Positions 1 to 64,000 of a stretch of 64,000 bases of DNA are shown here, in pieces. A program made the position numbers and the translations under genes. This DNA is from Streptomyces sp. NBC_00483. Lineage in GTDB: Bacteria; Actinomycetota; Actinomycetes; Streptomycetales; Streptomycetaceae. The notes under the pieces are model-generated. The model saw only the letters and a program-made list of their open reading frames with translations. It had not been told where the DNA came from and ran no database searches. Where the stretch lies: contig NZ_CP107880.1 of assembly GCF_036013745.1 (NCBI RefSeq), forward strand, positions 5,332,001-5,396,000. Reading direction: 5' to 3'. Within the stretch, counting starts at the first letter, position 1; the number at the start of each line of letters is the position of its first letter.

Positions 1-1468
1 TGCGGGCCCACTTGATGTTGGCCTGCTCGTCGAAGCGGGCCTTGATCTCGACCAGGACGAGCACCTGCTTGCCGGTCTCGGCGGCCTCTATCAGCGCGTC
101 CACGATCGGTGAGTCGCCCGAGGTCCGGTACAGCGTCTGCTTGATGGCGAGCACGTCCGGGTCCGCGGCGGCCTGCTCGAGGAAGGCCTGTACGGAGGTG
201 GAGAACGAGTCGTACGGGTGGTGGAGCAGCACGTCGTGGCTGCGCAGCGCGGCGAAGATGTCGGGGGCCGAGGACGATTCCACCTCGGCGAGGTCGCGGT
301 GGGTGCCCGCCACGAACTTGGGGTACTTCAGCTCGGGGCGGTCGATGCGCGAGATGGAGAAGAGGCCGGTGAGGTCCAGGGGGCCCGGCAGCGGGTAGAC
401 CTCGGCCTCGCTCATCTTCAGCTCCTTCACGAGGAGGCTGAGTATGTCCGAGTCGATGGTCTCCTCGACCTCGAGGCGCACCGGGGGCCCGAAGCGGCGC
501 CGCATCAGCTCCTTCTCCAGGGCCTGGAGAAGGTTCTCGGTGTCGTCCTCCTCCACTTCGAGGTCCTCGTTCCGGGTCAGCCGGAACATGTGGTGCTCCT
601 CGACCTTCATGCCGGGGAACAGCTCGCCCAGGTGCCGGGGCGCGGCGATGACGTCCTCGATGGGGACGTAGCGCTGGGGCGAGGCCTCGAGAAAGCGGGA
701 GAGCAGCGGCGGAACCTTTACCCGGGCGAAGTGGCGGTGGCCGGATACGGGGTTCGAGACGACGACGGCGAGGTTGAGGGAGAGCCCCGATATGTACGGG
801 AAGGGGTGCGCGGGGTCGACGGCCAGCGGGGTGAGCACCGGGAAGATCTGCTGCATGAACAGCGTGTAGAGCCGGGCCTGCTCCTTGTCCGTGAGCTCGT
901 TCCAGCGCACGACGTGGATGCCCTCGTCGGCGAGGGCCGGGGCGACCTCGTCCTGGTAGCAGGCGGCGTGCCGGGCCATGAGCTCGCGGGAGCGGTTCCA
1001 GATCAGTTCGAGGACCTCGCGGGGCTGCAGGCCCGAGGCCGAACGGGTGGCGACGCCGGTCGCGATGCGGCGCTTCAGGCCCGCCACCCGGACCATGAAG
1101 AACTCGTCCAGGTTCGAGGCGAAGATCGCCAGGAAGTTCGCGCGTTCCAGGAGGGGGGTGCTCGGGTCCTCGGCGAGTTCCAGGACCCGCTCGTTGAACG
1201 CGAGCCAGCTGCGCTCGCGGTCCAGGAAGCGGCCCTGCGGGAGCTCTGCGCCCTCCTGGTTCGCGTAGTCCTCTTCGTAGTCGTCCGGGTCCGCGTCGAT
1301 GTCGGCGACGATGCCGGCGAGCTTGGCTGCGGCCAGGTCGTACTCGCCGCCGGCCACGGGATGTGGCCGGTGCGCGGCGAGCGACCCCACGGACGGCTGG
1401 GGCTGCGTGGCCGAGGGGGCCGGAGCAGCGTCGGTCGTCTGGTCCTGTGCGGCGTTCGGCTGGCTCAT
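1..1468 (-). CDS. ppk: Polyphosphate kinase 1, N-terminal part (cut by window edge)
   Basis: The reverse strand encodes the first 489 codons of a PPK1-type polyphosphate kinase, which reversibly transfers the ATP gamma-phosphate onto polyphosphate. The visible part starts with a low-complexity Ala/Pro/Gln leader. It continues with the family N-domain ([20 protein letters not shown], then [14 protein letters not shown]) and the middle domain ([16 protein letters not shown]). It breaks off in [14 protein letters not shown]. Family members have about 700-770 residues, so the catalytic histidine region lies outside the window. The ATG at 1468 is the first plausible start. No clean PHO-box direct repeats were found upstream, although ppk is PhoP-controlled in some streptomycetes. 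Confidence 0.95.
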
Positions 1469-1838
1469 GGCCCCATTCTTCCGCGTGGACGCCGTCCGGG
1501 GCGCGCCGACGGCGTCGGAGTACGCGGGCGCGAGCGTAAGACCGCCTCGGCGGGCGGGTTCGGCGGGTTCGGGGGCGGGGGGCTGCATCCACCGAGCGTC
1601 GCAAGTCCGTCTGAATCGACGGTTACGGCGACATGACGTACGGGCTATGGCCGTGCGGCCCGCCGGGGGTTTGGCGGGTGGGCGGGGTTGGTGCCGTGGG
1701 GCGGCGCCGGGGGGGCCTGGGCCGGGGGTGGCGTTCGTTGTTGTGGTGGCGCGGGTCCGTGGCCGAGGTGTGCCGGGGCGGGGCGCTTCGTCATTGTTGC
1801 GCGGCGTCGGGGTGGGCTGTGTCGGGGGTGGCGTGGGT

Positions 1839-2335
1839 GGTGTTGGGTGCGCGGGGCCGGGGTTTTGGGGCTGTGCCGGGGTGGCGGCCCAGGTCTTCGG
1901 TGTGCGGCGCCGTTCCTGCTGCGGCTGCACCGGTGCCCGGTCACCTCCCACCCGCCCGCCCCCTCCGGGGGCTTCGGCCCGTCCGGGGCCCGGCCGTTGG
2001 GCGGGGGCGGCGTCTGGGGTGATGGGTGCGCAGGGCCGGGGTTTTGGGGCTGTGTCGTGGCGGGTGCCTCAGGTCGTCGTTGCACGGCACCGGGGCGGTT
2101 CCGGCTGCGCCGGTACCCGCTCGTCTCCCACGGCCTGCCCCCTGCGAGGGCTTCGGCCTGCCCGGAGCGGGGCCGAGTCCGGGGCCTGTGGCTGCACCGG
2201 TGCCTGGTCGCCCCTCCGGGGGCGCCGGCCCCGGCGCCTCGGCCGGGGTTGGCGCGCAGGGTGGTGGGTGTGCGGCACCGGGGTTTCGGGGCTGTGGCGG
2301 GGTCGGCGCCTGTGGTGTTGGGCGCGCGGCACCGG
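1839..2335. repeat. Degenerate long direct repeats (about three units)
   Basis: Units beginning near 1839, 2018 and 2261 each open with a GGTG-N-TGGGTGCGC-like block. This is followed by GGGGTTTTGGGGCTGTG (GGGGTTTCGGGGCTGTG in the third). The first two continue with a related segment resembling GCTGC(A/G)CCGGT(G/A)CCCG and a CTTCGGCC stretch about 100 bp later. Spacing is about 179 and 243 bp, so this is diverged duplication rather than a clean tandem array. Confidence 0.6.
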
Positions 2336-2509
2336 GGGCCGCCTTGCCCACCCTGCCGCCCAAGGCGGCAGATTGCCCAAGGCGGCGGGCCTTGACCGCC
2401 ATGGGTGGGGAGCCGGGGTTGGCGGCGGATTGCCCAAGGCGAGTTGCGGTCGACCGCCACGGGTGGAGAGCCGCTCCGTGGACATCCGGGCCAGGACGGC
2501 GACCTGAAT

Positions 2510-2575
2510 CAAGCCCGTCCGGCGTTTGAGGACGAGCCCGGAGGGCGGCGGGGGGCCGGGGCGTAGCCCCAGGGC
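2510..2575. repeat. Dispersed GC-rich intergenic element, variant copy
   Basis: This contains CCGGCGTTTGAGG flanked by AAGCCCGT and followed by a GGGGCCGGGGCGTAGCCCC segment. The same core (CCGGCGTTTGAGGCGCGGGG or its complement) recurs near 7285, 24801, 53717, 57651 and 59468, always at or beside a gene end. This copy is the most diverged (GAGGACGAG instead of GAGGCGCGGGG). Confidence 0.7.
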
Positions 2576-2724
2576 TCAGCCGCGGTGCGGGACGCAACGG
2601 CCAGGCCGGGGGCCTCGGGCCGGAGCCCCCGGAGGGGGCGGGTGGGTGGGAGGTGAGCGGGGGGAGGGCAGGGACCGCGCCGATGCAGTCCGGCGAGGAA
2701 TCGCTCCCGCTGCCCCGCCCCGTT

Positions 2725-2786
2725 GGCGGCGCCGAGCCACCACGCCTGCCTTGCCCCGGCGGCGGCGCCGAGCCACCACGCCTGCT
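2725..2786. repeat. Short direct repeat, 36-bp period
   Basis: GGCGGCGCCGAGCCACCACG occurs at about 2725 and again at about 2761. Related GAAACCACCCC segments follow near 2807 and 2833. This looks like low-complexity slippage in the spacer 3' of the ABC permease gene. Confidence 0.6.
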
Positions 2787-2864
2787 CCGCCCCGGGGGCG
2801 GGGTGAAACCACCCCCCGCCCCCGCGGCGAGGCGAAACCACCCCGCCCGGTCGGGGGACGCCCC

Positions 2865-3806
2865 CTACCTCGCCCGGCGGCGCAAGAGGTAGAAGGCCGT
2901 GGCCGTGGCGGCGGCGGTGAGGGTGAGGATCAGGCCCGTTTCGACGAGTTGGAGGGGCCAGAAGTGGGACGGCGGGTGGCCCTCGCGGTAGAAGCCCGTG
3001 ATGTTGTGCGAGGCGAGGCAGCCGCGGTCGTCGACGCACATGGGGTCGGCGACGCGCGCGCCGGAGCCGGTCAGCGCGCCCTCGGTGGTCATGGAGCCCG
3101 CGAAGTAGGGGTAGCCCTCGCGCAGGTCTCCGGTCACCGTGACCGAGGGCCACAGCCGGTCGCGGATCGCGTCGAGCACGCCCACCACCGCAGCCGTGGC
3201 GATCAGGGAGTAGGTCGCCGCGGGCAGCGTCCGCCGCGCCAGGAACGCCACGGCCGCGCCGATGGCCAGGCCGAGCAGCGGCATCGCCACGGCCGTCGGG
3301 CCGAGGGCGTCGTAGACCGCCGTCGCATCGTGCCAGCGGTTGTCCGCGAGGCCGGGGGCCGCCGAGGCGACGAGTCGGCGGAGGAGGACCAGGACGGTCG
3401 TGCCGAGGATCAGGGAGGTCGCGGGCACGTACAGCTTCGTCGCCAGCCAGCGGGCGGGGGAGATGGACTGGGTCCACGCCAACTGGGCCGTGCCCCTGCT
3501 CAGTTCGCGCCCGATGAGCAGGCCGCCCGCGAACACCGAGGCCGCCACCGGCACCAGCGTGATCAGCATGTCGGTGAAGGTGAGGACGTAGTGGTACGAG
3601 TCCGCGGTGGCGCCCTTCGCCGTGCAGCCGTTCGCCACCGCCGGGTCGCAGTGTCCCGTGATGTCGAGCCCGGCCGTGGCGGGGCCCCACAGCCACAGCA
3701 GCAGCGCGCCCGTCACGACGACGAAGGCGATCCACAGCCAGGCGGCTATGCGGTGCAGCCGAAGGACCGTCCGGGGCAGGCCCAGGGGGATCGTGGCGGC
3801 GCTCAT
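2865..3806 (-). CDS. ABC-2 type transporter permease
   Basis: This 313-residue integral membrane protein is an ABC-2-like permease. A first membrane segment lies near residues 20-42, followed by a large loop and four or five more hydrophobic segments. The motif LAWTQSISPARWLATKLYVPA is shared almost exactly with the upstream gene product, so the two are paralogues and probably form a heterodimer under the shared ATPase. The start ATG overlaps the upstream stop (ATGA, 3803-3806), which implies translational coupling. A short extracytoplasmic loop has paired cysteines (DPMCVDDRGC). The transported substrate cannot be deduced. Confidence 0.88.
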   Translation of the reverse strand: MSAATIPLGLPRTVLRLHRIAAWLWIAFVVVTGALLLWLWGPATAGLDITGHCDPAVANGCTAKGATADSYHYVLTFTDMLITLVPVAASVFAGGLLIGRELSRGTAQLAWTQSISPARWLATKLYVPATSLILGTTVLVLLRRLVASAAPGLADNRWHDATAVYDALGPTAVAMPLLGLAIGAAVAFLARRTLPAATYSLIATAAVVGVLDAIRDRLWPSVTVTGDLREGYPYFAGSMTTEGALTGSGARVADPMCVDDRGCLASHNITGFYREGHPPSHFWPLQLVETGLILTLTAAATATAFYLLRRRAR

Positions 3807-4801
3807 GCGGCGTCCTCCTTGGTGAGCGGCGTGACCGGCGGCTCGGGCTGGAATCGGCGCAGCACGACGAACGCGGCGACGACGGCCAGCGCGGTGAGCC
3901 CGAGCAGGACCCCGGTCTCGGCGAGCTGACGCGGCCAGTAGTCGGGGGAGGGGAGGTAGTGGCGGGTGAAGCCGGTGATGTCGTGCTGGTCGAGGCAGCG
4001 CTGCGTCATGCAGCCGGGGTCGCGGATCTCCGCCCCGGTGGAGGTGATCGCCTTGCTGTGCACGGGGATTTCCGGCTGTTGGTAACTGCCCTGGAGCGGC
4101 CAGGAGTTGGAGCGGAACGCGCCCACCAGGTACGTCACGATCCCGGCGAGGGCCGCGGCCGACAGCGTGCGCCGCAGCACCAGCGCTGCCAGCACCCCGA
4201 TGGCCAGGCCGAACAGGGCGTTCGCCACCGTCGCGGGACCCACGGAGAAGTCGAAGTCGCGCGGTCCGATGCCGGCGACGAGCAGATGGTTGCGGCCGCC
4301 CCAGACGAGGCGGTAGAGGATCACGACGAGCGTTGTGCCGACGGTGATGAGCAGCGCGGGCACGTACAGCTTCGCCGCCAGCCAGCGGGCGGGGGAGATG
4401 GACTGGGTCCATGCCAACTGGGCGGTGCCCTGCTCCAGTTCGCGGGCGATCAGCGGGCCCGCCGCGAAGACGGCGATGGCGCACGCGGCGATCCGGGCCA
4501 GCGTCAGTGGATCGTAGAAGAGGGTGTCGAGGCTGTTGCCGATGAACGGCAGGAAGGCGGAGATCGCGCTCTGGAACGCGTTGTCCTGCGCTCCGCCGTA
4601 GCCGAGCTTGTCGAACGCCGCCTGGGCGTCCGCGGAGCCGGGGCCCCACAGCCACAGGAGCAGGCCGAGGCTGACCGCCACGTAGCCGATCCACACCCAC
4701 ATCGCACCGCGGTGCAGCCGCAGGACCGTCCACGCCAGGCCGTCGGGTCCGGGCTTCGTGCGGCGCACGGCGGAGGGCTTGTCGAGGGCCGGGGCGCTCA
4801 T
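3803..4801 (-). CDS. ABC-2 type transporter permease (paralogue)
   Basis: This 332-residue membrane protein is paralogous to the next gene. Both share the SPARWLA(A/T)KLYVPA segment, a Cys pair before the last membrane segment (GCMTQRC) and the same topology. It is the middle gene of the GntR-ATPase-permease-permease operon, with ATGA overlaps on both sides. Such YtrA/B-like operons usually export or sense drugs or cell-wall-active compounds. That is a family-level inference, since no substrate-specific feature is visible. Confidence 0.88.
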   Translation of the reverse strand: MSAPALDKPSAVRRTKPGPDGLAWTVLRLHRGAMWVWIGYVAVSLGLLLWLWGPGSADAQAAFDKLGYGGAQDNAFQSAISAFLPFIGNSLDTLFYDPLTLARIAACAIAVFAAGPLIARELEQGTAQLAWTQSISPARWLAAKLYVPALLITVGTTLVVILYRLVWGGRNHLLVAGIGPRDFDFSVGPATVANALFGLAIGVLAALVLRRTLSAAALAGIVTYLVGAFRSNSWPLQGSYQQPEIPVHSKAITSTGAEIRDPGCMTQRCLDQHDITGFTRHYLPSPDYWPRQLAETGVLLGLTALAVVAAFVVLRRFQPEPPVTPLTKEDAA

Positions 4802-5694
4802 GCGGACACCTCCGTCCGGCGCTGGGCCGCCGTGGTGCCCGGCGTGATCAGGGGCGGGGCGTCGGGCGAGCGGAGGTGGGCCAGGAGCAGCTCCTCCAGG
4901 GAGGGCTCCTGGACCTGCCAGCCCTCGCCGATCGACCCGTCCCTGCGGATCAGGGCGGTGACGCCGCGGCCGGAGGCGCGGGACTCGACCACCGTGTGCG
5001 GGGCGAGGTCGCCGCGGCCCGTGACCAGGCTGTGCGCGCCGATCAGATCGTCGATGCCGCCGCCGAGCCGGATCCGGCCGCCGCCGAGCAGCAGCAGGTG
5101 GTCGCAGGCGTCGGCCAGCTCGGTCACGATGTGCGAGGACATCAGGACGGTCGTGCCGTGCTCGGCCGCGTCCGCCATCAGCGTGCCCATCATCTCGTGC
5201 CGCGCCAGCGGGTCGAGGTCGGCCATCGGCTCGTCGAGCAGCATCAGGTCGGGGCGCTTGCCGAGGGCGAGGGCGATCGCGACGCGGGTGCGCTGGCCGC
5301 CGGAGAGCGAGCGGATCTTCGCCTTCGGGTCGAGCTCGCCCTGCTCGACGATCTTCGACGCGTACGCGGCGTCCCAGCGCTCCGGGTTGAGCGCGGCGCC
5401 CATCTGCAGGGTGTCCGCGACGGACAGCTGGGGGTACAGGGGCTTGCCCTGGGAGAGGTGGGAGACCTTCGCGCGGTGCGTGCCGGGGGCGGCGCCGAGC
5501 ACCGAGATGCTTCCCGAGGTGGGACGCGACAGGCCGGCCGCGATGGTCAGCAGCGTCGACTTGCCCGCTCCGTTGGGCCCGACGAGCGCGCTGATCCGGC
5601 CCTCGGGCAGCCGGAACGAGCAGTCGTCCAGGGCCGCCGCAGCGCGCCTTCCGTAGCGCTTGACGAGGCCGTTCGCCTCGATGGCCGTGCTCAT
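4798..5694 (-). CDS. ABC transporter ATP-binding protein
   Basis: This 298-residue nucleotide-binding subunit has all core motifs. Walker A is GPNGAGKST near residue 39, the signature is LSGGQRTRVAIALAL, and Walker B is DLMLLDEPMADLDP followed by an H-loop (SSHI). It starts with ATG at 5694, four bases inside the end of the GntR gene. It would energise the two permeases that follow. The C-terminal 80 residues are variable, as usual for ABC-2 exporters. Confidence 0.93.
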   Translation of the reverse strand: MSTAIEANGLVKRYGRRAAAALDDCSFRLPEGRISALVGPNGAGKSTLLTIAAGLSRPTSGSISVLGAAPGTHRAKVSHLSQGKPLYPQLSVADTLQMGAALNPERWDAAYASKIVEQGELDPKAKIRSLSGGQRTRVAIALALGKRPDLMLLDEPMADLDPLARHEMMGTLMADAAEHGTTVLMSSHIVTELADACDHLLLLGGGRIRLGGGIDDLIGAHSLVTGRGDLAPHTVVESRASGRGVTALIRRDGSIGEGWQVQEPSLEELLLAHLRSPDAPPLITPGTTAAQRRTEVSA

Positions 5695-6101
5695 GAAGTC
5701 CCCTTGGTCATGGTGCCGAAATGCGCCTCCAGGGCGCTGCCGAACAGGGCCTCGACGTCCTCGCGGTCGAGGCCCGCCTCCTTCGCCCTGCCCGTCCAGT
5801 CCTCGAGCTCCGCCCTCAGTGGTGAGTCGCCGGAGCCGGAGCCGAGCGTTGCGCGGACGAACGTGCCGAGCCCGCGCCGGGCCTCGACGAGTCCGGAGCG
5901 CTCCAGCTCGCGGTATGCCTTCAGCACGGTGTTCGGATTGATCGCTGTCGCCTCGACGACCTCGCGGGCCGTGGGCAGCTTGTCCCCGGGCTCGAGCAGT
6001 CCGAGCCGCAGTGCGTGCTCGGTCTGGTGGACGATCTGGAGGTAGGTGGCGACGCCGGTGTGGCGGTCGATGCGGAATTCGATGACCGGTTCCTGAGCCA
6101 C
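5691..6101 (-). CDS. GntR-family regulator, YtrA type
   Basis: This 136-residue protein has an N-terminal winged helix (YLQIVHQTEHALRLG, then LPTAREVV and NPNTVLKAYRELE) and only a short helical C-terminus. That layout defines the YtrA subfamily, which usually represses the ABC exporter operon it heads. The GTG at 6101 is chosen because AGGGGG sits eight bases upstream. A TTG/ATT further up would run into the operator palindrome. The gene overlaps the ATPase gene by four bases. Inference: it is an autorepressor that binds the palindrome at 6110-6137. Confidence 0.9.
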   Translation of the reverse strand: MAQEPVIEFRIDRHTGVATYLQIVHQTEHALRLGLLEPGDKLPTAREVVEATAINPNTVLKAYRELERSGLVEARRGLGTFVRATLGSGSGDSPLRAELEDWTGRAKEAGLDREDVEALFGSALEAHFGTMTKGTS

Positions 6102-6109
6102 GGCGTACC

Positions 6110-6137
6110 CCCTTTCACTAATCAAGTAGTGAAAGGG
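6110..6137 (-). promoter_or_regulatory. Perfect palindrome, probable GntR (YtrA-type) operator
   Basis: CCCTTTCACTA and TAGTGAAAGGG form a perfect 11-bp inverted repeat with a 6-bp centre. It ends nine bases before the regulator's GTG start and includes part of its Shine-Dalgarno sequence. Placement and symmetry fit an autoregulatory operator; binding is inferred. Confidence 0.75.
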
Positions 6138-6149
6138 TGATGCAAGAGA

Positions 6150-6177
6150 GGGGGCGGCGTCAAGCGACGCCGCCCCC
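6150..6177 (-). terminator. Hairpin terminator after mshD
   Basis: GGGGGCGGCGT and ACGCCGCCCCC form a perfect 11-bp stem with a six-base loop. It lies 65 bp beyond the mshD stop on the reverse strand and just upstream of the GntR operon promoter region, so it would separate the two transcripts. Confidence 0.75.
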
Positions 6178-6242
6178 TCATCTCCGTCCAGCCGGGAAAA
6201 CCCCAGGTCAGAGGCTTGGAAGTGTCAGAAAGTGTCAGAAGG

Positions 6243-7178
6243 TCAGGACTCGGTCCGGTACATCAGGTCCGTCTCGTAGGTAGTGAAACCGAGCCGCTCG
6301 TACACGCTCACCGCCGCCTTGTTGTCGGCGTCGACGTAGAGCATCGCGGTCGGGAGACCGGCCGCCGCCAGGTGGCGCAGGCCCGTCGCCGTCAGCGCCT
6401 TGCCGAGGCCGCCGCCCTGGCCCGCGGGCGCCACCCCGACGACGTACACCTCGCCGAGCCGCTCCTGCGCGTGCACCTTCGTCCAGTGGAAACCGACCAG
6501 CTCGTCGCCGCGGAAGGCCAGGAAGAAGCCCGCCGGGTCGAACCAGGACTCCGCCTTGCGGTCGTCCAGGTCGCGCTGGGTGAGGGAGCCCTGCTCGGGG
6601 TGGTGGGCGAACGCCGCCGCGTTCACCGCGAGCCACGCCTCGTCGTCCTGACCGGGCACGAACGTACGGATCCGCACCCCGGCCGGCAGGACCGGCTCCG
6701 GGAGTTCGAGGTTCGTCAACGGCCGCCGCATCTGCCGCAGTTCGCGGAACAGCGTGAGGCCGAGCACCTGCGCGAGATGCCGCGCCGCGCTGTGCCCGCC
6801 GTGCGCCCACACCCGCAGCCGCTTCCCGGAAGCGGCGAGCAGCGCGGCGCCGAGCGCCCGCCCGTGTCCGTGCCCCCGGTGCGCCGGGTGCACGACCAGC
6901 TCGGCGGCCGGGGCCTCGATGGGGTCGGTGGCCTCCAGCTGCGCGTAGCCGGCCAGCTCGTCGCCGATGCTGAGCAGCAGATGCCGTACGCCCTCCCGCT
7001 CCCCTCCCCGCAGTTGCAGCCGGCCCTGCTCGGACACGGCCTGCTGGCCGTCCGTGCGGGCGGCCTCGGTGAGCAGGTCGAGCACCTTGGCGGACTGCTC
7101 GGCGGACAGGGTGGTCAGGGTGTCGATCCGGCGGCCCGAAGCGGTCGGATCACTGGTGGGGGCGGGGTCCGTGGTCAT
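6243..7178 (-). CDS. mshD: Mycothiol synthase (acetyltransferase MshD)
   Basis: MshD acetylates the cysteine amine of Cys-GlcN-Ins with acetyl-CoA, the last step of mycothiol synthesis. The 311-residue protein has two GNAT domains, as the family does. The first contains AELVVHPAHRGHGHGRALGAALL. The second contains WFDPAGFFLAF, LVGFHWTKVH, VVGVAPAGQGGGLGKALT and LYVDADNKAAVSVYERLGF. Start ATG 7178 gives normal family length; an upstream extension would add a Pro/Arg-rich tail. mshA, the first gene of the pathway, is at 39257. Confidence 0.95.
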   Translation of the reverse strand: MTTDPAPTSDPTASGRRIDTLTTLSAEQSAKVLDLLTEAARTDGQQAVSEQGRLQLRGGEREGVRHLLLSIGDELAGYAQLEATDPIEAPAAELVVHPAHRGHGHGRALGAALLAASGKRLRVWAHGGHSAARHLAQVLGLTLFRELRQMRRPLTNLELPEPVLPAGVRIRTFVPGQDDEAWLAVNAAAFAHHPEQGSLTQRDLDDRKAESWFDPAGFFLAFRGDELVGFHWTKVHAQERLGEVYVVGVAPAGQGGGLGKALTATGLRHLAAAGLPTAMLYVDADNKAAVSVYERLGFTTYETDLMYRTES

Positions 7179-7284
7179 GGATACGAGGGTAGACCGGGGG
7201 TGTGGTCCCGCCTCGTTGTCCGTCGTGCCACGGGTGGGCTCCGCCCGGGGCGGGGGTCTGGTGCGCGGCACCGGGCTTACGTCA

Positions 7285-7330
7285 CGGGGCTCCGCCCCGG
7301 ACCCCGCGCCTCAAACGCCGGCGGGGCTGG
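7285..7330. repeat. Dispersed GC-rich intergenic element
   Basis: CGGGGCTCCGCCCCGGACCC is followed by CGCGCCTCAAACGCCGGCGG and GGCT. It lies in the 268-bp gap between mshD and the 5'-nucleotidase gene. It matches the copies near 24801 and 59468 (opposite orientation) and 53717 and 57651 (same orientation). The element contains internal dyads such as GGGGCTCCGCCCC and can fold. Confidence 0.85.
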
Positions 7331-7446
7331 ATTGGCTCACCCGGACCTGATTGGCCCACCGCCCCAATCCCCTGTCGCGCTACGCGCGTTGACTCTAGGC
7401 TGCCTCCACATCAACGGTCGTCGCACCGCACCCCCAGGGGGACCAC

Positions 7447-9255
7447 ATGTACGCACAGACCAAGAGACCCCGGCGCCGCCTGCGTGCGGTGCTCGCGGGT
7501 GCTGCCACTCTCGTCACCGCCGGCGCGCTGATGGCCGCGCTGCCCGCCGGGGCGGCGCCGCAGAAGGGCGCGGCGGGTGGGCGGTACCAGGACGTACAGC
7601 TGCTGTCCTTCAATGATTTTCACGGGAATCTGGAGCCGCCCGCCGGGTCCTCAGGGCAGGTCACCGAGGACCAGGCCGACGGCACCACCAAGAAGATCGA
7701 CGCGGGCGGCGTCGAGTATCTGGCGAGCTCCCTGCGCAAGGCCCGCCAGGGCCACCCGTACAGCGTCACGGCCGCCGCGGGCGACCTGATCGGCGCCAGC
7801 CCGCTGCTGTCCGGCCTGTTCCACGACGAGCCGACCGTCGAGGCCATGAACAAGCTCGACCTGGACGTGACCTCGGTCGGCAACCATGAATTCGACGAGG
7901 GTTCGGGGGAGTTGGCGCGGCTGCAGAAGGGCGGCTGCCATCCGAAGGACGGCTGTTACGAGGACGGCCGCACCTTCGAAGGCGCCGACTACCCCTACCT
8001 GGCCGCGAACGTCACCGACGAGAAGACCGGCAAGCCGGCCCTGGCCCCCTACTGGGTGTGGAAGCACAAGGGCGTGAAGGTCGGCTTCATCGGCGTCACG
8101 CTCGAAGGCACGCCGGACATCGTGTCGGCCGAGGGCGTCAAGGGCCTGAAGTTCCACGACGAGATCGAGACCGTCGACAAGTACGCGAAGATCCTCGACA
8201 AGCAGGGCGTGAAGTCGATCGTCGCGCTGGTCCACGAGGGCGGCGCCCCGGCCTCGGCCTCGTACAACTACGACTGTGACGCGGGCGGCGCGGGCAGCGG
8301 CATCTCGGGCCCGATCGTCGACATCGCCAAGGGCATCACGTCGAAGGTCGACGCCCTGGTCACCGGGCACACCCACAACGCGTACGCGTGCACGATCCCG
8401 GACCCGGCCGGCAAGCCGCGCATGGTCACGTCCGCGTCCTCCTTCGGGAAGCTCTACACGGACACGACCCTGACGTACGACCGCGCCACCAAGGACGTCG
8501 TCCGTACGTCGGTGAAGTCGCCGACCTCCGAGAACCACGTCGTCACGCGGACGCAGGCGAAGGCCGCCGACATGACGGCGCTGATCGGGCAGTGGAACAA
8601 GCTGGCCGCGCCGGTCGCGAACCAGCCCGTCGGCTTCATCTCCGCCGATGTTCCCGGCCGGGGCGCCACGACCCCCGAAGCGCCGCTCGGCGATCTCATC
8701 GCGGACGCCCAGCTGGCGCACGCCAAGTCCCTCGACCCCAAGGCGTCTCTGGCCCTGATGAATCCGGGCGGTATCCGCTCCGACCTGGTGTTCAAGGCGA
8801 GCGGCAGCGAGGGCGACGGCGTGGTGACGTACGGAGAGGGCTTCGCCGTGCAGCCGTTCAGCAACACCGTCAATCTGGTCGACCTGACCGGGGAGCAGCT
8901 CGTCACCGCGCTCAAGCAGCAGGTCAGCGGTGCGAACGCGGCCTCACCGAAGATCCTTCAGCCCTCGGCGGGACTCGCGTACACGCTCGACATGACCAAG
9001 TCGGGGGCCGACCGGGTCGTCACCGACTCGATCAGGCTGAACGGGGCCGCCATCGACCCGGCCGCCACCTACCGCGTCGCGATGAACTCCTTCCTCGCGG
9101 GCGGCGGCGACGGCTTCGCGGCGCTCGGGGCGGGAAAGAATCCGCTGGTCGGAAGCGATGACCTGAAGGCGTTCAACGACTATCTGACCGCCAACTCCTC
9201 GGCCTCGAACCCGATCGCGCCGCCGAAGGCGGACCGGATCACGATCGTCAAGTAG
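7447..9255 (+). CDS. Secreted 5'-nucleotidase / 2',3'-cyclic phosphodiesterase family
   Basis: This 602-residue UshA-like enzyme would hydrolyse extracellular nucleotides to nucleoside and phosphate. A signal peptide (RRRLRAVLAGAATLV...AALPAGAA) ends near residue 36. The metallophosphatase domain shows SFNDFHGNLEP, AAGDLIGASP, SVGNHEFDEG and VTGHTHNAY, the di-metal ligand set. The C-terminal substrate-binding domain has NPGGIRSDL, QPFSNTVNLVDLTG and FLAGGGDGFAAL. The start is supported by AGGGGGA ahead of ATG 7447. It fits the phosphate theme of the window, but I saw no PHO box upstream. Confidence 0.94.
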   Translation: MYAQTKRPRRRLRAVLAGAATLVTAGALMAALPAGAAPQKGAAGGRYQDVQLLSFNDFHGNLEPPAGSSGQVTEDQADGTTKKIDAGGVEYLASSLRKARQGHPYSVTAAAGDLIGASPLLSGLFHDEPTVEAMNKLDLDVTSVGNHEFDEGSGELARLQKGGCHPKDGCYEDGRTFEGADYPYLAANVTDEKTGKPALAPYWVWKHKGVKVGFIGVTLEGTPDIVSAEGVKGLKFHDEIETVDKYAKILDKQGVKSIVALVHEGGAPASASYNYDCDAGGAGSGISGPIVDIAKGITSKVDALVTGHTHNAYACTIPDPAGKPRMVTSASSFGKLYTDTTLTYDRATKDVVRTSVKSPTSENHVVTRTQAKAADMTALIGQWNKLAAPVANQPVGFISADVPGRGATTPEAPLGDLIADAQLAHAKSLDPKASLALMNPGGIRSDLVFKASGSEGDGVVTYGEGFAVQPFSNTVNLVDLTGEQLVTALKQQVSGANAASPKILQPSAGLAYTLDMTKSGADRVVTDSIRLNGAAIDPAATYRVAMNSFLAGGGDGFAALGAGKNPLVGSDDLKAFNDYLTANSSASNPIAPPKADRITIVK

Positions 9256-9361
9256 CTGAAACAAAGCTTGCATTGGGGTGGCCTACGGTTGAACAGTGGG
9301 TCACCCCACACGTGTGAAGGATGTTTGTGCGATTGGTGGGGGTGTGTGATGGAATCGGCCG

Positions 9362-10555
9362 ATGCGCACCCCCCACCGCATGGCCGACGCCCCCATAGCC
9401 GACGACTACATATACGACGAGCGCGCAGCGGACGAGCACGCAGCGTTCGACGACTGGTTTGATGGCGGGGCGGAGGATTCGGTTCCACCCGACCACAGGC
9501 GAGCAGGACGACGCAGGCGCCGCAGCCGCCTCGCCGGGCTCTCCTTCGCGCTCAAGGGCCTGATCGCGATCCTCGTCCTGTGCGGATTCCTCGCCCTGGC
9601 CGACCGCTGGGCGGTGCTCTACGCCGAGAACAAGGCGGCGCAACAGATCAAGAAACAAATGAAGTTGACGGCCGCGCCCGAGGTGGAGATCAGTGGCTTC
9701 CCGTTCCTCACCCAGCTCGCCGACCGCCGCATCCACGAGCTGAAGGTGACCGTCCCCGACGTCGCCGCCGACCGCGTCACCCTCGCCAAGGTCTCCGCGA
9801 CCGCGCACAACGTACGCATCAAGGGCTCGGGCCCCACCGACATCAGCGGCGCCTACGCCGACACGATCCACGGCGAGGTGCTGCTCAGCTTCGCCGACCT
9901 GAACAGGGAACTGGGCTCGTCCCAGGTCACGTTCAGTGGGCACGGGAAGAACAAGGTGCTCGCGCGCGGCACCCTGCCCGTCGCCGGGCACGACGTGAAG
10001 GTGCGGGCGGACGCGAACATCCAGCGGCTCGGCGCGTCCGGGATCTCCACGGACATCGACAACATGAGCCTGGCCATCGGCGACCTCGCCACCTACCGCC
10101 CCGGCACCCGCTCCTCCGAGGGCCTGCACCTCACGCGCTCCTCCGTGGACAAGCTCACCAAGCAGGTGGACAAGGCGCGGCAGCTGCTCGCCGTCCCCGC
10201 GGTGGTCAAGCGTCTCGGAGTGCCGGACAGCGCGGTGCAGCAGGCGCTGAACAGCGACGCGAAGCTGCGTGAGCTGACAGGGACGCCGCGCTTCGTGAAG
10301 CAGCTGATGGGTACGAACCTGATCGACATCGCGCTCGCCCACCCCGCGCTCCTGAAGAAGTTCGGCCTCGACCCGGCGCTGCTCGACGGCCTCACCCGCC
10401 TCACCCGGCCCGAACTCGCCGACCGCCTCTCCCTCGCCTTCCGGCTGCCGAAGCTGCCGGGCGACGACGGATATGTGCGGTTGCAGGACGTGACCGTGGA
10501 GAAGGAAGGGATCCGGGTGGACCTGTCGGGCGGCGGGCTCTCCGTCGGCAAGTGA
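9362..10555 (+). CDS. LmeA-family phospholipid-binding protein (DUF2993)
   Basis: This 397-residue protein has a charged cytoplasmic N-terminus, a single membrane anchor (about residues 62-82, LIAILVLCGFLALAD) and a DUF2993/LmeA-like extracytoplasmic domain. The family hallmark EISGFPFLTQLADRRIHELKV is clear and recurs in the gene at 18416. LmeA of mycobacteria binds phospholipids and assists lipomannan elongation; the role in Streptomyces is unproven. ATG 9362 is taken as start, and a shorter start at codon 7 (MADAP) is possible. The C-terminal ~130 residues are longer than in the paralogue. Confidence 0.85.
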   Translation: MRTPHRMADAPIADDYIYDERAADEHAAFDDWFDGGAEDSVPPDHRRAGRRRRRSRLAGLSFALKGLIAILVLCGFLALADRWAVLYAENKAAQQIKKQMKLTAAPEVEISGFPFLTQLADRRIHELKVTVPDVAADRVTLAKVSATAHNVRIKGSGPTDISGAYADTIHGEVLLSFADLNRELGSSQVTFSGHGKNKVLARGTLPVAGHDVKVRADANIQRLGASGISTDIDNMSLAIGDLATYRPGTRSSEGLHLTRSSVDKLTKQVDKARQLLAVPAVVKRLGVPDSAVQQALNSDAKLRELTGTPRFVKQLMGTNLIDIALAHPALLKKFGLDPALLDGLTRLTRPELADRLSLAFRLPKLPGDDGYVRLQDVTVEKEGIRVDLSGGGLSVGK

Positions 10556-10574
10556 CCGACAGGACTCGGGTGCG

Positions 10575-11996
10575 CTACGGGATCTCCGGCGGCGGCGTCG
10601 GCGCTCCCGGCAGGACCAGCGTGGCGATGGTGCCGCCGCCGTCCGCCGCCGAGAGCGCGACCTGGCCGCCACTGGCCTCGACCGTGCGCGCCACGATCGA
10701 CAGGCCGAGCCCCGAACCCGGCAGGGCGCGCGCGGTCGGCGAGCGCCAGAACCGGTCGAAGACGTACGGGAGTTCATCGTCCGGGATGCCGGGGCCGTGG
10801 TCCCGCACGGTGAGCGTGCCGCGCATCAGCCGGACCTCGACGCGGCCCTTCTTCGGGCTGAACTTCACGGCGTTGTCCAGCAGGTTCACGACCGCCCGCT
10901 CGAGCGCCGCCGGCTCGGACCGTACGTACCAGGGGGCCAGCTCGGTGTCGAAGGTCAGCTCGGGGCCGCGCAACCGGGCACGCTCGACGGCGCTGCGGAC
11001 CGTGTCGTGCAGCGAGACCACCTTCAACGGCCCTTCGGCCCCGGTCAGTCCCGTACGCGACAGCTCCTGAAGGTCGCCGATCAGCGCGGCCAGCTCCGTC
11101 ATCTGGGCCTTCACCGACGCCATCAGCGCCTTGCGGTCCTCAGGGGGGATGGAGCGGCCGGTCTCCTCGATCCGGGTGAGCAGTTCGATGTTGGTACGCA
11201 TCGAGGTCAGCGGCGTCCGCAGCTCGTGACCCGCGTCGGCGATGAGCTGCTGCTGGAGCTCGCGGGAGCTTGCCAGCGAGGCGTTCATCGCGTTGAACGA
11301 GGCCGCGAGCCGCGCGATCTCGTCGTCGCCCTCGACCGGGATCCTGACCGTGAGGTCCTCGGTCCTGGCCACGTGCTCGACGGTCTCGGTGAGCTGGTCG
11401 ACGGGGCGCAGTCCGGTGCGGGCGATCCACAGGCCGGCGGCCGTGGAGCCGAGTACGCCGATGCCGCCGACGAGGAGGAGGACCCAGGCGAGGGTGGTGA
11501 GGGGCTTGCTGACCTCGTCGAGGGGGCTCGCGATGGAGACCGCGACGTTGTTGATCCGCTGGTTGTTGTCGGTGTCGACGACCGGGACGGTCAGGACGCG
11601 CATGGCCTGCCCTTCCGCGTCGTCCGTGGTGTGCAGCGCGTTGTCCTGGCTGCCGGACGCCACGGCCAGGTCGGAGGACTGCACGGGGATCTCGGTGTCG
11701 TCCGGCGAGGTACAGACGCGGCCGTCGCTGTAGACGACCTGAACCGTCGGGCCCGGCAGGCCGCGCAGCCTGGCGTCGTTGTTGCAGGTGGTGGCGATCG
11801 CGGACACCTGGCCCTTGCTGACCGTGCTGATCTGGTGCCGCAGGTCCTTGTCCAGCTGCGAGTACAGCTGTCCACGCGTGATGAACCAACACGTCACCGC
11901 CACCGCGGCCACCGCCGCGGCCACCGCCACCGCGACGAGCAACGCGATCCGCGACCGCAGCGGCAGCGTCCGCAGCCGCCGTACGAGCTTGCTCAC
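10575..11996 (-). CDS. Sensor histidine kinase (MprB/PrrB-like)
   Basis: This 473-residue membrane kinase has a membrane segment near 17-38 and an extracytoplasmic sensor of about 125 residues. A second membrane segment follows near 168-191, then HAMP and a HisKA box [15 protein letters not shown] with phospho-acceptor His257. The N box is [10 protein letters not shown] and the G boxes are [10 protein letters not shown] and GSGLGLSIV. The GTG start overlaps the response regulator stop (GTGA), so it is coupled to the regulator. The preceding htrA-like gene suggests envelope-stress sensing like mycobacterial MprAB-pepD, by analogy only. Confidence 0.93.
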
Positions 11997-12724
11997 TCGC
12001 CGGTCCCGTCCGATCGCAGCACGTACCCCACACCCCGCACCGTGTGCACGAGGCGCGGTTCGCCGCCCGCCTCGGTCTTGCGCCGCAGGTACATCACGTA
12101 CACGTCGAGCGAGTTGGAGGACGGCTCGAAGTCGAAGCCCCAGACCGCCTTGAGGATCTGCTCGCGGGTGAGGACCTGGCGGGGGTGGGCCAGGAACATC
12201 TCCAGGAGCGTGTACTCGGTGCGGGTCAGCTCGACCGCGCGCCCGCCGCGCGTGACTTCGCGGGTCGTCAGGTCCATGCGCAGGTCGGCGAAGGAGAGGG
12301 CGTCGGAATCGTCGCCGCCGCCGTCGGCCCCGGACGCGTACGAGCTGCGCCGCAGCAGGGCCCGTACCCGGGCGAACAGTTCGTCGAGCTCGAACGGCTT
12401 GACCAGGTAGTCGTCGGCGCCCGCGTCGAGGCCCGTGACGCGGTCGCCGACCGTGTCACGGGCGGTGAGCATGAGGATCGGGGTGGTGGATCCCGTGGCG
12501 CGCATCCGGCGGGCCGCGGTCAGGCCGTCCATGCGGGGCATCTGGATGTCGAGGACGACCAGGTCGGGGCGGTACGCGGCGACCTTCTCCAGGGCGTCCG
12601 CGCCGTCGACCGCGACCTCGGTGGCGTAGCCCTCGAAGGCGAGGGAGCGCTGGAGCGCCTCCAGTACCGCGGGCTCGTCGTCGACGATGAGGATGCGGTG
12701 CGGTTCGCCTTCGGCGGGGCTCAT
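11993..12724 (-). CDS. OmpR-family response regulator (MprA-like)
   Basis: This 243-residue regulator has a receiver ([10 protein letters not shown], phospho-acceptor Asp59 in [13 protein letters not shown], Lys in [11 protein letters not shown]). It also has a winged-helix output domain ([24 protein letters not shown], then [13 protein letters not shown]). ATG 12724 has AGGA ten bases upstream. It follows the htrA-like gene by 77 bp with no terminator between, so htrA, regulator and kinase probably share a transcript. The three phased CTCA repeats upstream of htrA are its likely binding site. Confidence 0.93.
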
Positions 12725-12801
12725 GGTCAGTGTTTCCTGTCGGTGGGTACGGGTGGGCGGTCGGCGTCTCTCAGCCTCGCACGGCCACCCCGGGTGTGGC
12801 G

Positions 12802-13905
12802 TCAGCTGTCGCTGCCGCCGGCTCGCAGCGTGTCCAGGTCCGCCTTGACCGTGTTGATCGGGATGGCGAAGCCGAGGCCCACGCTGCCGTTGCTGGAGGC
12901 CGACGTGGAGGAGTCCGAAGCGGACGAGTACATCGCCGAGTTGATGCCGACGATGTTGCCGTTCATGTCGATGAGCGCGCCACCGGAGTTGCCGGGGTTG
13001 AGCGACGCGTCCGTCTGAATGGCCTTGTACGTCGTCTTGGACGAGCCGGTGTCGCCGTTGAACTCCTGGCCGCCGTACTCGAACGGCCACTGGCCGCTGC
13101 CGCCGCCCTGCTGCTGTTGCTGCTGCTGGTCCTCGTCGGTGGAGACGGTGACATCGCGCTGGAGCGCGGAGACGATGCCGCTGGTCACGGTGCCGGTCAG
13201 GCCCTCGGGGGAGCCGATCGCGACGACGTCGTCGCCGACCTTGACGCCCTCGGAGTCGCCGAGCGTCGCGGCCTTGAGGCCGGAGGCGTTCTTCAGCTTG
13301 ATGAGCGCGAGGTCCTTCTTCGCGTCGGTGCCGACGACCTCCGCCGTGTACGTCTTGCCGTCGCTCGTCGAGACCTTGACGGAGGAGGCGCCGGACACGA
13401 CGTGGTTGTTGGTGACGATCTCGCCGCCGCTCGTGATGATCACGCCGGAGCCGGTCGAGGAACCGGAGCCGAGCGTCGCGTTGATCTCGACGATCGACGG
13501 GCTGACCGCCTCCGCGACGCCGGACACGGTGCCCTTCTTGCTGCTGGGCACCACTGTGGTGCTGGTGGAGGACGAGGCCGTGGCGGAGCCGGTCAGCTCC
13601 TGGAAGGCGTACGCGGTGCCGCCGCCGACGGCCGCCGCCGCGATCGCCACCGCCGTGATGAGCCCGGCCGGTCCGCGCAGCCGCTTCTTCTTCGGGCTGC
13701 CGTGCTGCGGCTGCTCGTGCTGCGGGTGCTCCTGCTGCGACTGCTGCGCCTGCTGCGAGTACTCCTGCTGCGGGTGCTCGTAACGCGGCTGCTCGTAACG
13801 CGGCTGCTCGTGCGTCTGCTCGGAGAGCACCACGCCCGGCAGGTACGGGGGCTGCGGAGGGTAGGCCTGGGAGTCATCGCCGCTTCGGCGGTAGGTCTCG
13901 GTCAT
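12802..13905 (-). CDS. Membrane-anchored trypsin-like serine protease (HtrA/DegP family, no PDZ)
   Basis: This 367-residue protein has three parts. There is a Gln/Tyr/Pro-rich cytoplasmic tail (residues 1-70), a membrane segment (about 80-100), and a trypsin-like domain with triad His168 (TNNHVV), Asp198 (KDLALIKL) and Ser307 (NPGNSGGAL). It ends at [15 protein letters not shown], where most HtrA proteins go on into a PDZ domain, so PDZ is absent. A QQQQQQ run sits in a variable loop near 260-266. It is the first gene of a probable operon with a two-component system, consistent with envelope protein quality control. Confidence 0.93.
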
Positions 13906-13922
13906 GGCACCAAGCCTGTGGC

Positions 13923-13955
13923 GCGTACATGAGAGCCGGCTGAGTGCGCCCTGAG
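13923..13955 (-). promoter_or_regulatory. Three 11-bp-phased CTCA repeats upstream of htrA
   Basis: On the reverse strand CTCA occurs at 13955, 13944 and 13933, exactly 11 bp apart. The units are CTCAGGGCGCA, CTCAGCCGGCT and CTCATGTACGC. Direct repeats with helical-turn phasing are the usual DNA site of OmpR-family regulators. Such a regulator is the second gene of this operon. The last unit ends 18 bp before the htrA start. Confidence 0.6.
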
Positions 13956-14017
13956 AGTCCCAGCAGAACCCTGTTTGCCCGAAGTAAAGACCCGAAGTAA
14001 AGACGGGTCGGCGGAGC

Positions 14018-15040
14018 CTACGGGCAGCCGCAGGACTGCCGGACGACCAGCCGCGAGGGGAACAGCTTCAGCCGCTCGCGCCGCGACCCGGCCACCCGCA
14101 GCGAGTCGTCCAGGACGAGGTCCACGGCGGCCCGCGCCATCGCGGGCCGGTCCGAGGCGACGGTGGTCAGCGGCGGATCAGTGAGCCCCGCCTCCTTCAC
14201 GTCGTCGAACCCGGCCACCGCGAGCTCGCCCGGCACGTCGAGGCGCAGCTCGCGCGCGGCCCGCAGCACCCCGATGGCCTGGTCGTCCGTGGAGCAGAAG
14301 ATCGCGGGCGGCCGGTCGGGCCCGGCCAGCAGGCCGAGCGCCACCTTGTAGGCGTCGTAGCGGTTGTACGGCGCCTCGAAGAGCCGGCCGTCGATGGACC
14401 GCCCCGCCTCCTTCATGGCGCGACGCCAGCCCTCGACGTGGTCGGAGACCGGGTCGCCGACGGACGGGGTGTCCGCGGTGCCGCCCAGGCAGGCGACGTA
14501 CTCGTGGCCGTGCTCCAGGAGGTGCCGGGTGGCGAGCTGGGCGCCGCCGACGTCATCGGTCACGACCGCGACGTCGTCGATCGCCTCGGGCCGCTCGTGC
14601 AGCAGCACGACGCGGGCGTCCCAGGCCTCGATCTCGTTCGCCGCGAGGTCGTTGAAACCGTGCGAGACGAGGATCAGGCCCGAGACCCGCATGCCGAGGA
14701 AGGCGCGCACATAGTGCACCTCACGGTCGGGCGTGTAGTCCGAGTTGCCGACCAGCACCATTTTTCCGCGCTCGGACGCCGCCTGTTCGACGGCGTGCGT
14801 CATCTCCGCGAAGAACGGCTGGCGCGCGTCCGGCACGATCATGCCTATGAGGTCGGTACGCCGCGAGGCCATGGCCTGGGCGACCCGGTCGGGCCGGTAC
14901 CCCAGCTCCTTGATCGCGGCCTGCACGCGCTCGCGCGTGGCCGGGGCGACCGGCCGGGGTCCGTTGTTGATCACGTAGGACACGACGGCGGTCGAGGTAC
15001 CCGCCAGTCGCGCCACATCGTCCCGAGTCACCTTGGCCAC
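14018..15040 (-). CDS. LacI-family transcriptional regulator
   Basis: This 340-residue regulator has an N-terminal HTH ([28 protein letters not shown]) with hinge helix region [12 protein letters not shown] periplasmic-binding-protein-like effector domain follows ([49 protein letters not shown]). The start is a GTG at 15040. It ends in VRQSCGCP. It stands alone between htrA and glnR, so its target genes and sugar effector are not evident from context. Confidence 0.93.
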
Positions 15041-15093
15041 GCGCGGAGTCTACGCGGATGGACCACCCTCTGGGCAGGGCGTGAGCCGCACCG

Positions 15094-15933
15094 CTAACGG
15101 CGCACGGGGGCCGGGCGGCCCACTCCGTCCACGGGGGACGGAACCTTGTCCGTGTTTTCTGCGGTATCCGCCTTGTTCGCGGCCGCGGCCCGCTGCTCGG
15201 CCTCCCGTTCCGCCTGCTTCTCGGCCCGCGCCTCGGCGTTCTTCTCCGCCTTCTTCTCCGGCTTCTCCGGGGTGACGAAGCGGTAGCCCACGTTGCGCAC
15301 GGTGCCGATCAGCGACTCGTGCTCCGGCCCGAGCTTGGCCCGCAGCCTTCGCACGTGGACGTCCACGGTCCGGGTGCCGCCGAAGTAGTCGTAGCCCCAG
15401 ACCTCCTGGAGCAGCTGGGCGCGCGTGAACACGCGACCGGGGTGCTGCGCCAGGTACTTCAGGAGCTCGAACTCCTTGAAGGTCAGGTCGAGGACCCGGC
15501 CCTTGAGCTTCGCGCTGTAGGTCGCCTCGTCCACCGACAGATCACCGTTGCGGATCTCCATGGGGGAGTCGTCGGTGACGATCTGCTGCCGGCCCATCGC
15601 GAGCCGGAGGCGTGCCTCGACCTCCGCGGGTCCCGCGGTGTCCAGGAGTACGTCGTCGATGCCCCAGTCCGCGGTGACGGCCGCGAGGCCGCCCTCCGTC
15701 ACGACGAGCACCAGCGGACAGCCGGGCCCCGTCGAGCGGAGCAGCTGACAGAGACTGCGGACCTGCGGGAGGTCTCGGCGCCCGTCGATGAGGATGACAT
15801 CGGCACCTGGTGTGTCGACGAGTGCGGGGCCCTCCGCCGGAGCCACTCGCACGTTGTGCAGGAGCAGGCCGAGAGCGGGGAGCACCTCCGTCGACGGCTG
15901 AAGGGCATTCGTAAGGAGCAGCAGAGAACTCAT
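15094..15933 (-). CDS. glnR: Global nitrogen regulator GlnR
   Basis: GlnR is the OmpR-type master regulator of nitrogen assimilation in actinomycetes. The 279-residue protein begins [20 protein letters not shown] and carries an atypical receiver. Asp50 ([13 protein letters not shown]) is present but the acidic pocket residues of true receivers are not, in line with phosphorylation-independent GlnR. The winged-helix domain is clear ([46 protein letters not shown]). It is followed by a charged Lys/Ala/Glu-rich tail. No kinase gene is adjacent, as expected. Confidence 0.95.
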
Positions 15934-16096
15934 CGCCGCCCACCTGCCTGGGTCGTCATACGTTCGTGCACGGTTCGCTCGCCCATAACGTCTGGTTCCT
16001 CCTCGGGTCCCTACGAGGACGTTTGCGGCACTGCTTCGTACTGGCAGGAGACCCCGCGCCCTGGGGTTCTGACCTGCTGTTTTGCCTGTGTTTTCG

Positions 16097-16116
16097 GGGC
16101 GTCGTATACAACGCCC
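16097..16116. promoter_or_regulatory. Near-perfect palindrome in the glnR/hydrolase divergent region
   Basis: GGGCGTCGTATACAACGCCC pairs at nine of ten positions about a central TATA-like core. It lies 164 bp upstream of glnR and 65 bp upstream of the divergent hydrolase gene. It does not match the usual GlnR box (GTNAC-type half sites), so another regulator or a promoter hairpin is possible. Confidence 0.5.
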
Positions 16117-16180
16117 TTGAAAGCACAAAAGGACCCGGGGGCTGCATTGCCCGAGTCCTCTTCCCAGCAGAATAGCCCAC

Positions 16181-17008
16181 ATGAGTTGGGGTCCGGCAGG
16201 TGACAAGCGTGGATCTTCTGTGTGGCCGATCACGGAACGGAGACAACGCGTGATGCTCCGGACACACGACGGAGTCGCCATCGAGGCCTCCTACGAGCCC
16301 GGTCCCGGCGGCCCCGAAGCCCCGGCGATCGTGCTCGCGCACGGCTTCACCGGCGATCTGGAACGGCCCCATGTGCGCCGCGCGGCAGCGGTGTTCGCGC
16401 AGCGTGCGGCCGTGGTCACGTTCTCGTTCAGGGGGCACGGACGCTCCGGCGGACGGTCCACGGTCGGCGACAAGGAAGTGCTCGATCTCGCGGCGGCGGT
16501 CGAATGGGCGCGCTCGCTCGGCCACGCGCGCGTGGTGACGGTCGGCTTCTCCATGGGCGGTTCCGTGGTGCTGCGGCAGGCCGCGCTGCACAGGGGGCGC
16601 ACGGAAGCGCACGTTGACGGGGTCGTCGCGGTGAGCGCCCCCGCCCGGTGGTTCTACCGCGGCACGGCCCCGATGCGGCGGGTGCACTGGGCGGTGACCC
16701 GGCCCGCGGGGCGCCTTGTCAGCCGCTTCGGGCTGGGCACGCGGATCCACCCGTACGACTGGGACCCGGTCCCGCTCTCCCCGGTCGAGTCGGTCCCGCT
16801 GATCGCGCCGACCCCGCTGCTCGTGGTGCACGGCGACCGCGACCCGTACTTTCCCGTCGACCACCCCCGGATGCTGCTCGGGGCGGCGGCCGACGGAGGC
16901 GCGGAGCTGTGGCTCGAAGCGGGGATGGGCCACGCCGAGAACGCGGCGAGCGACGAGCTGATCGAGCGGATCGGGGCGTGGGTCGTGGCGACGCTTGCCG
17001 CACAATAG
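16181..17008 (+). CDS. Alpha/beta hydrolase
   Basis: This 275-residue soluble alpha/beta-hydrolase has the nucleophile elbow GFSMGG, the acid in HGDRDPYFP and the histidine in GMGHAENA, so the triad is intact. The oxyanion region is VLAHGFTGD. It resembles serine-aminopeptidase/monoacylglycerol-lipase-like hydrolases; the substrate is unknown. ATG 16181 is the outermost start, and a start at GTG/ATG 16250-16253 is nearly as good because homologous sequence begins around VMLRTHDG. It is divergent from glnR and followed by the MoaD-like gene. Confidence 0.85.
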
Positions 17009-17065
17009 GACGCCGCACACAGAGCAGTACCGAGAGAGCAGAGCGGGACCGAGAGAGGAGTCGGG

Positions 17066-17320
17066 ATGGCGCAGGGCACGATCCGCTTCTGGGCGGCGGC
17101 CAAGGCCGCCGCCGGCGTCGCGGAGGAGCCGTACGAGGCCGAGACCCTGGCCGCGGCGTTGGACACGGTGCGCACGCGGCACCCCGGCGATCTCGTCCGG
17201 GTCCTCCAGCGCTCCTCGTTCCTCGTCGACGGGAACCCGGTCGGGACCCGCGGCCATGAGACGGTACGGCTTGCCGAGGGCGGCACGGTCGAGGTGCTCC
17301 CGCCGTTCGCAGGAGGATGA
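17066..17320 (+). CDS. MoaD/ThiS-family sulfur-carrier protein
   Basis: This 84-residue beta-grasp protein ends in the diagnostic Gly-Gly (LPPFAGG), the site adenylated and thiocarboxylated by MoeB/ThiF-type enzymes. The body (TIRFWAAAKAAAGV, FLVDGNPVG, GTVEVLPPF) fits the MoaD side of the family, which supplies sulfur for molybdopterin. No other molybdenum cofactor gene is adjacent, so it could serve another thiolation pathway. GAGAGGAG precedes the ATG. Confidence 0.9.
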   Translation: MAQGTIRFWAAAKAAAGVAEEPYEAETLAAALDTVRTRHPGDLVRVLQRSSFLVDGNPVGTRGHETVRLAEGGTVEVLPPFAGG

Positions 17321-17327
17321 CACCCCG

Positions 17328-18380
17328 ATGAGCAACAACCAGCAGTACCCGTACCAGTACGACCCTCAGTACGACCCGTATGGGCAGCCGCAGCAGCAGT
17401 ACCAGGATGAGGCCACGCAGCAGTGGCAGGGCAGTACGTGGGACACCCAGGTGCAGCCGTCGGCGGTGCCGCAGCAGGGGTACGAGTACGGGGGGCCTCC
17501 GGCTCAGCAGTGGTCGTACGAGGCTGCGCCGCAGGGGCCTGCGACGGGCCCCGCCCCGCAGATGTCGGAGGAGCCCACCGCGCGGGGCTCCGCGGGCTCT
17601 CGTCCCAGCGCGGGGCCTGATGTGGCCACCGCTGCCCAGCGCGCCCGCGCCGAAGGCCGTTCGCCCATCATCGAACCCGGGCTCCAGCCTGCCGCGCTCA
17701 CCGCCGTGCTTGCGCTGTTGCTCGCCGGTGGTGCCGCCATCGGCTCGTACGCGCTGCTCGTGCCGCTGGTGGTGTTGCAGGCGGTCACGGCCGCGGGCTG
17801 GTTCCGGCTCAACGGGATGTGGCCCGCCCGCCAGGGCATCGCGCTCGCCTTCATGGGCGGCGTCGTCGCGGACATCGCGCTGCTCGTGGCCGGCCGCGAC
17901 AACGGCCCCGCCGCGATCCTCGGCACGCTCGGCGTCTGGGTGCTGCTCACCCTGGTCCTCCAACTGCGTTCGCACGCCGAGCCCGACGAGCGGATGTACG
18001 GCCTGATGGCGACGGTCGCCTCCGCGGCGCTCGCGATCGTGGCGACCGGGCATCTCGCGGCCGATCCCGAGGCGGTGACGGTCGGCGGGGTGGCCGTGGC
18101 GGTCGCGATCGTGGCCCGCGCGCTGCCGCTGCCGACCGTCGTGTCCGTCGTCGTCGCGCTGCTCGCGGCCACCGGTGCGGGGATCGCCGCCGGCGGTATG
18201 ACCGACCTGGGTTCGGGCGGCGCCTTCCTCGGCCTCGGTGCGGGTGCCTGCGCCGTCATCGGCCACCGGGTCGCGTCGTACGACTACCCGTCGCGGTTTG
18301 TGCACATGACGGCGGGCGTGGCGCTTCCGCTGGCCGCTGCCGCACCGGCGGTGTGGTTGCTGGGCCGCGCACTCGGCTAG
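17328..18380 (+). CDS. Polytopic membrane protein with Tyr/Gln-rich N-terminus
   Basis: This 350-residue protein has a disordered cytoplasmic N-terminal ~120 residues rich in Tyr, Gln and Pro (YQYDPQYDPYGQPQQQYQ). Seven or so hydrophobic segments follow from residue 125 to the end (LTAVLALLLAGGAAI, IALAFMGGVVADIALLVAG and so on). I do not recognise a function. It starts at ATG 17328 behind AGGAGG, eight bases after the MoaD-like stop, so the two are likely cotranscribed. The N-terminal type is frequent in streptomycete membrane proteins. Confidence 0.85.
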   Translation: MSNNQQYPYQYDPQYDPYGQPQQQYQDEATQQWQGSTWDTQVQPSAVPQQGYEYGGPPAQQWSYEAAPQGPATGPAPQMSEEPTARGSAGSRPSAGPDVATAAQRARAEGRSPIIEPGLQPAALTAVLALLLAGGAAIGSYALLVPLVVLQAVTAAGWFRLNGMWPARQGIALAFMGGVVADIALLVAGRDNGPAAILGTLGVWVLLTLVLQLRSHAEPDERMYGLMATVASAALAIVATGHLAADPEAVTVGGVAVAVAIVARALPLPTVVSVVVALLAATGAGIAAGGMTDLGSGGAFLGLGAGACAVIGHRVASYDYPSRFVHMTAGVALPLAAAAPAVWLLGRALG

Positions 18381-18415
18381 CGGCCGTGCGGCGCGGTTCG
18401 CGTACCCTCCGGGCC

Positions 18416-19153
18416 ATGCGCGCACTGCGAATACTGTTGATATTTGTCGTCGTCATCGGCGGCCTTTTTGTGGCGGCCGACCGGATCGCGGTCCACTTCG
18501 CCGAGAGCAAGGCCGCCGACAAGATCCGCACGAGCGAGGGGCTGGGGCAGACCCCCGACGTGTCGATCAACGGCTTCCCGTTCCTGACCCAGGTCGCGGG
18601 CGGCACCCTGGACGACGTCCAGCTCGGCATCCAGGACTTCGAGGCGAAGAGCGGCAAGAGCGACGGCGCCGCCATCCGTATCGCGGACCTCAAGGCCGAG
18701 ATGCACGGCGTGAAGTTCGACAGCAGCTACAGCTCCGCCACCGCCGACTCGGCCACCGGCACCGCCCGTATCGACTACACCGAGCTCCTCAAGGCCGTGA
18801 AGAAGGAGGGCCCGGCGCAGGTCGCGCCCGGCATCTCCGCGTGGATCGACGGGCTCGCGTACGGCGGCGACCACAAGGTCAAGGTCACGGTCGCGATCAA
18901 GACCCCGCTCGGCACGGTGCGGCCCACGGTGCGCAGCACGGTCGACGTCGACGGCGGCAAGCTCTCCGCGCGCGCCGACAGCCTGCCGGACGTGAGCGCG
19001 TTCAAGCTGGCGGACGGACCACTCCGGGGCGTCACCGACTTCCAGCAGGCGCTCGACGACCTGCCGGCCGGTATCAAGCTCGACCGGGTGCAGGCCGTCG
19101 GTCAGGGCATCGAGATCACGGTGAAGGGTTCGGATCTCGACCTGGTCGGGTAG
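18416..19153 (+). CDS. LmeA-family phospholipid-binding protein (DUF2993), second copy
   Basis: This 245-residue protein has an N-terminal membrane anchor or signal (residues 4-22, LRILLIFVVVIGGLFVAAD). A DUF2993 domain follows with VSINGFPFLTQVAGGTLDDV, matching the hallmark of the protein at 9362. It is the minimal form of the family, without the charged N-terminus or the long C-terminal extension of its paralogue. It starts 35 bp after the membrane protein gene, with only a weak ribosome binding site. A role in binding or moving envelope lipids is inferred from the family. Confidence 0.85.
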   Translation: MRALRILLIFVVVIGGLFVAADRIAVHFAESKAADKIRTSEGLGQTPDVSINGFPFLTQVAGGTLDDVQLGIQDFEAKSGKSDGAAIRIADLKAEMHGVKFDSSYSSATADSATGTARIDYTELLKAVKKEGPAQVAPGISAWIDGLAYGGDHKVKVTVAIKTPLGTVRPTVRSTVDVDGGKLSARADSLPDVSAFKLADGPLRGVTDFQQALDDLPAGIKLDRVQAVGQGIEITVKGSDLDLVG

Positions 19154-19328
19154 GCCCGGGGAGATGCCGAAACGGGCCCGGGGCGCCATCGGTCCGAACT
19201 GCGAGACGACGGCGTCCGCAGAGTAGATGTCACCGGGCGTCCGGCGGTGCGGTGGCGGGGCGAATGCCGTCCCGGATCGCGATCGTTCTCATATTCCGGA
19301 CGATCTCGTCTCACCATCCGACACGCCG

Positions 19329-19358
19329 GTGACACGGCCGCCGGTACGTCCTTACGAT
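19329..19358 (+). promoter_or_regulatory. Candidate promoter for leader peptide and cysA
   Basis: GTGACA (19329-19334) and TACGAT (19353-19358) resemble -35 and -10 hexamers with an 18-bp spacer. The predicted start of transcription falls at about the A of the leader-peptide ATG (19366), suggesting a leaderless leader peptide. Confidence 0.5.
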
Positions 19359-19365
19359 CGGACCC

Positions 19366-19446
19366 ATGAAGCGACAGGCGGATCTCACGAAGCGGCGGGC
19401 AGTAGACCTGTGCCGCGTCGCCGCCATGCTCTGTCGCGCCGCCTGA
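19366..19446 (+). CDS. Cysteine-containing leader peptide (26 residues)
   Basis: ATG at 19366 opens a 26-codon frame that begins MKRQADLTKRRAVDLC and has two cysteines near its end, in DLCRVAAMLCRAA. Short peptides of this kind, with DL(C)RV and late Cys codons, precede sulfur-metabolism genes in actinobacteria and are thought to act by cysteine-dependent attenuation. It lies 117 bp before the sulfurtransferase start, with a hairpin between. The peptide probably has no function beyond being translated. Its identification rests on the pattern and its position. Confidence 0.75.
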   Translation: MKRQADLTKRRAVDLCRVAAMLCRAA

Positions 19447-19474
19447 GTGGGACGGATCAACTCCCGCTTTCCCC

Positions 19475-19504
19475 GGACCCCTTGAGGCCTACGTCTCGGG
19501 GTCC
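19475..19504 (+). terminator. Candidate attenuator hairpin upstream of cysA
   Basis: GGACCCC (19475-19481) and GGGGTCC (19498-19504) form a 7-bp stem with a 16-base loop. It sits 28 bp after the leader-peptide stop and 58 bp before the cysA start. No U-tract follows, so attenuation could be translational or Rho-dependent. Confidence 0.45.
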
Positions 19505-19562
19505 CCGTGCAGCTACGCACACCCCTTTCGCATACCCCCGCAACTGCCCCGGAGGAATCAGC

Positions 19563-20408
19563 ATGAGCCGCAGCGACGTCCTGGTAGACGCCGACTGGGT
19601 CGAGGCCAACCTCGACAACGACAACGTGGCGCTGGTCGAGGTGGACGAAGACACGTCCGCGTACGACAAGAACCACATCAAGAACGCGATCCGGATCGAC
19701 TGGACCAAGGACCTTCAGGACCCGGTCCGCCGTGACTTCATCGACCAGGCCGGCTTCGAGGAGCTGCTGTCGAAGAAGGGCATCGGCAACGACACGACCG
19801 TCGTCCTCTACGGCGGCAACAACAACTGGTTCGCCTCCTACGCCTTCTGGTACTTCAAGCTCTACGGCCACCAGGACGTGAAGCTCCTCGACGGCGGCCG
19901 CAAGAAGTGGGAGCTCGACTCCCGCGACCTGGTCGACGGCGCGCAGGTTCCGAACCGTCCGGCCACGCAGTACAAGGCCAAGCCGCAGGACACGTCGATC
20001 CGCGCCTTCCGCGACGACGTCGTCAATGCGATCGGCAACCAGAACCTCGTCGACGTGCGTTCGCCCGACGAGTTCTCCGGCAAGCTGCTCGCCCCGGCCC
20101 ACCTCCCGCAGGAGCAGTCGCAGCGTCCGGGCCACGTCCCGTCCGCGCGCAACATCCCGTGGTCGAAGAACGCCAACGACGACGGCACGTTCAAGTCGGA
20201 CGACGAGCTCAAGGCCCTGTACGAGGACGAGCAGGTCGACCTCGCCAAGGACACCGTCGCGTACTGCCGCATCGGTGAGCGCTCCGCGCTCACCTGGTTC
20301 GTGCTGCACGAGCTGCTCGGCCAGGAGAACGTCAAGAACTACGACGGCTCGTGGACCGAGTACGGCTCCCTCGTCGGCGTGCCGATCGAGCTCGGCGCCA
20401 ACAAGTAA
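19563..20408 (+). CDS. Thiosulfate sulfurtransferase (rhodanese, CysA family)
   Basis: This 281-residue tandem-rhodanese protein is of the actinobacterial CysA/SseA type. The C-terminal active loop is YCRIGERS with catalytic Cys235; the N-terminal rhodanese domain (YGGNNNWFASYAFWYFKLYG) is inactive, as in the family. The enzyme transfers sulfane sulfur from thiosulfate to cyanide or thiol acceptors. GGAGGA precedes ATG 19563. It is followed 32 bp later by a DUF1416 gene, its usual partner. The upstream Cys leader peptide suggests control by cysteine supply. Confidence 0.94.
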   Translation: MSRSDVLVDADWVEANLDNDNVALVEVDEDTSAYDKNHIKNAIRIDWTKDLQDPVRRDFIDQAGFEELLSKKGIGNDTTVVLYGGNNNWFASYAFWYFKLYGHQDVKLLDGGRKKWELDSRDLVDGAQVPNRPATQYKAKPQDTSIRAFRDDVVNAIGNQNLVDVRSPDEFSGKLLAPAHLPQEQSQRPGHVPSARNIPWSKNANDDGTFKSDDELKALYEDEQVDLAKDTVAYCRIGERSALTWFVLHELLGQENVKNYDGSWTEYGSLVGVPIELGANK

Positions 20409-20440
20409 CCCCAGCGACCTTTACTTCCTAGGAGAGCAAC

Positions 20441-20728
20441 ATGTGCGGAGCGAAGGCCGGCGGCCCCGACGCCTCGACGATCAAGCCCGGTGAGACCACC
20501 ATCCAGGGCCAGGTGACCAAGGACGGCGAGCCCGTCACCGGTTACGTGCGCCTGCTGGACTCGACCGGCGAGTTCACCGCCGAGGTCCCCACCTCGGCCA
20601 CGGGCCAGTTCCGCTTCTACGCGGCCGAGGGCACGTGGACCCTGCGCGCCCTGGTCCCCGGCGGCCAGGCCGACCGTACGGTCGTCGCCCAGACCGGCGG
20701 CCTCGCCGAGGTCGCGATCGCCGTCTGA
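20441..20728 (+). CDS. DUF1416 protein
   Basis: This 95-residue protein begins MCGAKAGGPD and folds, by family expectation, as a small beta-sandwich (TTIQGQVTKDGEPVTGYVRLLD, GQFRFYAAEGTWTLRALVPGG). DUF1416 proteins almost always follow a CysA-type sulfurtransferase, as here. Their function is unknown; a sulfur-related accessory role is guilt by association. AGGAGAGC precedes the ATG, and a terminator follows at 20749. Confidence 0.92.
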   Translation: MCGAKAGGPDASTIKPGETTIQGQVTKDGEPVTGYVRLLDSTGEFTAEVPTSATGQFRFYAAEGTWTLRALVPGGQADRTVVAQTGGLAEVAIAV

Positions 20729-20748
20729 GCGGTCACACACAACGGCTG

Positions 20749-20799
20749 AAGGGCCGCACCCCGCCTGGGTTGGACGCCACTGGTACGGGTGCGGTCCTT
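20749..20799 (+). terminator. Terminator after the cysA-DUF1416 operon
   Basis: AAGGGCCGCACCC and GGGTGCGGTCCTT form a 13-bp stem with one G-T wobble and a 25-base loop. It begins 21 bp after the DUF1416 stop. Confidence 0.65.
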
Positions 20800-20851
20800 C
20801 GGCATGTACGGAGCCGGAGCCGGGCCGCCCGCACGGGCTTACGCTGAAGGT

Positions 20852-21112
20852 ATGTACGCACGGCGGAAGCACGCCTACTTCGCCATGATGGGCGTATGCA
20901 TCGCCCTGTTCGTCCTGGCCTGGGGCGTCGTACGGCTCTGGTCGGTGCCCGCGGCGGTCGCCATGTGCGTCGTCGCCATGGTCATCCCGCCCTTCGCGGC
21001 CATCGTCGCCAACCGGCGAGGGCCCGACGACCGCTGGTGGGACGACCCCTCCGGCGATCCGAAGTCCGACGAGTGGTGGGACGAACTGGACGGCAAGAAG
21101 CGTCACCAGTGA
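20852..21112 (+). CDS. DUF3099-type small membrane protein
   Basis: This 86-residue protein has two closely spaced membrane segments (YFAMMGVCIALFVLAWGVVR and AVAMCVVAMVIPPFAAIVA). A Trp/Asp-rich cytoplasmic tail follows (DDRWWDDPSGD, DEWWDELDG). This pattern fits DUF3099, an actinobacterial family without known function. ATG 20852 was chosen because the hydrophobic segment starts within ten residues of it. There is only a weak Shine-Dalgarno. Confidence 0.85.
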   Translation: MYARRKHAYFAMMGVCIALFVLAWGVVRLWSVPAAVAMCVVAMVIPPFAAIVANRRGPDDRWWDDPSGDPKSDEWWDELDGKKRHQ

Positions 21113-21237
21113 CACCCCAGTGGCACCCGAGTCGCACCCGCTGTGACCGACCTCGCCGAGAGCGCCGGTGCCCGGACGACTACAGTGGTGTCCGGCTCTG
21201 TTATCCGCATACGTTCCGCTCACCGAGGAGCAATCCC

Positions 21238-21339
21238 GTGCTTGAGGCCTTCTTCTCCACCCTTCTCGTCCTGGTCTGCGTCGGCGTCGTCGCCTTCGCG
21301 GGTCTGACCGTGAAGAAGCTGTACCAGGGCCAGCGCTGA
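21238..21339 (+). CDS. Single-pass mini membrane protein (33 residues)
   Basis: GTG 21238, preceded at good spacing by GAGGAG, opens a 33-codon frame. It encodes one membrane helix (FFSTLLVLVCVGVVAFAGLTV) and a basic tail (KKLYQGQR). I believe it is a real gene because of the strong ribosome binding site, the clean hydrophobic profile and the tight fit between its neighbours. Function unknown. The FABP-like gene follows 29 bp later and may be cotranscribed. Confidence 0.7.
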   Translation: MLEAFFSTLLVLVCVGVVAFAGLTVKKLYQGQR

Positions 21340-21368
21340 CCCCCCACTGAGAGACGTCTGAACCGCTC

Positions 21369-21962
21369 ATGATCCAGATCCCGTCCGACCTGCACCCCGA
21401 CCTCGTCCCCCTCGCCTTCCTCCTGGGCGACTGGGCGGGCGCCGGCGTCACCGACTTCCCGGGCGCCGAGAAGGCCAACTTCGGTCAGGAGGTCTCCTTC
21501 ACCCACGACGGGCGGGACTTCCTGGAGTACCACTCGCACTCCTGGATCCTGGACGCCGAGGGCAACAAGGTGAAGCCCCTGGAGTCCGAGTCCGGCTTCT
21601 GGCGGATCTCCGCCGCCGAGGGTGACAAGGGCCGCCCCAGCCAGGTCGAGGTCGTCATGGTCCGCGACGACGGCGTCGTCGAGGTCTGGTACGGCGAGCT
21701 CGCCGACAAGAAGCCGCAGATCGACATCGCCACGGACGCGGTGGCCCGCACGGCGGCCTCCGGCCCGTACAGCGGCGGCAAGCGCCTCTACGGCTACGTG
21801 AAGAGCGACCTCATGTGGGTCGGCGAGAAGCAGACCCCCGAGGTTCCGCTGCGCCCCTACATGTCGGCCCAGCTCAAGAAGGTCGTCTCCCCCGACGAGG
21901 TCGCCGAGATGGCGCGCAACCTCCCGGACATGCCGGACGACGGCATCGCGTTCTTCAAGTAG
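21369..21962 (+). CDS. FABP/nitrobindin-like beta-barrel protein (DUF1794)
   Basis: This 197-residue protein has the family opening LLGDWAGAGV (GxWxGxG-like) and the barrel motif FWRISAAEG. Nitrobindins of this fold bind heme b and isomerise peroxynitrite. The heme-ligand histidine expected in the C-terminal part is absent here: the last His is in the YHSHSW region, in the first half. It is therefore probably a non-heme member binding an unknown hydrophobic ligand. It is followed by nur after 39 bp. Confidence 0.88.
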   Translation: MIQIPSDLHPDLVPLAFLLGDWAGAGVTDFPGAEKANFGQEVSFTHDGRDFLEYHSHSWILDAEGNKVKPLESESGFWRISAAEGDKGRPSQVEVVMVRDDGVVEVWYGELADKKPQIDIATDAVARTAASGPYSGGKRLYGYVKSDLMWVGEKQTPEVPLRPYMSAQLKKVVSPDEVAEMARNLPDMPDDGIAFFK

Positions 21963-22001
21963 GCCGAATCGCTCTCTCCAAGTAGTTCTAGACTCGTCGG
22001 T

Positions 22002-22457
22002 GTGGTGAGCACCGAAGGCATCGACTGGAAGAGCGATCTGCGGCAGCGCGGCTACCGGCTGACGCCGCAGCGCCAGCTTGTCCTGGAAGCCGTGGACACC
22101 CTGGAGCATGCGACCCCCGACGACATTTTGTGCGAAGTGCGCAAGACGGCGTCGGGGGTCAACATTTCGACGGTCTACCGGACCCTCGAGCTCCTGGAGG
22201 AGCTCGGGCTCGTCTCGCACGCCCATCTCGGTCACGGCGCGCCCACGTACCACCTCGCCGACCGGCACCATCACATCCATATGGTCTGCCGGGACTGTAC
22301 GAACGTGATCGAGGCGGATGTGGACGTGGCGGCGGAGTTCACCGCCAAGCTGCGCGAGGAGTTCGGTTTCGACACCGACCTCAAGCACTTCGCGATCTTC
22401 GGGCGCTGCGAGAACTGCGCCAAGAACGCCAAGAACAAGGGGCGGACGCAGGAATAA
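22002..22457 (+). CDS. nur: Fur-family nickel-responsive regulator Nur
   Basis: This 151-residue Fur-family repressor closely follows S. coelicolor Nur as I recall it (DLRQRGYRLTPQRQLVLEAV, then NISTVYRTLELLEELGLVSH). Nur senses Ni(II) and represses nickel uptake and the Fe-SOD gene. Metal-site residues are visible in the DRHHHIH motif and in the pairs CRDC and CENC. The GTG at 22002 gives the MVST start of the family. A hairpin overlapping the stop probably ends the transcript. Confidence 0.93.
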   Translation: MVSTEGIDWKSDLRQRGYRLTPQRQLVLEAVDTLEHATPDDILCEVRKTASGVNISTVYRTLELLEELGLVSHAHLGHGAPTYHLADRHHHIHMVCRDCTNVIEADVDVAAEFTAKLREEFGFDTDLKHFAIFGRCENCAKNAKNKGRTQE

Positions 22458-22469
22458 GCGCGTCCGCCC
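22440..22469 (+). terminator. Hairpin overlapping the nur stop codon
   Basis: GGGCGGACG (22440-22448) and CGTCCGCCC (22461-22469) form a perfect 9-bp stem, with the nur TAA in the loop. It lies 23 bp before the ygfZ start. Confidence 0.55.
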
Positions 22470-22491
22470 ACTCGTCGTAGTGTGTGTGAAC

Positions 22492-23472
22492 ATGCAGCGA
22501 CATTCAACGAGCAGCCCCCTGCTGGCCCTGCCCGGCGCCGTTCCCGCCGAGGGCGTGGACGAAGGCGTCGCCGCGCACTACGGCGACCTGTTCCGCGAAC
22601 AGCGGGCCCTCGCCGACGGGGCGGGCGTCGTCGACCTGTCGCACCGCGGCGTGATCACGGTCACCGGCGCCGACCGGCTGAGCTGGCTGCACCTGCTGCT
22701 CACCCAGCACGTGGAGCAGCTGGAGCCGGACCGGGCCACCGAGGCGCTGATCCTCTCCGCCAACGGGCACATCGAGCACGCCCTGTACCTCGTCGACGAC
22801 GGCACGACGACGTGGGCGCACGTGGAACCGGGCACGCAGGAGTCCCTCCTCGCGTACCTGGAGTCCATGAAGTTCTTCTACCGGGTCGAGACCGCCGACC
22901 GGACCGACGAGTTCGCCGTCGTGCACCTGCCGGCCGGGTCGATCGCGCCGGTGCCCGACGGGGTGGTCGTGCGCGAGACGCCGCACGGCCGCGACCTGTT
23001 CCTGCCGCGCGCCGACCTGGAGTCGTACGCGGGTGAGAACGGCCCGACGGTCGGGCTGCTCGCCTACGAGGCGCTGCGCGTCGAGCAGCACCGCCCGCGC
23101 TTCGGCTTCGAGACGGACCACCGCACCATTCCGCACGAGCTGGGCTGGATCGGCTCGGCCGTGCATCTGCAGAAGGGCTGCTACCGGGGGCAGGAGACCG
23201 TCGCCCGCGTGCACAACCTCGGCAAGCCGCCGCGGCGGCTCGTCTTCCTGCACCTGGACGGCAGCGAGGTGCACCTGCCGCCGCACGGCGCCGAGGTGCG
23301 GCTCGCCGCGGACGGCCCCGAGGGCCGCAAGATCGGTGTCGTGACGACCTCCGTGCGCCACCACGAGCTCGGCCCGATCGCGCTCGCGGTCATCAAGCGG
23401 AACGTGCCGGCCGACGCGGAGCTCCTCGCGGAGGCCACGGCGGCGGCGCAGGAGATCGTCGTAGAACCCTGA
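22492..23472 (+). CDS. ygfZ: Folate-binding YgfZ/GcvT-like protein
   Basis: This 326-residue member of the YgfZ (COG0354) family has the signature KGCYRGQETVARV around the conserved cysteine. YgfZ proteins bind tetrahydrofolate and help assemble or maintain iron-sulfur enzymes. The N-terminal GcvT-like fold is seen in GVVDLSHRGVITVTGADRLSW. ATG 22492 follows a GTGTGTGAAC stretch without a clear Shine-Dalgarno, so the start could be a few codons off. It converges with dtd, the two stops being 12 bp apart. Confidence 0.92.
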   Translation: MQRHSTSSPLLALPGAVPAEGVDEGVAAHYGDLFREQRALADGAGVVDLSHRGVITVTGADRLSWLHLLLTQHVEQLEPDRATEALILSANGHIEHALYLVDDGTTTWAHVEPGTQESLLAYLESMKFFYRVETADRTDEFAVVHLPAGSIAPVPDGVVVRETPHGRDLFLPRADLESYAGENGPTVGLLAYEALRVEQHRPRFGFETDHRTIPHELGWIGSAVHLQKGCYRGQETVARVHNLGKPPRRLVFLHLDGSEVHLPPHGAEVRLAADGPEGRKIGVVTTSVRHHELGPIALAVIKRNVPADAELLAEATAAAQEIVVEP

Positions 23473-23484
23473 TTCGCTGGGGAA

Positions 23485-23910
23485 TCACATCTCCAGGAGC
23501 ACCGTGAACGGGCCGTCGTTCGTCAGGGACACTCGCATCTGCGCCCCGAACCGGCCCGTCGCCACGGTCGCGCCGAGCGCCCGCAGCTGCGCCACGACCT
23601 CGTCGACCAGCGGCTCGGCGACCGGTCCTGGCGCGGCGGCGTTCCAGGTGGGGCGGCGGCCCTTGCGGGCGTCTCCGTAGAGCGTGAACTGGCTGATCAC
23701 GAGGAGCGGCGCATTGATGTCGCTGCACGACTTCTCATCGGCCAGCATCCGCACCGACCAGAGTTTGCGGGCCAGTTGGGCCGCCTTCTCCTTGGTGTCC
23801 TCGTGCGTGACCCCGACGAGGACGCACAGGCCCTCGCCCTTGATCTCGCCGACCGTCTCGTCGTCCACGACGACGCTCGCGCCGTCCACCCTCTGCACCA
23901 CTGCTCGCAT
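23485..23910 (-). CDS. dtd: D-aminoacyl-tRNA deacylase
   Basis: This 141-residue DTD hydrolyses D-amino acids (and Gly) mischarged on tRNA. Both active-site motifs are present: SQFTLYGD, with the catalytic Thr, and the C-terminal NDGPFT (NxGPxT). The start MRAVVQRV is the family start. It is monocistronic and convergent with ygfZ. Confidence 0.95.
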
Positions 23911-24094
23911 ACGGCCATCATGCCGTGCGCCGTTTTTCCTTCTCCCCAAGGGGTTTGGCATACTCCCCAACCCCCCATCCGGGGCGGATCTGGGGCACTC
24001 GGGCCCGAAGTGGGCACTGGGAGTGGCACCATGCTGACACGCGGTGCGTCGGTGGCGTGCGGCGCGGTCCGGTCGAGGGGACGGTAAGCAGACC

Positions 24095-24736
24095 ATGGAT
24101 ACCCATGCCATGAGCCACACAACGAGTACGGGGCTGCCCGGGCAGCCCGTATCGCTGACGCACAGGGAACGGGTGGCCCCGCTGACCCGCCCGCCGGCCC
24201 AGCGGACCGACAGCCCGGAACTGCCCGCCGTGCCCGCCCCGGACCTGTCGGCCCTGCGCCTGCCGGAGCTGCGCACGCTGCGCCGCGACTCCCAGCAGAA
24301 CGAGGCGGACCTGAGCTACGTACGACGCCTGCTCCAGGGCCGTATCGACATCCTGCGGGCCGAGCTGGGCCGGCGGAAGGACCCCGAGTCGCCCGTCGTG
24401 GACCGGCTCTCGGAGATCCTGCGGGACCAGCCGACGCGGCAGCGCTCGTCGGCCCGGCACGTCACGCTCGGCACCCCGCACAGCGAGGAGTCCCGGCGCC
24501 TCGCCCAGGAGATGCTCGCCGAGGTCGAACTCTCCGACCTGGCGGCGCGGACGGACGACGAACTGCTCGCGGCGATGGGCCGCCTCGTCCGCTACGAGCA
24601 GCTGGTCTCGCGCCGCCGCCACCAGCTGCAGCGCACGGCGGACGACTGCAGCGCGGAGATCGCTCGCCGCTACCGGGCGGGCGAGGCCCAGGTCGACGAC
24701 CTCCTGACCGGCACGACGGGCTTCACCGGCGACTGA
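24095..24736 (+). CDS. rsiG: RsiG, c-di-GMP-dependent anti-sigma factor for WhiG
   Basis: RsiG with c-di-GMP sequesters the sporulation sigma factor WhiG. The 213-residue product has two copies of the published E(X)3S(X)2R(X)3Q(X)3D signature: Glu70-Ser74-Arg77-Gln81-Asp85 and Glu168-Ser172-Arg175-Gln179-Asp183. Each lies in a long helix of the coiled-coil hairpin. The N-terminal 45 residues look disordered. I chose ATG 24095 with GAGGGG upstream; a GTG at 24044 would add 17 Arg-rich residues. Upstream of it dtd is divergent; a dispersed repeat element follows the stop. Confidence 0.9.
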
Positions 24737-24800
24737 GGGGCACATCAAGCCCGCTCTGAGACGAGAGCCTGCGGGGCCGGGGCGGGCGACCGGGGCAAAA

Positions 24801-24847
24801 CCAGCCCCGCCGGCGTTTGAGGCGCGGGGGCCGGGGCGGAGCCCCGC
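24801..24847. repeat. Dispersed GC-rich intergenic element
   Basis: CAGCCCCGCCGGCGTTTGAG is followed by GCGCGGGGGCCGGGGCGGAG and CCCCG, between rsiG and the acetyltransferase gene. It has the reverse orientation relative to the copy near 7285. Confidence 0.85.
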
Positions 24848-24901
24848 GGCGGGGGAAGAATCGGGGCGACACGCACGTCGGGGCCCGCCTAGCGTGAGCT
24901 C

Positions 24902-26194
24902 ATGAGTAACCGTGCCGCCACCCCTGATGACCGCGAAGCAATAGACGTCCGGGCCGTCACCGAGGACGAGCTGCCCGACTGGTGCCGCACCCTCGACACC
25001 GGCTTCCTGCGCCCCCCGACCGCCTCACCCCAGAGGGTCGCCAAGGTCCGCTCCCACTTCGACCTCACCCGCACCCGCGCCGCCTTCGCCCCCGCCGGAG
25101 GCGACGGCACCCGCCAGGTCGCCACCTTCCGCTCCTTCGCGCAGGAGCTCACCGTGCCGGGTGGCGCCACCGTCCCCACGGACGCGATCACCAACGTCAC
25201 CGTCAGCCCCACGCACCGCCGCCGCGGCCTGCTCAGCCGCATGATGGCCGCCGACCTCGCCGAGGCGAAGGAACGCGGCGACGTCGCGGCCACGCTGATC
25301 GCCGCCGAGTACCCGATCTACGGCCGGTTCGGCTTCGGCCCCGCGACCACCACCACGACCTGGGAGATCGACGTGGTGCGGTCCGGTCTCGACGCCCGCT
25401 GGTCGGGGCCCGACGGCGGCGGCCGGGTGGACATGGCCGACGCCGAGGAGATCCGCAAGGTGGGCCCGGAGCTGCACACGAAGCTGCGCGGACGGGTCGC
25501 CGGTCTTGTCTCGCGCGGCGAGCAGTGGTGGCAGTACAACACCGGCCTGTGGCCGACCCCGGAGGACCCGTGGACGGAGCCGTTCTACGCGGTGTACCGC
25601 AACGCGCGCGGCGAGGTGGAGGGCCTGGTCGCGTACCGCACGGAGGCCCGGTTCAACGACCACATGCAGCCGACGTGCACGGCGAAGGTGCAGGACCTGC
25701 TCGCTCTCACCCCGACCGCCGAGCGGGCCCTGTGGCACTTCGTCTGCTCGGTCGACTGGGTCACCGTCGTGGAGAGCGGGCACCGCGCCTCGGACGACCT
25801 GTTGCCGGACCTCCTCCCGGACCCGCGCGCGGCCCGCGTGACGCAGCAGGCCGACTTGATGTGGGTGCGGATCCTGGACGTCGTACGGGCCCTGGAAGCG
25901 CGCTCGTACGACACCAGCGGGGAGATCGCGTTCGAGGTGCTCGACCCCGCGGGGCTCGCGGGCGGGCGGTTCACGTTGACGGCGGCGCCCGGTGGGGCGG
26001 TCTGTTCGCCGGGCGCCGCCTCGACCCAACTCACGGTCGACGTACGCGAGTTGGGTGCTCTGTGGCTGGGCGGCGAGTCCGCGGTGCGGCTCGCCGCCCT
26101 GGGGCGGATCGTGGAGCACGAGGAGGGTGCGGCCGCCGGGCTCGGCGCCCTGCTGCGGACCTCGCGGCGGCCGTGGTGCCCCGATGTGTTCTGA
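24902..26194 (+). CDS. Eis-like GNAT N-acetyltransferase
   Basis: This 430-residue protein has the three-part Eis layout: N-terminal GNAT domain with acetyl-CoA loop [16 protein letters not shown], a second degenerate GNAT domain, and a C-terminal SCP2-like domain ([15 protein letters not shown]). It ends in ...PWCPDVF, whose terminal carboxylate serves as catalytic base in Eis. Family members acetylate amines of aminoglycosides, peptides or metabolites. The natural substrate here is unknown. The start ATG 24902 lies after a repeat-rich spacer and no clear Shine-Dalgarno is seen. Confidence 0.9.
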
Positions 26195-26271
26195 GCCGCG
26201 GCCCTTGGTGATCTGGGCCGCGACCCCATTCACGTACGACGTACTGACGATGTGCTGACGACGTACTGACC

Positions 26272-26310
26272 GACCGGGCTCCCGGCTCCCCTCCGGAAGG
26301 GAGCCCGGTC
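26272..26310. terminator. Bidirectional terminator, acetyltransferase / membrane peptide
   Basis: GACCGGGCTCCC and GGGAGCCCGGTC form a perfect 12-bp stem with a 15-base loop between two convergent genes. The distal arm touches the stop codon of the reverse-strand peptide gene. Confidence 0.8.
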
Positions 26311-26494
26311 AGCCGCTCTGGGCGAGCAGCATCACGAGGACGACGGCCCCGATGCCGCTGATCACGGTGTTCTTGGCCTTGAGGCCGATGGAGAGAACGA
26401 TGAAGGCGATGATGCCCATCGGCCCGTACTTCCACTGGATGAGCTGCTCGAACCCGATGGCGAGTGCGGCGATGACGATGGCGAAGAGCGGCAT
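26309..26494 (-). CDS. Small hydrophobic membrane protein, paralogue A (61 residues)
   Basis: This 61-residue protein consists of two hydrophobic helices (LFAIVIAALAIGFEQLI and GIIAFIVLSIGLKA / ISGIGAVVLVMLLA) linked by QWKYGPMG. It is clearly paralogous to the protein at 27668: both have EQL-QW-YGP-G, then IG-KA-N, then S-G-V-L. AGGAGGT at ideal spacing precedes the ATG. It is divergent from the first GntR gene across a palindromic operator, the same arrangement as paralogue B. I do not recognise the family. Inference: it is a target of the neighbouring GntR regulator. Confidence 0.8.
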   Translation of the reverse strand: MPLFAIVIAALAIGFEQLIQWKYGPMGIIAFIVLSIGLKAKNTVISGIGAVVLVMLLAQSG

Positions 26495-26527
26495 TGTCCT
26501 ACCTCCTTCAGGACCTGAGGTCCTTAG

Positions 26528-26579
26528 TGGTGACCAACTTCAGGTCCCCCGACCATGTCCGGGAAGTTGGTCACCAACT
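26528..26579. promoter_or_regulatory. Paired operator in the first GntR/membrane peptide divergent region
   Basis: AGTTGGTCACCAACT (26565-26579) is a perfect 15-bp palindrome. Its outer part repeats in inverted form at 26528-26540 (TGGTGACCAACTT against AAGTTGGTCACCA, 13 bp). The AGTTGG-N3-CCAACT core recurs before the other two GntR genes. Binding by the GntR proteins is inferred. Confidence 0.7.
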
Positions 26580-26649
26580 CAAAGGTAGTTATCTCCGTTG
26601 AAGGGCGGCTCATAACCACCTTCACCTCAACTCCCCAAAGATGGCGGGA

Positions 26650-26665
26650 AGTTGTAGGGTTTGGT
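26650..26665 (+). promoter_or_regulatory. Conserved AGTTGT-N5-TTGGT element at GntR-1 start
   Basis: AGTTGTAGGGTTTGGT abuts the GTG start of the first GntR gene. The same composite element, AGTTGT-N5/6-TTGGT, occurs at 27965-27981, 28028-28043 and 29807-29823, each upstream of a paralogous regulator. It may be a half-operator overlapping the promoter. Confidence 0.55.
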
Positions 26666-26666
26666 T

Positions 26667-27617
26667 GTGAGTGGGGAGCATGCCGCCGTCAACGGACGGC
26701 CCAGGTCACAGCGGGCGCGCTACACGCACCGCGAAGTGGCCGACGCGCTGCGCGACCGGATCACGTCCGGCCGCCTGAGTCCCGGCCAACGGATGCCTAC
26801 ACAGGCACAGTTGGCGGGCGAATTCGGTGTGGAGCGCTCCGCCGTACGTCAGGCGCTGCGCATTCTGCAGTCCGAGAACCTGTTGGTGAACGCCACGAAG
26901 GGCAGCCCGGCCACGGTCGCTCGGCATCCGCGGCCCGCGCTGCTCGGCCCCGAGGCGCAGCCGCAGTCGACCATGGTGACGCTCGCTCCGCGCATCGCCG
27001 AAGCCTTCCAGCAGGCCGACGTGGAGATCGACGCCCTGTGCATGACGGCGGTCTCGTTGACCCTCGCGATGGGTGAACCGCTGCGCCTCATCCACGAGGG
27101 GCGTACGAAACCGGCCAGGGTCCGGGTGCGGGTGCTGCTGCCGAGCCGGGACATCGACCTCGCGTTTCCCGCGCCCGCGCCACCGGTCGTCGAGCCCGTG
27201 TCGCGGGCGGCGGAGGCCTCGCGGGCGGAGGCGGCGGTGGGCGGCAGGCTGCGGCGCGACTGGCTGGCGCAGCGCAACGCGCAGGGGCAGGTGCTGCGCC
27301 ACAATCTGCTGGCTCTGCGGGCCACGCACGGCATGGACGTCACGGTGGAGTTCCGCGCGCTGCCGTTCACGCCCCCGGTCAAGCTCTACCTGCTCAACAG
27401 CAACGAGGCGCTGTTCGCGTACTACACGCTGGCCAGACACGGCGAGCAGATCGACCATGAGCGGGTGGATGTGTACGACGCGCAGGGCGTGCGGCAGATG
27501 CTCTTCGCGTTCGAGCACGGGGCGGGGCTGCGCGACACGACGTTCGTGGAGCAGTCCCACCTTTGGTTCAACGGCCTGTGGAACACGATCAGCCAGGACC
27601 TGTGGCTCAGCTCATGA
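26667..27617 (+). CDS. GntR-family regulator 1 of a three-paralogue set
   Basis: This 316-residue protein has a GntR winged helix at residues 15-85 (HREVADALRDRITSGRLSPG, MPTQAQLAGEFGVERSAVRQ) and a ~220-residue C-terminal domain that I cannot assign to FadR, HutC or MocR types. Conserved blocks shared with the paralogues are LLPSRDIDLAFP, WLAQRNAQGQVLRHNL, TVEFRALPFTPPVKLYLLN and FVEQSHLWFNGLW. The block VKLYLLN...W(F)..LW recalls sensor domains of some nucleotide-signalling regulators, with low certainty. The start is GTG 26667 (or TTG 26661), probably leaderless because a conserved promoter-like element abuts it. Confidence 0.85.
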   Translation: MSGEHAAVNGRPRSQRARYTHREVADALRDRITSGRLSPGQRMPTQAQLAGEFGVERSAVRQALRILQSENLLVNATKGSPATVARHPRPALLGPEAQPQSTMVTLAPRIAEAFQQADVEIDALCMTAVSLTLAMGEPLRLIHEGRTKPARVRVRVLLPSRDIDLAFPAPAPPVVEPVSRAAEASRAEAAVGGRLRRDWLAQRNAQGQVLRHNLLALRATHGMDVTVEFRALPFTPPVKLYLLNSNEALFAYYTLARHGEQIDHERVDVYDAQGVRQMLFAFEHGAGLRDTTFVEQSHLWFNGLWNTISQDLWLSS

Positions 27618-27671
27618 CGGTGGGCCCGGCCAGTGATGGCGGGCCCGGTCGGTGACGGTGGGCCGGTTCAG
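27615..27671. repeat. Three 19-bp tandem repeats bridging two convergent stop codons
   Basis: TGACGGTGGGCCCGGCCAG, TGATGGCGGGCCCGGTCGG and TGACGGTGGGCCGGTTCAG follow one another exactly. The first begins with the GntR-1 stop codon, and the third contains the reverse-strand stop of membrane peptide B. They could serve as a compact bidirectional terminator or be slippage products. Confidence 0.8.
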
Positions 27672-27859
27672 TGCAGCGCGGGCCCGGCCACTGTGAGTGC
27701 GAGCAGCACGCCGCCCACCGAACTACAGGTGGCATTCCTGGCCTTGGCGCCGATGGCGAGCAGGAGCAGGCCGGCGAGGCCGGCCGGACCGTAGTGCCAC
27801 TGCGCGAGCTGCTCGAAGGCGATCACGACCACCGCGGAGAGGAGGCTGAGAACGGACAT
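27668..27859 (-). CDS. Small hydrophobic membrane protein, paralogue B (63 residues)
   Basis: This 63-residue protein has helices LSLLSAVVVIAFEQLA and GLAGLLLLAIGAKA plus GGVLLALTVAGPA. It shares EQL-QW-YGP-G and IG-KA-N with the 61-residue protein at 26309. GCAGGAGGAA precedes its ATG. It is divergent from the second GntR gene across an AGTTGG-N3-CCAACT palindrome. The repeated [membrane peptide]-operator-[GntR] pairing indicates a duplicated module. Function unknown; a membrane effector controlled by the GntR protein is the simplest idea. Confidence 0.8.
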   Translation of the reverse strand: MSVLSLLSAVVVIAFEQLAQWHYGPAGLAGLLLLAIGAKARNATCSSVGGVLLALTVAGPALH

Positions 27860-27942
27860 GGTGGTTCCTCCTGCTTCGGCGTTGCTTCGCTGATGGGCCT
27901 TACTTGGTCTCCTTCGTTGCCACCATCGGCCACCTTCTTCCA

Positions 27943-27981
27943 AGTTGGCGACCAACTGCACTGGAGTTGTCCCCACTTGGT
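27943..27981. promoter_or_regulatory. Operator in the second GntR/membrane peptide divergent region
   Basis: AGTTGGCGACCAACT (27943-27957) is a perfect 6-3-6 palindrome, followed eight bases later by AGTTGTCCCCACTTGGT (27965-27981). The same two-part order, with near-identical sequence, occurs at 29785-29823 before GntR-3. Confidence 0.75.
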
Positions 27982-28004
27982 CGTGGTATATAAACAGGAG
28001 GACG

Positions 28005-28043
28005 ACAACTCGCGCCAAATCACGGTGAGTTGTGCCGTTTGGT
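28005..28043 (+). promoter_or_regulatory. Second AGTTGT/TTGGT element and inverted half-site before GntR-2
   Basis: ACAACT (28005-28010) and AGTTGT (28028-28033) form an inverted pair. The latter continues as AGTTGTGCCGTTTGGT (28028-28043), ending 22 bp before the GTG start. It is a second copy of the composite element in the same regulatory region. Confidence 0.55.
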
Positions 28044-28065
28044 CGGGGACCCAGGGGAGCAGGGC

Positions 28066-28962
28066 GTGGCGGACATGGCAGACGCGACACTGAACGGCAG
28101 GAGAAGGCTCACGGCCCAGGAGATCGCCGACCAACTCCGCGAGCGCATCAGGGAGGGCGCGCTGCGGCCGGGCGACCAACTGCCCACGCAGGCCACGCTC
28201 GCCGATGAGTTCGGCGTCGAGCGCGGCACGGTCCGTCAGGCGCTCCAGCTCCTGGAGACGGACGGCCTGCTGAGCAAGCGCAGCAAGGGCAGCCCGCCGC
28301 GGATCGCCCCGGGATCCGCCGCGCGCGACGAGCCGCAGCCCTCCATGGTCGCGCTCGCCCCCCGCCTGGTGGAGGCCTTCCACGCCTCCCACGTCCGTAT
28401 CGACGCGGTCTGCATGACCTCCGAAACCCTGATGCTGGCCCTCGGCGAGCCGCTGCGCCACATCCACGAGGGCCGCATCCGCCCCGAATCCCTCGACGTA
28501 CGCATCCTGCTGCCCAGCCGCGACATCGACCTGGCGTTCCCGGTGCCGGTCCCGGACGGCAGCGACGGGATCGACCACGACGAGGGCGTCGCGGTGCACA
28601 ACCGCTGGCTGGCGCAGCGCAACGCGCAGGGCCAGGTGCTGCGCCACAACCTGCGCTCCCTGCGCTCCTCGCACAACATCGATGTGCGGGTGACCTTCCG
28701 CGCGCTCCCCTTCACCCCGCCGGTCAAGCTCTACCTGCTGAACCAGTCCGAGGCCCTGCTCTCGTACTACATGGTCACGCGGCGCGAGGAGGAGATCGAC
28801 AACGACACCAAGCTGGAGATGTTCTCGGCCACCGGCACGCAGGCCCTGCTCTTCTCCTTCGAGGAGCGGGCGGGCCACCGCGACCGGACGTTCGTGGAGG
28901 AGTCGCAGAAGTGGTTCGACGCCCTCTGGGAAACCATCACCTCCGACCTGACACTCTCCTAG
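28066..28962 (+). CDS. GntR-family regulator 2 of a three-paralogue set
   Basis: This 298-residue paralogue of the protein at 26667 is nearly collinear with it. The winged helix is TAQEIADQLRERIREGALRP, then LPTQATLADEFGVERGTVRQ. The C-terminal blocks are LLPSRDIDLAFPVPVP, WLAQRNAQGQVLRHNLRSLR, FRALPFTPPVKLYLLNQSEA and FVEESQKWFDALWETI. The GTG at 28066 has AGGGGAG seven bases upstream. Its stop codon overlaps the GTG of the HAD gene (TAGTG), so regulator and phosphatase are translationally coupled. A ligand chemically related to the HAD or kinase substrate is a reasonable inference. Confidence 0.87.
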   Translation: MADMADATLNGRRRLTAQEIADQLRERIREGALRPGDQLPTQATLADEFGVERGTVRQALQLLETDGLLSKRSKGSPPRIAPGSAARDEPQPSMVALAPRLVEAFHASHVRIDAVCMTSETLMLALGEPLRHIHEGRIRPESLDVRILLPSRDIDLAFPVPVPDGSDGIDHDEGVAVHNRWLAQRNAQGQVLRHNLRSLRSSHNIDVRVTFRALPFTPPVKLYLLNQSEALLSYYMVTRREEEIDNDTKLEMFSATGTQALLFSFEERAGHRDRTFVEESQKWFDALWETITSDLTLS

Positions 28963-29747
28963 TGACTTCAGAGATGACGAAGCAGACTGTTCCGGTGGCA
29001 GAAGAGACCGAACCAAGTCGGAAATCGGCCGAACAGGGCGACGCGCGAGAGTCGGGCACCCTCGCGGACCTGATCGCGAGCGCCCGCCATGTCCTCTTCG
29101 ACTTCGACGGCCCGATCTGCCGACTGTTCGCGGGCCGCCCGGCGGCGGGGATCGCGCGGGAGCAGGTGGAGTGGCTGGATGCGCAGGGGCTCGGGGACAT
29201 CCTGATGGCCGAAGAGCGCGTTGACGCGGACCCGCACACCGCGCTGCGCCGCCTCGGCCGGGAGCGGCCGGGCACCGACCTGGTCGAGGAGATGGAGAGT
29301 GGGCTCACCGAGCAGGAGCTGCGCGCCGTCGCCTCCGCCTGGCCCACGGAGCATGCGGACCCTCTGATCCGCACCTGGACGGCGGTGGGCACCCGCCTCG
29401 CCATCACCACCAACAACTCGGCCGAAGCGGCCCGCCGCTACCTCGCGAGCCGCGACCTGTCCGGTTGCTTCGAGCCGCACATCTACGGCCGCACGAAGGA
29501 CCTTTCCCACCTCAAGCCCGACCCGTACTGCCTTCATCGCGCCATGTCGGCGATGGGGGCGGCGCCCGCGGCCACGCTGATGATCGGTGACGCCGTGTCG
29601 GACCTGGTGGCGGCGCGGCGGGCGGGCGTCGCGTTTCTGGGCTACGCGCGTAATGACCGCAAAGAGGCCGTCCTGCGGGAGGCGGGAGCCCGGCAGGTGA
29701 CCGCAACCCTGGAACCGATCATCGACATTCTGCGGGGCCGCGCCTGA
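28962..29747 (+). CDS. HAD-superfamily phosphatase
   Basis: This 261-residue HAD hydrolase has all four motifs: HVLFDFDGPICRLF (nucleophile and acid Asp), AITTNNS (motif II), HLKPDPYC (motif III Lys) and MIGDAVSDLVAARRAG (motif IV). The helical cap of about 70 residues between motifs I and II is of the phosphoglycolate-phosphatase type. GTG 28962 overlaps the GntR-2 stop; an ATG four codons later is an alternative start. The last 25 residues (VLREAGARQVTATLEPIIDI) cover the usual C-terminal tail. The substrate is unknown. Linked kinase domains downstream suggest opposing phosphorylation and dephosphorylation of one metabolite. Confidence 0.88.
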   Translation: MTSEMTKQTVPVAEETEPSRKSAEQGDARESGTLADLIASARHVLFDFDGPICRLFAGRPAAGIAREQVEWLDAQGLGDILMAEERVDADPHTALRRLGRERPGTDLVEEMESGLTEQELRAVASAWPTEHADPLIRTWTAVGTRLAITTNNSAEAARRYLASRDLSGCFEPHIYGRTKDLSHLKPDPYCLHRAMSAMGAAPAATLMIGDAVSDLVAARRAGVAFLGYARNDRKEAVLREAGARQVTATLEPIIDILRGRA

Positions 29748-29784
29748 CCTGCGATTCCCTCGCCCTTTGGCGCAAGCCGGGGGG

Positions 29785-29823
29785 AGTTGGCAGCCAACTG
29801 CCGTAGAGTTGTACGGACTTGGT
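29785..29823 (+). promoter_or_regulatory. Operator upstream of GntR-3
   Basis: AGTTGGCAGCCAACT (29785-29799) is a perfect 6-3-6 palindrome, followed by AGTTGTACGGACTTGGT (29807-29823). Both parts and their spacing match the site at 27943-27981. It lies 23-61 bp upstream of the GTG start. No divergent gene exists here, because the HAD gene ends 37 bp earlier on the same strand. Confidence 0.75.
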
Positions 29824-29845
29824 CGGGGGGTGAGGGGAGATCGTC

Positions 29846-30730
29846 GTGGTGAACGCGAATACGGAGAACGCCCCCAGACCCACCGCCGAGGAGATCGCCG
29901 ACGCCCTGCGCAAGCGGATCATCGGCGGAGAACTCAGGGCCGGCGAGCGCCTCCCGACGCAGGCCGCGCTCGCCCGGGAGTTCGGAGTGGAGCGCGGCAC
30001 GGTCCGCAACGCGCTGCAACTGCTGCGCTCGGAAGGCCTGTTGGCGAACACGGGCAAGGGTAGCCCGCCCACGGTGTCCCGCCCTGAGCGCCAGTCGCCG
30101 CCCGGCGCACAGGCGGCCAGAAGCATCCTGGGCCCACGCCTGGTGGCGGCCTTCGAGGCGCCGCAAGTGTACGTGGACGTGGCGAGCCTGACCGGGGAGA
30201 CGCTGGTGACAGCCCTTGGGGAACCGTTGCGGAAGGTGTACGAAAAGAAGCTGCGGCCGGAGTCGGTGCGGGTGCGGATGGTGGTGCCGAGGCCGGGCGG
30301 AGACGTCGACTACCCGGCTCCCGCCGCTGGTTGGGGCGTTGACGACAAACTCGACACGGCGGTCAAGCAGCGCAGCCGGATCCAGTGGACCTCGCAGCAG
30401 ATGGTGCTGGACAACACCTTCAAGCGCCTGCGTGACAACGGCGTCGACGTGAGCTTCGAGTTCCGCTTCGTCTCTGGAGTGCCGACCCGGAAGGTGTATC
30501 TCCTGAACCGGCAGGAGGTGCTGGTCGGGCACTACGTTCCGGATCGGTTCGAGCGGGAGATCGACGACTACGAGGGCGCGGACACGGTGGAGCTCGTGGA
30601 CGTGGAGGGCTTCGAGACCGAGATGTTCCCCTTCGAGCGCTCCAACGGCGAGGACCATGCCGCCTTCGTGGACGGGGAGCAGGCGATGTTCGACGGCCTC
30701 TGGGAGCACGTCGCGCAGCAGCGGACCTGA
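29846..30730 (+). CDS. GntR-family regulator 3 of a three-paralogue set
   Basis: This 294-residue third paralogue has the same winged helix (TAEEIADALRKRIIGGELRA, LPTQAALAREFGVERGTVRN) but a more diverged C-terminal domain. ETLVTALGEPLRKVYEKKLRPESVRVRMVVPRPGGDVDYP replaces the LLPSRDIDLAFP block, and VSFEFRFVSGVPTRKVYLLNRQ replaces the FRALPF block. This suggests a different ligand with the same operator. GTG 29846 is preceded by GAGGGGAG. The double-kinase gene follows after 144 bp, so joint transcription is possible. Confidence 0.86.
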   Translation: MVNANTENAPRPTAEEIADALRKRIIGGELRAGERLPTQAALAREFGVERGTVRNALQLLRSEGLLANTGKGSPPTVSRPERQSPPGAQAARSILGPRLVAAFEAPQVYVDVASLTGETLVTALGEPLRKVYEKKLRPESVRVRMVVPRPGGDVDYPAPAAGWGVDDKLDTAVKQRSRIQWTSQQMVLDNTFKRLRDNGVDVSFEFRFVSGVPTRKVYLLNRQEVLVGHYVPDRFEREIDDYEGADTVELVDVEGFETEMFPFERSNGEDHAAFVDGEQAMFDGLWEHVAQQRT

Positions 30731-30874
30731 ATCGTTCGCGTTCGAGCCCCTTACCCCCGTGAGTGTTTCTTTACACCTCGAATTCGGCCACTCCGGTCAC
30801 TCCGGTCGTCAGGGCTGTGCGTGCGCACTACTGTGTGGGCCTGTTACAGCCCGTGCTCGAGTCAGGAGCGGCCT

Positions 30875-33016
30875 GTGGGCGCTGCGGATGCCTGGCACCA
30901 CGTCGTGGAGCGTGCGGAGCACGACGGCGTGGCAGTCGGCGGTCAGCACAACATCAACCATGTGGTGCGACTGACCGCCGAGGAGGCACGCGCTCTCGAC
31001 CGCCCGCAGGACGCGCGGGTCGTGGTCCGTCGGCGCAGGGCGGACGTGCCCCCCGTGGTGATCAGGACCTGGGACGACGAGCCGGAGATCCTCGCGGCGT
31101 TACGCGATCGGGGCCGGCCCGTACCGGAGTGTCTGGCCCGGTTCGACGGCGTGGCCGTCCACAGCTACATGGAGGGCACACCTCTCTCGGGCATGCACGG
31201 GGACGACGAGCCGTCGGCCGAGCGGCTGATCGGCGCCTTCGCCGAGGCGCTCACGGACTTGGCACGAGTACCCGAGCGATGCCTGCCGGCCCGCCCCGCA
31301 TGCTGGCCGAAGGACGGGGACGGCCGGGGTTTCCTGAGGACGCTGCTGAACCGGGCCGAGGCGCAGATCCGGCAGGTCAACTGGCCGGCGTTCGGCGGGC
31401 TCTTCACGTCGTTGGGAGTTCCGGGGAACTCCCTGCGCCTGTATGCGAGCCGGGCGCCCAGAATGACGTCCCGCCCCTTTCAGCTCCTCCACGGCGACCT
31501 GCACCGGGGGAACGTGCTCGTCCCGCCCGGCGGTGAGTTCCGGTTGACGTTGGTGGACTGGGAGTTGGCGACGTACGGGGACCCGCTGCACGATCTGGCC
31601 GTGCATCTGGTGCGCATGGGGTACACCCCCGAGCAGCGGGGCCAGGCGATCGAACTCTGGCACAAAGCGATGTGGGGCGTGCGGCCCGAGGCCGTCGACG
31701 GCCTCGACTCCGACCTCGGGCACTACATCGACTTCGAGCGCGCGCAGTCCGTGTTCCCGGACGTGATCCGGGCGGCCGACTCTCTCGACGAGCACTGCGG
31801 TCAGAGCGAACTGGCAGCGGCGGCCACCGAGGTCCACCGGGCCCTGGAGGTGGCCTCGGGCCCGCTGCGGCTGCGCAACGTGCTGATGCCGTCCGCGATC
31901 GAGCCGCTGCTCTACCGGTGGCGCACGGCCAAGAAAGGGCGCGGTCGCGGCGAGGCCTTCGCGGCCTCGATCCACTGGGAGCGGGACGAACGCCTGCCCC
32001 TGCCCGCGGACTTCGGCCCCGACCGGGTCGAGCAGGCTCTGTGGTCCGAGCGGGTGGCCCCCGCGCGATACGTCTTCAAAGGGACGTCCCATCTGGGAAC
32101 GTTCGTGGACGTGCGGGGCTTCGGGCGCGTCATGGTCCGCCGCAAGGTGAGCACGGCCAACCCCATCGAACCCAGGGTCCTGGACGAGCACGCGGTGCTC
32201 CGGGCGATCGAGGAATCGGGCGCCGGGGCCAGCGTGCCGAGGGTGCTCGCGCTGGGCACGAGCGACTGGGGCGACCAGTTCACGATCCAGTCGTACGCGG
32301 GTCATCACCGCGACCGCGGCGGCCCGCAGCATCCGGAGCACGGGCTGCTGCCCGGTGAAGTGACCGACCTGGTCGACCAGCTGTGCCAACTCGCCGCCAC
32401 CCGGATCGATGTGGCCGAACAGGACATGGGTGGGCTCCGCTTCTACCCATGGCTGTGCAGCCAACTGTCCGTCCTGGTACGAGAGCTGTCGCCAGAGGCG
32501 AAGGAAGAGGCGGCCCGCCTCGGCCTTCCGGACGAGCACGGGGTGGAGGACCGCTTGCTGCGCCATGTGGTGCACGGGCGTCGTTATGGGCTGCTTCATG
32601 GGGATTTGAACCCCTGGAACCTGGTCAGGCGCGAGGGCAGGACGGGCCTCACCCTGATCGACTGGGAGATGGCCATGGTCGGGGACCCGCTGTACGACCT
32701 CGTACGGCACATCCACCTGACGCCGACGACCCGGGAGGTCCGGGGTCGGATGTACGCCCGCTGGTCGCAGCGGATGCCGGAGCAGTTCACCCATGGCTGG
32801 GCGAGCGACATCCCCGTCTATCAGGGCCTCGAAGTGGTCCGTTCCGCCTATGTGGACCTGGAGCGCGTGGTCACCCGCTCCGGCCTGGACGCCCCGAACG
32901 TACGGCGGGCCGTGGGCGCGTACCCGCTGACGCTCCGCAAGGCCCTGAGCTGGCTGGAGTCGCCCCCTCAGGGGCCGCGGTCGGCCCGGGCCCCGGCCCG
33001 TACGCTCGGGGCATGA
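30875..33016 (+). CDS. Tandem-domain aminoglycoside-phosphotransferase-like kinase
   Basis: This 713-residue protein has two APH-type kinase folds in one chain. Domain 1 has LLHGDLHRGNVL (His206 region) and LVDWELATYGDPLHDLA. Domain 2 has LLHGDLNPWNLV (His575 region) and LIDWEMAMVGDPLYDLVRHI. Both have the HGDxxxxN catalytic loop and the DxE metal motif, so both look competent. N-lobe segments (VGGQHNINHVVRL; KGTSHLGTFVDV) also correspond, which argues for internal duplication. The GTG start is chosen for AGGAG six bases upstream. Codon 76 (31100-31102) is TTA, so translation should need the bldA tRNA. The acceptor substrate is unknown. It overlaps tetR by four bases. Confidence 0.82.
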   Translation: MGAADAWHHVVERAEHDGVAVGGQHNINHVVRLTAEEARALDRPQDARVVVRRRRADVPPVVIRTWDDEPEILAALRDRGRPVPECLARFDGVAVHSYMEGTPLSGMHGDDEPSAERLIGAFAEALTDLARVPERCLPARPACWPKDGDGRGFLRTLLNRAEAQIRQVNWPAFGGLFTSLGVPGNSLRLYASRAPRMTSRPFQLLHGDLHRGNVLVPPGGEFRLTLVDWELATYGDPLHDLAVHLVRMGYTPEQRGQAIELWHKAMWGVRPEAVDGLDSDLGHYIDFERAQSVFPDVIRAADSLDEHCGQSELAAAATEVHRALEVASGPLRLRNVLMPSAIEPLLYRWRTAKKGRGRGEAFAASIHWERDERLPLPADFGPDRVEQALWSERVAPARYVFKGTSHLGTFVDVRGFGRVMVRRKVSTANPIEPRVLDEHAVLRAIEESGAGASVPRVLALGTSDWGDQFTIQSYAGHHRDRGGPQHPEHGLLPGEVTDLVDQLCQLAATRIDVAEQDMGGLRFYPWLCSQLSVLVRELSPEAKEEAARLGLPDEHGVEDRLLRHVVHGRRYGLLHGDLNPWNLVRREGRTGLTLIDWEMAMVGDPLYDLVRHIHLTPTTREVRGRMYARWSQRMPEQFTHGWASDIPVYQGLEVVRSAYVDLERVVTRSGLDAPNVRRAVGAYPLTLRKALSWLESPPQGPRSARAPARTLGA

Positions 33017-33645
33017 GCAGCCCCGACCCCGCCCCCGGCCTCCGCGAACTCAAGAAGCAGCGCACCCGGCAGACGCTCTCCGAGACAGCCGTCCGGCTGT
33101 TCATGGAGAGGGGGTACGACAACGTGTCCGTGGCCGAGGTCGCGGCCGCGGCAGAGGTGTCGAAGCCGACGTTGTTCCGGTACTTCGCGGCCAAGGAGGA
33201 CCTCGTTCTCCACCAGTTCGCGGATCACGAGGACGAGGCGGCGCGGGTCGTCGCGGGGCGGAGTGAAGGGGAGGCGCCGCTCGGGGCGTTGCGGCGGCAT
33301 TTCCTGGAGGGGCTGCGGCGGCGGGATCCGGTGACCGGGCTGTGCGATCACCCGGCGGTGCTCGCGTATCAGCGGCTGTTGTACGGGACGCCGCAGTTGG
33401 TGGCGCGGTTGTACGGGTATCAGGAGCGGTCGGAGCGGGCACTCGCGGAGGCGCTGGGCGGGCCCCCGGTGCGGGCGCGGATCGCTGCCGGGCAGATCGT
33501 GGCCACGCAGCGGATCCTCGCCGAGGAGAACGTGCGGCGGATCGTGGCCGGCGAGTCCGCCGACGAGTTGGAGGCGGCGGCCGTGAGTACTGCCGAGGAG
33601 GGGTTCCGGCAGTTGGGGGAGGGAATCGCGTCGCTCTACGGCTGA
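33013..33645 (+). CDS. TetR-family regulator
   Basis: This 210-residue TetR protein has the standard HTH (RQTLSETAVRLFMERGYDNVSVAEVAAAAEVSKPTLFRYFAAKEDLV, spanning residues 18-62). The C-terminal domain ends with GEGIASLYG. It starts at ATG 33013, overlapping the kinase stop (ATGA), so it is probably coupled to the double kinase. The palindrome TTGCAAGC-N4-GCTTGCAA 36 bp downstream of its stop is a typical TetR operator and could be its target in front of the next gene. Confidence 0.92.
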   Translation: MSSPDPAPGLRELKKQRTRQTLSETAVRLFMERGYDNVSVAEVAAAAEVSKPTLFRYFAAKEDLVLHQFADHEDEAARVVAGRSEGEAPLGALRRHFLEGLRRRDPVTGLCDHPAVLAYQRLLYGTPQLVARLYGYQERSERALAEALGGPPVRARIAAGQIVATQRILAEENVRRIVAGESADELEAAAVSTAEEGFRQLGEGIASLYG

Positions 33646-33681
33646 TCGTCCCCCGCTACCCCGTTGTTGTGCGGAGCACTT

Positions 33682-33701
33682 TTGCAAGCAGGCGCTTGCA
33701 A
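33682..33701. promoter_or_regulatory. Perfect TetR-type palindrome upstream of the XRE gene
   Basis: TTGCAAGCAGGCGCTTGCAA has perfect 8-bp arms and a 4-bp centre. It lies between tetR (stop 33645) and the XRE-family gene (ATG 33732), so it probably controls the latter. Local AT-richness suggests that the promoter overlaps it. Confidence 0.65.
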
Positions 33702-33731
33702 TAGTTAGCGAGGATGCGGCACCATCGACGT

Positions 33732-34175
33732 ATGGCATCGCTCAACGTCGGAAGTCTCGGCGAATATCTGCGCGAGCAGCGTCGCAACGCGCAGTTGTCG
33801 CTCCGTCAGCTTGCCGACGCCGCCGGAGTGTCCAACCCGTACCTGAGTCAGATCGAGCGCGGGCTGCGCAAGCCGAGCGCGGAAGTTCTGCAGCAGGTAG
33901 CCAAGGCGCTGCGGATCTCCGCGGAGACGTTGTACGTGCACGCCGGCATTCTCGACGCCGAGCGCGAGCGGACCGAGGTGGAGACGCGCGCCGTCATCCT
34001 CGCCGACCCGCTGCTCAACGAGCGTCAGAAGCAGGTGCTGTTGCAGATCTACGACGCCTTCAGGCACGAGAACGGCGGCAGCGACGGCGAGCCGGACAGC
34101 GGTGAGCCGGATAGCGATAAGCGCGACAGCGGTGAGCCCGACAGTGGCGATGCCGAGCCCTCAAGCAGCAGTTGA
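33732..34175 (+). CDS. XRE-family helix-turn-helix regulator
   Basis: This 147-residue protein has an N-terminal Cro/CI HTH (LGEYLREQRRNAQLSLRQLADAAGVSNPYLSQIERG, residues 8-44). A helical linker follows, then an acidic repetitive tail (GEPDSGEPDSDKRDSGEPDSGD). It matches the actinobacterial group often found next to HbhA-like genes, as here. ATG 33732 fits the family start MASLNVG; ATG 33714 would add six residues. It is likely cotranscribed with the HbhA-like gene 22 bp downstream. Confidence 0.88.
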   Translation: MASLNVGSLGEYLREQRRNAQLSLRQLADAAGVSNPYLSQIERGLRKPSAEVLQQVAKALRISAETLYVHAGILDAERERTEVETRAVILADPLLNERQKQVLLQIYDAFRHENGGSDGEPDSGEPDSDKRDSGEPDSGDAEPSSSS

Positions 34176-34197
34176 TGTGATCCGGGAGGACCACGCC

Positions 34198-34806
34198 ATG
34201 GCCATCAAGGACGACCTGCGCAAGACCCTCACCGACCCGACCCCGCTCTACTTCGCCGCCGGCACCGCCGAGCTGGCGTACCAGCAGGCCAAGAAGGTGC
34301 CGGGGATCGTCGAGCAGCTGCGGAGCGAGGCGCCCGCGCGCTTCGAGTCCGTGCGGCAGACCGACCCCAAGGACGTGCAGGACAAGGCGACCACCCGCGC
34401 CAAGGAGGCGCAGGCCACCCTCACGGCGAGGGTGAACGAGATCGTCGGCACCCTCGACGCCGACCTGAAGAAGTTCGGCGAGAGCGCCCAGGAGTTCGCG
34501 CTGCGCGGCGTCGGCTACGCAGCCGAGGCCGCCGTCAAGGCGCGCGAGACGTACGAGAAGGTCGCCGAGCACGGCGAGGAGGCCGTGAAGGCGTGGCGCG
34601 GTGAGGCCGCCGAGGAGATCAGCGAGCTCGCCGAGGCCGTCGAGCCGGACGCCGAGCCGAAGCCGGAGGCCAAGGAGACGTCGGCCGCCGACGCGGACAA
34701 GTCCGGCGCCGCCAAGAAGACCGCGGCGAAGAAGACCACGCCGGCGAAGAAGACGGCCCCCGCGGCCAAGAAGACCGGCTCCGGCTCCACGCCGCCCGCC
34801 AAGTAG
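34198..34806 (+). CDS. HbhA-like Lys/Ala-rich surface protein
   Basis: This 202-residue protein is mostly helical and probably coiled coil over residues 20-140 (YFAAGTAELAYQQAKKVPGI, VRQTDPKDVQDKATTRAKEA). A C-terminal run of Lys-Ala repeats follows (GAAKKTAAKKTTPAKKT...). This matches the layout of mycobacterial heparin-binding hemagglutinin. There is no signal peptide. In Streptomyces an adhesin role is unlikely, and nucleoid or membrane binding by the Lys-rich tail is an alternative. GGGAGGA precedes ATG 34198. A strong terminator follows. Confidence 0.85.
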   Translation: MAIKDDLRKTLTDPTPLYFAAGTAELAYQQAKKVPGIVEQLRSEAPARFESVRQTDPKDVQDKATTRAKEAQATLTARVNEIVGTLDADLKKFGESAQEFALRGVGYAAEAAVKARETYEKVAEHGEEAVKAWRGEAAEEISELAEAVEPDAEPKPEAKETSAADADKSGAAKKTAAKKTTPAKKTAPAAKKTGSGSTPPAK

Positions 34807-34817
34807 GCCCTACGCCG

Positions 34818-34850
34818 ACGGGCCGGGCACTTGTGAAGTGTCCGGCCCGT
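34818..34850 (+). terminator. Terminator after the HbhA-like gene
   Basis: ACGGGCCGGGCACTT pairs with AAGTGTCCGGCCCGT in a 15-bp stem with one G-T wobble and a three-base loop. It starts 11 bp after the stop. Confidence 0.8.
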
Positions 34851-34909
34851 TGTCCGGGTACCGTGGCCGTGGTCGGAAGGTCCCTTGATTCGATTCTGGT
34901 GGTGGCGTT

Positions 34910-35254
34910 GTGCTGATGCAGGGGTTCGCCAATGTGATGTGGCTGCTGAGCATGGCGTTGATCATTTTCAGTGGCTTCGCGCTCGTCGACGCCGCCATCC
35001 GGCGTGAGGACGCCTACCGCGCGGCCGACAAGAAGACCAAGCCGTTCTGGCTGATCATCCTCGGGATCGCGTTCGTCGTGAACCTGCTGTTCCCGATCCT
35101 GTCGTTCCTGCCGATCATCGGGCTCATCGCGACCATCGTGTACATGGTGGACGTGCGGCCCGCCGTCAAGCAGATCAGCGGTGGCGGCGGGGGCCGCAAG
35201 GGCCGCGGCTCCAGCAGCGACGGGCCGTACGGTCCGTACAACGGCGGCCGCTGA
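34910..35254 (+). CDS. DUF2516-type membrane protein
   Basis: This 114-residue protein has three hydrophobic segments (VMWLLSMALIIFSGFALVDAA, FWLIILGIAFVVNLLFPIL, IIGLIATIVYMVDVRPAV). A Gly-rich basic tail follows (SGGGGGRKGRGSSSDGPYGPY). It fits DUF2516, an actinobacterial family of unknown function that commonly follows the XRE-HbhA pair. The start is GTG 34910; ATG 34916 is equally possible. Confidence 0.85.
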   Translation: MLMQGFANVMWLLSMALIIFSGFALVDAAIRREDAYRAADKKTKPFWLIILGIAFVVNLLFPILSFLPIIGLIATIVYMVDVRPAVKQISGGGGGRKGRGSSSDGPYGPYNGGR

Positions 35255-35333
35255 CCGACCCGTTAGGGACGAGGGCGTGGCTGTTGGCCGCGACCCGTTC
35301 GGATCCAGTTACCGACCGCGACCTGTTCGGACG

Positions 35334-35366
35334 GACCCGGCCCCCGACCAGCGGCCCGGCCGGGTT
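35334..35366. terminator. Probable bidirectional terminator, DUF2516 / PP2C
   Basis: GACCCGGCC and GGCCGGGTT form an 8-9 bp stem between convergent genes. The distal arm touches the PP2C stop codon. A direct repeat (CCGCGACC-GTTCGGA, near 35289 and 35316) lies just upstream. Confidence 0.5.
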
Positions 35367-36754
35367 CACCGGTCGAGCAGCAGGACCGCCACGTCGTCCG
35401 TCAGATCGCCCCCGTTGAGATCGCGCACCTCGTTCATCGAGGCCTCGAGCAGCTCCTCGCCGGACAGGCCCTCGGCCCGCCGGCGGCGGATCATCTCCAC
35501 CATCCCCTCCTGGCCGAGCCGCTGCCTGCCCTGGCCGATCCGGCCCTCGATCAGGCCGTCCGTGTAGAGCATCAGGCTCCACGAAGACCCCAACTCGACC
35601 TGCATGCGCGGCCACCGGGCCTTCGGCAGCAGCCCGAGGGCCGGGCCGTTGTTCTCGTAGGGGAGCAGGACCGCGGGGCGGCCGGGGCTCGCTATCAGCG
35701 GTGACGGGTGGCCCGCAAGGCACAGGCCCGCGCGCCGGCCGTCCGGCGAGATGTCGACCGTGCACAGCGTCGCGAAGATCTCGTCGTCCGAGCGCTCGTG
35801 CTCCAGGACCTGCTGGAGCGTGGACAACAGCTCGTCCCCGCACAGGCCCGCGAACGTCAACGCCCGCCAGGCGATGCGCAGTTCGACGCCGAGCGCCGCC
35901 TCGTCGGGGCCGTGCCCGCAGACGTCGCCGATCATCGCGTGGACCGTGCCGTCGGCCGTGCGCACCACGTCGTAGAAGTCGCCGCCGAGCAGCGCGCGCG
36001 AGCGGCCCGGACGGTAGCGGGAGGCGAAGCGCAGCGTCGAACCGTCGAGCAGCGGGGTCGGCAGCAGGCCGCGCTCCAGGCGGGCGTTCTCCTGCGCGCG
36101 GATCCGGGACTCGGTGAGCCCCTGCTGCGCGATGTCGGCGCGCTTGCGCTCGACCGCGTAACGGATGGCCCGGCCGAGCAGCCGGGAGTCCAGCTCGTCG
36201 CGGAACAGGTAGTCCTGGGCGCCCACGCGGACCGCCTCCGCACCGCGCTCGGCATCGCCCGAGGTGGTCAGGGCGAGCACGGCCCGGCGCGGGGCCAGGC
36301 GCAGCAGATGCCGCAGCGTCCCCAGCTCGTCTTGGTGTTCCGGCTCCGTCCTGTCCGGCTTCGTGCCGGGCAGCGCGAGGTCCAGCAGGATGCAGCTGAC
36401 GTCGTCGGTGAGCAGCCGCTCGGCCTCGGTGAGGTTGCGCGCGGTGCGCACGCGGATCGGCTTGCCCGCGGCGTCGGGCACCTCGGGGATGCTGAGGGAG
36501 CCCGCCGGGTCGTCCTCTATGACCAGGATCGTCAGACCGGTCGCGTCACGGTCGGCGGGTGCCGGCTCGTGCGCGGTGTCGTCGGTCGGCGTCTCCTGGC
36601 GGCGCTCGGCGCTCTGTATGTCGTTGGCGTCGGGGCGGTCGGTGGTCTGCCGCTCGCCCTGCAGGTCGTACGTGTCGGTCGTGGTGTGCGCGTCCGGAGC
36701 CTGACCACTTTCCACGGCCGGGATGACTCTCTGCCGCGGTACGGGTACGGGCAT
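35366..36754 (-). CDS. Receiver-PP2C (SpoIIE-type) phosphatase
   Basis: This 462-residue soluble protein has three parts. There is a disordered polar N-terminus (about 75 residues) and a response-regulator receiver (ILVIEDDPAG, phospho-acceptor in CILLDLALPG, Lys replaced by DYLFRDEL). The SpoIIE/PP2C phosphatase domain shows LLGGDFYDVV, MIGDVCGHGPDEAA, GHPSPLI, LMLYTDGLIEGR and LTDDVAVLLLD. The metal-binding aspartates of PP2C are intact. Such proteins usually dephosphorylate anti-anti-sigma factors, but no partner gene is adjacent. ATG 36754 is chosen over GTG 36787 because GGAAGG lies just upstream of it. Confidence 0.91.
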   Translation of the reverse strand: MPVPVPRQRVIPAVESGQAPDAHTTTDTYDLQGERQTTDRPDANDIQSAERRQETPTDDTAHEPAPADRDATGLTILVIEDDPAGSLSIPEVPDAAGKPIRVRTARNLTEAERLLTDDVSCILLDLALPGTKPDRTEPEHQDELGTLRHLLRLAPRRAVLALTTSGDAERGAEAVRVGAQDYLFRDELDSRLLGRAIRYAVERKRADIAQQGLTESRIRAQENARLERGLLPTPLLDGSTLRFASRYRPGRSRALLGGDFYDVVRTADGTVHAMIGDVCGHGPDEAALGVELRIAWRALTFAGLCGDELLSTLQQVLEHERSDDEIFATLCTVDISPDGRRAGLCLAGHPSPLIASPGRPAVLLPYENNGPALGLLPKARWPRMQVELGSSWSLMLYTDGLIEGRIGQGRQRLGQEGMVEMIRRRRAEGLSGEELLEASMNEVRDLNGGDLTDDVAVLLLDR

Positions 36755-37044
36755 CGCTTCGGTTTCCTTCCCTCCCCCCGAGGGCACGGTGGGACGAAGG
36801 TCCTCGCACCACCGACGGGGACCTTAGCGGTAGCCGACGTCCGAACGGAATGGTGAGCGGCAAGGGGCCCACGTCATATGCCGTCCCCCGCACCGGAATT
36901 GAGTGGGTTCCGTCCCTGGTCGGGCGGGTCGAAGATGACGAAGGTCACGCCGCGGCGCCGGAACCGCAGCGCCCCGCGTGCCGTAGATCACGTGGGGCAC
37001 GTCACCCCATCTGTGCCCATGTCCGACATCCGGTCACCCGGGTC

Positions 37045-38106
37045 TCAGGCGTCGGGCCTGACCACCCCGAGCATCGCCATGGAACCCGCACCCGCGACCG
37101 TCACGTTCCGCCCCGGGCGGGGCGCGTGGATGATCGCTCCCTTGCCTATGTACATCCCGACATGGCTGGCGTCGTCGTGGTAAATGATCAGGTCGCCGGG
37201 GCGCATGTCCTTGATGTCGATGTGCTTGAGCTGCTTCCACTGCTCCTGCGACGTGCGCGGTATCGGCCGCTTCGCCGACGCCCACGCCTGCGAGGTCAGG
37301 CCCGAGCAGTCGAACGACTTCGGACCCTCGGCGCCCCATACATACGGCTTGCCCAGCTGCTCGGAGGCGTAGCGCACGGCCTTCTTGCCGGCCTCCGACG
37401 CCTTGCCGTCGATCTCCTTCAGGACGCCCGAGGAGAGCCATTCCGTCTGCGCCTTCTGCTCGGCCGCCTCCTCCAGCTGCCGCAGCTGCTCGCGCTCCTT
37501 CTTGGCGAGCTTGTCCTCGATCTTCTGCGCGGCCTTGATCTGCTTCTCGATCCGCTCCTTCGCGGCGGCCTTCTTCTTGCGCCCCTCGTCCAGCGACTTC
37601 CACTTGTCGGCGGCGGCGTCCGCGTACGCCTCCAACTCGTCCTGGGTCCTGACGAGGCGGGACATCAGGTTCCGCGTGGCCTGCTGCCCCTGGTAGGCGC
37701 GGCCCGCGTTGTCGAGGAAGCGGCTCGGGTCGCCGGCGAGCATGAACTGGGTCTCCTGGGAGATCCCGCCGTTGCGGTACTGCTCGCGGGCCGCCGCGCC
37801 CGCCCGGCCCTTGAGGCCGTCGAGCTCCTGCTGGCCCGCGGCGATCTTCCGGGCCAGCTTCACGATCTGGTCGGACTGGTCGGCGGCCTTCTCCTCCGCG
37901 GCGTTGTACTCGTCGGTGGCGACGGCCGCCTGGTGGTACAGCTTGTCGATCTTCTTGCGGACCGACTCAAGGTCCTTGACCCCGGGGGAACTTGACGGCG
38001 ATGGAGAGGGGGACGGCTCCGCGTACGCCAGCCCCGTCGGCGTCAGTACGGTCACGGCGCACACGAGCGCCAGGGCCGCCACCGTCGTCGTGCTCCGCTT
38101 GCTCAT
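37045..38106 (-). CDS. Secreted NlpC/P60 peptidoglycan hydrolase
   Basis: This 353-residue RipA-like endopeptidase has a signal peptide (STTTVAALALVCAVTVLTPTGLAYA, residues 5-29) and a Ser/Pro linker. A long coiled coil (about 50-215, rich in Lys/Glu/Ala) leads to a C-terminal NlpC/P60 domain. The catalytic Cys is in SFDCSGLTSQAW and the His is in SHVGMYIGKGAIIHAP. The coiled coil usually masks or targets the catalytic domain. It should cleave D-Glu-mDAP/L-DAP bonds in stem peptides, by family. It starts at ATG 38106 with GGAG upstream. Confidence 0.93.
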   Translation of the reverse strand: MSKRSTTTVAALALVCAVTVLTPTGLAYAEPSPSPSPSSSPGVKDLESVRKKIDKLYHQAAVATDEYNAAEEKAADQSDQIVKLARKIAAGQQELDGLKGRAGAAAREQYRNGGISQETQFMLAGDPSRFLDNAGRAYQGQQATRNLMSRLVRTQDELEAYADAAADKWKSLDEGRKKKAAAKERIEKQIKAAQKIEDKLAKKEREQLRQLEEAAEQKAQTEWLSSGVLKEIDGKASEAGKKAVRYASEQLGKPYVWGAEGPKSFDCSGLTSQAWASAKRPIPRTSQEQWKQLKHIDIKDMRPGDLIIYHDDASHVGMYIGKGAIIHAPRPGRNVTVAGAGSMAMLGVVRPDA

Positions 38107-38277
38107 CTGCTCCGCCCCCACAGCCTGGACAAATCTGATGGACCGTCAGTAAGTCGAGCGCTCCGGGGATGGTGCCATGCGCGCCCCGAATCCGACAGAC
38201 CCCGGCGCGGTGTGGCAGCTGCCCCGCACGTTCGACGAACGAGGTCCCGAGATCGTTCCCTCGACTTTCGCCGCGTC

Positions 38278-39087
38278 TCAGCCGCCCGTCGAAACCCGCC
38301 GCGGCGCCAACGCCTCCCAGGCCACGGTCACTTCACCCTGCCGCCAGCGCCCCGGCCTGTCCACCACCGGCCAGTCCGCCGAGAGTTCCCGCACCGCCCG
38401 GATCCAGCGCTGCCGCGCGCCGTACGAGGCGTAGGGCGCGGCCGAGGCCCACGCCCGGTCGAAGTCGCGCAGGAAGGCGTGCACCGGCTCGCCGGGGACA
38501 TTGCGGTGGATCAGCGCCTTGGGGAGACGCTCGGCCAGGTCGGACGGGGTGTCCAGGGAGCCGAGCCGGGTCGCGAGGGTCACGGTGCGCGGGCCTTCGG
38601 GGCCGAGCGCCACCCATACGTGCCGGCGCCCGATCTCGTCGCAGGTGCCCTCCACGAGGAGGCCGTCCGGCGCGAGCCGCGCGCACAGCCGCTCCCACAC
38701 CGCGGCGACCTGCTCCTCGTCGTACTGACGCAGCACGTTCGCGGCGCGGATCAGGAGCGGGGGAGCGGCGAGCGGGACCTCGAAGCCGCCGTGCCGGAAG
38801 GTGAGCCCGTCGCGCTCGTACGGCTTCGCGGCGGCGACCCGTGCCGGTTCGATCTCGATGCCCACCACGCGCGCGTGCGGCGCCGCCCCGCGCAGCCGGG
38901 TCAGCAGTTCCACCGCGGTCCAGGGCGCCGCGCCGTAGCCGAGGTCGACCGCCACCGGGTCGTCGGCGCGGCGCAGCGCGGCGCCGTGCACGGCAGCGAT
39001 CCAGCGGTCCATGCGGCGCAGCCGGTTCGGGTTGGTGGTGCCTCGCGTCACGGTTCCCACGGGGCGAGAAGGGGGGCGCGGGCTCAT
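38278..39087 (-). CDS. SAM-dependent methyltransferase-like protein
   Basis: This 269-residue protein has a Rossmann methyltransferase core. Motif I is [18 protein letters not shown], a diverged GxGx[12 protein letters not shown] supplies the acidic residue for the SAM ribose. A further strand is [24 protein letters not shown]. It is divergent from mshA with 169 bp between the starts. This family (class I, often annotated only as a methyltransferase) has no known substrate. A link to mycothiol is not implied beyond position. Confidence 0.85.
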
Positions 39088-39256
39088 GGTCAAGAGGGTA
39101 TGCGCTGCGCCGGGCGTGACTTTGGTTGAGACCCGTACGGTAATGATTCGGCAAAGTGGAAATGGAGCAGCCGACTCCGGCGTTGCCCCCTTGGAAGAGG
39201 GCCTGTGCCCTCCGGTCGTCGTGCCCGCAGTACGCCCACCAAGGAGGGCCCGCCAC

Positions 39257-40600
39257 GTGAGCCAGTACGTGACCAGGTTCCGCCGCTCCGGGGCTGCTCC
39301 GGCCCTGCTGCGGTTCCCCGGTGCGCATCGCCGCCCCCGCCGTATCGCGATGCTCAGCGTGCACACCTCGCCCCTCCACCAGCCCGGCACGGGCGACGCG
39401 GGCGGCATGAACGTCTACATAGTCGAGCTCGCCAAGCGCCTCGCGGCGATCAACATAGAGGTCGAGATCTTCACCCGCGCCACCGCCGGTGGCCTGCCGC
39501 CGGAGGTCGAGCTGGCGCCGGGCGTCCTCGTACGACATGTGGACGCGGGCCCCTACGAAGGCCTCGCCAAGGAGGACCTGCCCGCCCAGCTCTGTGCCTT
39601 CACGCACGGAGTCATGCAGGCGTGGGCGGGCCACCGCCCCGGCTATTACGACCTCGTCCACTCGCACTACTGGCTGTCCGGACAGGTCGGCTGGCTCGCC
39701 GCCGAGCGCTGGGGCGCGCCCCTCGTGCACGCCATGCACACCATGGCCAAGGTCAAGAACGCGGCGCTCGCCGAGGGCGACACCCCCGAACCGGCCGCCC
39801 GCGTCATCGGCGAGACCCAGATCGTGCGCGCCGCCGACCGCCTCATCGCGAACACGGCGGAGGAGGCCGACGAGCTGGTCCGCCACTACGAGGCCGACCC
39901 CGGCAGTGTCGCCGTCGTGCACCCCGGCGTGAACCTGGACCGCTTCCGCCCCGCCGACGGCAGGGCCGCAGCGCGTGCCCGCCTCGGCCTGCCGCAGGAC
40001 GCGCTCGTCCCGCTCTTCGCGGGCCGCATCCAGCCGCTCAAGGCGCCGGACATCCTCCTGAAGGCCGTCGCGGTCCTGCTCGACGAGCGGCCACAGCTCC
40101 GCTCCCGCATCGTCGTCCCGGTGGTCGGCGGACCCAGCGGCAGCGGCCTCGCCAAGCCGGCGGCACTCCAGAAGCTCGCCGCGCGGCTCGGCATCGCGGA
40201 CGTGGTCCGCTTCCAGCCGCCGGTCGGCCAGGAGGCGCTCGCGGACTGGTTCCGCGCGGCATCCGTCCTGGTCATGCCGTCCTACAACGAGTCCTTCGGA
40301 CTCGTCGCCATAGAGGCTCAGGCCGCCGGTACGCCGGTGATCGCCGCGTCCGTGGGCGGCCTCCCCGTAGCCGTACGGCACGAAAAGACCGGCTTCCTGG
40401 TCGACGGCCACGAACCGGCCCGCTACGCGCGCGTGCTCCGCGAATTCGCCGACCACCCCGACCTGGTCGACACCATGGGCGACGCGGCCGCCCGCCACGC
40501 CCTCTCCTTCGGCTGGGACACGGCGGCCTCCGCCACGGCGGACGTCTACACGGCGGCGATGCAGGCCCGGCGCCGTGTCGTACCCTCGCACCATGGCTGA
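39257..40600 (+). CDS. mshA: D-inositol-3-phosphate glycosyltransferase MshA
   Basis: MshA transfers GlcNAc from UDP-GlcNAc to 1L-myo-inositol-1-phosphate, committing to mycothiol. The 447-residue GT4 enzyme shows the donor loop [73 protein letters not shown] and the EX7E region are also clear. GTG 39257 has AGGAGG ten bases upstream. It overlaps the YbjN-like gene by eight bases, and mshD lies at 6243. Confidence 0.96.
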
Positions 40601-41093
40601 CCAGCGACAGGCACACGACGTCATCGAGTCCACGCTGAAGGACGCCGAGCTGGAGTGGGAGAGCCCGGAGTCGGGCTCGTACGTCGTGAAGCTCCCCGGC
40701 ACCCGCAAGCTCTCGACGACGCTGTCCCTGCGCGTGGGACGGCACAGCCTCTCGCTCAATGCCTTCGTGATCCGGCACCCGGACGAGAACGAGGCCGGGG
40801 TGCACCGCTGGCTCCTGGAGCGCAATCTGCGTCTGTACGGCGTGAGTTACGCGGTCGACCAGCTCGGCGACATCTACCTCACCGGGAAGCTTCCGCTGGC
40901 CGCCGTCACCCCCGACGAACTGGACCGCCTCCTCGGCTCGGTCCTCGAGGCGGCGGACGGCTCCTTCAACACGCTCCTCGAACTCGGCTTCGCGAGCGCG
41001 ATCCGCAAGGAGTACGAGTGGCGGGTGGCGCGCGGCGAGTCGACGCGCAACCTGGACGCGTTCACGCATCTGACCCAGCGCCCTGCCAAGTAG
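40593..41093 (+). CDS. YbjN-domain protein
   Basis: This 166-residue YbjN-family protein (fold related to type III secretion chaperones) has [42 protein letters not shown] and [12 protein letters not shown]. In actinobacteria it often follows mshA, here overlapping it by eight bases, which implies coupling. Function unknown. A GTG at 40575 would add six residues. Confidence 0.88.
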
Positions 41094-41139
41094 CGCTTCT
41101 CGCGCGTGGGTTGGGCGCCGGCCGAGCACGGGTCGAGTG

Positions 41140-41403
41140 TCAGCCGAGCGACACCATCCGGACAACGGTCACGGTCAGCACCGACCCGGAGACGTAGTAG
41201 AGGACTATCGCCCCGCCGACCGTCGCCTCGCGGCGGTCGCGCTCTCCGGAGACCGTGGTGGAGCCGTGGCCGTAGGGGTCGTGGGAGAGCGTGCGGGCCA
41301 TTTCGGCGCGGAAGGCGTCCGGGTTGGCCATCTTGGCGAGGGTGTCGTCGGCGGGCGGTGCGAAGGCGACGCGACAGGCGCCGCGCCTGCGTCTGCGGCT
41401 CAA
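41140..41403 (-). CDS. RelE/ParE-like toxin candidate
   Basis: This 87-residue basic protein has a RelE/ParE-like C-terminal strand pattern (DPYGHGST, GERDRREATVGGAIVLYYVSG, VLTVTVVRMVSL) after an Arg-rich start (SRRRRRGACRVAFAPPADD). It starts at TTG 41403, which overlaps the upstream stop (TTGA), so it is coupled to the DUF6247-like partner. That order, antitoxin first and toxin second with overlap, is usual for type II toxin-antitoxin operons. Catalytic residues of RelE are not conserved well enough to claim activity. Confidence 0.6.
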   Translation of the reverse strand: MSRRRRRGACRVAFAPPADDTLAKMANPDAFRAEMARTLSHDPYGHGSTTVSGERDRREATVGGAIVLYYVSGSVLTVTVVRMVSLG

Positions 41404-41678
41404 GCCGGGCCCCGCCTCTCCGCCTCGTCGCGGGCGAGCCGGGCCAGGATCGCGTCGGCCTCCGGGTCGGGGACCGCCTCCAGCATCCAGTGCCGCATGA
41501 CGGCGTGGATCTCGCCGACCCCCGCGGCGTTGATCGCCTTGTCGAACTCGACGCGGCGCTTCGGGTCGAGCGCCGCGCGGATCGACGGGATGTTGTTGGG
41601 GACGTCGACCACGACGCCGCCCACCAGCGTTCTGGGCGGTTCGTCAGTTCTGGAGGAGGTCCTTGGGGGTTCGGCCAT
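41400..41678 (-). CDS. DUF6247-like antitoxin candidate
   Basis: This 92-residue protein contains VVVDVPNNIPSIRAALDPKRRVEFDKAINAA, the core pattern of DUF6247-like proteins. A helical C-terminus follows (HAVMRHWMLEAVPDPEADAILARLARDE). Such proteins are found directly upstream of RelE/ParE-like genes in Streptomyces. It starts at ATG 41678 and shares a TTGA overlap with the toxin candidate. Antitoxin function is inferred from size, order and coupling. Confidence 0.6.
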   Translation of the reverse strand: MAEPPRTSSRTDEPPRTLVGGVVVDVPNNIPSIRAALDPKRRVEFDKAINAAGVGEIHAVMRHWMLEAVPDPEADAILARLARDEAERRGPA

Positions 41679-41708
41679 GTACGGTCACGTACCCGCCGAA
41701 CTGCCCGG

Positions 41709-42971
41709 TCAAGCCGGGCTGTTCTCCGCCTCCACGGGAGCCGGGGCGACGGGCCTGGAGGGCTCCGTGTCCGACAGTCCGCGCATCAGCGCCCAGTAGC
41801 CGAGCGCCGTCACCGTGCCGAGCGCGGCGCACCCCGCCCACAGCCATCCGGCGCCCGCCGTGTCGATCACCCAGCCGCCCGCGAGCGGGGCGACGAGGGC
41901 CGCCGCGGACCACGACATCGTGTAGACGCCCTGGTAGCGGCCGCGCCCTTCGGCGGGGGAGAGCCGGGCCACGAGCCCCGACTGCGTAGGCGCGTTGATC
42001 ATCTCGCCGAGCGTCCACACCACGACCGTGAGCGCGTACGCGGCGAGCGATCCGGCGAGGGCGGTGAGGGCGAAGCCGTACCCGATGAGCAGCGAGGAGA
42101 CGGTCAACAACCGCCCGGGATCACGCCGTTCGATGTACCGGGTCAGCGGGATCTGCAACGCGACGATCACGACACCGTTCACGCCGGCGACGAGCCCGAC
42201 GTCCGAACTGGTCAGCCCGTTCTCGCCCATGACGATCGGCAGCCCGACCGAACTCTGCGTGAAGACCACGGCGACCAGGAACGAAAGCCCCACCATCAGC
42301 ATGAAGCGGCCGTCGCGCAGCACCGTCCCCATGGTGACCACCGGGCTCGACGGGGCGCCGGGCACCACCGTCTTCGTCGGCCTCGACTCCTTCACCTTCA
42401 CGAACACGACGCACGCGCAGGCCAGCGTCATCGCGGCCTCGACGAGAAAGCCAAGCGTGTAGCTCTGCGCGACAAGGAAGCCGGCGTACACGGACGAGAC
42501 CGCGAACCCCAGGTTGATCGCCCAGTAGTTGAGCGAGAACGCCCGCACCCGGTCCTCGGGGCGCACGATGTCGGCCATCATCGCCTGGATCGCGGGCCGC
42601 GAGGCGTTCGACGCGAGGCCGAGGGCGAAGCCGGTGACCGCGATCCACGCCGGGTCGCGCACGAAGGCGAGCGCGGCGACCGTCGCCGAGGTGGCGAGCT
42701 GCGCGCCGAGCAGGGTGGGCCGCCGCCCGAGCCGGTCGGCGAGCACCCCGCCGAGCACGGACGCGATGACCCCGCCGAGCCCGATCAGCGAGGCGACGAG
42801 ACCGGCGTACGCGGCGGAGAAACCGCGCGAGGCGGTCAGGTACAGCGCGAGGAAGGTGAGGACGAAGTTTCCGAGCCGGTTGACGAGGGTGCTGGTCCAC
42901 AGCCACCAGAATTCGCGCGGAAGCCCGGAGACGGACTCCGTGACGGCACGTCTGAGCGAGGCGACTGACAT
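41709..42971 (-). CDS. MFS transporter
   Basis: This 420-residue major facilitator protein has 12 predicted membrane segments. The loop 2-3 motif GVLADRLGRRPTLL is a good match to MFS motif A. Other segments include WWLWTSTLVNRLGNFVLTF, NYWAINLGFAVSSVYAGFL and GLVARLSPAEGRGRYQGVYT, as in DHA1-type drug efflux pumps. It starts at ATG 42971 and is divergent from gpmA. The spacer holds TTACGTAA and a GTAAGT/ACTTAC inverted pair that may control it. Substrate unknown. Confidence 0.92.
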   Translation of the reverse strand: MSVASLRRAVTESVSGLPREFWWLWTSTLVNRLGNFVLTFLALYLTASRGFSAAYAGLVASLIGLGGVIASVLGGVLADRLGRRPTLLGAQLATSATVAALAFVRDPAWIAVTGFALGLASNASRPAIQAMMADIVRPEDRVRAFSLNYWAINLGFAVSSVYAGFLVAQSYTLGFLVEAAMTLACACVVFVKVKESRPTKTVVPGAPSSPVVTMGTVLRDGRFMLMVGLSFLVAVVFTQSSVGLPIVMGENGLTSSDVGLVAGVNGVVIVALQIPLTRYIERRDPGRLLTVSSLLIGYGFALTALAGSLAAYALTVVVWTLGEMINAPTQSGLVARLSPAEGRGRYQGVYTMSWSAAALVAPLAGGWVIDTAGAGWLWAGCAALGTVTALGYWALMRGLSDTEPSRPVAPAPVEAENSPA

Positions 42972-43051
42972 GGGTGCATCCCCCGAGGCCGGTGTAAGTA
43001 GTGCGGAAGGTTTACGTAACTTACAAGCCGGGTATCCGGAGGGGCCACTCA

Positions 43052-43070
43052 ATTGACGGGGACCGTCAAT
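43052..43070. promoter_or_regulatory. Palindrome upstream of gpmA
   Basis: ATTGACGG-GGA-CCGTCAAT is a perfect 8-3-8 palindrome, 37-55 bp upstream of the gpmA start. A TAGGCT hexamer at 43094-43099 would place transcription start near the ATG, so gpmA may be leaderless and the palindrome would lie just upstream of its -35 position. Confidence 0.5.
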
Positions 43071-43106
43071 CGGCAGGCGCAGGACGGGTCGATTAGGCTC
43101 GGCCCC

Positions 43107-43868
43107 ATGGCCGACGCACCGTACAAGCTGATCCTCCTCCGCCACGGCGAGAGCGAGTGGAACGCGAAGAACCTGTTCACCGGATGGGTGGACGTCAACC
43201 TCAACGAGAAGGGCGAGAAGGAGGCGGTCCGCGGCGGTGAGCTGCTCAAGGACGCCGGCCTGCTCCCCGACGTGGTCCACACGTCGCTCCAGAAGCGCGC
43301 GATCCGCACCGCGCAGCTGTCCCTCGAGGCGGCCGACCGCCACTGGATCCCGGTCCACCGCAGCTGGCGCCTGAACGAGCGCCACTACGGCGCCCTCCAG
43401 GGCAAGGACAAGGCGCAGACCCTCGCCGAGTTCGGCGAGGAGCAGTTCATGCTGTGGCGCCGCTCGTACGACACCCCGCCGCCGGCCCTGGACCGTGACG
43501 CGGAGTACTCCCAGTTCGAGGACCCGCGCTACGCGACGCTCCCGCCGGAGCTGCGCCCGCAGACGGAGTGCCTCAAGGACGTCGTGACGCGCATGCTGCC
43601 GTACTGGTTCGACGGCATCGTCCCGGACCTGCTCACGGGCAAGACGGTCCTGGTCGCGGCCCACGGCAACTCGCTGCGCGCCCTGGTCAAGCACCTGGAC
43701 GGCATCTCCGACGCCGACATCGCGGGCCTGAACATCCCGACCGGCATCCCGCTCGCATACGAGCTGGACGCGGACTTCAAGCCGGTCAAGACGGGCGGCA
43801 CGTACCTGGACCCCGACGCGGCCAAGGCGGCCATCGAGGCGGTCAAGAACCAGGGCAAGAAGAAGTAG
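43107..43868 (+). CDS. gpmA: 2,3-bisphosphoglycerate-dependent phosphoglycerate mutase
   Basis: GpmA interconverts 3- and 2-phosphoglycerate in glycolysis. The 253-residue protein has the phosphohistidine motif [10 protein letters not shown], the substrate loop [29 protein letters not shown] and the second catalytic His in [15 protein letters not shown]. No Shine-Dalgarno precedes ATG 43107, which fits a leaderless mRNA. A strong intrinsic terminator follows. Confidence 0.96.
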
Positions 43869-43880
43869 TTTTCGCGATCA

Positions 43881-43921
43881 CGCCTCCCACCTGCGCGAAT
43901 GGCGCGGGTGGGAGGCGTTTT
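43881..43921 (+). terminator. Intrinsic terminator after gpmA
   Basis: CGCCTCCCACC pairs with GGTGGGAGGCG; inner GCGC pairs extend the stem, and TTTT follows. It starts 12 bp after the stop and could also serve the convergent membrane protein gene. Confidence 0.9.
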
Positions 43922-43959
43922 CATGCTCTGGGACCTGCTCTGGGACCTGCGGATGCTCT

Positions 43960-44541
43960 TTACCGGGCCGCGGGCTCCCTGACTTCGGACGTCTCCGTGC
44001 GGAGGAAGACCGCAAGGAGCAGCCAGGTCAGCAGTCCGAAGACGAGTGCGCCGCTGGCGCCGAAGTTCGGGAACTGCTCGTCGATGTTCGTTGTGATCAC
44101 GTACGAGGTCACGAGCCAACCGAGCGCCCAGGCGGGCGGGTTCGCAACGGCCCACCAGATCGCACCGGCGTTCCCGCGTTGCGCAAGCACCAGCGCCTGC
44201 AGCACCCCCACGCAGAGGCCGGTCACAGCGCCGATGACGACGACGTCTCCTCGACCGGTCCCGTAATCGACCAGGGCCGCTCCAGCGGCCAGGCCTGTGG
44301 CCATGCCCACGCTCGTCGCCGCGATCCAGAGCCACGACACCCACTGCCGCAAGGCGAACCACTCCGCGGCCCCGATGATCGCGCCCGCGATGAGGCCGGC
44401 AACAAGCGCACTCCCCACGGAATCGACTCCGTCGACGACAAGGTCCGCGACGAACCCGCCGATCGGGAAGCCGACCAGAACCGCCACCGGCCAGAGCCAT
44501 GTTCGACGCGCGGTACTTGCCCAGTCGCCCTGCATCTCCAT
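43960..44541 (-). CDS. Polytopic membrane protein, unknown function
   Basis: This 193-residue protein has about five or six hydrophobic segments (WLWPVAVLVGFPIGGFVADL, ALVAGLIAGAIIGAAEWFAL, SWLWIAATSVGMATGLAAGA, LVFGLLTWLLLAVFL). GAAEWFALRQW and WWAVANPPAWALGW recur in a family of bacterial membrane proteins without assigned role. AGGGGAGG precedes the ATG. It lies alone between gpmA and the SDR gene. Codon use is less GC3-biased in places than its neighbours, which is a weak hint of transfer. Confidence 0.8.
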   Translation of the reverse strand: MEMQGDWASTARRTWLWPVAVLVGFPIGGFVADLVVDGVDSVGSALVAGLIAGAIIGAAEWFALRQWVSWLWIAATSVGMATGLAAGAALVDYGTGRGDVVVIGAVTGLCVGVLQALVLAQRGNAGAIWWAVANPPAWALGWLVTSYVITTNIDEQFPNFGASGALVFGLLTWLLLAVFLRTETSEVREPAAR

Positions 44542-44719
44542 GACCGTGCCTCCCCTGTGCGTTGCCGGGGACCGGACAGGCCCGGGGGCTGCGGCCGGTC
44601 TCCCGGATGGCGCGCTCAGTCACAAGTGGCCAAGACCCACACTCCTCCTCCGACGGCATGCCGAACGAGAGAGGCCCGCGCATTTCCTCTACGCCACCGC
44701 GTAGCCCCGGGTGCCGGAG

Positions 44720-45490
44720 CTACGCGGCGATCACGGCGACTCCCGTTCGGCCACCGTCCACGTCCACCACCGTGCCGTGGACGAAGGACGCCTCGTCGCT
44801 CGCCAGCCAGAGGGCCGCGTGGGCGATCGCGTCGGGGGTGCCGACGGTGCCCGCCGGGGTGCCCCGCATCATCACCTCGCCGGGGTGGGGTTCCGCGCCC
44901 GCCGGGGTCGGCGGGAGGACCACGCCGGGCGAGACGGCGTTGACGCGGACGCCCTGCGGGCCGAACTCGGCGGCCCAGGCGCGGGTCAGGGTCTCCATGG
45001 CGCCCTTGGTGGAGCTGTAGAGCGCGCCGAGCGGAACGCCGAGGCGCGTGATCCACGAGCCGAGGTTGACGATCGCGCCGCCGCCGGCCGCCGCCATGGC
45101 CGGGGCGACGGCGGCGGTGAGGAAGAACGGCGCCTTCACGTTCACGCCGTAGACCTGGTCGAAGGTCTTCTCGTCGGTGTCGGCCGTGCCGGGCGCCGGG
45201 TAGACGCCGGCGTTGTTGACCAGGATGTCGATCCGGCCGCCCAGGGCCTCGCGGGCCCGGTCGGCCAGCTCGCGGGAGGCCTCCGGGCTGCCGTCGAGGT
45301 CCGCCGCCACGAAGTCGGCCCGGCCGCCGGACGCTCGGATGCCCGCGACGACGGCGGCCCCGCGTTCCGCGCTGCGCCCGGACACGACGACGTGGGCGCC
45401 CTCGGCGGCGAACACCTCGACGATCGCCTGCCCGATGTTGCTGGTCGAGCCCGTGACCAGCGCCGTCCTGCCGTGCAGTCGTCCACTCAT
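44720..45490 (-). CDS. SDR-family oxidoreductase
   Basis: This 256-residue classical short-chain dehydrogenase has the NAD(P) loop TGSTSNIGQAIV, the NNAG motif, catalytic Ser in NLGSW and YSSTK (Tyr-x3-Lys). The C-terminal region DAIAHAALWLASDEASFVHGTVVDVDGG is standard. GGGAGAT precedes the ATG at 45490. It is divergent from a TetR gene 172 bp away. TetR/SDR divergence usually means substrate-inducible control. The carbonyl or alcohol substrate cannot be told. Confidence 0.93.
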   Translation of the reverse strand: MSGRLHGRTALVTGSTSNIGQAIVEVFAAEGAHVVVSGRSAERGAAVVAGIRASGGRADFVAADLDGSPEASRELADRAREALGGRIDILVNNAGVYPAPGTADTDEKTFDQVYGVNVKAPFFLTAAVAPAMAAAGGGAIVNLGSWITRLGVPLGALYSSTKGAMETLTRAWAAEFGPQGVRVNAVSPGVVLPPTPAGAEPHPGEVMMRGTPAGTVGTPDAIAHAALWLASDEASFVHGTVVDVDGGRTGVAVIAA

Positions 45491-45588
45491 GACGTGATCT
45501 CCCTTGTGCGTGTCCGCTGTGCGTGTCCGCGCTTGTACGGGTACGCGTGCTCGCGGTGATGGAGCTGTCCACGGTGCTCCGCAGAAAA

Positions 45589-45604
45589 TGGACCGGCAAG
45601 TCCA
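45589..45604. promoter_or_regulatory. Candidate TetR operator in the SDR/tetR spacer
   Basis: TGGAC-N6-GTCCA is an inverted repeat between the divergent SDR and tetR starts, 59-74 bp before tetR. Size and place suit autoregulation, but the arms are only five bases. Confidence 0.4.
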
Positions 45605-45662
45605 GAAACGGGTACCGTCGGGTGCGCCGAAAAGTCGGGTGCTACGAAAAGGGGGAGGGTCG

Positions 45663-46268
45663 ATGGCCGACGCACTGACCGCGAAAGGGCGTGCCACGCG
45701 GGACCGCATCGTCGGCGGCGCGGCCGAGGCGCTGCGTGAGCAGGGCGTCTCGTTCACGACGCTGGACGACATCCGCGCCCGCACCGGCACCAGCAAGAGC
45801 CAGCTCTTCCACTACTTTCCCGGCGGCAAGGACGAACTGCTCCTCGCCGTGGCCCGGTTCGAGGCCGACCGGGTGCTCGAGGACCAGCAGCCGCACCTCG
45901 GCCGCCTCGACTCGTGGGAGTCCTGGCAGCAGTGGCGCGACCTGGTGGTCGAGCGCTACGAACTCCAGGGCGACCACTGCCCGTTGGGTGCGCTGTTCCT
46001 CCAGGTCGGACGGTCGAGCACGGGCGCGAGGGCGATCGTCACCGAGCTGATGCGGCAGTGGCAGGAGCAGCTCGCCCGCGGTGTCCGCGCCCTCCAGACG
46101 GGCGGCCTGGTGGCGACCTCCCTCGACGTGGAACGGACGGCCGCGGCGCTGCTCGCGGGGATCCAGGGCGGCGTGACGATCATGATGTCCACCGGCGACT
46201 CGACCCACCTCAAGGCGGCGCTCGACACCGGCATCGACCATCTGCGGGACCACGGCTCCGTACGATGA
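45663..46268 (+). CDS. TetR-family regulator
   Basis: This 201-residue TetR regulator has HTH RDRIVGGAAEALREQGVSFTTLDDIRARTGTSKSQLFHYFPGGKDELL. Its C-terminal domain is of the TetR_C_16-like type (HCPLGALFLQVG, AAALLAGIQGGVTIMMSTGD). Members of this group often respond to electrophiles or phenolics and control the divergent oxidoreductase. GGGGGAGGG precedes the ATG. Confidence 0.93.
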   Translation: MADALTAKGRATRDRIVGGAAEALREQGVSFTTLDDIRARTGTSKSQLFHYFPGGKDELLLAVARFEADRVLEDQQPHLGRLDSWESWQQWRDLVVERYELQGDHCPLGALFLQVGRSSTGARAIVTELMRQWQEQLARGVRALQTGGLVATSLDVERTAAALLAGIQGGVTIMMSTGDSTHLKAALDTGIDHLRDHGSVR

Positions 46269-46299
46269 ACCGGACGTGCCGCGACCAGCCGGAGGCCCT

Positions 46300-46614
46300 G
46301 TGATCCGCGACCTGTACAACGTGCGCCCCGTCCCCGCCGAGGGCGAGGAGACCGCGCGGGAGTGGGCGCCCACCCCGCTCACCCCGGAGGAGGAGAGCCG
46401 CTACCAGGCGCTGCTCTTCAGCGAGTTGGGCAACCAGATCGCCGATCGCGGGACGACTACGTACCCCGCGCACACCCCCGAGGAGCGCAGACGTCTCGTC
46501 GCGGTGGGGCGGCGGCTGAGCGCGCACTGGGCGATGCCGGTGCGGGTGACGGCCGACGACGAGTGCCGGATGCGGCTGAGCGTCGGGCCCGTCGGCGCTG
46601 TCACCGGGGGCTGA
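46300..46614 (+). CDS. Small hypothetical protein (104 residues)
   Basis: GTG 46300, preceded by GGAGG, opens a 104-residue soluble protein (LYNVRPVPAEGEETAREWAP, LTPEEESRYQALLFSELGNQ, AHWAMPVRVTADDECRMRL). I do not recognise a family. It follows tetR by 31 bp and its 3' end overlaps the convergent phosphotransferase gene by 14 bp. Codon bias is good throughout, so I take it as real. Confidence 0.65.
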   Translation: MIRDLYNVRPVPAEGEETAREWAPTPLTPEEESRYQALLFSELGNQIADRGTTTYPAHTPEERRRLVAVGRRLSAHWAMPVRVTADDECRMRLSVGPVGAVTGG

Positions 46615-47128
46615 CCCACCCCACGATCACCCGCGCGCACTCCGCCGCCCCGGTCCGCGTCGTGTCCACCACCAGGTCGTACGTCACGCCCTCGTGGACC
46701 AGGGCCGCCTGGGAGGCCGCCATTCCGGCGATCCGGTCGCCCCGGGCGGCCTCCCGTTCCGCCGCGACCTGCGCGTCACAGCGGACGCCCACCCAGAGGA
46801 CGTCGAGCCCCGCCAGTGCCTTGCGCCAGCGGTTCTGGGAGTGCGGGCCGCCCAGGAAGACCTCGTCCACGATCACGGGCGCGCCGGCCGCCGCCATCGC
46901 CGCGACGCCCGCCATCCACGCGTCCTCGACCCGGTCGAAGGCGGGGCCCACAGTGATCGAGCCGTCGGAAGCGAACTCGATGCCCGCGCCGGACGAGGGA
47001 AGTGCCTGGATGAGCGTGTCCACGCTGAGGCTCAGCCACGGCTCGGGCAGCAGCAGCGTCTGCAGTTCACGGGCGATGCTCGACTTGCCTGAGCTGGAGC
47101 CGCCGTTGAGGACGATCACTTGGGGCAT
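46601..47128 (-). CDS. Chloramphenicol phosphotransferase-like P-loop kinase
   Basis: This 175-residue CPT-family protein has Walker A GGSSSGKSS at residues 9-17. The catalytic region is LSVDTLIQALP, followed by VIVDEVFLGG. The enzyme described in chloramphenicol producers phosphorylates the drug's C-3 hydroxyl; most members, like this one, have unknown substrates. The DTTRT motif near the C-terminus matches the family. It starts at ATG 47128. Confidence 0.87.
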   Translation of the reverse strand: MPQVIVLNGGSSSGKSSIARELQTLLLPEPWLSLSVDTLIQALPSSGAGIEFASDGSITVGPAFDRVEDAWMAGVAAMAAAGAPVIVDEVFLGGPHSQNRWRKALAGLDVLWVGVRCDAQVAAEREAARGDRIAGMAASQAALVHEGVTYDLVVDTTRTGAAECARVIVGWVSPR

Positions 47129-47243
47129 GGCGGCAGCCTACGCAGCAACTTCTGCGCGCGCGTGCGCCGTTGATGCGCCCGCCCGGATGGGCATGCAATG
47201 GGGGAAGGACTCCACCGCGGAGCCCCGTCGAGGAGGGAACACC

Positions 47244-47405
47244 ATGGCTGCCGACTCCCCGAAGCCGACCCCGTCCCCGGAAGTGCCGGTCGAAGTGGGC
47301 CGGTCCGTACCGAAGTTGGTGCTGCTCGGAGCCTGCGGATGCGGCTCGGGCTGCGGCTGCGGCTGCCAGTCGGGCGCTCCGTGCAAGTGCGGCGGTTCCT
47401 GCTGA
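47244..47405 (+). CDS. Cysteine-rich mini-protein, possible metal binder (53 residues)
   Basis: ATG 47244 with a strong GAGGAGGGA ribosome binding site opens a 53-codon frame. Residues 1-29 are ordinary (SPKPTPSPEVPVEVGRSVPK, LVLLG). Residues 30-53 hold eight cysteines at 31, 33, 37, 39, 41, 47, 49 and 53 in CGCGS, CGCGCQ and CKC clusters. The CxC pattern resembles metallothioneins. It has its own terminator and faces phoU. It might also be a precursor peptide, but no modification gene is adjacent. Function not established. Confidence 0.7.
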   Translation: MAADSPKPTPSPEVPVEVGRSVPKLVLLGACGCGSGCGCGCQSGAPCKCGGSC

Positions 47406-47436
47406 CCGCAGGAACGACCGGATGACAGGTACGACG

Positions 47437-47472
47437 GGAGGGCCCCGCGCAGCCAGTCGCGCGGGGCCCTCC
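47437..47472. terminator. Bidirectional terminator, Cys-rich gene / phoU
   Basis: GGAGGGCCCCGCGC and GCGCGGGGCCCTCC form a perfect 14-bp stem with an eight-base loop between convergent stops at 47405 and 47484. Confidence 0.85.
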
Positions 47473-47483
47473 TCCTCGTACGG

Positions 47484-48167
47484 TCAGGCGCTCTCGGCCG
47501 GCGCCGCCGTCGACGCCTGCACCTCGTCCGCGTGCTCGCCCGTCACCAGGTAGACGACCCGCTTGGCCACCGACACCGCGTGGTCCGCGAAGCGCTCGTA
47601 GTAGCGGCCGAGCAGCGTCACGTCGACCGCCGTCTCGATGCCGTGCTTCCACTTCTCGTCCATCAGGTGCTGGAAGAGCGTGCGGTGCAGCAGGTCCATC
47701 TCGTCGTCGTCCTGCTCCAGCTGCATCGCCAGGTCGACGTCCTTGGTGATGATGACCTCCGCCGCCTTCGCCATCAGGCGCTGCGCGAGCTGGCCCATCT
47801 CCAGGATCGTGGCGTGCAGGTCGTGCGGGACCGCCCGATCGGGGAAGCGGAGGCGGGCCAGCTTCGCGACGTGCTGCGCCAGGTCGCCGCTGCGCTCCAG
47901 GTCGGCGCTCATACGGAGCGAGGTGACGACTATCCGCAGGTCGGTGGCGACCGGCTGCTGGCGCGCCAGGAGGGCTATCGCCCGCGCCTCCAGGTCGTGC
48001 TGAAGATCGTCCACCTTCTGGTCGGCGGCGATCACGGACTCGGCGAGCTTCAGGTCGGCGTCGAGCATGGCCGTGGTGGCGCGCCCGATCGCCGACCCGA
48101 CAAGGCGGGCCATCTCGACCAGGCCCTCGCCGATCGAGTCAAGTTCCTCGTGGTACGCGTCACGCAT
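47484..48167 (-). CDS. phoU: Phosphate signalling protein PhoU
   Basis: PhoU is the negative modulator that links phosphate transport to the PhoR kinase. The 227-residue protein is all helical, with two copies of the metal-binding pattern (VTSLRMSADLERSGDLAQHV, LLGRYYERFADHAVSVAKRV). It starts MRDAYHEELDSIGEGLVEMA. It is divergent from phoR with a PHO box between, so PhoP should control both directions. Confidence 0.96.
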   Translation of the reverse strand: MRDAYHEELDSIGEGLVEMARLVGSAIGRATTAMLDADLKLAESVIAADQKVDDLQHDLEARAIALLARQQPVATDLRIVVTSLRMSADLERSGDLAQHVAKLARLRFPDRAVPHDLHATILEMGQLAQRLMAKAAEVIITKDVDLAMQLEQDDDEMDLLHRTLFQHLMDEKWKHGIETAVDVTLLGRYYERFADHAVSVAKRVVYLVTGEHADEVQASTAAPAESA

Positions 48168-48258
48168 GCGGCGTTCCCTCTCTGTACCTGGCTACGTAGT
48201 GGGACCCGGTTGGCCCCACGCTCCCACGTTCCGTCCTGTACGCGTCCGAATCCGGCAC

Positions 48259-48291
48259 CACAGGTGAATCGACCCCGTACCCAAGGTGAAC
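48259..48291 (-). promoter_or_regulatory. PHO box (three 11-bp direct repeat units)
   Basis: On the reverse strand the units GTTCACCTTGG, GTACGGGGTCG and ATTCACCTGTG lie end to end. Units 1 and 3 match the GTTCACC-type PhoP repeat of Streptomyces, and the middle one is degenerate. The box lies 92-124 bp from phoU and 74-106 bp from phoR. Confidence 0.8.
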
Positions 48292-48364
48292 TCTGGGCGA
48301 CGAGTGTTCGAGCGACCACTCGGATGGCTGTGGAGGAGCGGTCGGTGCCGCATAACCTGAAGAC

Positions 48365-49657
48365 ATGGACGTGAACGCGGCGGTCGCCGCAGCGGCAGCG
48401 ATCGCCGGAGTGTGCACCGGTGTCATCGCCATGCTGGCGTTTCGCTGGAGCGAACGCGACCAGAAACGCCCCACCCGCACCTCCCTGCACACGGACCCGG
48501 TCCTTCCGCCCGGCGTCGACACCGTGCTCTCCGTGCTCCGCTCCTCCGCCGTCGTCCTCGACGAGGCGGACAGCGTGGTCAAGGCCAGCTCGGCGGCGTA
48601 CGCCCTCGGTCTCGTACGCGGCGGGAAGCTCGCGGTCGAGCCGATGCTGCAGATGGCCCGCGACACCCGGCGCGACGGGGAGATACGCCAGGTCGAGCTG
48701 GATCTGCCGCGCCGCGGCACGGGGCGCGGCGACGCGCTCGCCGTGTCCGCCCGCGTCGCCCCGCTCGGCTCCCGCCTGGTGCTGCTCCTGGTCGAGGACC
48801 TCACCGAGGCCCGACGCATCGAGGCCGTACGCCGCGACTTCGTCGCGAACGTGAGCCACGAGCTGAAGACGCCGGTCGGCGCGCTCTCGCTGCTCTCCGA
48901 GGCCGTCATGGACGCCTCCGACGACCCGGAGGCCGTCGAGCGGTTCGCCGGCCGCATGCAGAACGAGGCGACCCGGCTCACCAGCCTCGTACAGGAGCTC
49001 ATCGACCTGTCGCGGGTGCAGAACGACGACCCGCTGGAGGACTCCGAGCCGGTGCGCGTCGACGAACTCGTCGCCGAGGCCATCGACCGCTGCCGCCAGC
49101 CCGCCGCGTCGAAGCAGATCACGATGGCCTCCGGAGGCACCGCCGACCTGCGGGTCTGGGGCAACCGGGGGCAGCTCGCGGCCGCCCTCGGCAACCTCGT
49201 CGAGAACGCCGTCAACTACTCGCCGGCCCGTACGCGCGTGGGCATAGCCGCCCGCCGCGTCTCGGCGGGCGGCGGCGACCGTGTCGAGATAGCCGTCACC
49301 GACCAGGGCATCGGCATCTCCGAGAAGGACAAGGAGCGCGTCTTCGAGCGCTTCTACCGCGTCGACCCGGCCCGCTCCCGCGCGACCGGCGGCACGGGCC
49401 TCGGCCTCGCCATCGTCAAGCACGTGGCGGCCTCGCACGGCGGGGAGGTGACCGTGTGGAGCTCCGAGGGACAGGGCTCCACCTTCACGCTGCGGCTGCC
49501 CGAAGCGGCCGCGACCCGCACCGCACGTTCCCCCAAGACATCCCGCACCAGTGGCCCCGGAGACGTACGCGACGAAGACGACGCACACGGGCCCGACGAC
49601 ACAACCGCATACGAATCCATTCCTGCCACTCCTGCCGCCCCGGAGGTCCTTCCGTGA
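48365..49657 (+). CDS. phoR: Phosphate sensor histidine kinase PhoR (SenX3-like)
   Basis: This 430-residue kinase has one N-terminal membrane helix (residues 4-26) with a very short outside part and a PAS-like region. HisKA follows with His165 in ANVSHELKTPVGAL. ATPase motifs are NLVENAVNYSP, VTDQGIGIS, FERFYRVDPARSR and GGTGLGLAIVKH. The C-terminal 60 residues are polar and disordered. It phosphorylates PhoP under phosphate limitation. GTGA overlap with phoP shows translational coupling. Confidence 0.96.
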   Translation: MDVNAAVAAAAAIAGVCTGVIAMLAFRWSERDQKRPTRTSLHTDPVLPPGVDTVLSVLRSSAVVLDEADSVVKASSAAYALGLVRGGKLAVEPMLQMARDTRRDGEIRQVELDLPRRGTGRGDALAVSARVAPLGSRLVLLLVEDLTEARRIEAVRRDFVANVSHELKTPVGALSLLSEAVMDASDDPEAVERFAGRMQNEATRLTSLVQELIDLSRVQNDDPLEDSEPVRVDELVAEAIDRCRQPAASKQITMASGGTADLRVWGNRGQLAAALGNLVENAVNYSPARTRVGIAARRVSAGGGDRVEIAVTDQGIGISEKDKERVFERFYRVDPARSRATGGTGLGLAIVKHVAASHGGEVTVWSSEGQGSTFTLRLPEAAATRTARSPKTSRTSGPGDVRDEDDAHGPDDTTAYESIPATPAAPEVLP

Positions 49658-50334
49658 CCCGAGTGCTTGTCGTAGAGGACGAGGAGTCCTTCTCCGACGC
49701 CCTGTCCTACATGCTCCGCAAGGAGGGTTTCGAGGTCGCCATCGCGGCCACGGGACCCGACGGCCTCGACGAGTTCGAGCGCAACGGTGCCGACCTCGTC
49801 CTGCTCGACCTGATGCTGCCGGGCCTGCCCGGCACCGAGGTCTGCCGCCAGCTGCGCGGCCGTTCCAACGTCCCGGTGATCATGGTGACCGCCAAGGACA
49901 GCGAGATCGACAAGGTCGTCGGGCTCGAAATAGGAGCCGATGACTACGTCACCAAGCCGTTCTCCTCGCGCGAGCTGGTCGCCCGCATCAGGGCCGTCCT
50001 GCGCCGCCACGGCGAGCCGGAGGAGGTCGCGCCGCAGGCCCTGGAGGCCGGGCCCGTCCGCATGGACGTCGACCGTCACGTCGTGACGGTGGGCGGTGGC
50101 AAGGTCGACCTGCCGCTCAAGGAGTTCGACCTCCTGGAGATGCTGCTGCGCAACGCGGGGCGTGTCCTGACCCGCATGCAGCTGATCGACCGGGTCTGGG
50201 GCGCCGACTACGTGGGCGACACCAAGACCCTCGACGTCCACGTGAAGCGCCTCCGCGCCAAGATCGAGCCGGACCCCGGGGCGCCGAGGTTCCTCGTCAC
50301 GGTGCGCGGTCTCGGCTACAAGTTCGAGCCGTAG
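49654..50334 (+). CDS. phoP: Phosphate response regulator PhoP
   Basis: This 226-residue OmpR-type regulator has phospho-acceptor Asp52 (LVLLDLMLPGLPG), DDYVTKPFSSREL, and winged-helix motifs LPLKEFDLLEMLLRNAGRVL and TKTLDVHVKRLRAKIEPDPG. It activates the pho regulon and represses nitrogen and antibiotic genes in Streptomyces. GTG 49654 overlaps the phoR stop, and GGAGG lies ten bases upstream. Confidence 0.97.
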   Translation: MTRVLVVEDEESFSDALSYMLRKEGFEVAIAATGPDGLDEFERNGADLVLLDLMLPGLPGTEVCRQLRGRSNVPVIMVTAKDSEIDKVVGLEIGADDYVTKPFSSRELVARIRAVLRRHGEPEEVAPQALEAGPVRMDVDRHVVTVGGGKVDLPLKEFDLLEMLLRNAGRVLTRMQLIDRVWGADYVGDTKTLDVHVKRLRAKIEPDPGAPRFLVTVRGLGYKFEP

Positions 50335-50351
50335 GCCGTACCCGGCACATG

Positions 50352-50404
50352 ACATACGGCGGAGGGGCGGAACCCGATGTGGGTTCCGCCCCTCCGCCGT
50401 ATGT
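50352..50404. terminator. Bidirectional terminator after phoP
   Basis: A perfect 24-bp stem (50352-50375 with 50381-50404) and a five-base loop (GATGT) lie between convergent phoP and the lipoprotein gene. The arms begin ACATACGGCGG and end CCGCCGTATGT. Confidence 0.9.
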
Positions 50405-50416
50405 ACGGCTACGTGC

Positions 50417-51076
50417 TCAGTGGCCCGCGGTGTTCTGCGACTCGGAGGCCGTGGCGGAGGTGGACGCCCCCGTCGAGGCCGAGCCCTTGTCGTCCGGCGT
50501 CGCGGACGTCGAGGTCGACGCCGACGTGGACGGCGTCGCGGAGGCGCCCGGCGCGGCCGGAACCTCGCTCGGGCCCCACTTCTTGAAGTAGCTGTCGGCC
50601 GGCACGACGAACGCCTTCAGCTTCACGTCTCCGGCCTTGCTGAAGGAGAACGTGATCCGCTGCGCGTTGCCGTCGAGGACGGCGGTGCGGCTGTTGGGCA
50701 GCTCGGCGGAGGCGTTGCCCTTGCCGCCGAGGACGACGGAGCCGCCGGCCGGGACGGAGATCTTCGAGGCGCCCTTGGCGTCCGAGAGCTTCGCGGTCTT
50801 GCCGACGCCGTCGACGGTGATCGCGTCGAGCGTCTGGGCGGTGCTCCCGTTGTTGAAGAGCGTGCCCGTGACGACGGCCGGGCCCTTCGACTTGAGGTCC
50901 GGCTGGGTGATGACGGTGGCGTTCTGGATCCGGATGTCACCGACCGAGGTCGCGGCGTTGTCCGGCTTGACCTCAAGTGTCTGCGCGTTGTTGCCGGCGC
51001 CGCACGCGGCGAGCGAGGCGATCGAGAACGCGATGGCGGCGGCGGCGAGGGAGCCGCGTCGAAGACTGCTGCTCAC
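50417..51076 (-). CDS. Lipoprotein, DUF461-like
   Basis: This 219-residue exported lipoprotein has a signal segment (residues 5-27) with lipobox LAAC-G. A beta-rich domain (IRIQNATVITQPDLKSKGPA, NGSTAQTLDAITVDGVGKTA, ISVPAGGSVVLGG) resembles PCu(A)C/DUF461-like copper chaperone folds. No His/Met copper motif is seen. The tail is a long Ser/Thr/Ala-rich stretch. GTG 51076 is chosen because AGGAG lies upstream and the signal peptide then has normal length. Confidence 0.82.
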   Translation of the reverse strand: MSSSLRRGSLAAAAIAFSIASLAACGAGNNAQTLEVKPDNAATSVGDIRIQNATVITQPDLKSKGPAVVTGTLFNNGSTAQTLDAITVDGVGKTAKLSDAKGASKISVPAGGSVVLGGKGNASAELPNSRTAVLDGNAQRITFSFSKAGDVKLKAFVVPADSYFKKWGPSEVPAAPGASATPSTSASTSTSATPDDKGSASTGASTSATASESQNTAGH

Positions 51077-51695
51077 GGCGGCGGCAACTCCTTGAACGTG
51101 GGCGGGCAAGGCGGCGAGGTGTAAAGCCGCCCTAAGGGTGTGTCAGCGGCCTTAGGTTACCGAGCCGTTCCCGAGCCGCCGCACCCGACCCGCCCCTCAG
51201 GACCGGACGCTGTCACCGGCTCCTCCGCCCGCACCCCGATCACCCCGCGTTCCCCACGGTCACCATTGGGTCGCGGAGGCCCCTTGTTCATCATTCACAT
51301 AAGGCCTGTCCAGGTACCGGGACGGATATCCGGTAAGGAATGCGCGGGGGTCCGGAAAAACGATCACGTGGGGCGACGATTCGCGAAGATCAATTCTGGA
51401 TTCACCTCGAACGTACCTCCGGGTCCCTGAACGGAGTAGCGAAAGTTCATCGCTTCGAAGCACGCAAACCGGGACTTTCGACCCCTGGAGGGCCCGCCGT
51501 GGCGGCGGTAGCGTACCCGTTTCGGCTTCCTCGAAGAACGGCTCCGACCTGCGAATACCGCCCTCCGCCACCCCTCCGCAGCACGTTCCCGATGGAGTTG
51601 TCAAGCCCCGAGATATGCCCTGACCTGCGAAAACGCCATTCAGAACCCGCAGTTTCCGTGTTAGACTGGATAGCCACGGAAGGGGTACCTGTCAC
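51077..51695. other. Long intergenic region upstream of carD
   Basis: About 620 bp lie between the divergent lipoprotein and carD starts. No frame here has both a ribosome binding site and typical codon bias. It holds the carD promoter near its right end and, near 51362-51372, an isolated ATCACGTGGGG. I see no RNA gene or riboswitch that I can name. A long 5' untranslated leader for carD is not needed, since the promoter lies about 30 bp from the ATG. Confidence 0.6.
51639..51667 (+). promoter_or_regulatory. Probable carD promoter
   Basis: TTCAGA (51639-51644) and TAGACT (51662-51667) with a 17-bp spacer suit an HrdB-type promoter. Predicted transcription start is about 51674, 22 bases before the ATG. 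Confidence 0.55.
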
Positions 51696-52178
51696 ATGAC
51701 GTTCAAGGTTGGCGACACCGTGGTCTATCCCCATCACGGGGCCGCGCTGATCGAGGCTATCGAAACTCGCCAGATCAAAGGCGTGGACAAGACCTACTTG
51801 GTGCTGAAGGTCGCCCAGGGCGACTTGACGGTACGTGTGCCAGCGGACAATGCGGAGTTCGTCGGCGTGCGTGATGTGGTCGGTCAGGACGGGCTCGACC
51901 GGGTCTTCGAGGTGCTGCGCGCGTCGTACGCCGAGGAGCCCACGAACTGGTCGCGCCGTTACAAGGCAAACCTGGAGAAGCTCGCCTCCGGCGATGTCAT
52001 CAAGGTTGCGGAAGTAGTTCGTGACCTGTGGCGTCGGGAGCGTGAGCGCGGACTGTCCGCGGGTGAGAAGCGCATGCTCGCCAAGGCTCGCCAGATTCTG
52101 GTGAGCGAGCTCGCACTCGCGGAGAACACGAACGAGGACAAGGCCGAGGCCCTGCTCGACGAGGTTCTCGCGTCCTGA
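51696..52178 (+). CDS. carD: CarD-family RNA polymerase-binding regulator
   Basis: CarD binds the RNA polymerase beta lobe and stabilises open complexes at rRNA and other promoters. The 160-residue protein has the N-terminal RID Tudor-like domain ([40 protein letters not shown]). Its C-terminal helical domain ([40 protein letters not shown]) carries the conserved Trp of the DNA minor-groove wedge in VVRDLWRRE. It precedes ispD, its usual neighbour in actinobacteria. Confidence 0.96.
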
Positions 52179-52459
52179 TACGCGCTGCTGCGACACCATA
52201 CGTAACGGTCATGCACGTCACGACTGCTGTCGCGTAAAGAACAATGCCGTGGTGCCCGATGACCCTGATGGTGTCGCCGGGCGCTGCGGCATGTTCATAC
52301 CCAGTTCGTACCCATCCACGCTTCGCGTGATCCCCTGTGGTGTGCCGGGCCCGGACAGCTGGCTCGACCAGTGTCACGGAAGGGTCCGGTCAAGGCGTCG
52401 CGCCCGGCACGCTGTGGCCATACCCACCTCTCCCGAGCGCACAAACCTGAACGGAACCG

Positions 52460-53221
52460 ATGTCTGACGAAACGCGTCCATTGGACAACACAGCAGGCAG
52501 CGCAGTACGCACCGCGGCCGTGATTCCGGCCGCTGGACGGGGCGTGCGCCTCGGTCCGGGCGCCCCCAAGGCGCTGCGCGCGCTGAGCGGTACTCCGATG
52601 CTGATCCATGCCGTCCGGGCGATGGCGGCGTCCCGCGCCGTCTCCCTCGTCGTGGTGGTCGCGCCGCCCGACGGTGCCGCCGAAGTGAAGACCCTGCTCG
52701 CCGATCACGCCCTGCCCGAGCGCACCGACTTCGTCGTCGTGCCCGGTGGGGAGAGCCGGCAGGAGTCGGTGCGGCTCGGGCTCGAGGCCCTGCCGGCCGG
52801 CATCCACATCGTGCTCGTGCACGACGCGGCCCGCCCCCTCGTGCCGGTCGACACGGTCGACGCGGTCATCGAGGCCGTACGGGACGGGGCCCCGGCCGTC
52901 GTTCCGGCGCTGCCGCTCGCGGACACGGTCAAGGAGGTCGTGCCGAGCACCGACGGTTCGCCGGAGCCGGTCGTCGCGACGCCCTCGCGGGCCAAGCTGC
53001 GGGCCGTGCAGACGCCGCAGGGGTTCGACCGGGAGACGCTCGTGCGCGCGCACGAGGCCGTGACCGAGGACGTGACGGACGACGCCGGGATGGTCGAGCA
53101 CCTCGGTCACCAGGTGGTGCTCGTGCCCGGGCACGAGGAGGCGTTCAAGGTGACGCGGCCGCTCGATCTCGTCCTGGCCGAGGCCGTGCTTGCCCGGAGG
53201 AGGGCCAACGATGGGTTCTGA
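52460..53221 (+). CDS. ispD: 2-C-methyl-D-erythritol 4-phosphate cytidylyltransferase
   Basis: IspD joins MEP and CTP in the non-mevalonate isoprenoid pathway. The 253-residue protein has the CTP loop [44 protein letters not shown] and [10 protein letters not shown]. The first ~20 residues precede the fold. A 281-bp spacer separates it from carD, so it may have its own promoter. It overlaps ispF by 11 bp. Confidence 0.96.
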
Positions 53222-53702
53222 CCACATGGTTCTTCCGCAGGTCGGCATCGGGACCGACATCCATGCCTTCGAAGAGGGCCGCGAGCTGTGGTGCGCCGGG
53301 CTGAAGTGGGAGGACTCCGGTCCCGGGCTCGCGGGGCACTCCGATGCGGATGTCGTGGCGCATGCGGCCTGCAACGCACTGTTCTCGGCTGCCGGGCTGG
53401 GTGACCTCGGTCAGCACTTCGGGACCGGGCGACCGGAGTGGTCGGGGGCGAGTGGGACCACGCTGCTCGCGGAGGCCGCGCGGATCGTGCGCGAGGCCGG
53501 GTTCGTGATCGGGAACGTGGCCGTGCAGGTCGTCGGCCCCCGGCCCAAGATCGGCAAGCGGCGCGACGAGGCGCAGAAGGTCCTCTCGGAGGCCGCGGGG
53601 GCGCCGGTGACGGTGTCGGGTGCGACCACGGACGGGCTCGGGTTTCCCGGGCGCGACGAGGGGCTGATGGCGGTGGCGACGGCGTTGGTGGCGCGGGTGT
53701 AA
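53211..53702 (+). CDS. ispF: 2-C-methyl-D-erythritol 2,4-cyclodiphosphate synthase
   Basis: IspF cyclises CDP-ME 2-phosphate to MEcPP. The 163-residue protein has the zinc ligands in [12 protein letters not shown] (DxH) and [17 protein letters not shown], and [20 protein letters not shown] at the C-terminus. GGAGGAGG precedes ATG 53211 inside the end of ispD. Confidence 0.96.
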
Positions 53703-53716
53703 TCCGCCGGTCACCG

Positions 53717-53795
53717 CCGGGGCGCTGCCCCGGACCCCGCGCCTCAAGCGCCGGCGGGGCTGAAAGATCGGGGCTCTGCCCCGGACCCCGCGAGT
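53717..53795. repeat. Dispersed GC-rich intergenic element, doubled
   Basis: A full copy (53717-53760, with GCCTCAAGCGCCGGCGGGGC) is followed by a partial copy (GGGGCTCTGCCCCGGACCCC then GCGAG, 53770-53794) in the same orientation, directly after ispF. Confidence 0.85.
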
Positions 53796-53897
53796 CTCGT
53801 TCCAGAGCGGGGCTTAATTTGCCCCGGGAGCTTATTGCGCATGCTTCGCAGTTAGCATGGGTGGGCAAAATGGGTTCCGTCAGGGTTGAGGCAGGCG

Positions 53898-54461
53898 ATG
53901 GGTGAATACGTGATCCGCGTGGCCGGGGACGGCGACGTGGACGAGGCCCGTGCCGTCATGCTGGACACCGTGTACCGCGACCTGCGCTCCGGGTACGTGC
54001 CGCGCTGGCACGCCGACATCATCGACCCGGCCGCCCACTACCTGCGCCCCGAGCGCTGCACCCTGCTCGTCGCCGAGCACCGGGAGAGCGGCGGGATCGT
54101 CGCGACCGGCGCCGTCCGTGACCGCGGGCCCGCCGCCCCGCCCAACCCGCAGTGGGTCGCCGACCGCTTCCCCTCCGGGTCCACCGCCCAGCTGTGCCGG
54201 ATCTACGTACGCCCCGAGCATCGCAGGCACGGACTCGCGCGGACTCTCGTGAGGGAGCTCGTCGACTTCGTGGCCGGGGTCGGTGGGTACGAGGCGCTGT
54301 ACCTGCACACCGATCCCGCCGTGCCGGGCGCCGAGCCCTTCTGGCGCTCCCTCGCCCAAGAGGTGTGCGACGAGCGGGAGTTGGCGGGGGGTGGCCAGGG
54401 CATCGTGCACTTCGAGCTGCCGCTGCCCGCGCCGGTTCCCGCGTACGCGCCCGTCGGCTGA
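53898..54461 (+). CDS. GNAT-family acetyltransferase
   Basis: This 187-residue GNAT protein has the acetyl-CoA loop CRIYVRPEHRRHGLARTLVRELVDF, preceded by strand STAQL. It is the first of four genes joined by stop/start overlaps (GNAT, substrate-binding protein, permease, MFS), so it is likely part of an uptake operon. Its role there is unknown. ATG 53898 is preferred over TTG 53886. Confidence 0.85.
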   Translation: MGEYVIRVAGDGDVDEARAVMLDTVYRDLRSGYVPRWHADIIDPAAHYLRPERCTLLVAEHRESGGIVATGAVRDRGPAAPPNPQWVADRFPSGSTAQLCRIYVRPEHRRHGLARTLVRELVDFVAGVGGYEALYLHTDPAVPGAEPFWRSLAQEVCDERELAGGGQGIVHFELPLPAPVPAYAPVG

Positions 54462-55924
54462 TGCGGCGCCGCGGCTTTCTGCTGGCGGCGGCCGGGATCG
54501 GGCTGACGTCCGCCTGCGGCTCGTTCACCGGGACCGCGCGTCGCGGTCGGATCGCCGTCGACCTCGCCTTCGCGCCCACCCAGGGCCTCTCCCCGTACAG
54601 CGACGACGGGCTGCTGCTCAGCCGGCTCGCCGTCGTCGACGGGCTCACCCGGATGGATACGGAGGGCGTCGTCCATCCCGCGCTCGCCGAGAAGTGGGCC
54701 CGCACGTCCGCCACCACCTGGGAGTTCACGCTGCGCGACGCCCGGTTCCAGGACGGCGGGCGGGTCACCGCCGATGCCGTCGAGGGCGCGCTGACGCGGG
54801 CCGGGCGGGCGAAGACGCAGCCGCGGGTGCTCAGCGACATGCGGCTCACCGCGCGCGCCGTGGGGGAGCGGACCGTGCGGATCACCACGGGCACCGCCGA
54901 CCCGCTGCTGCCCGCCCGGCTCGCGAACCCGTCGCTCGCGATCTTCTCCCCGGCCGCGTACAAGAAGGGCGGCGGCGTCGATCCCGTCGGGACCGCCACC
55001 GGGCCGTTCGCGCTGACCAAGGTGAACGGGGCCGTGTCCGCGACGCTCGACCGGTTCGACGGGCACTGGCGGGGGCAGGCGGCCGCGCGCGGGCTCGACG
55101 TGACCTTCGTCGCCGACAACAACGCCCGCGCCAACGCGCTGCGTTCGGGCCAGATCGAGATCGCCGAGTTCGTGCCCGCCGCCCAGGCGCTCGTCCTCGG
55201 CGACCGGGCGCGGGAGGTCGCCACCGTGCGCACCACGACCCTGTACCTGAACACGCGGACCGGGCCGCTCGCGGACGCCGGGCTGCGGGCCGCCGTGCGG
55301 GAGTCCATCGATACGAGCGCCCTCGCGCGCAGCGTGTACGAGGGGTACGCCACGCGGGGCACGGGCCTGCTCGGTCCCGGTTTCGCCTGGGCCGACGGCA
55401 AGCAGCTCCCCGTCACGGGCCGCGCGAAGGCCGCGAAGCCGCACGGGCGGACGCTCACCCTCGCCACGTACACCAACCGGGCCGAGCTGCCCGAGGTCGC
55501 CGCCGCGCTCCAGCAGCAGCTGCGGCGCGCCGGATTCGCGGTGCGGCTCGTCGTGAAGGACTACGCGCGCCTGGAGTCGGGCGCACTGGACGGGGAGTAC
55601 GACGCGTTCCTGATGTCCCGGTCCACCGCGCTCGACACCGGCGACCCGGTCTCGTACTTCGCCTCCGACTTCACCAGCGGCGGAAGCTTCAACATCTCGC
55701 AGTTGAGCGACCGCGGGGTGGACGGCCTCGTGCGCGAGGCCGCCGGGCTCGAAGGGGCGGCGCGGCACCGGGCCATGCTGCGCGCCGAGGCCGCGATCCT
55801 CGGCACCGACGCGGCCGTGCCGATCGTCCACGAACAGCATCTGCAGGGCGTCGGGGCCGGGGTGCGCGGGGTCGTCCTCGACCCCTATGAACGACAGTTC
55901 GTCGGCTTGGAGACGCGCGCCTGA
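54461..55924 (+). CDS. ABC transporter substrate-binding lipoprotein (peptide/nickel type)
   Basis: This 487-residue SBP_bac_5-family protein begins MRRRGFLLAAAGIGLTSACG: a twin-arginine-like RRRGFLL motif followed by a lipobox with Cys19. The mature domain shows VVDGLTRMDTEGVVHPALAEKW, TWEFTLRDARFQDGGRVTADAV and the C-terminal YDAFLMSRSTALDTGDPVSYF. It should bind peptides, nickel chelates or similar solutes. It overlaps both neighbours by one base (TGATG). No matching ATPase gene lies nearby. Confidence 0.9.
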   Translation: MRRRGFLLAAAGIGLTSACGSFTGTARRGRIAVDLAFAPTQGLSPYSDDGLLLSRLAVVDGLTRMDTEGVVHPALAEKWARTSATTWEFTLRDARFQDGGRVTADAVEGALTRAGRAKTQPRVLSDMRLTARAVGERTVRITTGTADPLLPARLANPSLAIFSPAAYKKGGGVDPVGTATGPFALTKVNGAVSATLDRFDGHWRGQAAARGLDVTFVADNNARANALRSGQIEIAEFVPAAQALVLGDRAREVATVRTTTLYLNTRTGPLADAGLRAAVRESIDTSALARSVYEGYATRGTGLLGPGFAWADGKQLPVTGRAKAAKPHGRTLTLATYTNRAELPEVAAALQQQLRRAGFAVRLVVKDYARLESGALDGEYDAFLMSRSTALDTGDPVSYFASDFTSGGSFNISQLSDRGVDGLVREAAGLEGAARHRAMLRAEAAILGTDAAVPIVHEQHLQGVGAGVRGVVLDPYERQFVGLETRA

Positions 55925-57642
55925 TGTCCCGTATCCGCAAGGGCCTGTCCGTGACGGTGGGCCGCGTGGGCGCCGCCGCCGGGCTGCTCGTGCTCACCGC
56001 GCTGCTGCCCTGGCTGACCCGCACCGACCCCGCGCTCACCGTGCTGCATGCGCGCTACGGCGACGCGCCCACGACGCCGAAGCAACTCGCTGAGGTGCGG
56101 GACCAACTCGGCCTGGACGAAGGGCCGTTCACGTTCCTCGGGCAGTGGGTGCGGGGGCTCGCGCACGGGGATCTCGGCGCGTCGTGGGTGACCGGCGCCG
56201 ATGTCGCCTCCGACGTGGGCGGCGCGTTCTGGGTGTCCGTGTCCCTCATGGCGTACGCGATGGTGGTCGCGGTCGTGCTGGCCGTGGCGCTGTGCCTGCC
56301 GACGCTCCGGCGCGCGCGGCCCGAACCCGCGCACGGGGTGGGTGCGGGGATCCTCGCCGCGCTCCCCGAGTTCCTCCTCGCCTCCGTCCTCGCGACGCTG
56401 TTCGCCGTGCACCTCCACTGGTTCCCGGCGCAGGGCTGGGCCTCGCCCGCCTCGGCCGTGCTGCCCGCGCTCGCCCTCGGCATCCCGGCAGGGGCCGTGC
56501 TCGGGCGGCTCGGCCAGGACGCGCTGCCCGCCGCGTTCGCCGAACCGTGGGTGCGTACGGCGCGGGCGAACGGCATGCCGCGCCCGCGGATCGCCCGGCA
56601 CGCGGTGCGGCGGGCGCTGCCCGCGGTGCTGCCGCAGGCGGGGCTCACGGTGGTCGGGCTGACCGGGGCCGCGGCCGCGGTGGAGGCGGTCTTCGCGATC
56701 CCGGGGCTCGGCGGCACGGCCGTCGCGGCCGCGCTCGACCTCGACCTGCCGCTGCTCCAGGGCTGCCTGCTGGTGCTGCTCGCGTTGGGTGTGGTGGCGG
56801 CGGTGCTCGTCGGGCTCGTGCGCCGGCGGCTGCTCGGCCCCGCGCTCGAAGCGGGCGCGCTGCCGGGGCTCGCGCGGGTGACCGGGGGCGGGCGCGGGCG
56901 GCTGTACGCCGCCGGGGCGCTGGCCGCCGGGCTGCTCGCCGTCATCGTGTGGGGGCTGACCCGCGATCCGCTCCAGGTCGACCTGGCCGCCAGGCTGTCG
57001 GGTCCTTCCGGCGCCCACCCCTTCGGTACCGACGCGCTCGGCCGCGACGTCCTCGCCCGGCTCGGCCACGGGGCGCTGCGCACGCTCGCCGTGGCGGCGG
57101 CCGTCTGCGCCGTGTGCTTCGTGGTGGGCGTCGGCCTGGGGCTGATGCGGTGGACCGCGGGGCTCACCGAGGTCGCCAACGCGCTGCCCGCGATCCTGGC
57201 GGGTCTCCTTGTCACCGGGCTGTTCGGGGCGGGCGTCGCGGGGGCGGCGGTCGCCGTCGCCGCGGTCGGCTGGGCGCCGCTCGCCGCGCACACGGCGGCC
57301 GTCGCCGAGGCGGAGCGGGGGGCCGGGTATGTGGAGGCGGCGGTCGCCTCCGGCGCGGGGCGGTGGCAGGTGTTGCGGAGGCACGTGCTGAGCGCGGTGG
57401 TGCCGACGGTGGGGCGGCACGCGGTGCTGCGGCTCGCGCCGACGACCCTGGCGCTTGCGTCCCTGGGTTTCCTCGGCCTCGGTACGCAGCCGCCGACGCC
57501 GGAGTGGGGGCGGTTGCTGATGGAGAACCTGCCGTATGCGGAGCGGGCGCCGTGGTCCGTGCTTGCACCTGCGGTGGGGCTGGCCGGGGTGGGGGCGATC
57601 GTGGTGTTGGCGTCGGCCGCCGGCCTGAGGCGGAAACGATGA
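55924..57642 (+). CDS. Fused ABC permease (DppB-like plus DppC-like halves)
   Basis: This 572-residue protein carries two complete permease halves that are separate genes in most Dpp/Opp systems. The N-half (to about residue 300) has the EAA-type loop RTARANGMPRPRIARHAVRR. The C-half has the DppC start GAHPFGTDALGRDVLARLG and the loop AAVASGAGRWQVLRRHVLSAV, ending in LGTQPPTPEWGRLLMENLPY. About six membrane segments are predicted per half. No frameshift is seen at the junction, so it looks like a true fusion. The cognate ATPase is missing locally. Confidence 0.88.
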   Translation: MSRIRKGLSVTVGRVGAAAGLLVLTALLPWLTRTDPALTVLHARYGDAPTTPKQLAEVRDQLGLDEGPFTFLGQWVRGLAHGDLGASWVTGADVASDVGGAFWVSVSLMAYAMVVAVVLAVALCLPTLRRARPEPAHGVGAGILAALPEFLLASVLATLFAVHLHWFPAQGWASPASAVLPALALGIPAGAVLGRLGQDALPAAFAEPWVRTARANGMPRPRIARHAVRRALPAVLPQAGLTVVGLTGAAAAVEAVFAIPGLGGTAVAAALDLDLPLLQGCLLVLLALGVVAAVLVGLVRRRLLGPALEAGALPGLARVTGGGRGRLYAAGALAAGLLAVIVWGLTRDPLQVDLAARLSGPSGAHPFGTDALGRDVLARLGHGALRTLAVAAAVCAVCFVVGVGLGLMRWTAGLTEVANALPAILAGLLVTGLFGAGVAGAAVAVAAVGWAPLAAHTAAVAEAERGAGYVEAAVASGAGRWQVLRRHVLSAVVPTVGRHAVLRLAPTTLALASLGFLGLGTQPPTPEWGRLLMENLPYAERAPWSVLAPAVGLAGVGAIVVLASAAGLRRKR

Positions 57643-59042
57643 CCGGCCACGGGGCTCCGCCCCGGACCCCGCGCCTCAAACGCCGGCGGGGCTTGATCTA
57701 TCAAGCCCCTGCGGCGATTGAGCAGCGGGGTCCGGGGCAGCGCCCCGCGACCGCAACGCCGAAGCGGCGATTGATCCGGGGGCTTCCGCCCTACCTCCGG
57801 ATGCTCGCCGGGACCCAGCTCGCGTTCAACATCGGCTTCTATGCCGTGCTGCCCTACCTCGCCACCCACCTCGCCGACACCATCGGGCTCGCGGGCTGGG
57901 CCGTGGGGCTCGTGCTCGGGCTGCGTACGTTCAGTCAGCAGGGGCTCTTCGTGGTCGGGGGCGCGCTCACCGACCGGTTCGGGCCGCGGCCGGTCGTGCT
58001 GGCCGGGTGTCTGCTGCGGATCGCCGGGTTCGTGTGGCTCGCCTTCGCGGGCAGCACGGTCACCGTCGTCGCCGCGGTCGTGCTCGTCGGGTTCGCCGCC
58101 GCGCTGTTCTCGCCCGCCGTCGAGTCGGAGGCGGCCCGCGAGGCCGTCCGCCACGAGCGCGCCACCGGCGTCCCGCGCGCCCAGGTGCTCGGCGTCTTCT
58201 CTGCGGCCGGGCAGGCCGGCGCGTTCCTCGGGCCGCTGCTCGGCACCGCGCTGCTGTACGCCGGGTTCCGGGCCGCGTGCCTGGCGGGCGCGCTCGTCTT
58301 CGTGGGGGTGTTCGCCGGGCACGCGCGCCTGATGCCGCGCCGCGAGCGCGCCCCCGGTACGCGCCGCGTCAAGGGCGGCCGCGCCGTCTTCGCGAACCCC
58401 CGCTTCCTCGCGCTCTGCCTCGCGTACAGCGGCTACCTCATCGCCTACAACCAGCTCTATCTCGCGCTGCCGGTCGAGATCACCCGCGCCACCGGCTCGC
58501 AGGACGCGGTGGGCCTCCTCTTCGCGCTGTCCTCGCTGCTCGTCGTCGGCGCCCAGCTGCCCGTCACCCGCTGGTCCGCGGCCCGGATCGCGCCGCGGAT
58601 CGCGCTGACCGGGGGACTGCTCCTGGTGGCGGCGGGGTTCGCGACGGTCGCGGCCACGGCCCCGTACCTCCCGAGCCACACCCCGTACGCGCTGCTGCCC
58701 GCCTGCGCGCTGGTCGTGCTGCTCACGCTCGGCCAGATGCTGCTCGTCCCGGCGGCGCGCGGCCTCGTCCCCGACCTGGTGGACGAGCGGCACCTGGGCC
58801 TCGCGACGGGGGCGCTGTCCTCCGTCTCGGGGCTCGCTGTACTGGCCGGGAGCGCCGGAACGGGCGCGCTGCTCACCCTGCCCGCGCCCGCCCTGTGGTC
58901 GGCGCTCGCGGTGGTGCCGCTGGCGGCGGCGGGGCTCGCCCGCTTCGTGACACCTGTGCGAAAAGAGCGCCGAAATACCGGCCCGCTCGGGTGCGTTCCC
59001 GGAGGATCGGGTACGCGCCAACCGTCCCCCGAGAAGGAGTGA
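57639..59042 (+). CDS. MFS transporter with uncertain N-terminus
   Basis: This 467-residue frame starts at ATG 57639 in an ATGA overlap with the permease. Residues from about 55 on form a 12-segment MFS protein (MLAGTQLAFNIGFYAVLPYL, GGALTDRFGPRPVVLAG, GHARLMPRRERAPG, LVPAARGLVPDLVDERH). Residues 3-45 are translated from the dispersed intergenic element (GAPPRTPRLKRRRGL), which also forms a large inverted repeat. The real start may therefore be TTG 57771 or ATG 57801. Family: DHA1-type drug or metabolite exporter. An F420-type oxidoreductase gene follows after 4 bp. Confidence 0.85.
   Translation: MTGHGAPPRTPRLKRRRGLIYQAPAAIEQRGPGQRPATATPKRRLIRGLPPYLRMLAGTQLAFNIGFYAVLPYLATHLADTIGLAGWAVGLVLGLRTFSQQGLFVVGGALTDRFGPRPVVLAGCLLRIAGFVWLAFAGSTVTVVAAVVLVGFAAALFSPAVESEAAREAVRHERATGVPRAQVLGVFSAAGQAGAFLGPLLGTALLYAGFRAACLAGALVFVGVFAGHARLMPRRERAPGTRRVKGGRAVFANPRFLALCLAYSGYLIAYNQLYLALPVEITRATGSQDAVGLLFALSSLLVVGAQLPVTRWSAARIAPRIALTGGLLLVAAGFATVAATAPYLPSHTPYALLPACALVVLLTLGQMLLVPAARGLVPDLVDERHLGLATGALSSVSGLAVLAGSAGTGALLTLPAPALWSALAVVPLAAAGLARFVTPVRKERRNTGPLGCVPGGSGTRQPSPEKE
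57651..57748. repeat. Dispersed GC-rich element as inverted pair
   Basis: A full copy (57651-57695) and an inverted copy (57700-57748) meet at GGGGCTTGA-TCTA-TCAAGCCCC, so the whole unit can form a very long hairpin. It lies within the apparent 5' end of the MFS gene and directly after the permease stop, so it may act as a terminator or attenuator. Confidence 0.85.
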
Positions 59043-59046
59043 GGCC

Positions 59047-59451
59047 ATGTCAGCCCAGCTGTCCGACGAGCTCAAGGCACTGCTCGACAGCAAGGTGTTC
59101 ATCGCTGTCGCCACGATCCAGCCCGACGGGAGCCCCCAGGTCTCCCCGGTATGGGCGAAGCGCGACGGTGACGACGTCCTGTTCTCCACGACCGTCGACC
59201 GCCGCAAGACGAAGAACCTGCAGGCCGACCCGCGCGTGACGGTGATGGTCCAGCCCGCCGACAACCCGTACGCCTACGCCGAGATCCGCGGCACCGTGGA
59301 GATCACCACGGAGGGCGGCCAGGAACTCATCGACGAACTGTCGCTGAAGTACACCGGCAAGAAGTACGCGGAATTCAACCCGACGTCCGGCCAGGACGCC
59401 GAACGAGTGGTCGTCCGGGTGCGCCCCCGCAAGGTCGTCGGCCGAGTCTGA
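59047..59451 (+). CDS. PPOX-class F420-dependent oxidoreductase
   Basis: This 134-residue split-beta-barrel flavin/deazaflavin-binding protein (KVFIAVATIQPDGSPQVSPVW, VLFSTTVDRRKTKNLQADPR, ERVVVRVRPRKVVGR) matches F420H2-dependent reductases of the PPOX class. These reduce or bind F420 and other tetrapyrrole-like ligands; the substrate is unknown. GAGAAGGAGTGAGG precedes the ATG. Confidence 0.93.
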   Translation: MSAQLSDELKALLDSKVFIAVATIQPDGSPQVSPVWAKRDGDDVLFSTTVDRRKTKNLQADPRVTVMVQPADNPYAYAEIRGTVEITTEGGQELIDELSLKYTGKKYAEFNPTSGQDAERVVVRVRPRKVVGRV

Positions 59452-59467
59452 GCCGATCAAGGCAAAT

Positions 59468-59520
59468 CAAGCCCCGCCGGCGTTTGAGGCGCGGGGTCCG
59501 GGGCAGCGCCCCGCGACCGC
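59468..59520. repeat. Dispersed GC-rich intergenic element
   Basis: AAGCCCCGCCGGCGTTTGAG followed by GCGCGGGGTCCGGGGCAGCG and CCCCGCGACCGC lies between the PPOX gene and cysS. Its tail GGGGTCCGGGGCAGCGCCCC is identical to the inverted copy at 57729-57748. Confidence 0.88.
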
Positions 59521-59617
59521 ACCCCCGTGGGGGCATGCCGGGACGCAGGCCCCAGCCGACAACCCGGTATACGGCCGGAGGCCCATGGCACACCTCCGGG
59601 CCTACTACCCTGGAGGG

Positions 59618-61015
<1,398 letters not shown>

Positions 61016-61035
61016 CAGAGGCTGAGCAGCCGAAT

Positions 61036-61061
61036 GTGCTGCCCGGCGCTTCGGGCGGCAC
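61036..61061 (+). terminator. Hairpin between cysS and the methyltransferase gene
   Basis: GTGCTGCCCG and CGGGCGGCAC form a 10-bp stem with one T-G wobble and a six-base loop, 20 bp after the cysS stop. It could attenuate rather than stop transcription. Confidence 0.5.
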
Positions 61062-61116
61062 ACTTCATAGACGTACGCACACATCCGTAGACGTAGACGT
61101 AAGAGACAGGTAGGTC

Positions 61117-62067
61117 ATGGCCGCCAACAGCAACCGCCGCATGTCCGGCAAGAAGGGCGCGCAGGTAGGCAGCGGTGGCAATCGGCGCCGCGGCCTCGAG
61201 GGCAAGGGCCCCACGCCGCCCGCCGAGATGCGCAAGGGGCACGCCAAGCAGCGTGCCGCCAACGCCAAGACCAAGCGCGCCCAGGGCCGTCCGGCCAACC
61301 GCACCGGCGGTCCGCGCGGCAAGTCCACCTCCGAGATGGTCGTCGGCCGCAACCCGGTCGTCGAGGCGCTGCGCGGCGGCGTGCCCGCCACGACGCTGTA
61401 CGTGCAGCAGTTCATCGACAACGACGAGCGGGTGCGCGAGGCCCTGCAGGTCGCCGGTGAGCGCGGCGGGATCCACCTCATGGAGGCCCCGCGCCCCGAG
61501 CTCGACCGCATGACCAACGGGCTCAACCACCAGGGCCTCGTCCTCCAGGTCCCGCCGTACGAGTACGCGTTCCCGGAGGACCTCTCCGGCGCCGCGTACG
61601 ACGCGGGCGTGGACCCGCTGATCGTCGCGCTCGACGGCGTCACCGACCCGCGCAACCTCGGCGCCGTCGTCCGCTCCGTCTCCGCCTTCGGCGGCCACGG
61701 CGTCGTCGTGCCCGAGCGGCGCGCGGCCGGGATGACGGCGGGTGCGTGGAAGACGTCCGCCGGTACCGCGGCGCGCACGCCGGTCGCCCGCGCCACCAAC
61801 CTGACCCGCACCCTGGAGCAGTACAAGAAGGCGGGCATCGCCGTGGTCGGCCTCGCCGCCGACGGTGAGCACACCGTGGGTGACCTGGAGGCCCTCGGCG
61901 GCCCCGTCGTCATCGTCGTCGGCAGCGAGGGCAAGGGCCTGTCCCGCCTCGTCGGTGAGACCTGCGACTACCGCGTCCGCATCCCGATGCCGGGCGGCGC
62001 CGAGTCGCTGAACGCCGGCGTCGCCGCGGGCGTCGTCCTGTACGAGGCGGCCCGCCGCCGCGCCTGA
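61117..62067 (+). CDS. rlmB: 23S rRNA 2'-O-methyltransferase, TrmH/SpoU family (RlmB-like)
   Basis: This 316-residue SPOUT enzyme has a basic, disordered N-terminal extension of ~70 residues ([20 protein letters not shown]). A ribosomal-L30e-like substrate domain ([20 protein letters not shown]) leads to the knotted SAM domain: [31 protein letters not shown] and [22 protein letters not shown]. These are motifs 1-3 of the TrmH family. RlmB modifies 23S rRNA G2251 in E. coli; exact target here is inferred. Confidence 0.92.
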
Positions 62068-62079
62068 CCCGCACCCGGC

Positions 62080-62115
62080 TGTCCGGGCCCCGAGATCCTT
62101 GACGGGGCCCGGACA
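62080..62115 (+). terminator. Terminator after rlmB
   Basis: TGTCCGGGCCCCG and CGGGGCCCGGACA form a perfect 13-bp stem with a ten-base loop, 12 bp after the stop, followed by TTTC. Confidence 0.88.
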
Positions 62116-62162
62116 TTTCGGTGGGGTTGAGGCAGTGTCCTAAACACACATCACTCGGTTAG

Positions 62163-63854
62163 ATGAGTGTGGACACCAGAACGCCCCGCACACCCTCGGG
62201 TGACCGCACGTCGGGATTCGACGACGGTCCCGCGCTGAGCATGGTGAAGGTTCCGTGCGATCCGGCGCAGGTCATCGTCAACCACGCGAGTTTCCGCGTG
62301 CAGCTCCCCACGGCGCAGCAGTCGCAACTCCCGCGCATCTCACGGCACTTGAGCGCCACGGGCGTGGCCGGAGCCGACGCGGCGACCACCCGCATCCCCG
62401 TCATCACCGCCGCAGGTACGCCCGGCGCCCGGCGCCGCCGCCCCGTCGTCAGAGCCGGCGGAGGCCTCGACACCAGCGGACTCCTGCAGGGCGCGCGCCG
62501 CTCCGGCGAACCGGACGAAGGCACCGCCACGCAGGTCATCCCGCGCGTCGACGAGCGCGACTTCGCCGACGACCTCGGCCTCTACCGCGACTCGCCCACC
62601 GACGAAGCCACCCAGGAGACGCCCACCGTCGGCCCCTGGCAGGGCGGCGCGGACACGCCCACGCGGATCCTGCCGCGCATGCGCCAGTCCGGCAGCGCCT
62701 TCGAGGAGACCGGCGAGCTCGAGCAAATCCCGTACGGGGACGACGAGTTCGACGAGCGGACCGGTTCGCCGGACGGCGGCAGGGACGGCGGTTCCGAAAG
62801 CGAGAGCACGGCCGCCCGCCGCTACGGACCCGTCCGGCACGCCTACTATCCCGGCCGCCGGATGAACCTCGGCGTCGTGCTGCTCCCGCTGCGCGTCTTC
62901 CTCGGCTTCATCTCCATCTACGCCGGCATGGGCAAGCTCTGCGACCCCGTCTACTTCGACGGCGGCGAGCGCGGCTCGATGGTCAAGTGGCTGAACTCGC
63001 TGCACCCCTGGGCCCTCGCCGAACCGCTCCGCGACTGGGCGCTCCAGCACCCCGTCGGCGCGGGCCTCGTGATCGCCTTCCTCCAGGTCATCGTCGGCGT
63101 GCTCACGGTCCTCGGCCTGTGGCAGCGGCTCGCCGCCGGCGTCGGTGCGCTGCTCTCCGCGGCGCTGCTTGTCACCGTCAGCTGGAAGACCCTCCCCGCC
63201 TACGACGCGCCCGACATCATCTACCTCGCCGCCTGGTCCCCGCTGATCATCGCCGGGGCCCCCGTCTACTCCATCGACGGCAAGCTCGCGGGCGGCGCCT
63301 GGCGGCGGCTCGGACCGCGCGCCGCGCTGTGGGACCTGCGCGGCTACGTCCTGCGCCGCGGCACCGTCGTCGCGACCCTCGTCATCGGTGCCACGCTGCT
63401 CATCGGCTCGGTGCTCGGCGGCGCCGTCCGCGACGCCGACCGGGTCACCGCCCCGGGCCCCGGCGACGCGCCCCGCAACGAGGTGCCCGGCTCCCCGCTC
63501 CCCTCCGAGCCCGGCACCAGCGCCTCGCAGCGCCAGCACACCAGGAGCCCTTCGGCCTCGTCCTCCAACGCGCCGACGCAGGGCACCACGTCGAGCCCGT
63601 CCGGGTCCCCCAGCTCCGCCGGCGCGACCGCGGGCACGGGCGCCACGAGCGGCACCAGCGGCACCACGACGACGCCGACCCAGGGCACCACCGCGGGCCA
63701 GGCCCCGCCCCAGCAGTCGGCGCCGCAGCAGCAGCCGCCGTCGAGCACCGGCGGCGCGCCGACCTCGGGCGGCACGTCATCGGACGGCGGCACGTCGTCC
63801 GGCGGCCAGGACGGCAAGAAGTCGGGCCTGGTGGGCGGACTGCTCGGCGAGTAA
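62163..63854 (+). CDS. DoxX-domain membrane protein with long disordered ends
   Basis: This 563-residue protein has a ~235-residue soluble, charged N-terminus. A DoxX-like four-helix membrane domain follows (about residues 238-390: LGVVLLPLRVFLGFISIYAGMGKL, AGLVIAFLQVIVGVLTVLGL, AGVGALLSAALLVTVSW). An additional membrane helix lies near residue 410. The C-terminal ~130 residues are a Ser/Thr/Gly/Pro-rich low-complexity tail (TTTTPTQGTTAGQAPPQQ). DoxX proteins take part in quinone or thiol redox at the membrane. The soluble extensions are specific to streptomycetes and have no known role. ATG 62163 lacks a clear Shine-Dalgarno. Confidence 0.88.
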   Translation: MSVDTRTPRTPSGDRTSGFDDGPALSMVKVPCDPAQVIVNHASFRVQLPTAQQSQLPRISRHLSATGVAGADAATTRIPVITAAGTPGARRRRPVVRAGGGLDTSGLLQGARRSGEPDEGTATQVIPRVDERDFADDLGLYRDSPTDEATQETPTVGPWQGGADTPTRILPRMRQSGSAFEETGELEQIPYGDDEFDERTGSPDGGRDGGSESESTAARRYGPVRHAYYPGRRMNLGVVLLPLRVFLGFISIYAGMGKLCDPVYFDGGERGSMVKWLNSLHPWALAEPLRDWALQHPVGAGLVIAFLQVIVGVLTVLGLWQRLAAGVGALLSAALLVTVSWKTLPAYDAPDIIYLAAWSPLIIAGAPVYSIDGKLAGGAWRRLGPRAALWDLRGYVLRRGTVVATLVIGATLLIGSVLGGAVRDADRVTAPGPGDAPRNEVPGSPLPSEPGTSASQRQHTRSPSASSSNAPTQGTTSSPSGSPSSAGATAGTGATSGTSGTTTTPTQGTTAGQAPPQQSAPQQQPPSSTGGAPTSGGTSSDGGTSSGGQDGKKSGLVGGLLGE

Positions 63855-63876
63855 CGCGCCCTTCCTCCCCTTACGA

Positions 63877-63915
63877 CGATGGGGCCCCGCACGTGGATCG
63901 TGCGGGGCCCCATCG
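63877..63915. terminator. Bidirectional terminator, DoxX gene / edge gene
   Basis: CGATGGGGCCCCGCAC and GTGCGGGGCCCCATCG form a perfect 16-bp stem with a seven-base loop between convergent stops at 63854 and 63966. Confidence 0.9.
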
Positions 63916-63965
63916 ACGTACGGGGAGGGAAGTCGTAGCGAGAAGAAGGGGAGAGAGCGGAACGC

Positions 63966-64000
63966 TCAACGCCCCTGTGCGGCAAGCTCCTTCGCGGCCT
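63966..64000 (-). CDS. C-terminal end of a gene cut by the window edge
   Basis: The reverse strand reads ...AAKELAAQGR followed by TGA (63966-63968), running off the right edge. The frame is supported by codon bias and by the shared terminator at 63877-63915. Ten residues are too few to identify the product. Confidence 0.55.
   Translation of the reverse strand, partial: AAKELAAQGR

Follow-up and report, generated by a model that had tools for sequence, protein, structure and literature searches.

We propose that a 6.7 kb block of the Streptomyces sp. NBC_00483 genome is an accessory, autoregulated ligand-sensing cassette, which occupies a variable slot and is related to a GntR-HAD gene pair of mobile elements (probability about 0.6). 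The block was found in the window, i.e. the whole stretch of 64,000 nucleotides that was analysed. The initial annotation had placed three paralogous GntR genes, two membrane peptides, a HAD phosphatase and a double APH kinase in this block, and all the genes it named were present as open frames. The GntR C-terminal domain, the peptide, the HAD and the double kinase have no close copy outside the block in the genome of 10.24 Mb. That first reading had missed four things: the operator common to the GntR genes, the fold of their C-terminal domain, the relatives on mobile elements, and the variable slot, which is flanked by a GNAT and a TetR gene.

Gene content of the block

The following features were assigned in the window.

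24902-26194, plus strand: Eis-like GNAT acetyltransferase; probable left border of the slot, probably outside the circuit
26309-26494, minus strand: small membrane protein of 61 aa (peptide 1), oriented divergently to GntR1
26565-26579, no strand: predicted operator O1, AGTTGGTCACCAACT; between peptide 1 and GntR1, exact match
26661-27617, plus strand: GntR1, start at TTG 26661 or GTG 26667; winged HTH and a C-terminal domain homologous to that of GntR2
27668-27859, minus strand: small membrane protein of 63 aa (peptide 2), oriented divergently to GntR2
27943-27957, no strand: predicted operator O2, AGTTGGCGACCAACT; between peptide 2 and GntR2
28066 (GTG) or 28075 (ATG) to 28962, plus strand: GntR2; winged HTH and a domain of predicted dead-PLD fold
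28962-29747, plus strand: HAD phosphatase, 261 aa
29785-29799, no strand: predicted operator O3, AGTTGGCAGCCAACT; upstream of GntR3
29846-30730, plus strand: GntR3, the third paralogue, which has no divergent peptide
30875-33016, plus strand: double APH-family kinase, 713 aa, with two HGDxxxxN/DWE motif sets
33013-33645, plus strand: TetR-family gene; probable right border of the slot, probably outside the circuit

The winged HTH PF00392 was detected in GntR1, GntR2 and GntR3 with 61.9, 69.9 and 62.5 bits, respectively, and all three pass the Pfam cut-off of 27. GntR1 is 56% and GntR3 43% identical to GntR2, and the region of the TTG start of GntR1 recurs in relatives. Two of the GntR genes had been described as divergent from paralogous peptides of about 62 residues, and this was borne out by the two peptides of 61 and 63 residues, which are 41% identical over residues 3-58. 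Their GRAVY values were 1.45 and 1.18. For peptide 1, 238 homologues were obtained; among the 120 listed, the named ones were all from Streptomyces.

A predicted operator precedes each GntR gene

Three exact copies of the palindrome AGTTGGNNNCCAACT are present in the genome, one upstream of each gntR gene, where 0.19 copies are expected from the base composition. When two mismatches were allowed, the motif was no commoner than its reversed control (271 versus 261 sites in the genome). O1 and O2 are conserved in relatives, and 8 of 49 close GntR genes lack an operator within one mismatch. A predicted operator that is common to three gntR and two peptide genes supports cross-regulation, and such sites would be as compatible with activation as with repression. 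In the mechanism that we favour, GntR1, GntR2 and GntR3 would be duplicated repressors, probably binding as dimers to the one shared palindrome, as the position and the conservation of the sites suggest. They would regulate their own genes, one another and the two divergent membrane-peptide genes.

The C-terminal domain of GntR2 is predicted to be a dead phospholipase-D fold

The GntR family comprises the FadR, HutC, MocR, YtrA and other subfamilies, and its described effector domains include FCD, UTRA and the aminotransferase domain. None of the described effector domains was detected in the three proteins, and every Pfam match lay within the N-terminal HTH region. The C-terminal part of GntR2 alone matched no Pfam family at E <= 1, in agreement with the earlier description of this domain as unassigned. 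For the other A4 members, no effector domain was seen among the Pfam matches listed for this part (best 25 of 70 families). Sequence searches with the domain in Pfam, NCBIfam (best 25 families listed), PADLOC and the PDB sequences matched only the HTH, and the domain profile found no relative in the PDB sequences, with one match at E 1.3.

Since the full-length model returned mostly HTH matches in the fold search, the C-terminal domain was modelled alone, without the HTH. The model predicts a catalytically dead phospholipase-D (PLD) fold. In the structure comparison it resembled the sugar-binding domain of TrmB and the Nuc-type nucleases, and the Z score of TrmB was tied with those of the nucleases and F13. 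The fold is thus predicted to be common to the enzymes of the PLD superfamily, but the domain lacks their HxKxxxxD motif: 62 of 62 rows kept the K, had an N in place of the D, and carried L, P, T, A or M where the H would be. In the wider set, K.[YC]..N was kept in 205 of 208 sequences, none of which had the H.

The likeness to TrmB, an archaeal sugar-responsive regulator, concerns the modelled sensor domain; the HTH differs, being of the GntR type in the block, and the TrmB HTH PF01978 reached only E 0.15 in GntR2 and 0.2 in GntR3. With the GntR family the block shares the PF00392 winged HTH, the palindrome beside the own gene and a presumed C-terminal sensor, but here this sensor is a predicted dead PLD without a Pfam match. 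The predicted fold supports small-molecule sensing by the GntR proteins. The domain, whose catalytic histidine is lost, may provide a pocket for a ligand, like its counterpart in TrmB, and the ligand would most likely be small and polar, perhaps sugar-like or phosphorylated. Each of the three GntR proteins could have its own ligand. Some cassettes encode an extra membrane-anchored protein that carries the same dead-PLD domain.

The HAD phosphatase and the double APH kinase

The proposed coupling of the HAD to GntR2 by a TAGTG overlap was found to be exact, with the GntR2 stop at 28960-28962 and the GTG start of the HAD at 28962-28964. The HAD contains the motifs DFDGP, TTNN, KPDP and GDAVSD, and conservation of its catalytic motif positions is 90% or higher across 170 sequences. 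The 713-residue protein, said to contain two complete APH folds, matched PF01636 with 161.4 bits in two stretches, each with the HGDxxxxN and DWE motifs, and its halves are 29% identical to each other. In their folds and catalytic motifs, the two enzymes are like the PF01636 APH kinases and the phosphoglycolate-phosphatase-like HAD hydrolases; they differ in the fused double kinase and in the linkage to GntR-PLD regulators. Among the NCBIfam matches listed, neither enzyme had an equivalog above the cut-off. A plausible role of the kinase and the phosphatase would be to produce and break down the ligand sensed by the GntR proteins. The two enzymes may tune its level or phosphate state and so set or reset the switch.

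A drug or xenobiotic operon, in which the APH inactivates, by phosphorylation, an antibiotic-like compound that the GntR proteins detect, and the HAD reverses the reaction or disposes of the product, appears unlikely. The APH fold with both catalytic motif sets complete, the adjoining Eis-like GNAT and the accessory, sometimes plasmid-borne nature of the cassette would fit such an operon. However, the double APH was far under the cut-offs of all NCBIfam resistance models among the matches listed, the GNAT is present in genomes that have the cassette and in others that lack it, like a border gene, and no APH was detected with the model used here beside the mobile-element GntR-HAD pairs.

The cassette lies in a variable slot

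In the same chromosomal slot of 32 loci, peptide, HAD and APH were present together in 30; the APH was missing in two loci and the HAD in one. The minimal form in the slot was peptide-GntR-HAD-APH. This set is kept in Streptomyces and other genera of the Streptomycetaceae, and the GntR-HAD core in several further actinobacterial families, so that the outcome named beforehand as a refutation, a linkage confined to close relatives, did not occur. The GntR group was found in 75 of 121 sampled Streptomyces genomes at E <= 1e-25, and 13 of these 75 had no peptide match. Cassette relatives are plasmid-borne in places, and one relative on a Nocardia plasmid had neither HAD nor APH.

The GNAT gene was present in 108 of the 121 genomes at E <= 1e-60, including cassette-less ones. 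In the cassette-less loci L229 and L243, a close TetR relative follows the GNAT gene after 204 and 361 bases, respectively. Being found also where the cassette is missing, the GNAT gene resembles a border, and the GNAT and TetR genes are probably the borders of the slot and not members of the circuit. The slot gains and loses genes, and fragments of the HAD remain in L230. Chance neighbourhood of the genes was rejected on the conserved gene order, the co-occurrence and the three exact palindromes confined to the block; the Fisher value for the co-occurrence was 3e-20, which ignores shared ancestry. The S. coelicolor locus tags considered for the region showed no link to the cassette.

GntR-HAD pairs on mobile elements

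Elsewhere, the HAD directly follows the GntR gene on its 3' side in 79 of 80 named loci, and the 80th lies at a contig end. At least one gene characteristic of actinomycete integrative conjugative elements (AICEs) was found beside 59 of the 80 GntR-HAD loci. Neither peptide nor APH was detected at the 80 AICE-type loci with the models used here, and they are therefore not needed for GntR-HAD function. What is conserved widely is the GntR-HAD core and not the full set of genes, which speaks against the full circuit. The single circuit that had been proposed is thus partly supported: it stands as one regulatory unit, with a shared operator and a conserved set of genes, and an APH product that serves as HAD substrate and as GntR ligand, as well as peptides that link the circuit to the membrane, would be putative parts of it. 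The core operator was absent from all 80 upstream regions there, and other palindromes were present instead. The nearest divergent gene at these loci was considered as a candidate for a further small membrane protein, which found no support, since 72 of 79 were below the hydropathy cut-off (with rough gene calls). A tree split chromosomal cassettes from the AICE type weakly (75/69 support), with the root placed for drawing only. In phages, only two matches were obtained, both at the level of the HTH.

The KorSA-like GntR protein SCO3932 of an AICE remnant binds the promoter region that it shares with a divergent gene (PMC8584621). It is of the HutC type, whereas the GntR proteins of the block have no UTRA match in Pfam. 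KorSA-type regulators lie in AICEs; in the window, the modelled AICE genes (FtsK/TraB, Rep, Int) had no match. The words 'hydrolase' and 'phosphatase' are absent from the text of the SCO3932 paper (PMC8584621).

The AICE-type pairs form a wide family, and together with the gene turnover in the slot and the HAD fragments in L230 this could point to a domesticated regulator left over from an AICE without a role in a circuit, with HAD and APH as unrelated metabolic genes in a hot spot of gene gain. We hold this to be very improbable, since gene order and operator are kept across diverged Streptomyces cassettes, the HAD retains its catalytic positions and the GntR-HAD coupling is nearly invariant. 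The split in the tree that would bear on the direction is weakly supported.

HNH, MrcB_N/NOV_C and Abi_2 genes were found near three GntR-HAD pairs. They would suit a toxin-antitoxin-like or defence unit, in which GntR restrains a growth-arresting peptide and HAD and APH set a signal of infection or element entry, as would the small hydrophobic peptides divergent from a presumed repressor, the membrane-anchored protein with the same domain and the mobile, slot-like distribution. Such a unit is nevertheless quite improbable: the neighbours are ten proteins drawn from six selected loci, and such cargo is common on mobile elements in any case. In addition, peptide 1, the three GntR proteins, HAD, APH and GNAT, which made up the PADLOC scan, matched only weakly and in HTH regions.

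Discussion

In the ligand-sensing cassette that we favour, GntR-HAD would be the minimal unit, shared with AICEs, where it is divergent from other genes of the element, which it probably controls. The version of the Streptomycetaceae would add the peptide and kinase genes. A literature search, which covered subscription papers to a small extent, returned no description of the GntR-HAD pair or the cassette, and the cassette is probably an undescribed sensing system. One may go further and take the APH as the writer and the HAD as the eraser of a phosphorylated small-molecule signal, with the dead PLD as its reader on a GntR HTH or a membrane anchor and with a reduced reader-eraser pair that times the exit from repression in AICEs; this extension is speculative and on balance doubtful.

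The shared operator makes the whole circuit testable by a single reporter. In conclusion, a GntR group with a sensor fold outside the searched Pfam models occurs in Streptomyces and other actinobacteria, in tight linkage with a phosphatase gene. Should the HAD control the ligand, it would give direct access to the compound that the regulator senses, and for AICEs it would offer a metabolic cue as a candidate for the release of transfer repression. If the writer, eraser and reader assignment is true, the set would be an undescribed signalling system on actinobacterial chromosomes and mobile elements.

Genes of the block

The initial annotation had listed two peptide genes, three GntR genes, a HAD phosphatase gene and a double APH kinase gene at 26309-33016, and every gene was found at its position with an open frame. 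The C-terminal part of the GntR proteins, described there as unassigned, lay outside all Pfam matches, and a winged HTH was also present. The HAD protein has its catalytic motifs, and the 713-residue protein contains the two APH domains claimed for it, each with HGDxxxxN and DWE. Named close homologues came from Streptomyces. The source genome is a single contig of 10.24 Mb, in which the C-terminal domain had three matches (E <= 1e-8), all inside the block. The peptide had two significant matches, with a third at E 0.83, and the double kinase a single one (E <= 1e-5). For the HAD, one close match was followed by a second at E 4e-7 with 31% identity over residues 93-226.

Predicted operators

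The palindrome AGTTGGNNNCCAACT had three exact matches in the genome, whereas 0.19 were expected from base composition.

Predicted operators in the window
starts 26565: O1, AGTTGGNNNCCAACT, upstream of GntR1, between GntR1 and its divergent peptide gene
starts 27943: O2, AGTTGGNNNCCAACT, upstream of GntR2, between GntR2 and its divergent peptide gene
starts 29785: O3, AGTTGGNNNCCAACT, upstream of GntR3

When up to two mismatches were allowed, the genome-wide counts were 271 for the motif and 261 for its reversed control, and the palindrome is therefore distinctive at its exact sites only. A second element, AGTTGTNNNNNTTGGTYG, is located at 26650-26667 and 28028-28045, at the starts of GntR1 and GntR2; a variant one base longer was seen by eye before GntR3.

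The scan for operators covered 83 complete GntR genes, with 350 bases upstream and 40 bases inside each, in 40 fetched loci, which together represent 39 of the 75 genomes with GntR. A AGTTGGNNNCCAACT-type site with at most one mismatch preceded 41 of the 49 close relatives of GntR1 and GntR2, 5 of 7 intermediate genes and none of the 27 distant ones. The 37 genes without such a site showed GTCCAATTGGAC in nine cases and TAGCCANNNTGGCTA in four. The core operator motif was not found in 80 mobile-element-type loci, where ACCTGC-N4-GCAGGT and CCTGGCTAGCCAGG were each present in 14. Regulator lineages seem to differ in the palindromes they maintain beside their own genes, which is the pattern expected of autoregulation. 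At the predicted operators, the GntR proteins are proposed to repress rather than activate.

Conservation of the cassette and its chromosomal slot

The 40 loci were our choice among the GntR-positive genomes, and 32 of them included the GNAT gene that borders the slot on the left. These 32 loci had a HAD gene in 31, an APH gene in 30 and a peptide gene in 32 cases, with all three in 30. Their gene strings ranged from GNAT-peptide-GntR-HAD-APH up to arrangements in which GntR genes number four or the APH domain is hit three times. GntR-HAD alone was seen in six of the eight loci without the GNAT border. An even sample of 121 Streptomyces genomes gave a like picture, with GntR in 75, the peptide in 63 and both in 62; the peptide occurred without GntR in one genome (G085), and GntR without the peptide in 13. 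Among 20 loci fetched from other genera of the family, HAD was present in 20, APH in 11 and the peptide in 7, and six had the GNAT border, peptide, HAD and APH together.

The GNAT gene itself was present in 108 of the 121 genomes. The stretch following it was inspected in 20 genomes without a chromosomal cassette, two of which (G019 and G023) carry a GntR relative elsewhere. A close relative of the TetR gene, the right border, was found within 5 kb in nine of the 20, and the two border genes were 204 and 361 bases apart in the cassette-less loci L229 and L243. At L230:1597-2022, two overlapping HAD fragments lie between GNAT and TetR without a GntR gene, which looks like a decaying cassette. 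Another slot (L241:3970-4635) holds a lone HAD of the cassette's family, with no GntR or peptide matches. These slot contents show that the cassette is accessory, having been acquired or lost between neighbours that are more stable.

The wider GntR-HAD family and mobile elements

The C-terminal domain was detected in 88 of 150 genomes (11 of 17 genera) in a family draw, in 44 of 394 (9 of 137 genera) in a class-wide draw and in 8 of 198 (2 of 147 genera) in a phylum-wide draw. In loci from other families, a HAD gene was directly downstream of all 14 full-length domains, and also of two partial domains (L126, L127) outside this count. Named genomes were also scanned, which gave 274 loci; the best 80 were kept, and these come from Kitasatospora, Micromonospora, Lentzea, Amycolatopsis, Saccharopolyspora, Salinispora and others. 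HAD followed directly on the same strand in 79 of these, and in the remaining one the sequence stops 69 bases past the domain. The coordinate difference between the GntR and HAD domains was divisible by three in 78 of the 79, which agrees with a brief overlap of stop and start codons as in the window; some loci of other genera differ.

An FtsK-like, RepSA, integrase or DnaB/DUF3987-type gene was found within about 6 kb in 59 of the 80 loci; the other 21, some on short contigs, had none of these types. Representative element genes matched PF20199 RepSA and PF01580 FtsK, a second FtsK group matched weakly and the integrase stayed below its cut-off. No slot locus matched the FtsK, RepSA, integrase or DnaB models. 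Nine plasmid records had a nearly full-length GntR relative. Four were inspected: three from Streptomyces, in which HAD and APH genes stand close by, and one from Nocardia (L078:5959-6804) with neither, where a glycosyltransferase family 2 gene follows the GntR relative. In L124, from another family, an APH-type gene after HAD was missed by the APH model, so the zero APH count in the 80 named loci holds for that model only. Taken together, the surveys identify GntR-HAD as the wide unit; the peptide and the majority of the APH partners belong to Streptomycetaceae.

Three GntR-HAD pairs of the AICE type (L112, L114, L060) are near MrcB_N/NOV_C, Abi_2 and HNH genes, possibly defence cargo. In PMC8584621, SCO3932 is described as a HutC-type, KorSA-like GntR protein encoded in an AICE remnant; it binds the region common to its own and the divergent gene. 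Passages of PMC3218068, PMC11706625, PMC3364876, PMC9513070 and PMC13118837 deal with genes that such elements carry for GntR, XRE, Nudix or metal-dependent phosphohydrolase proteins, or with Streptomyces regulators more broadly, and these passages do not mention a GntR-HAD pair. Our literature searches found no description of the pair or the cassette.

Origin of the copies and a membrane-anchored format

In a tree of 99 C-terminal domains, a single supported Streptomyces group (16-17 rows; 96/81, 98/91) holds all three window domains, so GntR1, GntR2 and GntR3 are most likely products of duplication within this lineage. Copies of the AICE type and those from other families were on the opposite side of a weak split (75/69). 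The GntR-HAD locus L193, on a contig labelled Armatimonadetes MAG, grouped with a Pseudonocardiales row (98/91) and is possibly mis-binned.

Some cassettes contain a second format of the protein.

Second-format proteins inside cassettes (hydrophobic segments replace the GntR HTH)
L049:11889-12776
L038:2458-3345
L040:1951-2838
L053:2654-3541
L052:3229-4119

A model built from five proteins with hydrophobic segments, the same PLD-fold-type domain and no HTH matched a protein in 11 of the 121 genomes, and inspection covered all but the three weakest matches (G026, G081, G104). Compared by eye, ten of the 11 genes share a contig with a listed GntR match and stand no more than about 3 kb from it; the G026 gene is on a different contig. 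The window genome had no match at E <= 1e-50.

Proposed mechanism

Two other readings of the cassette were weighed. That it is a drug-handling system we consider unlikely, and that it serves as a toxin or defence unit appears improbable. We favour a regulatory loop, which builds on the sites, gene order and coupling seen in the block and on the predicted PLD fold. Without ligand, the GntR proteins would occupy O1-O3 and repress their own genes and those of the peptides, which would take part in the response. A ligand bound to the PLD-fold domain would release the operators, and HAD and APH may alter the phosphate state of this ligand and so close the loop.
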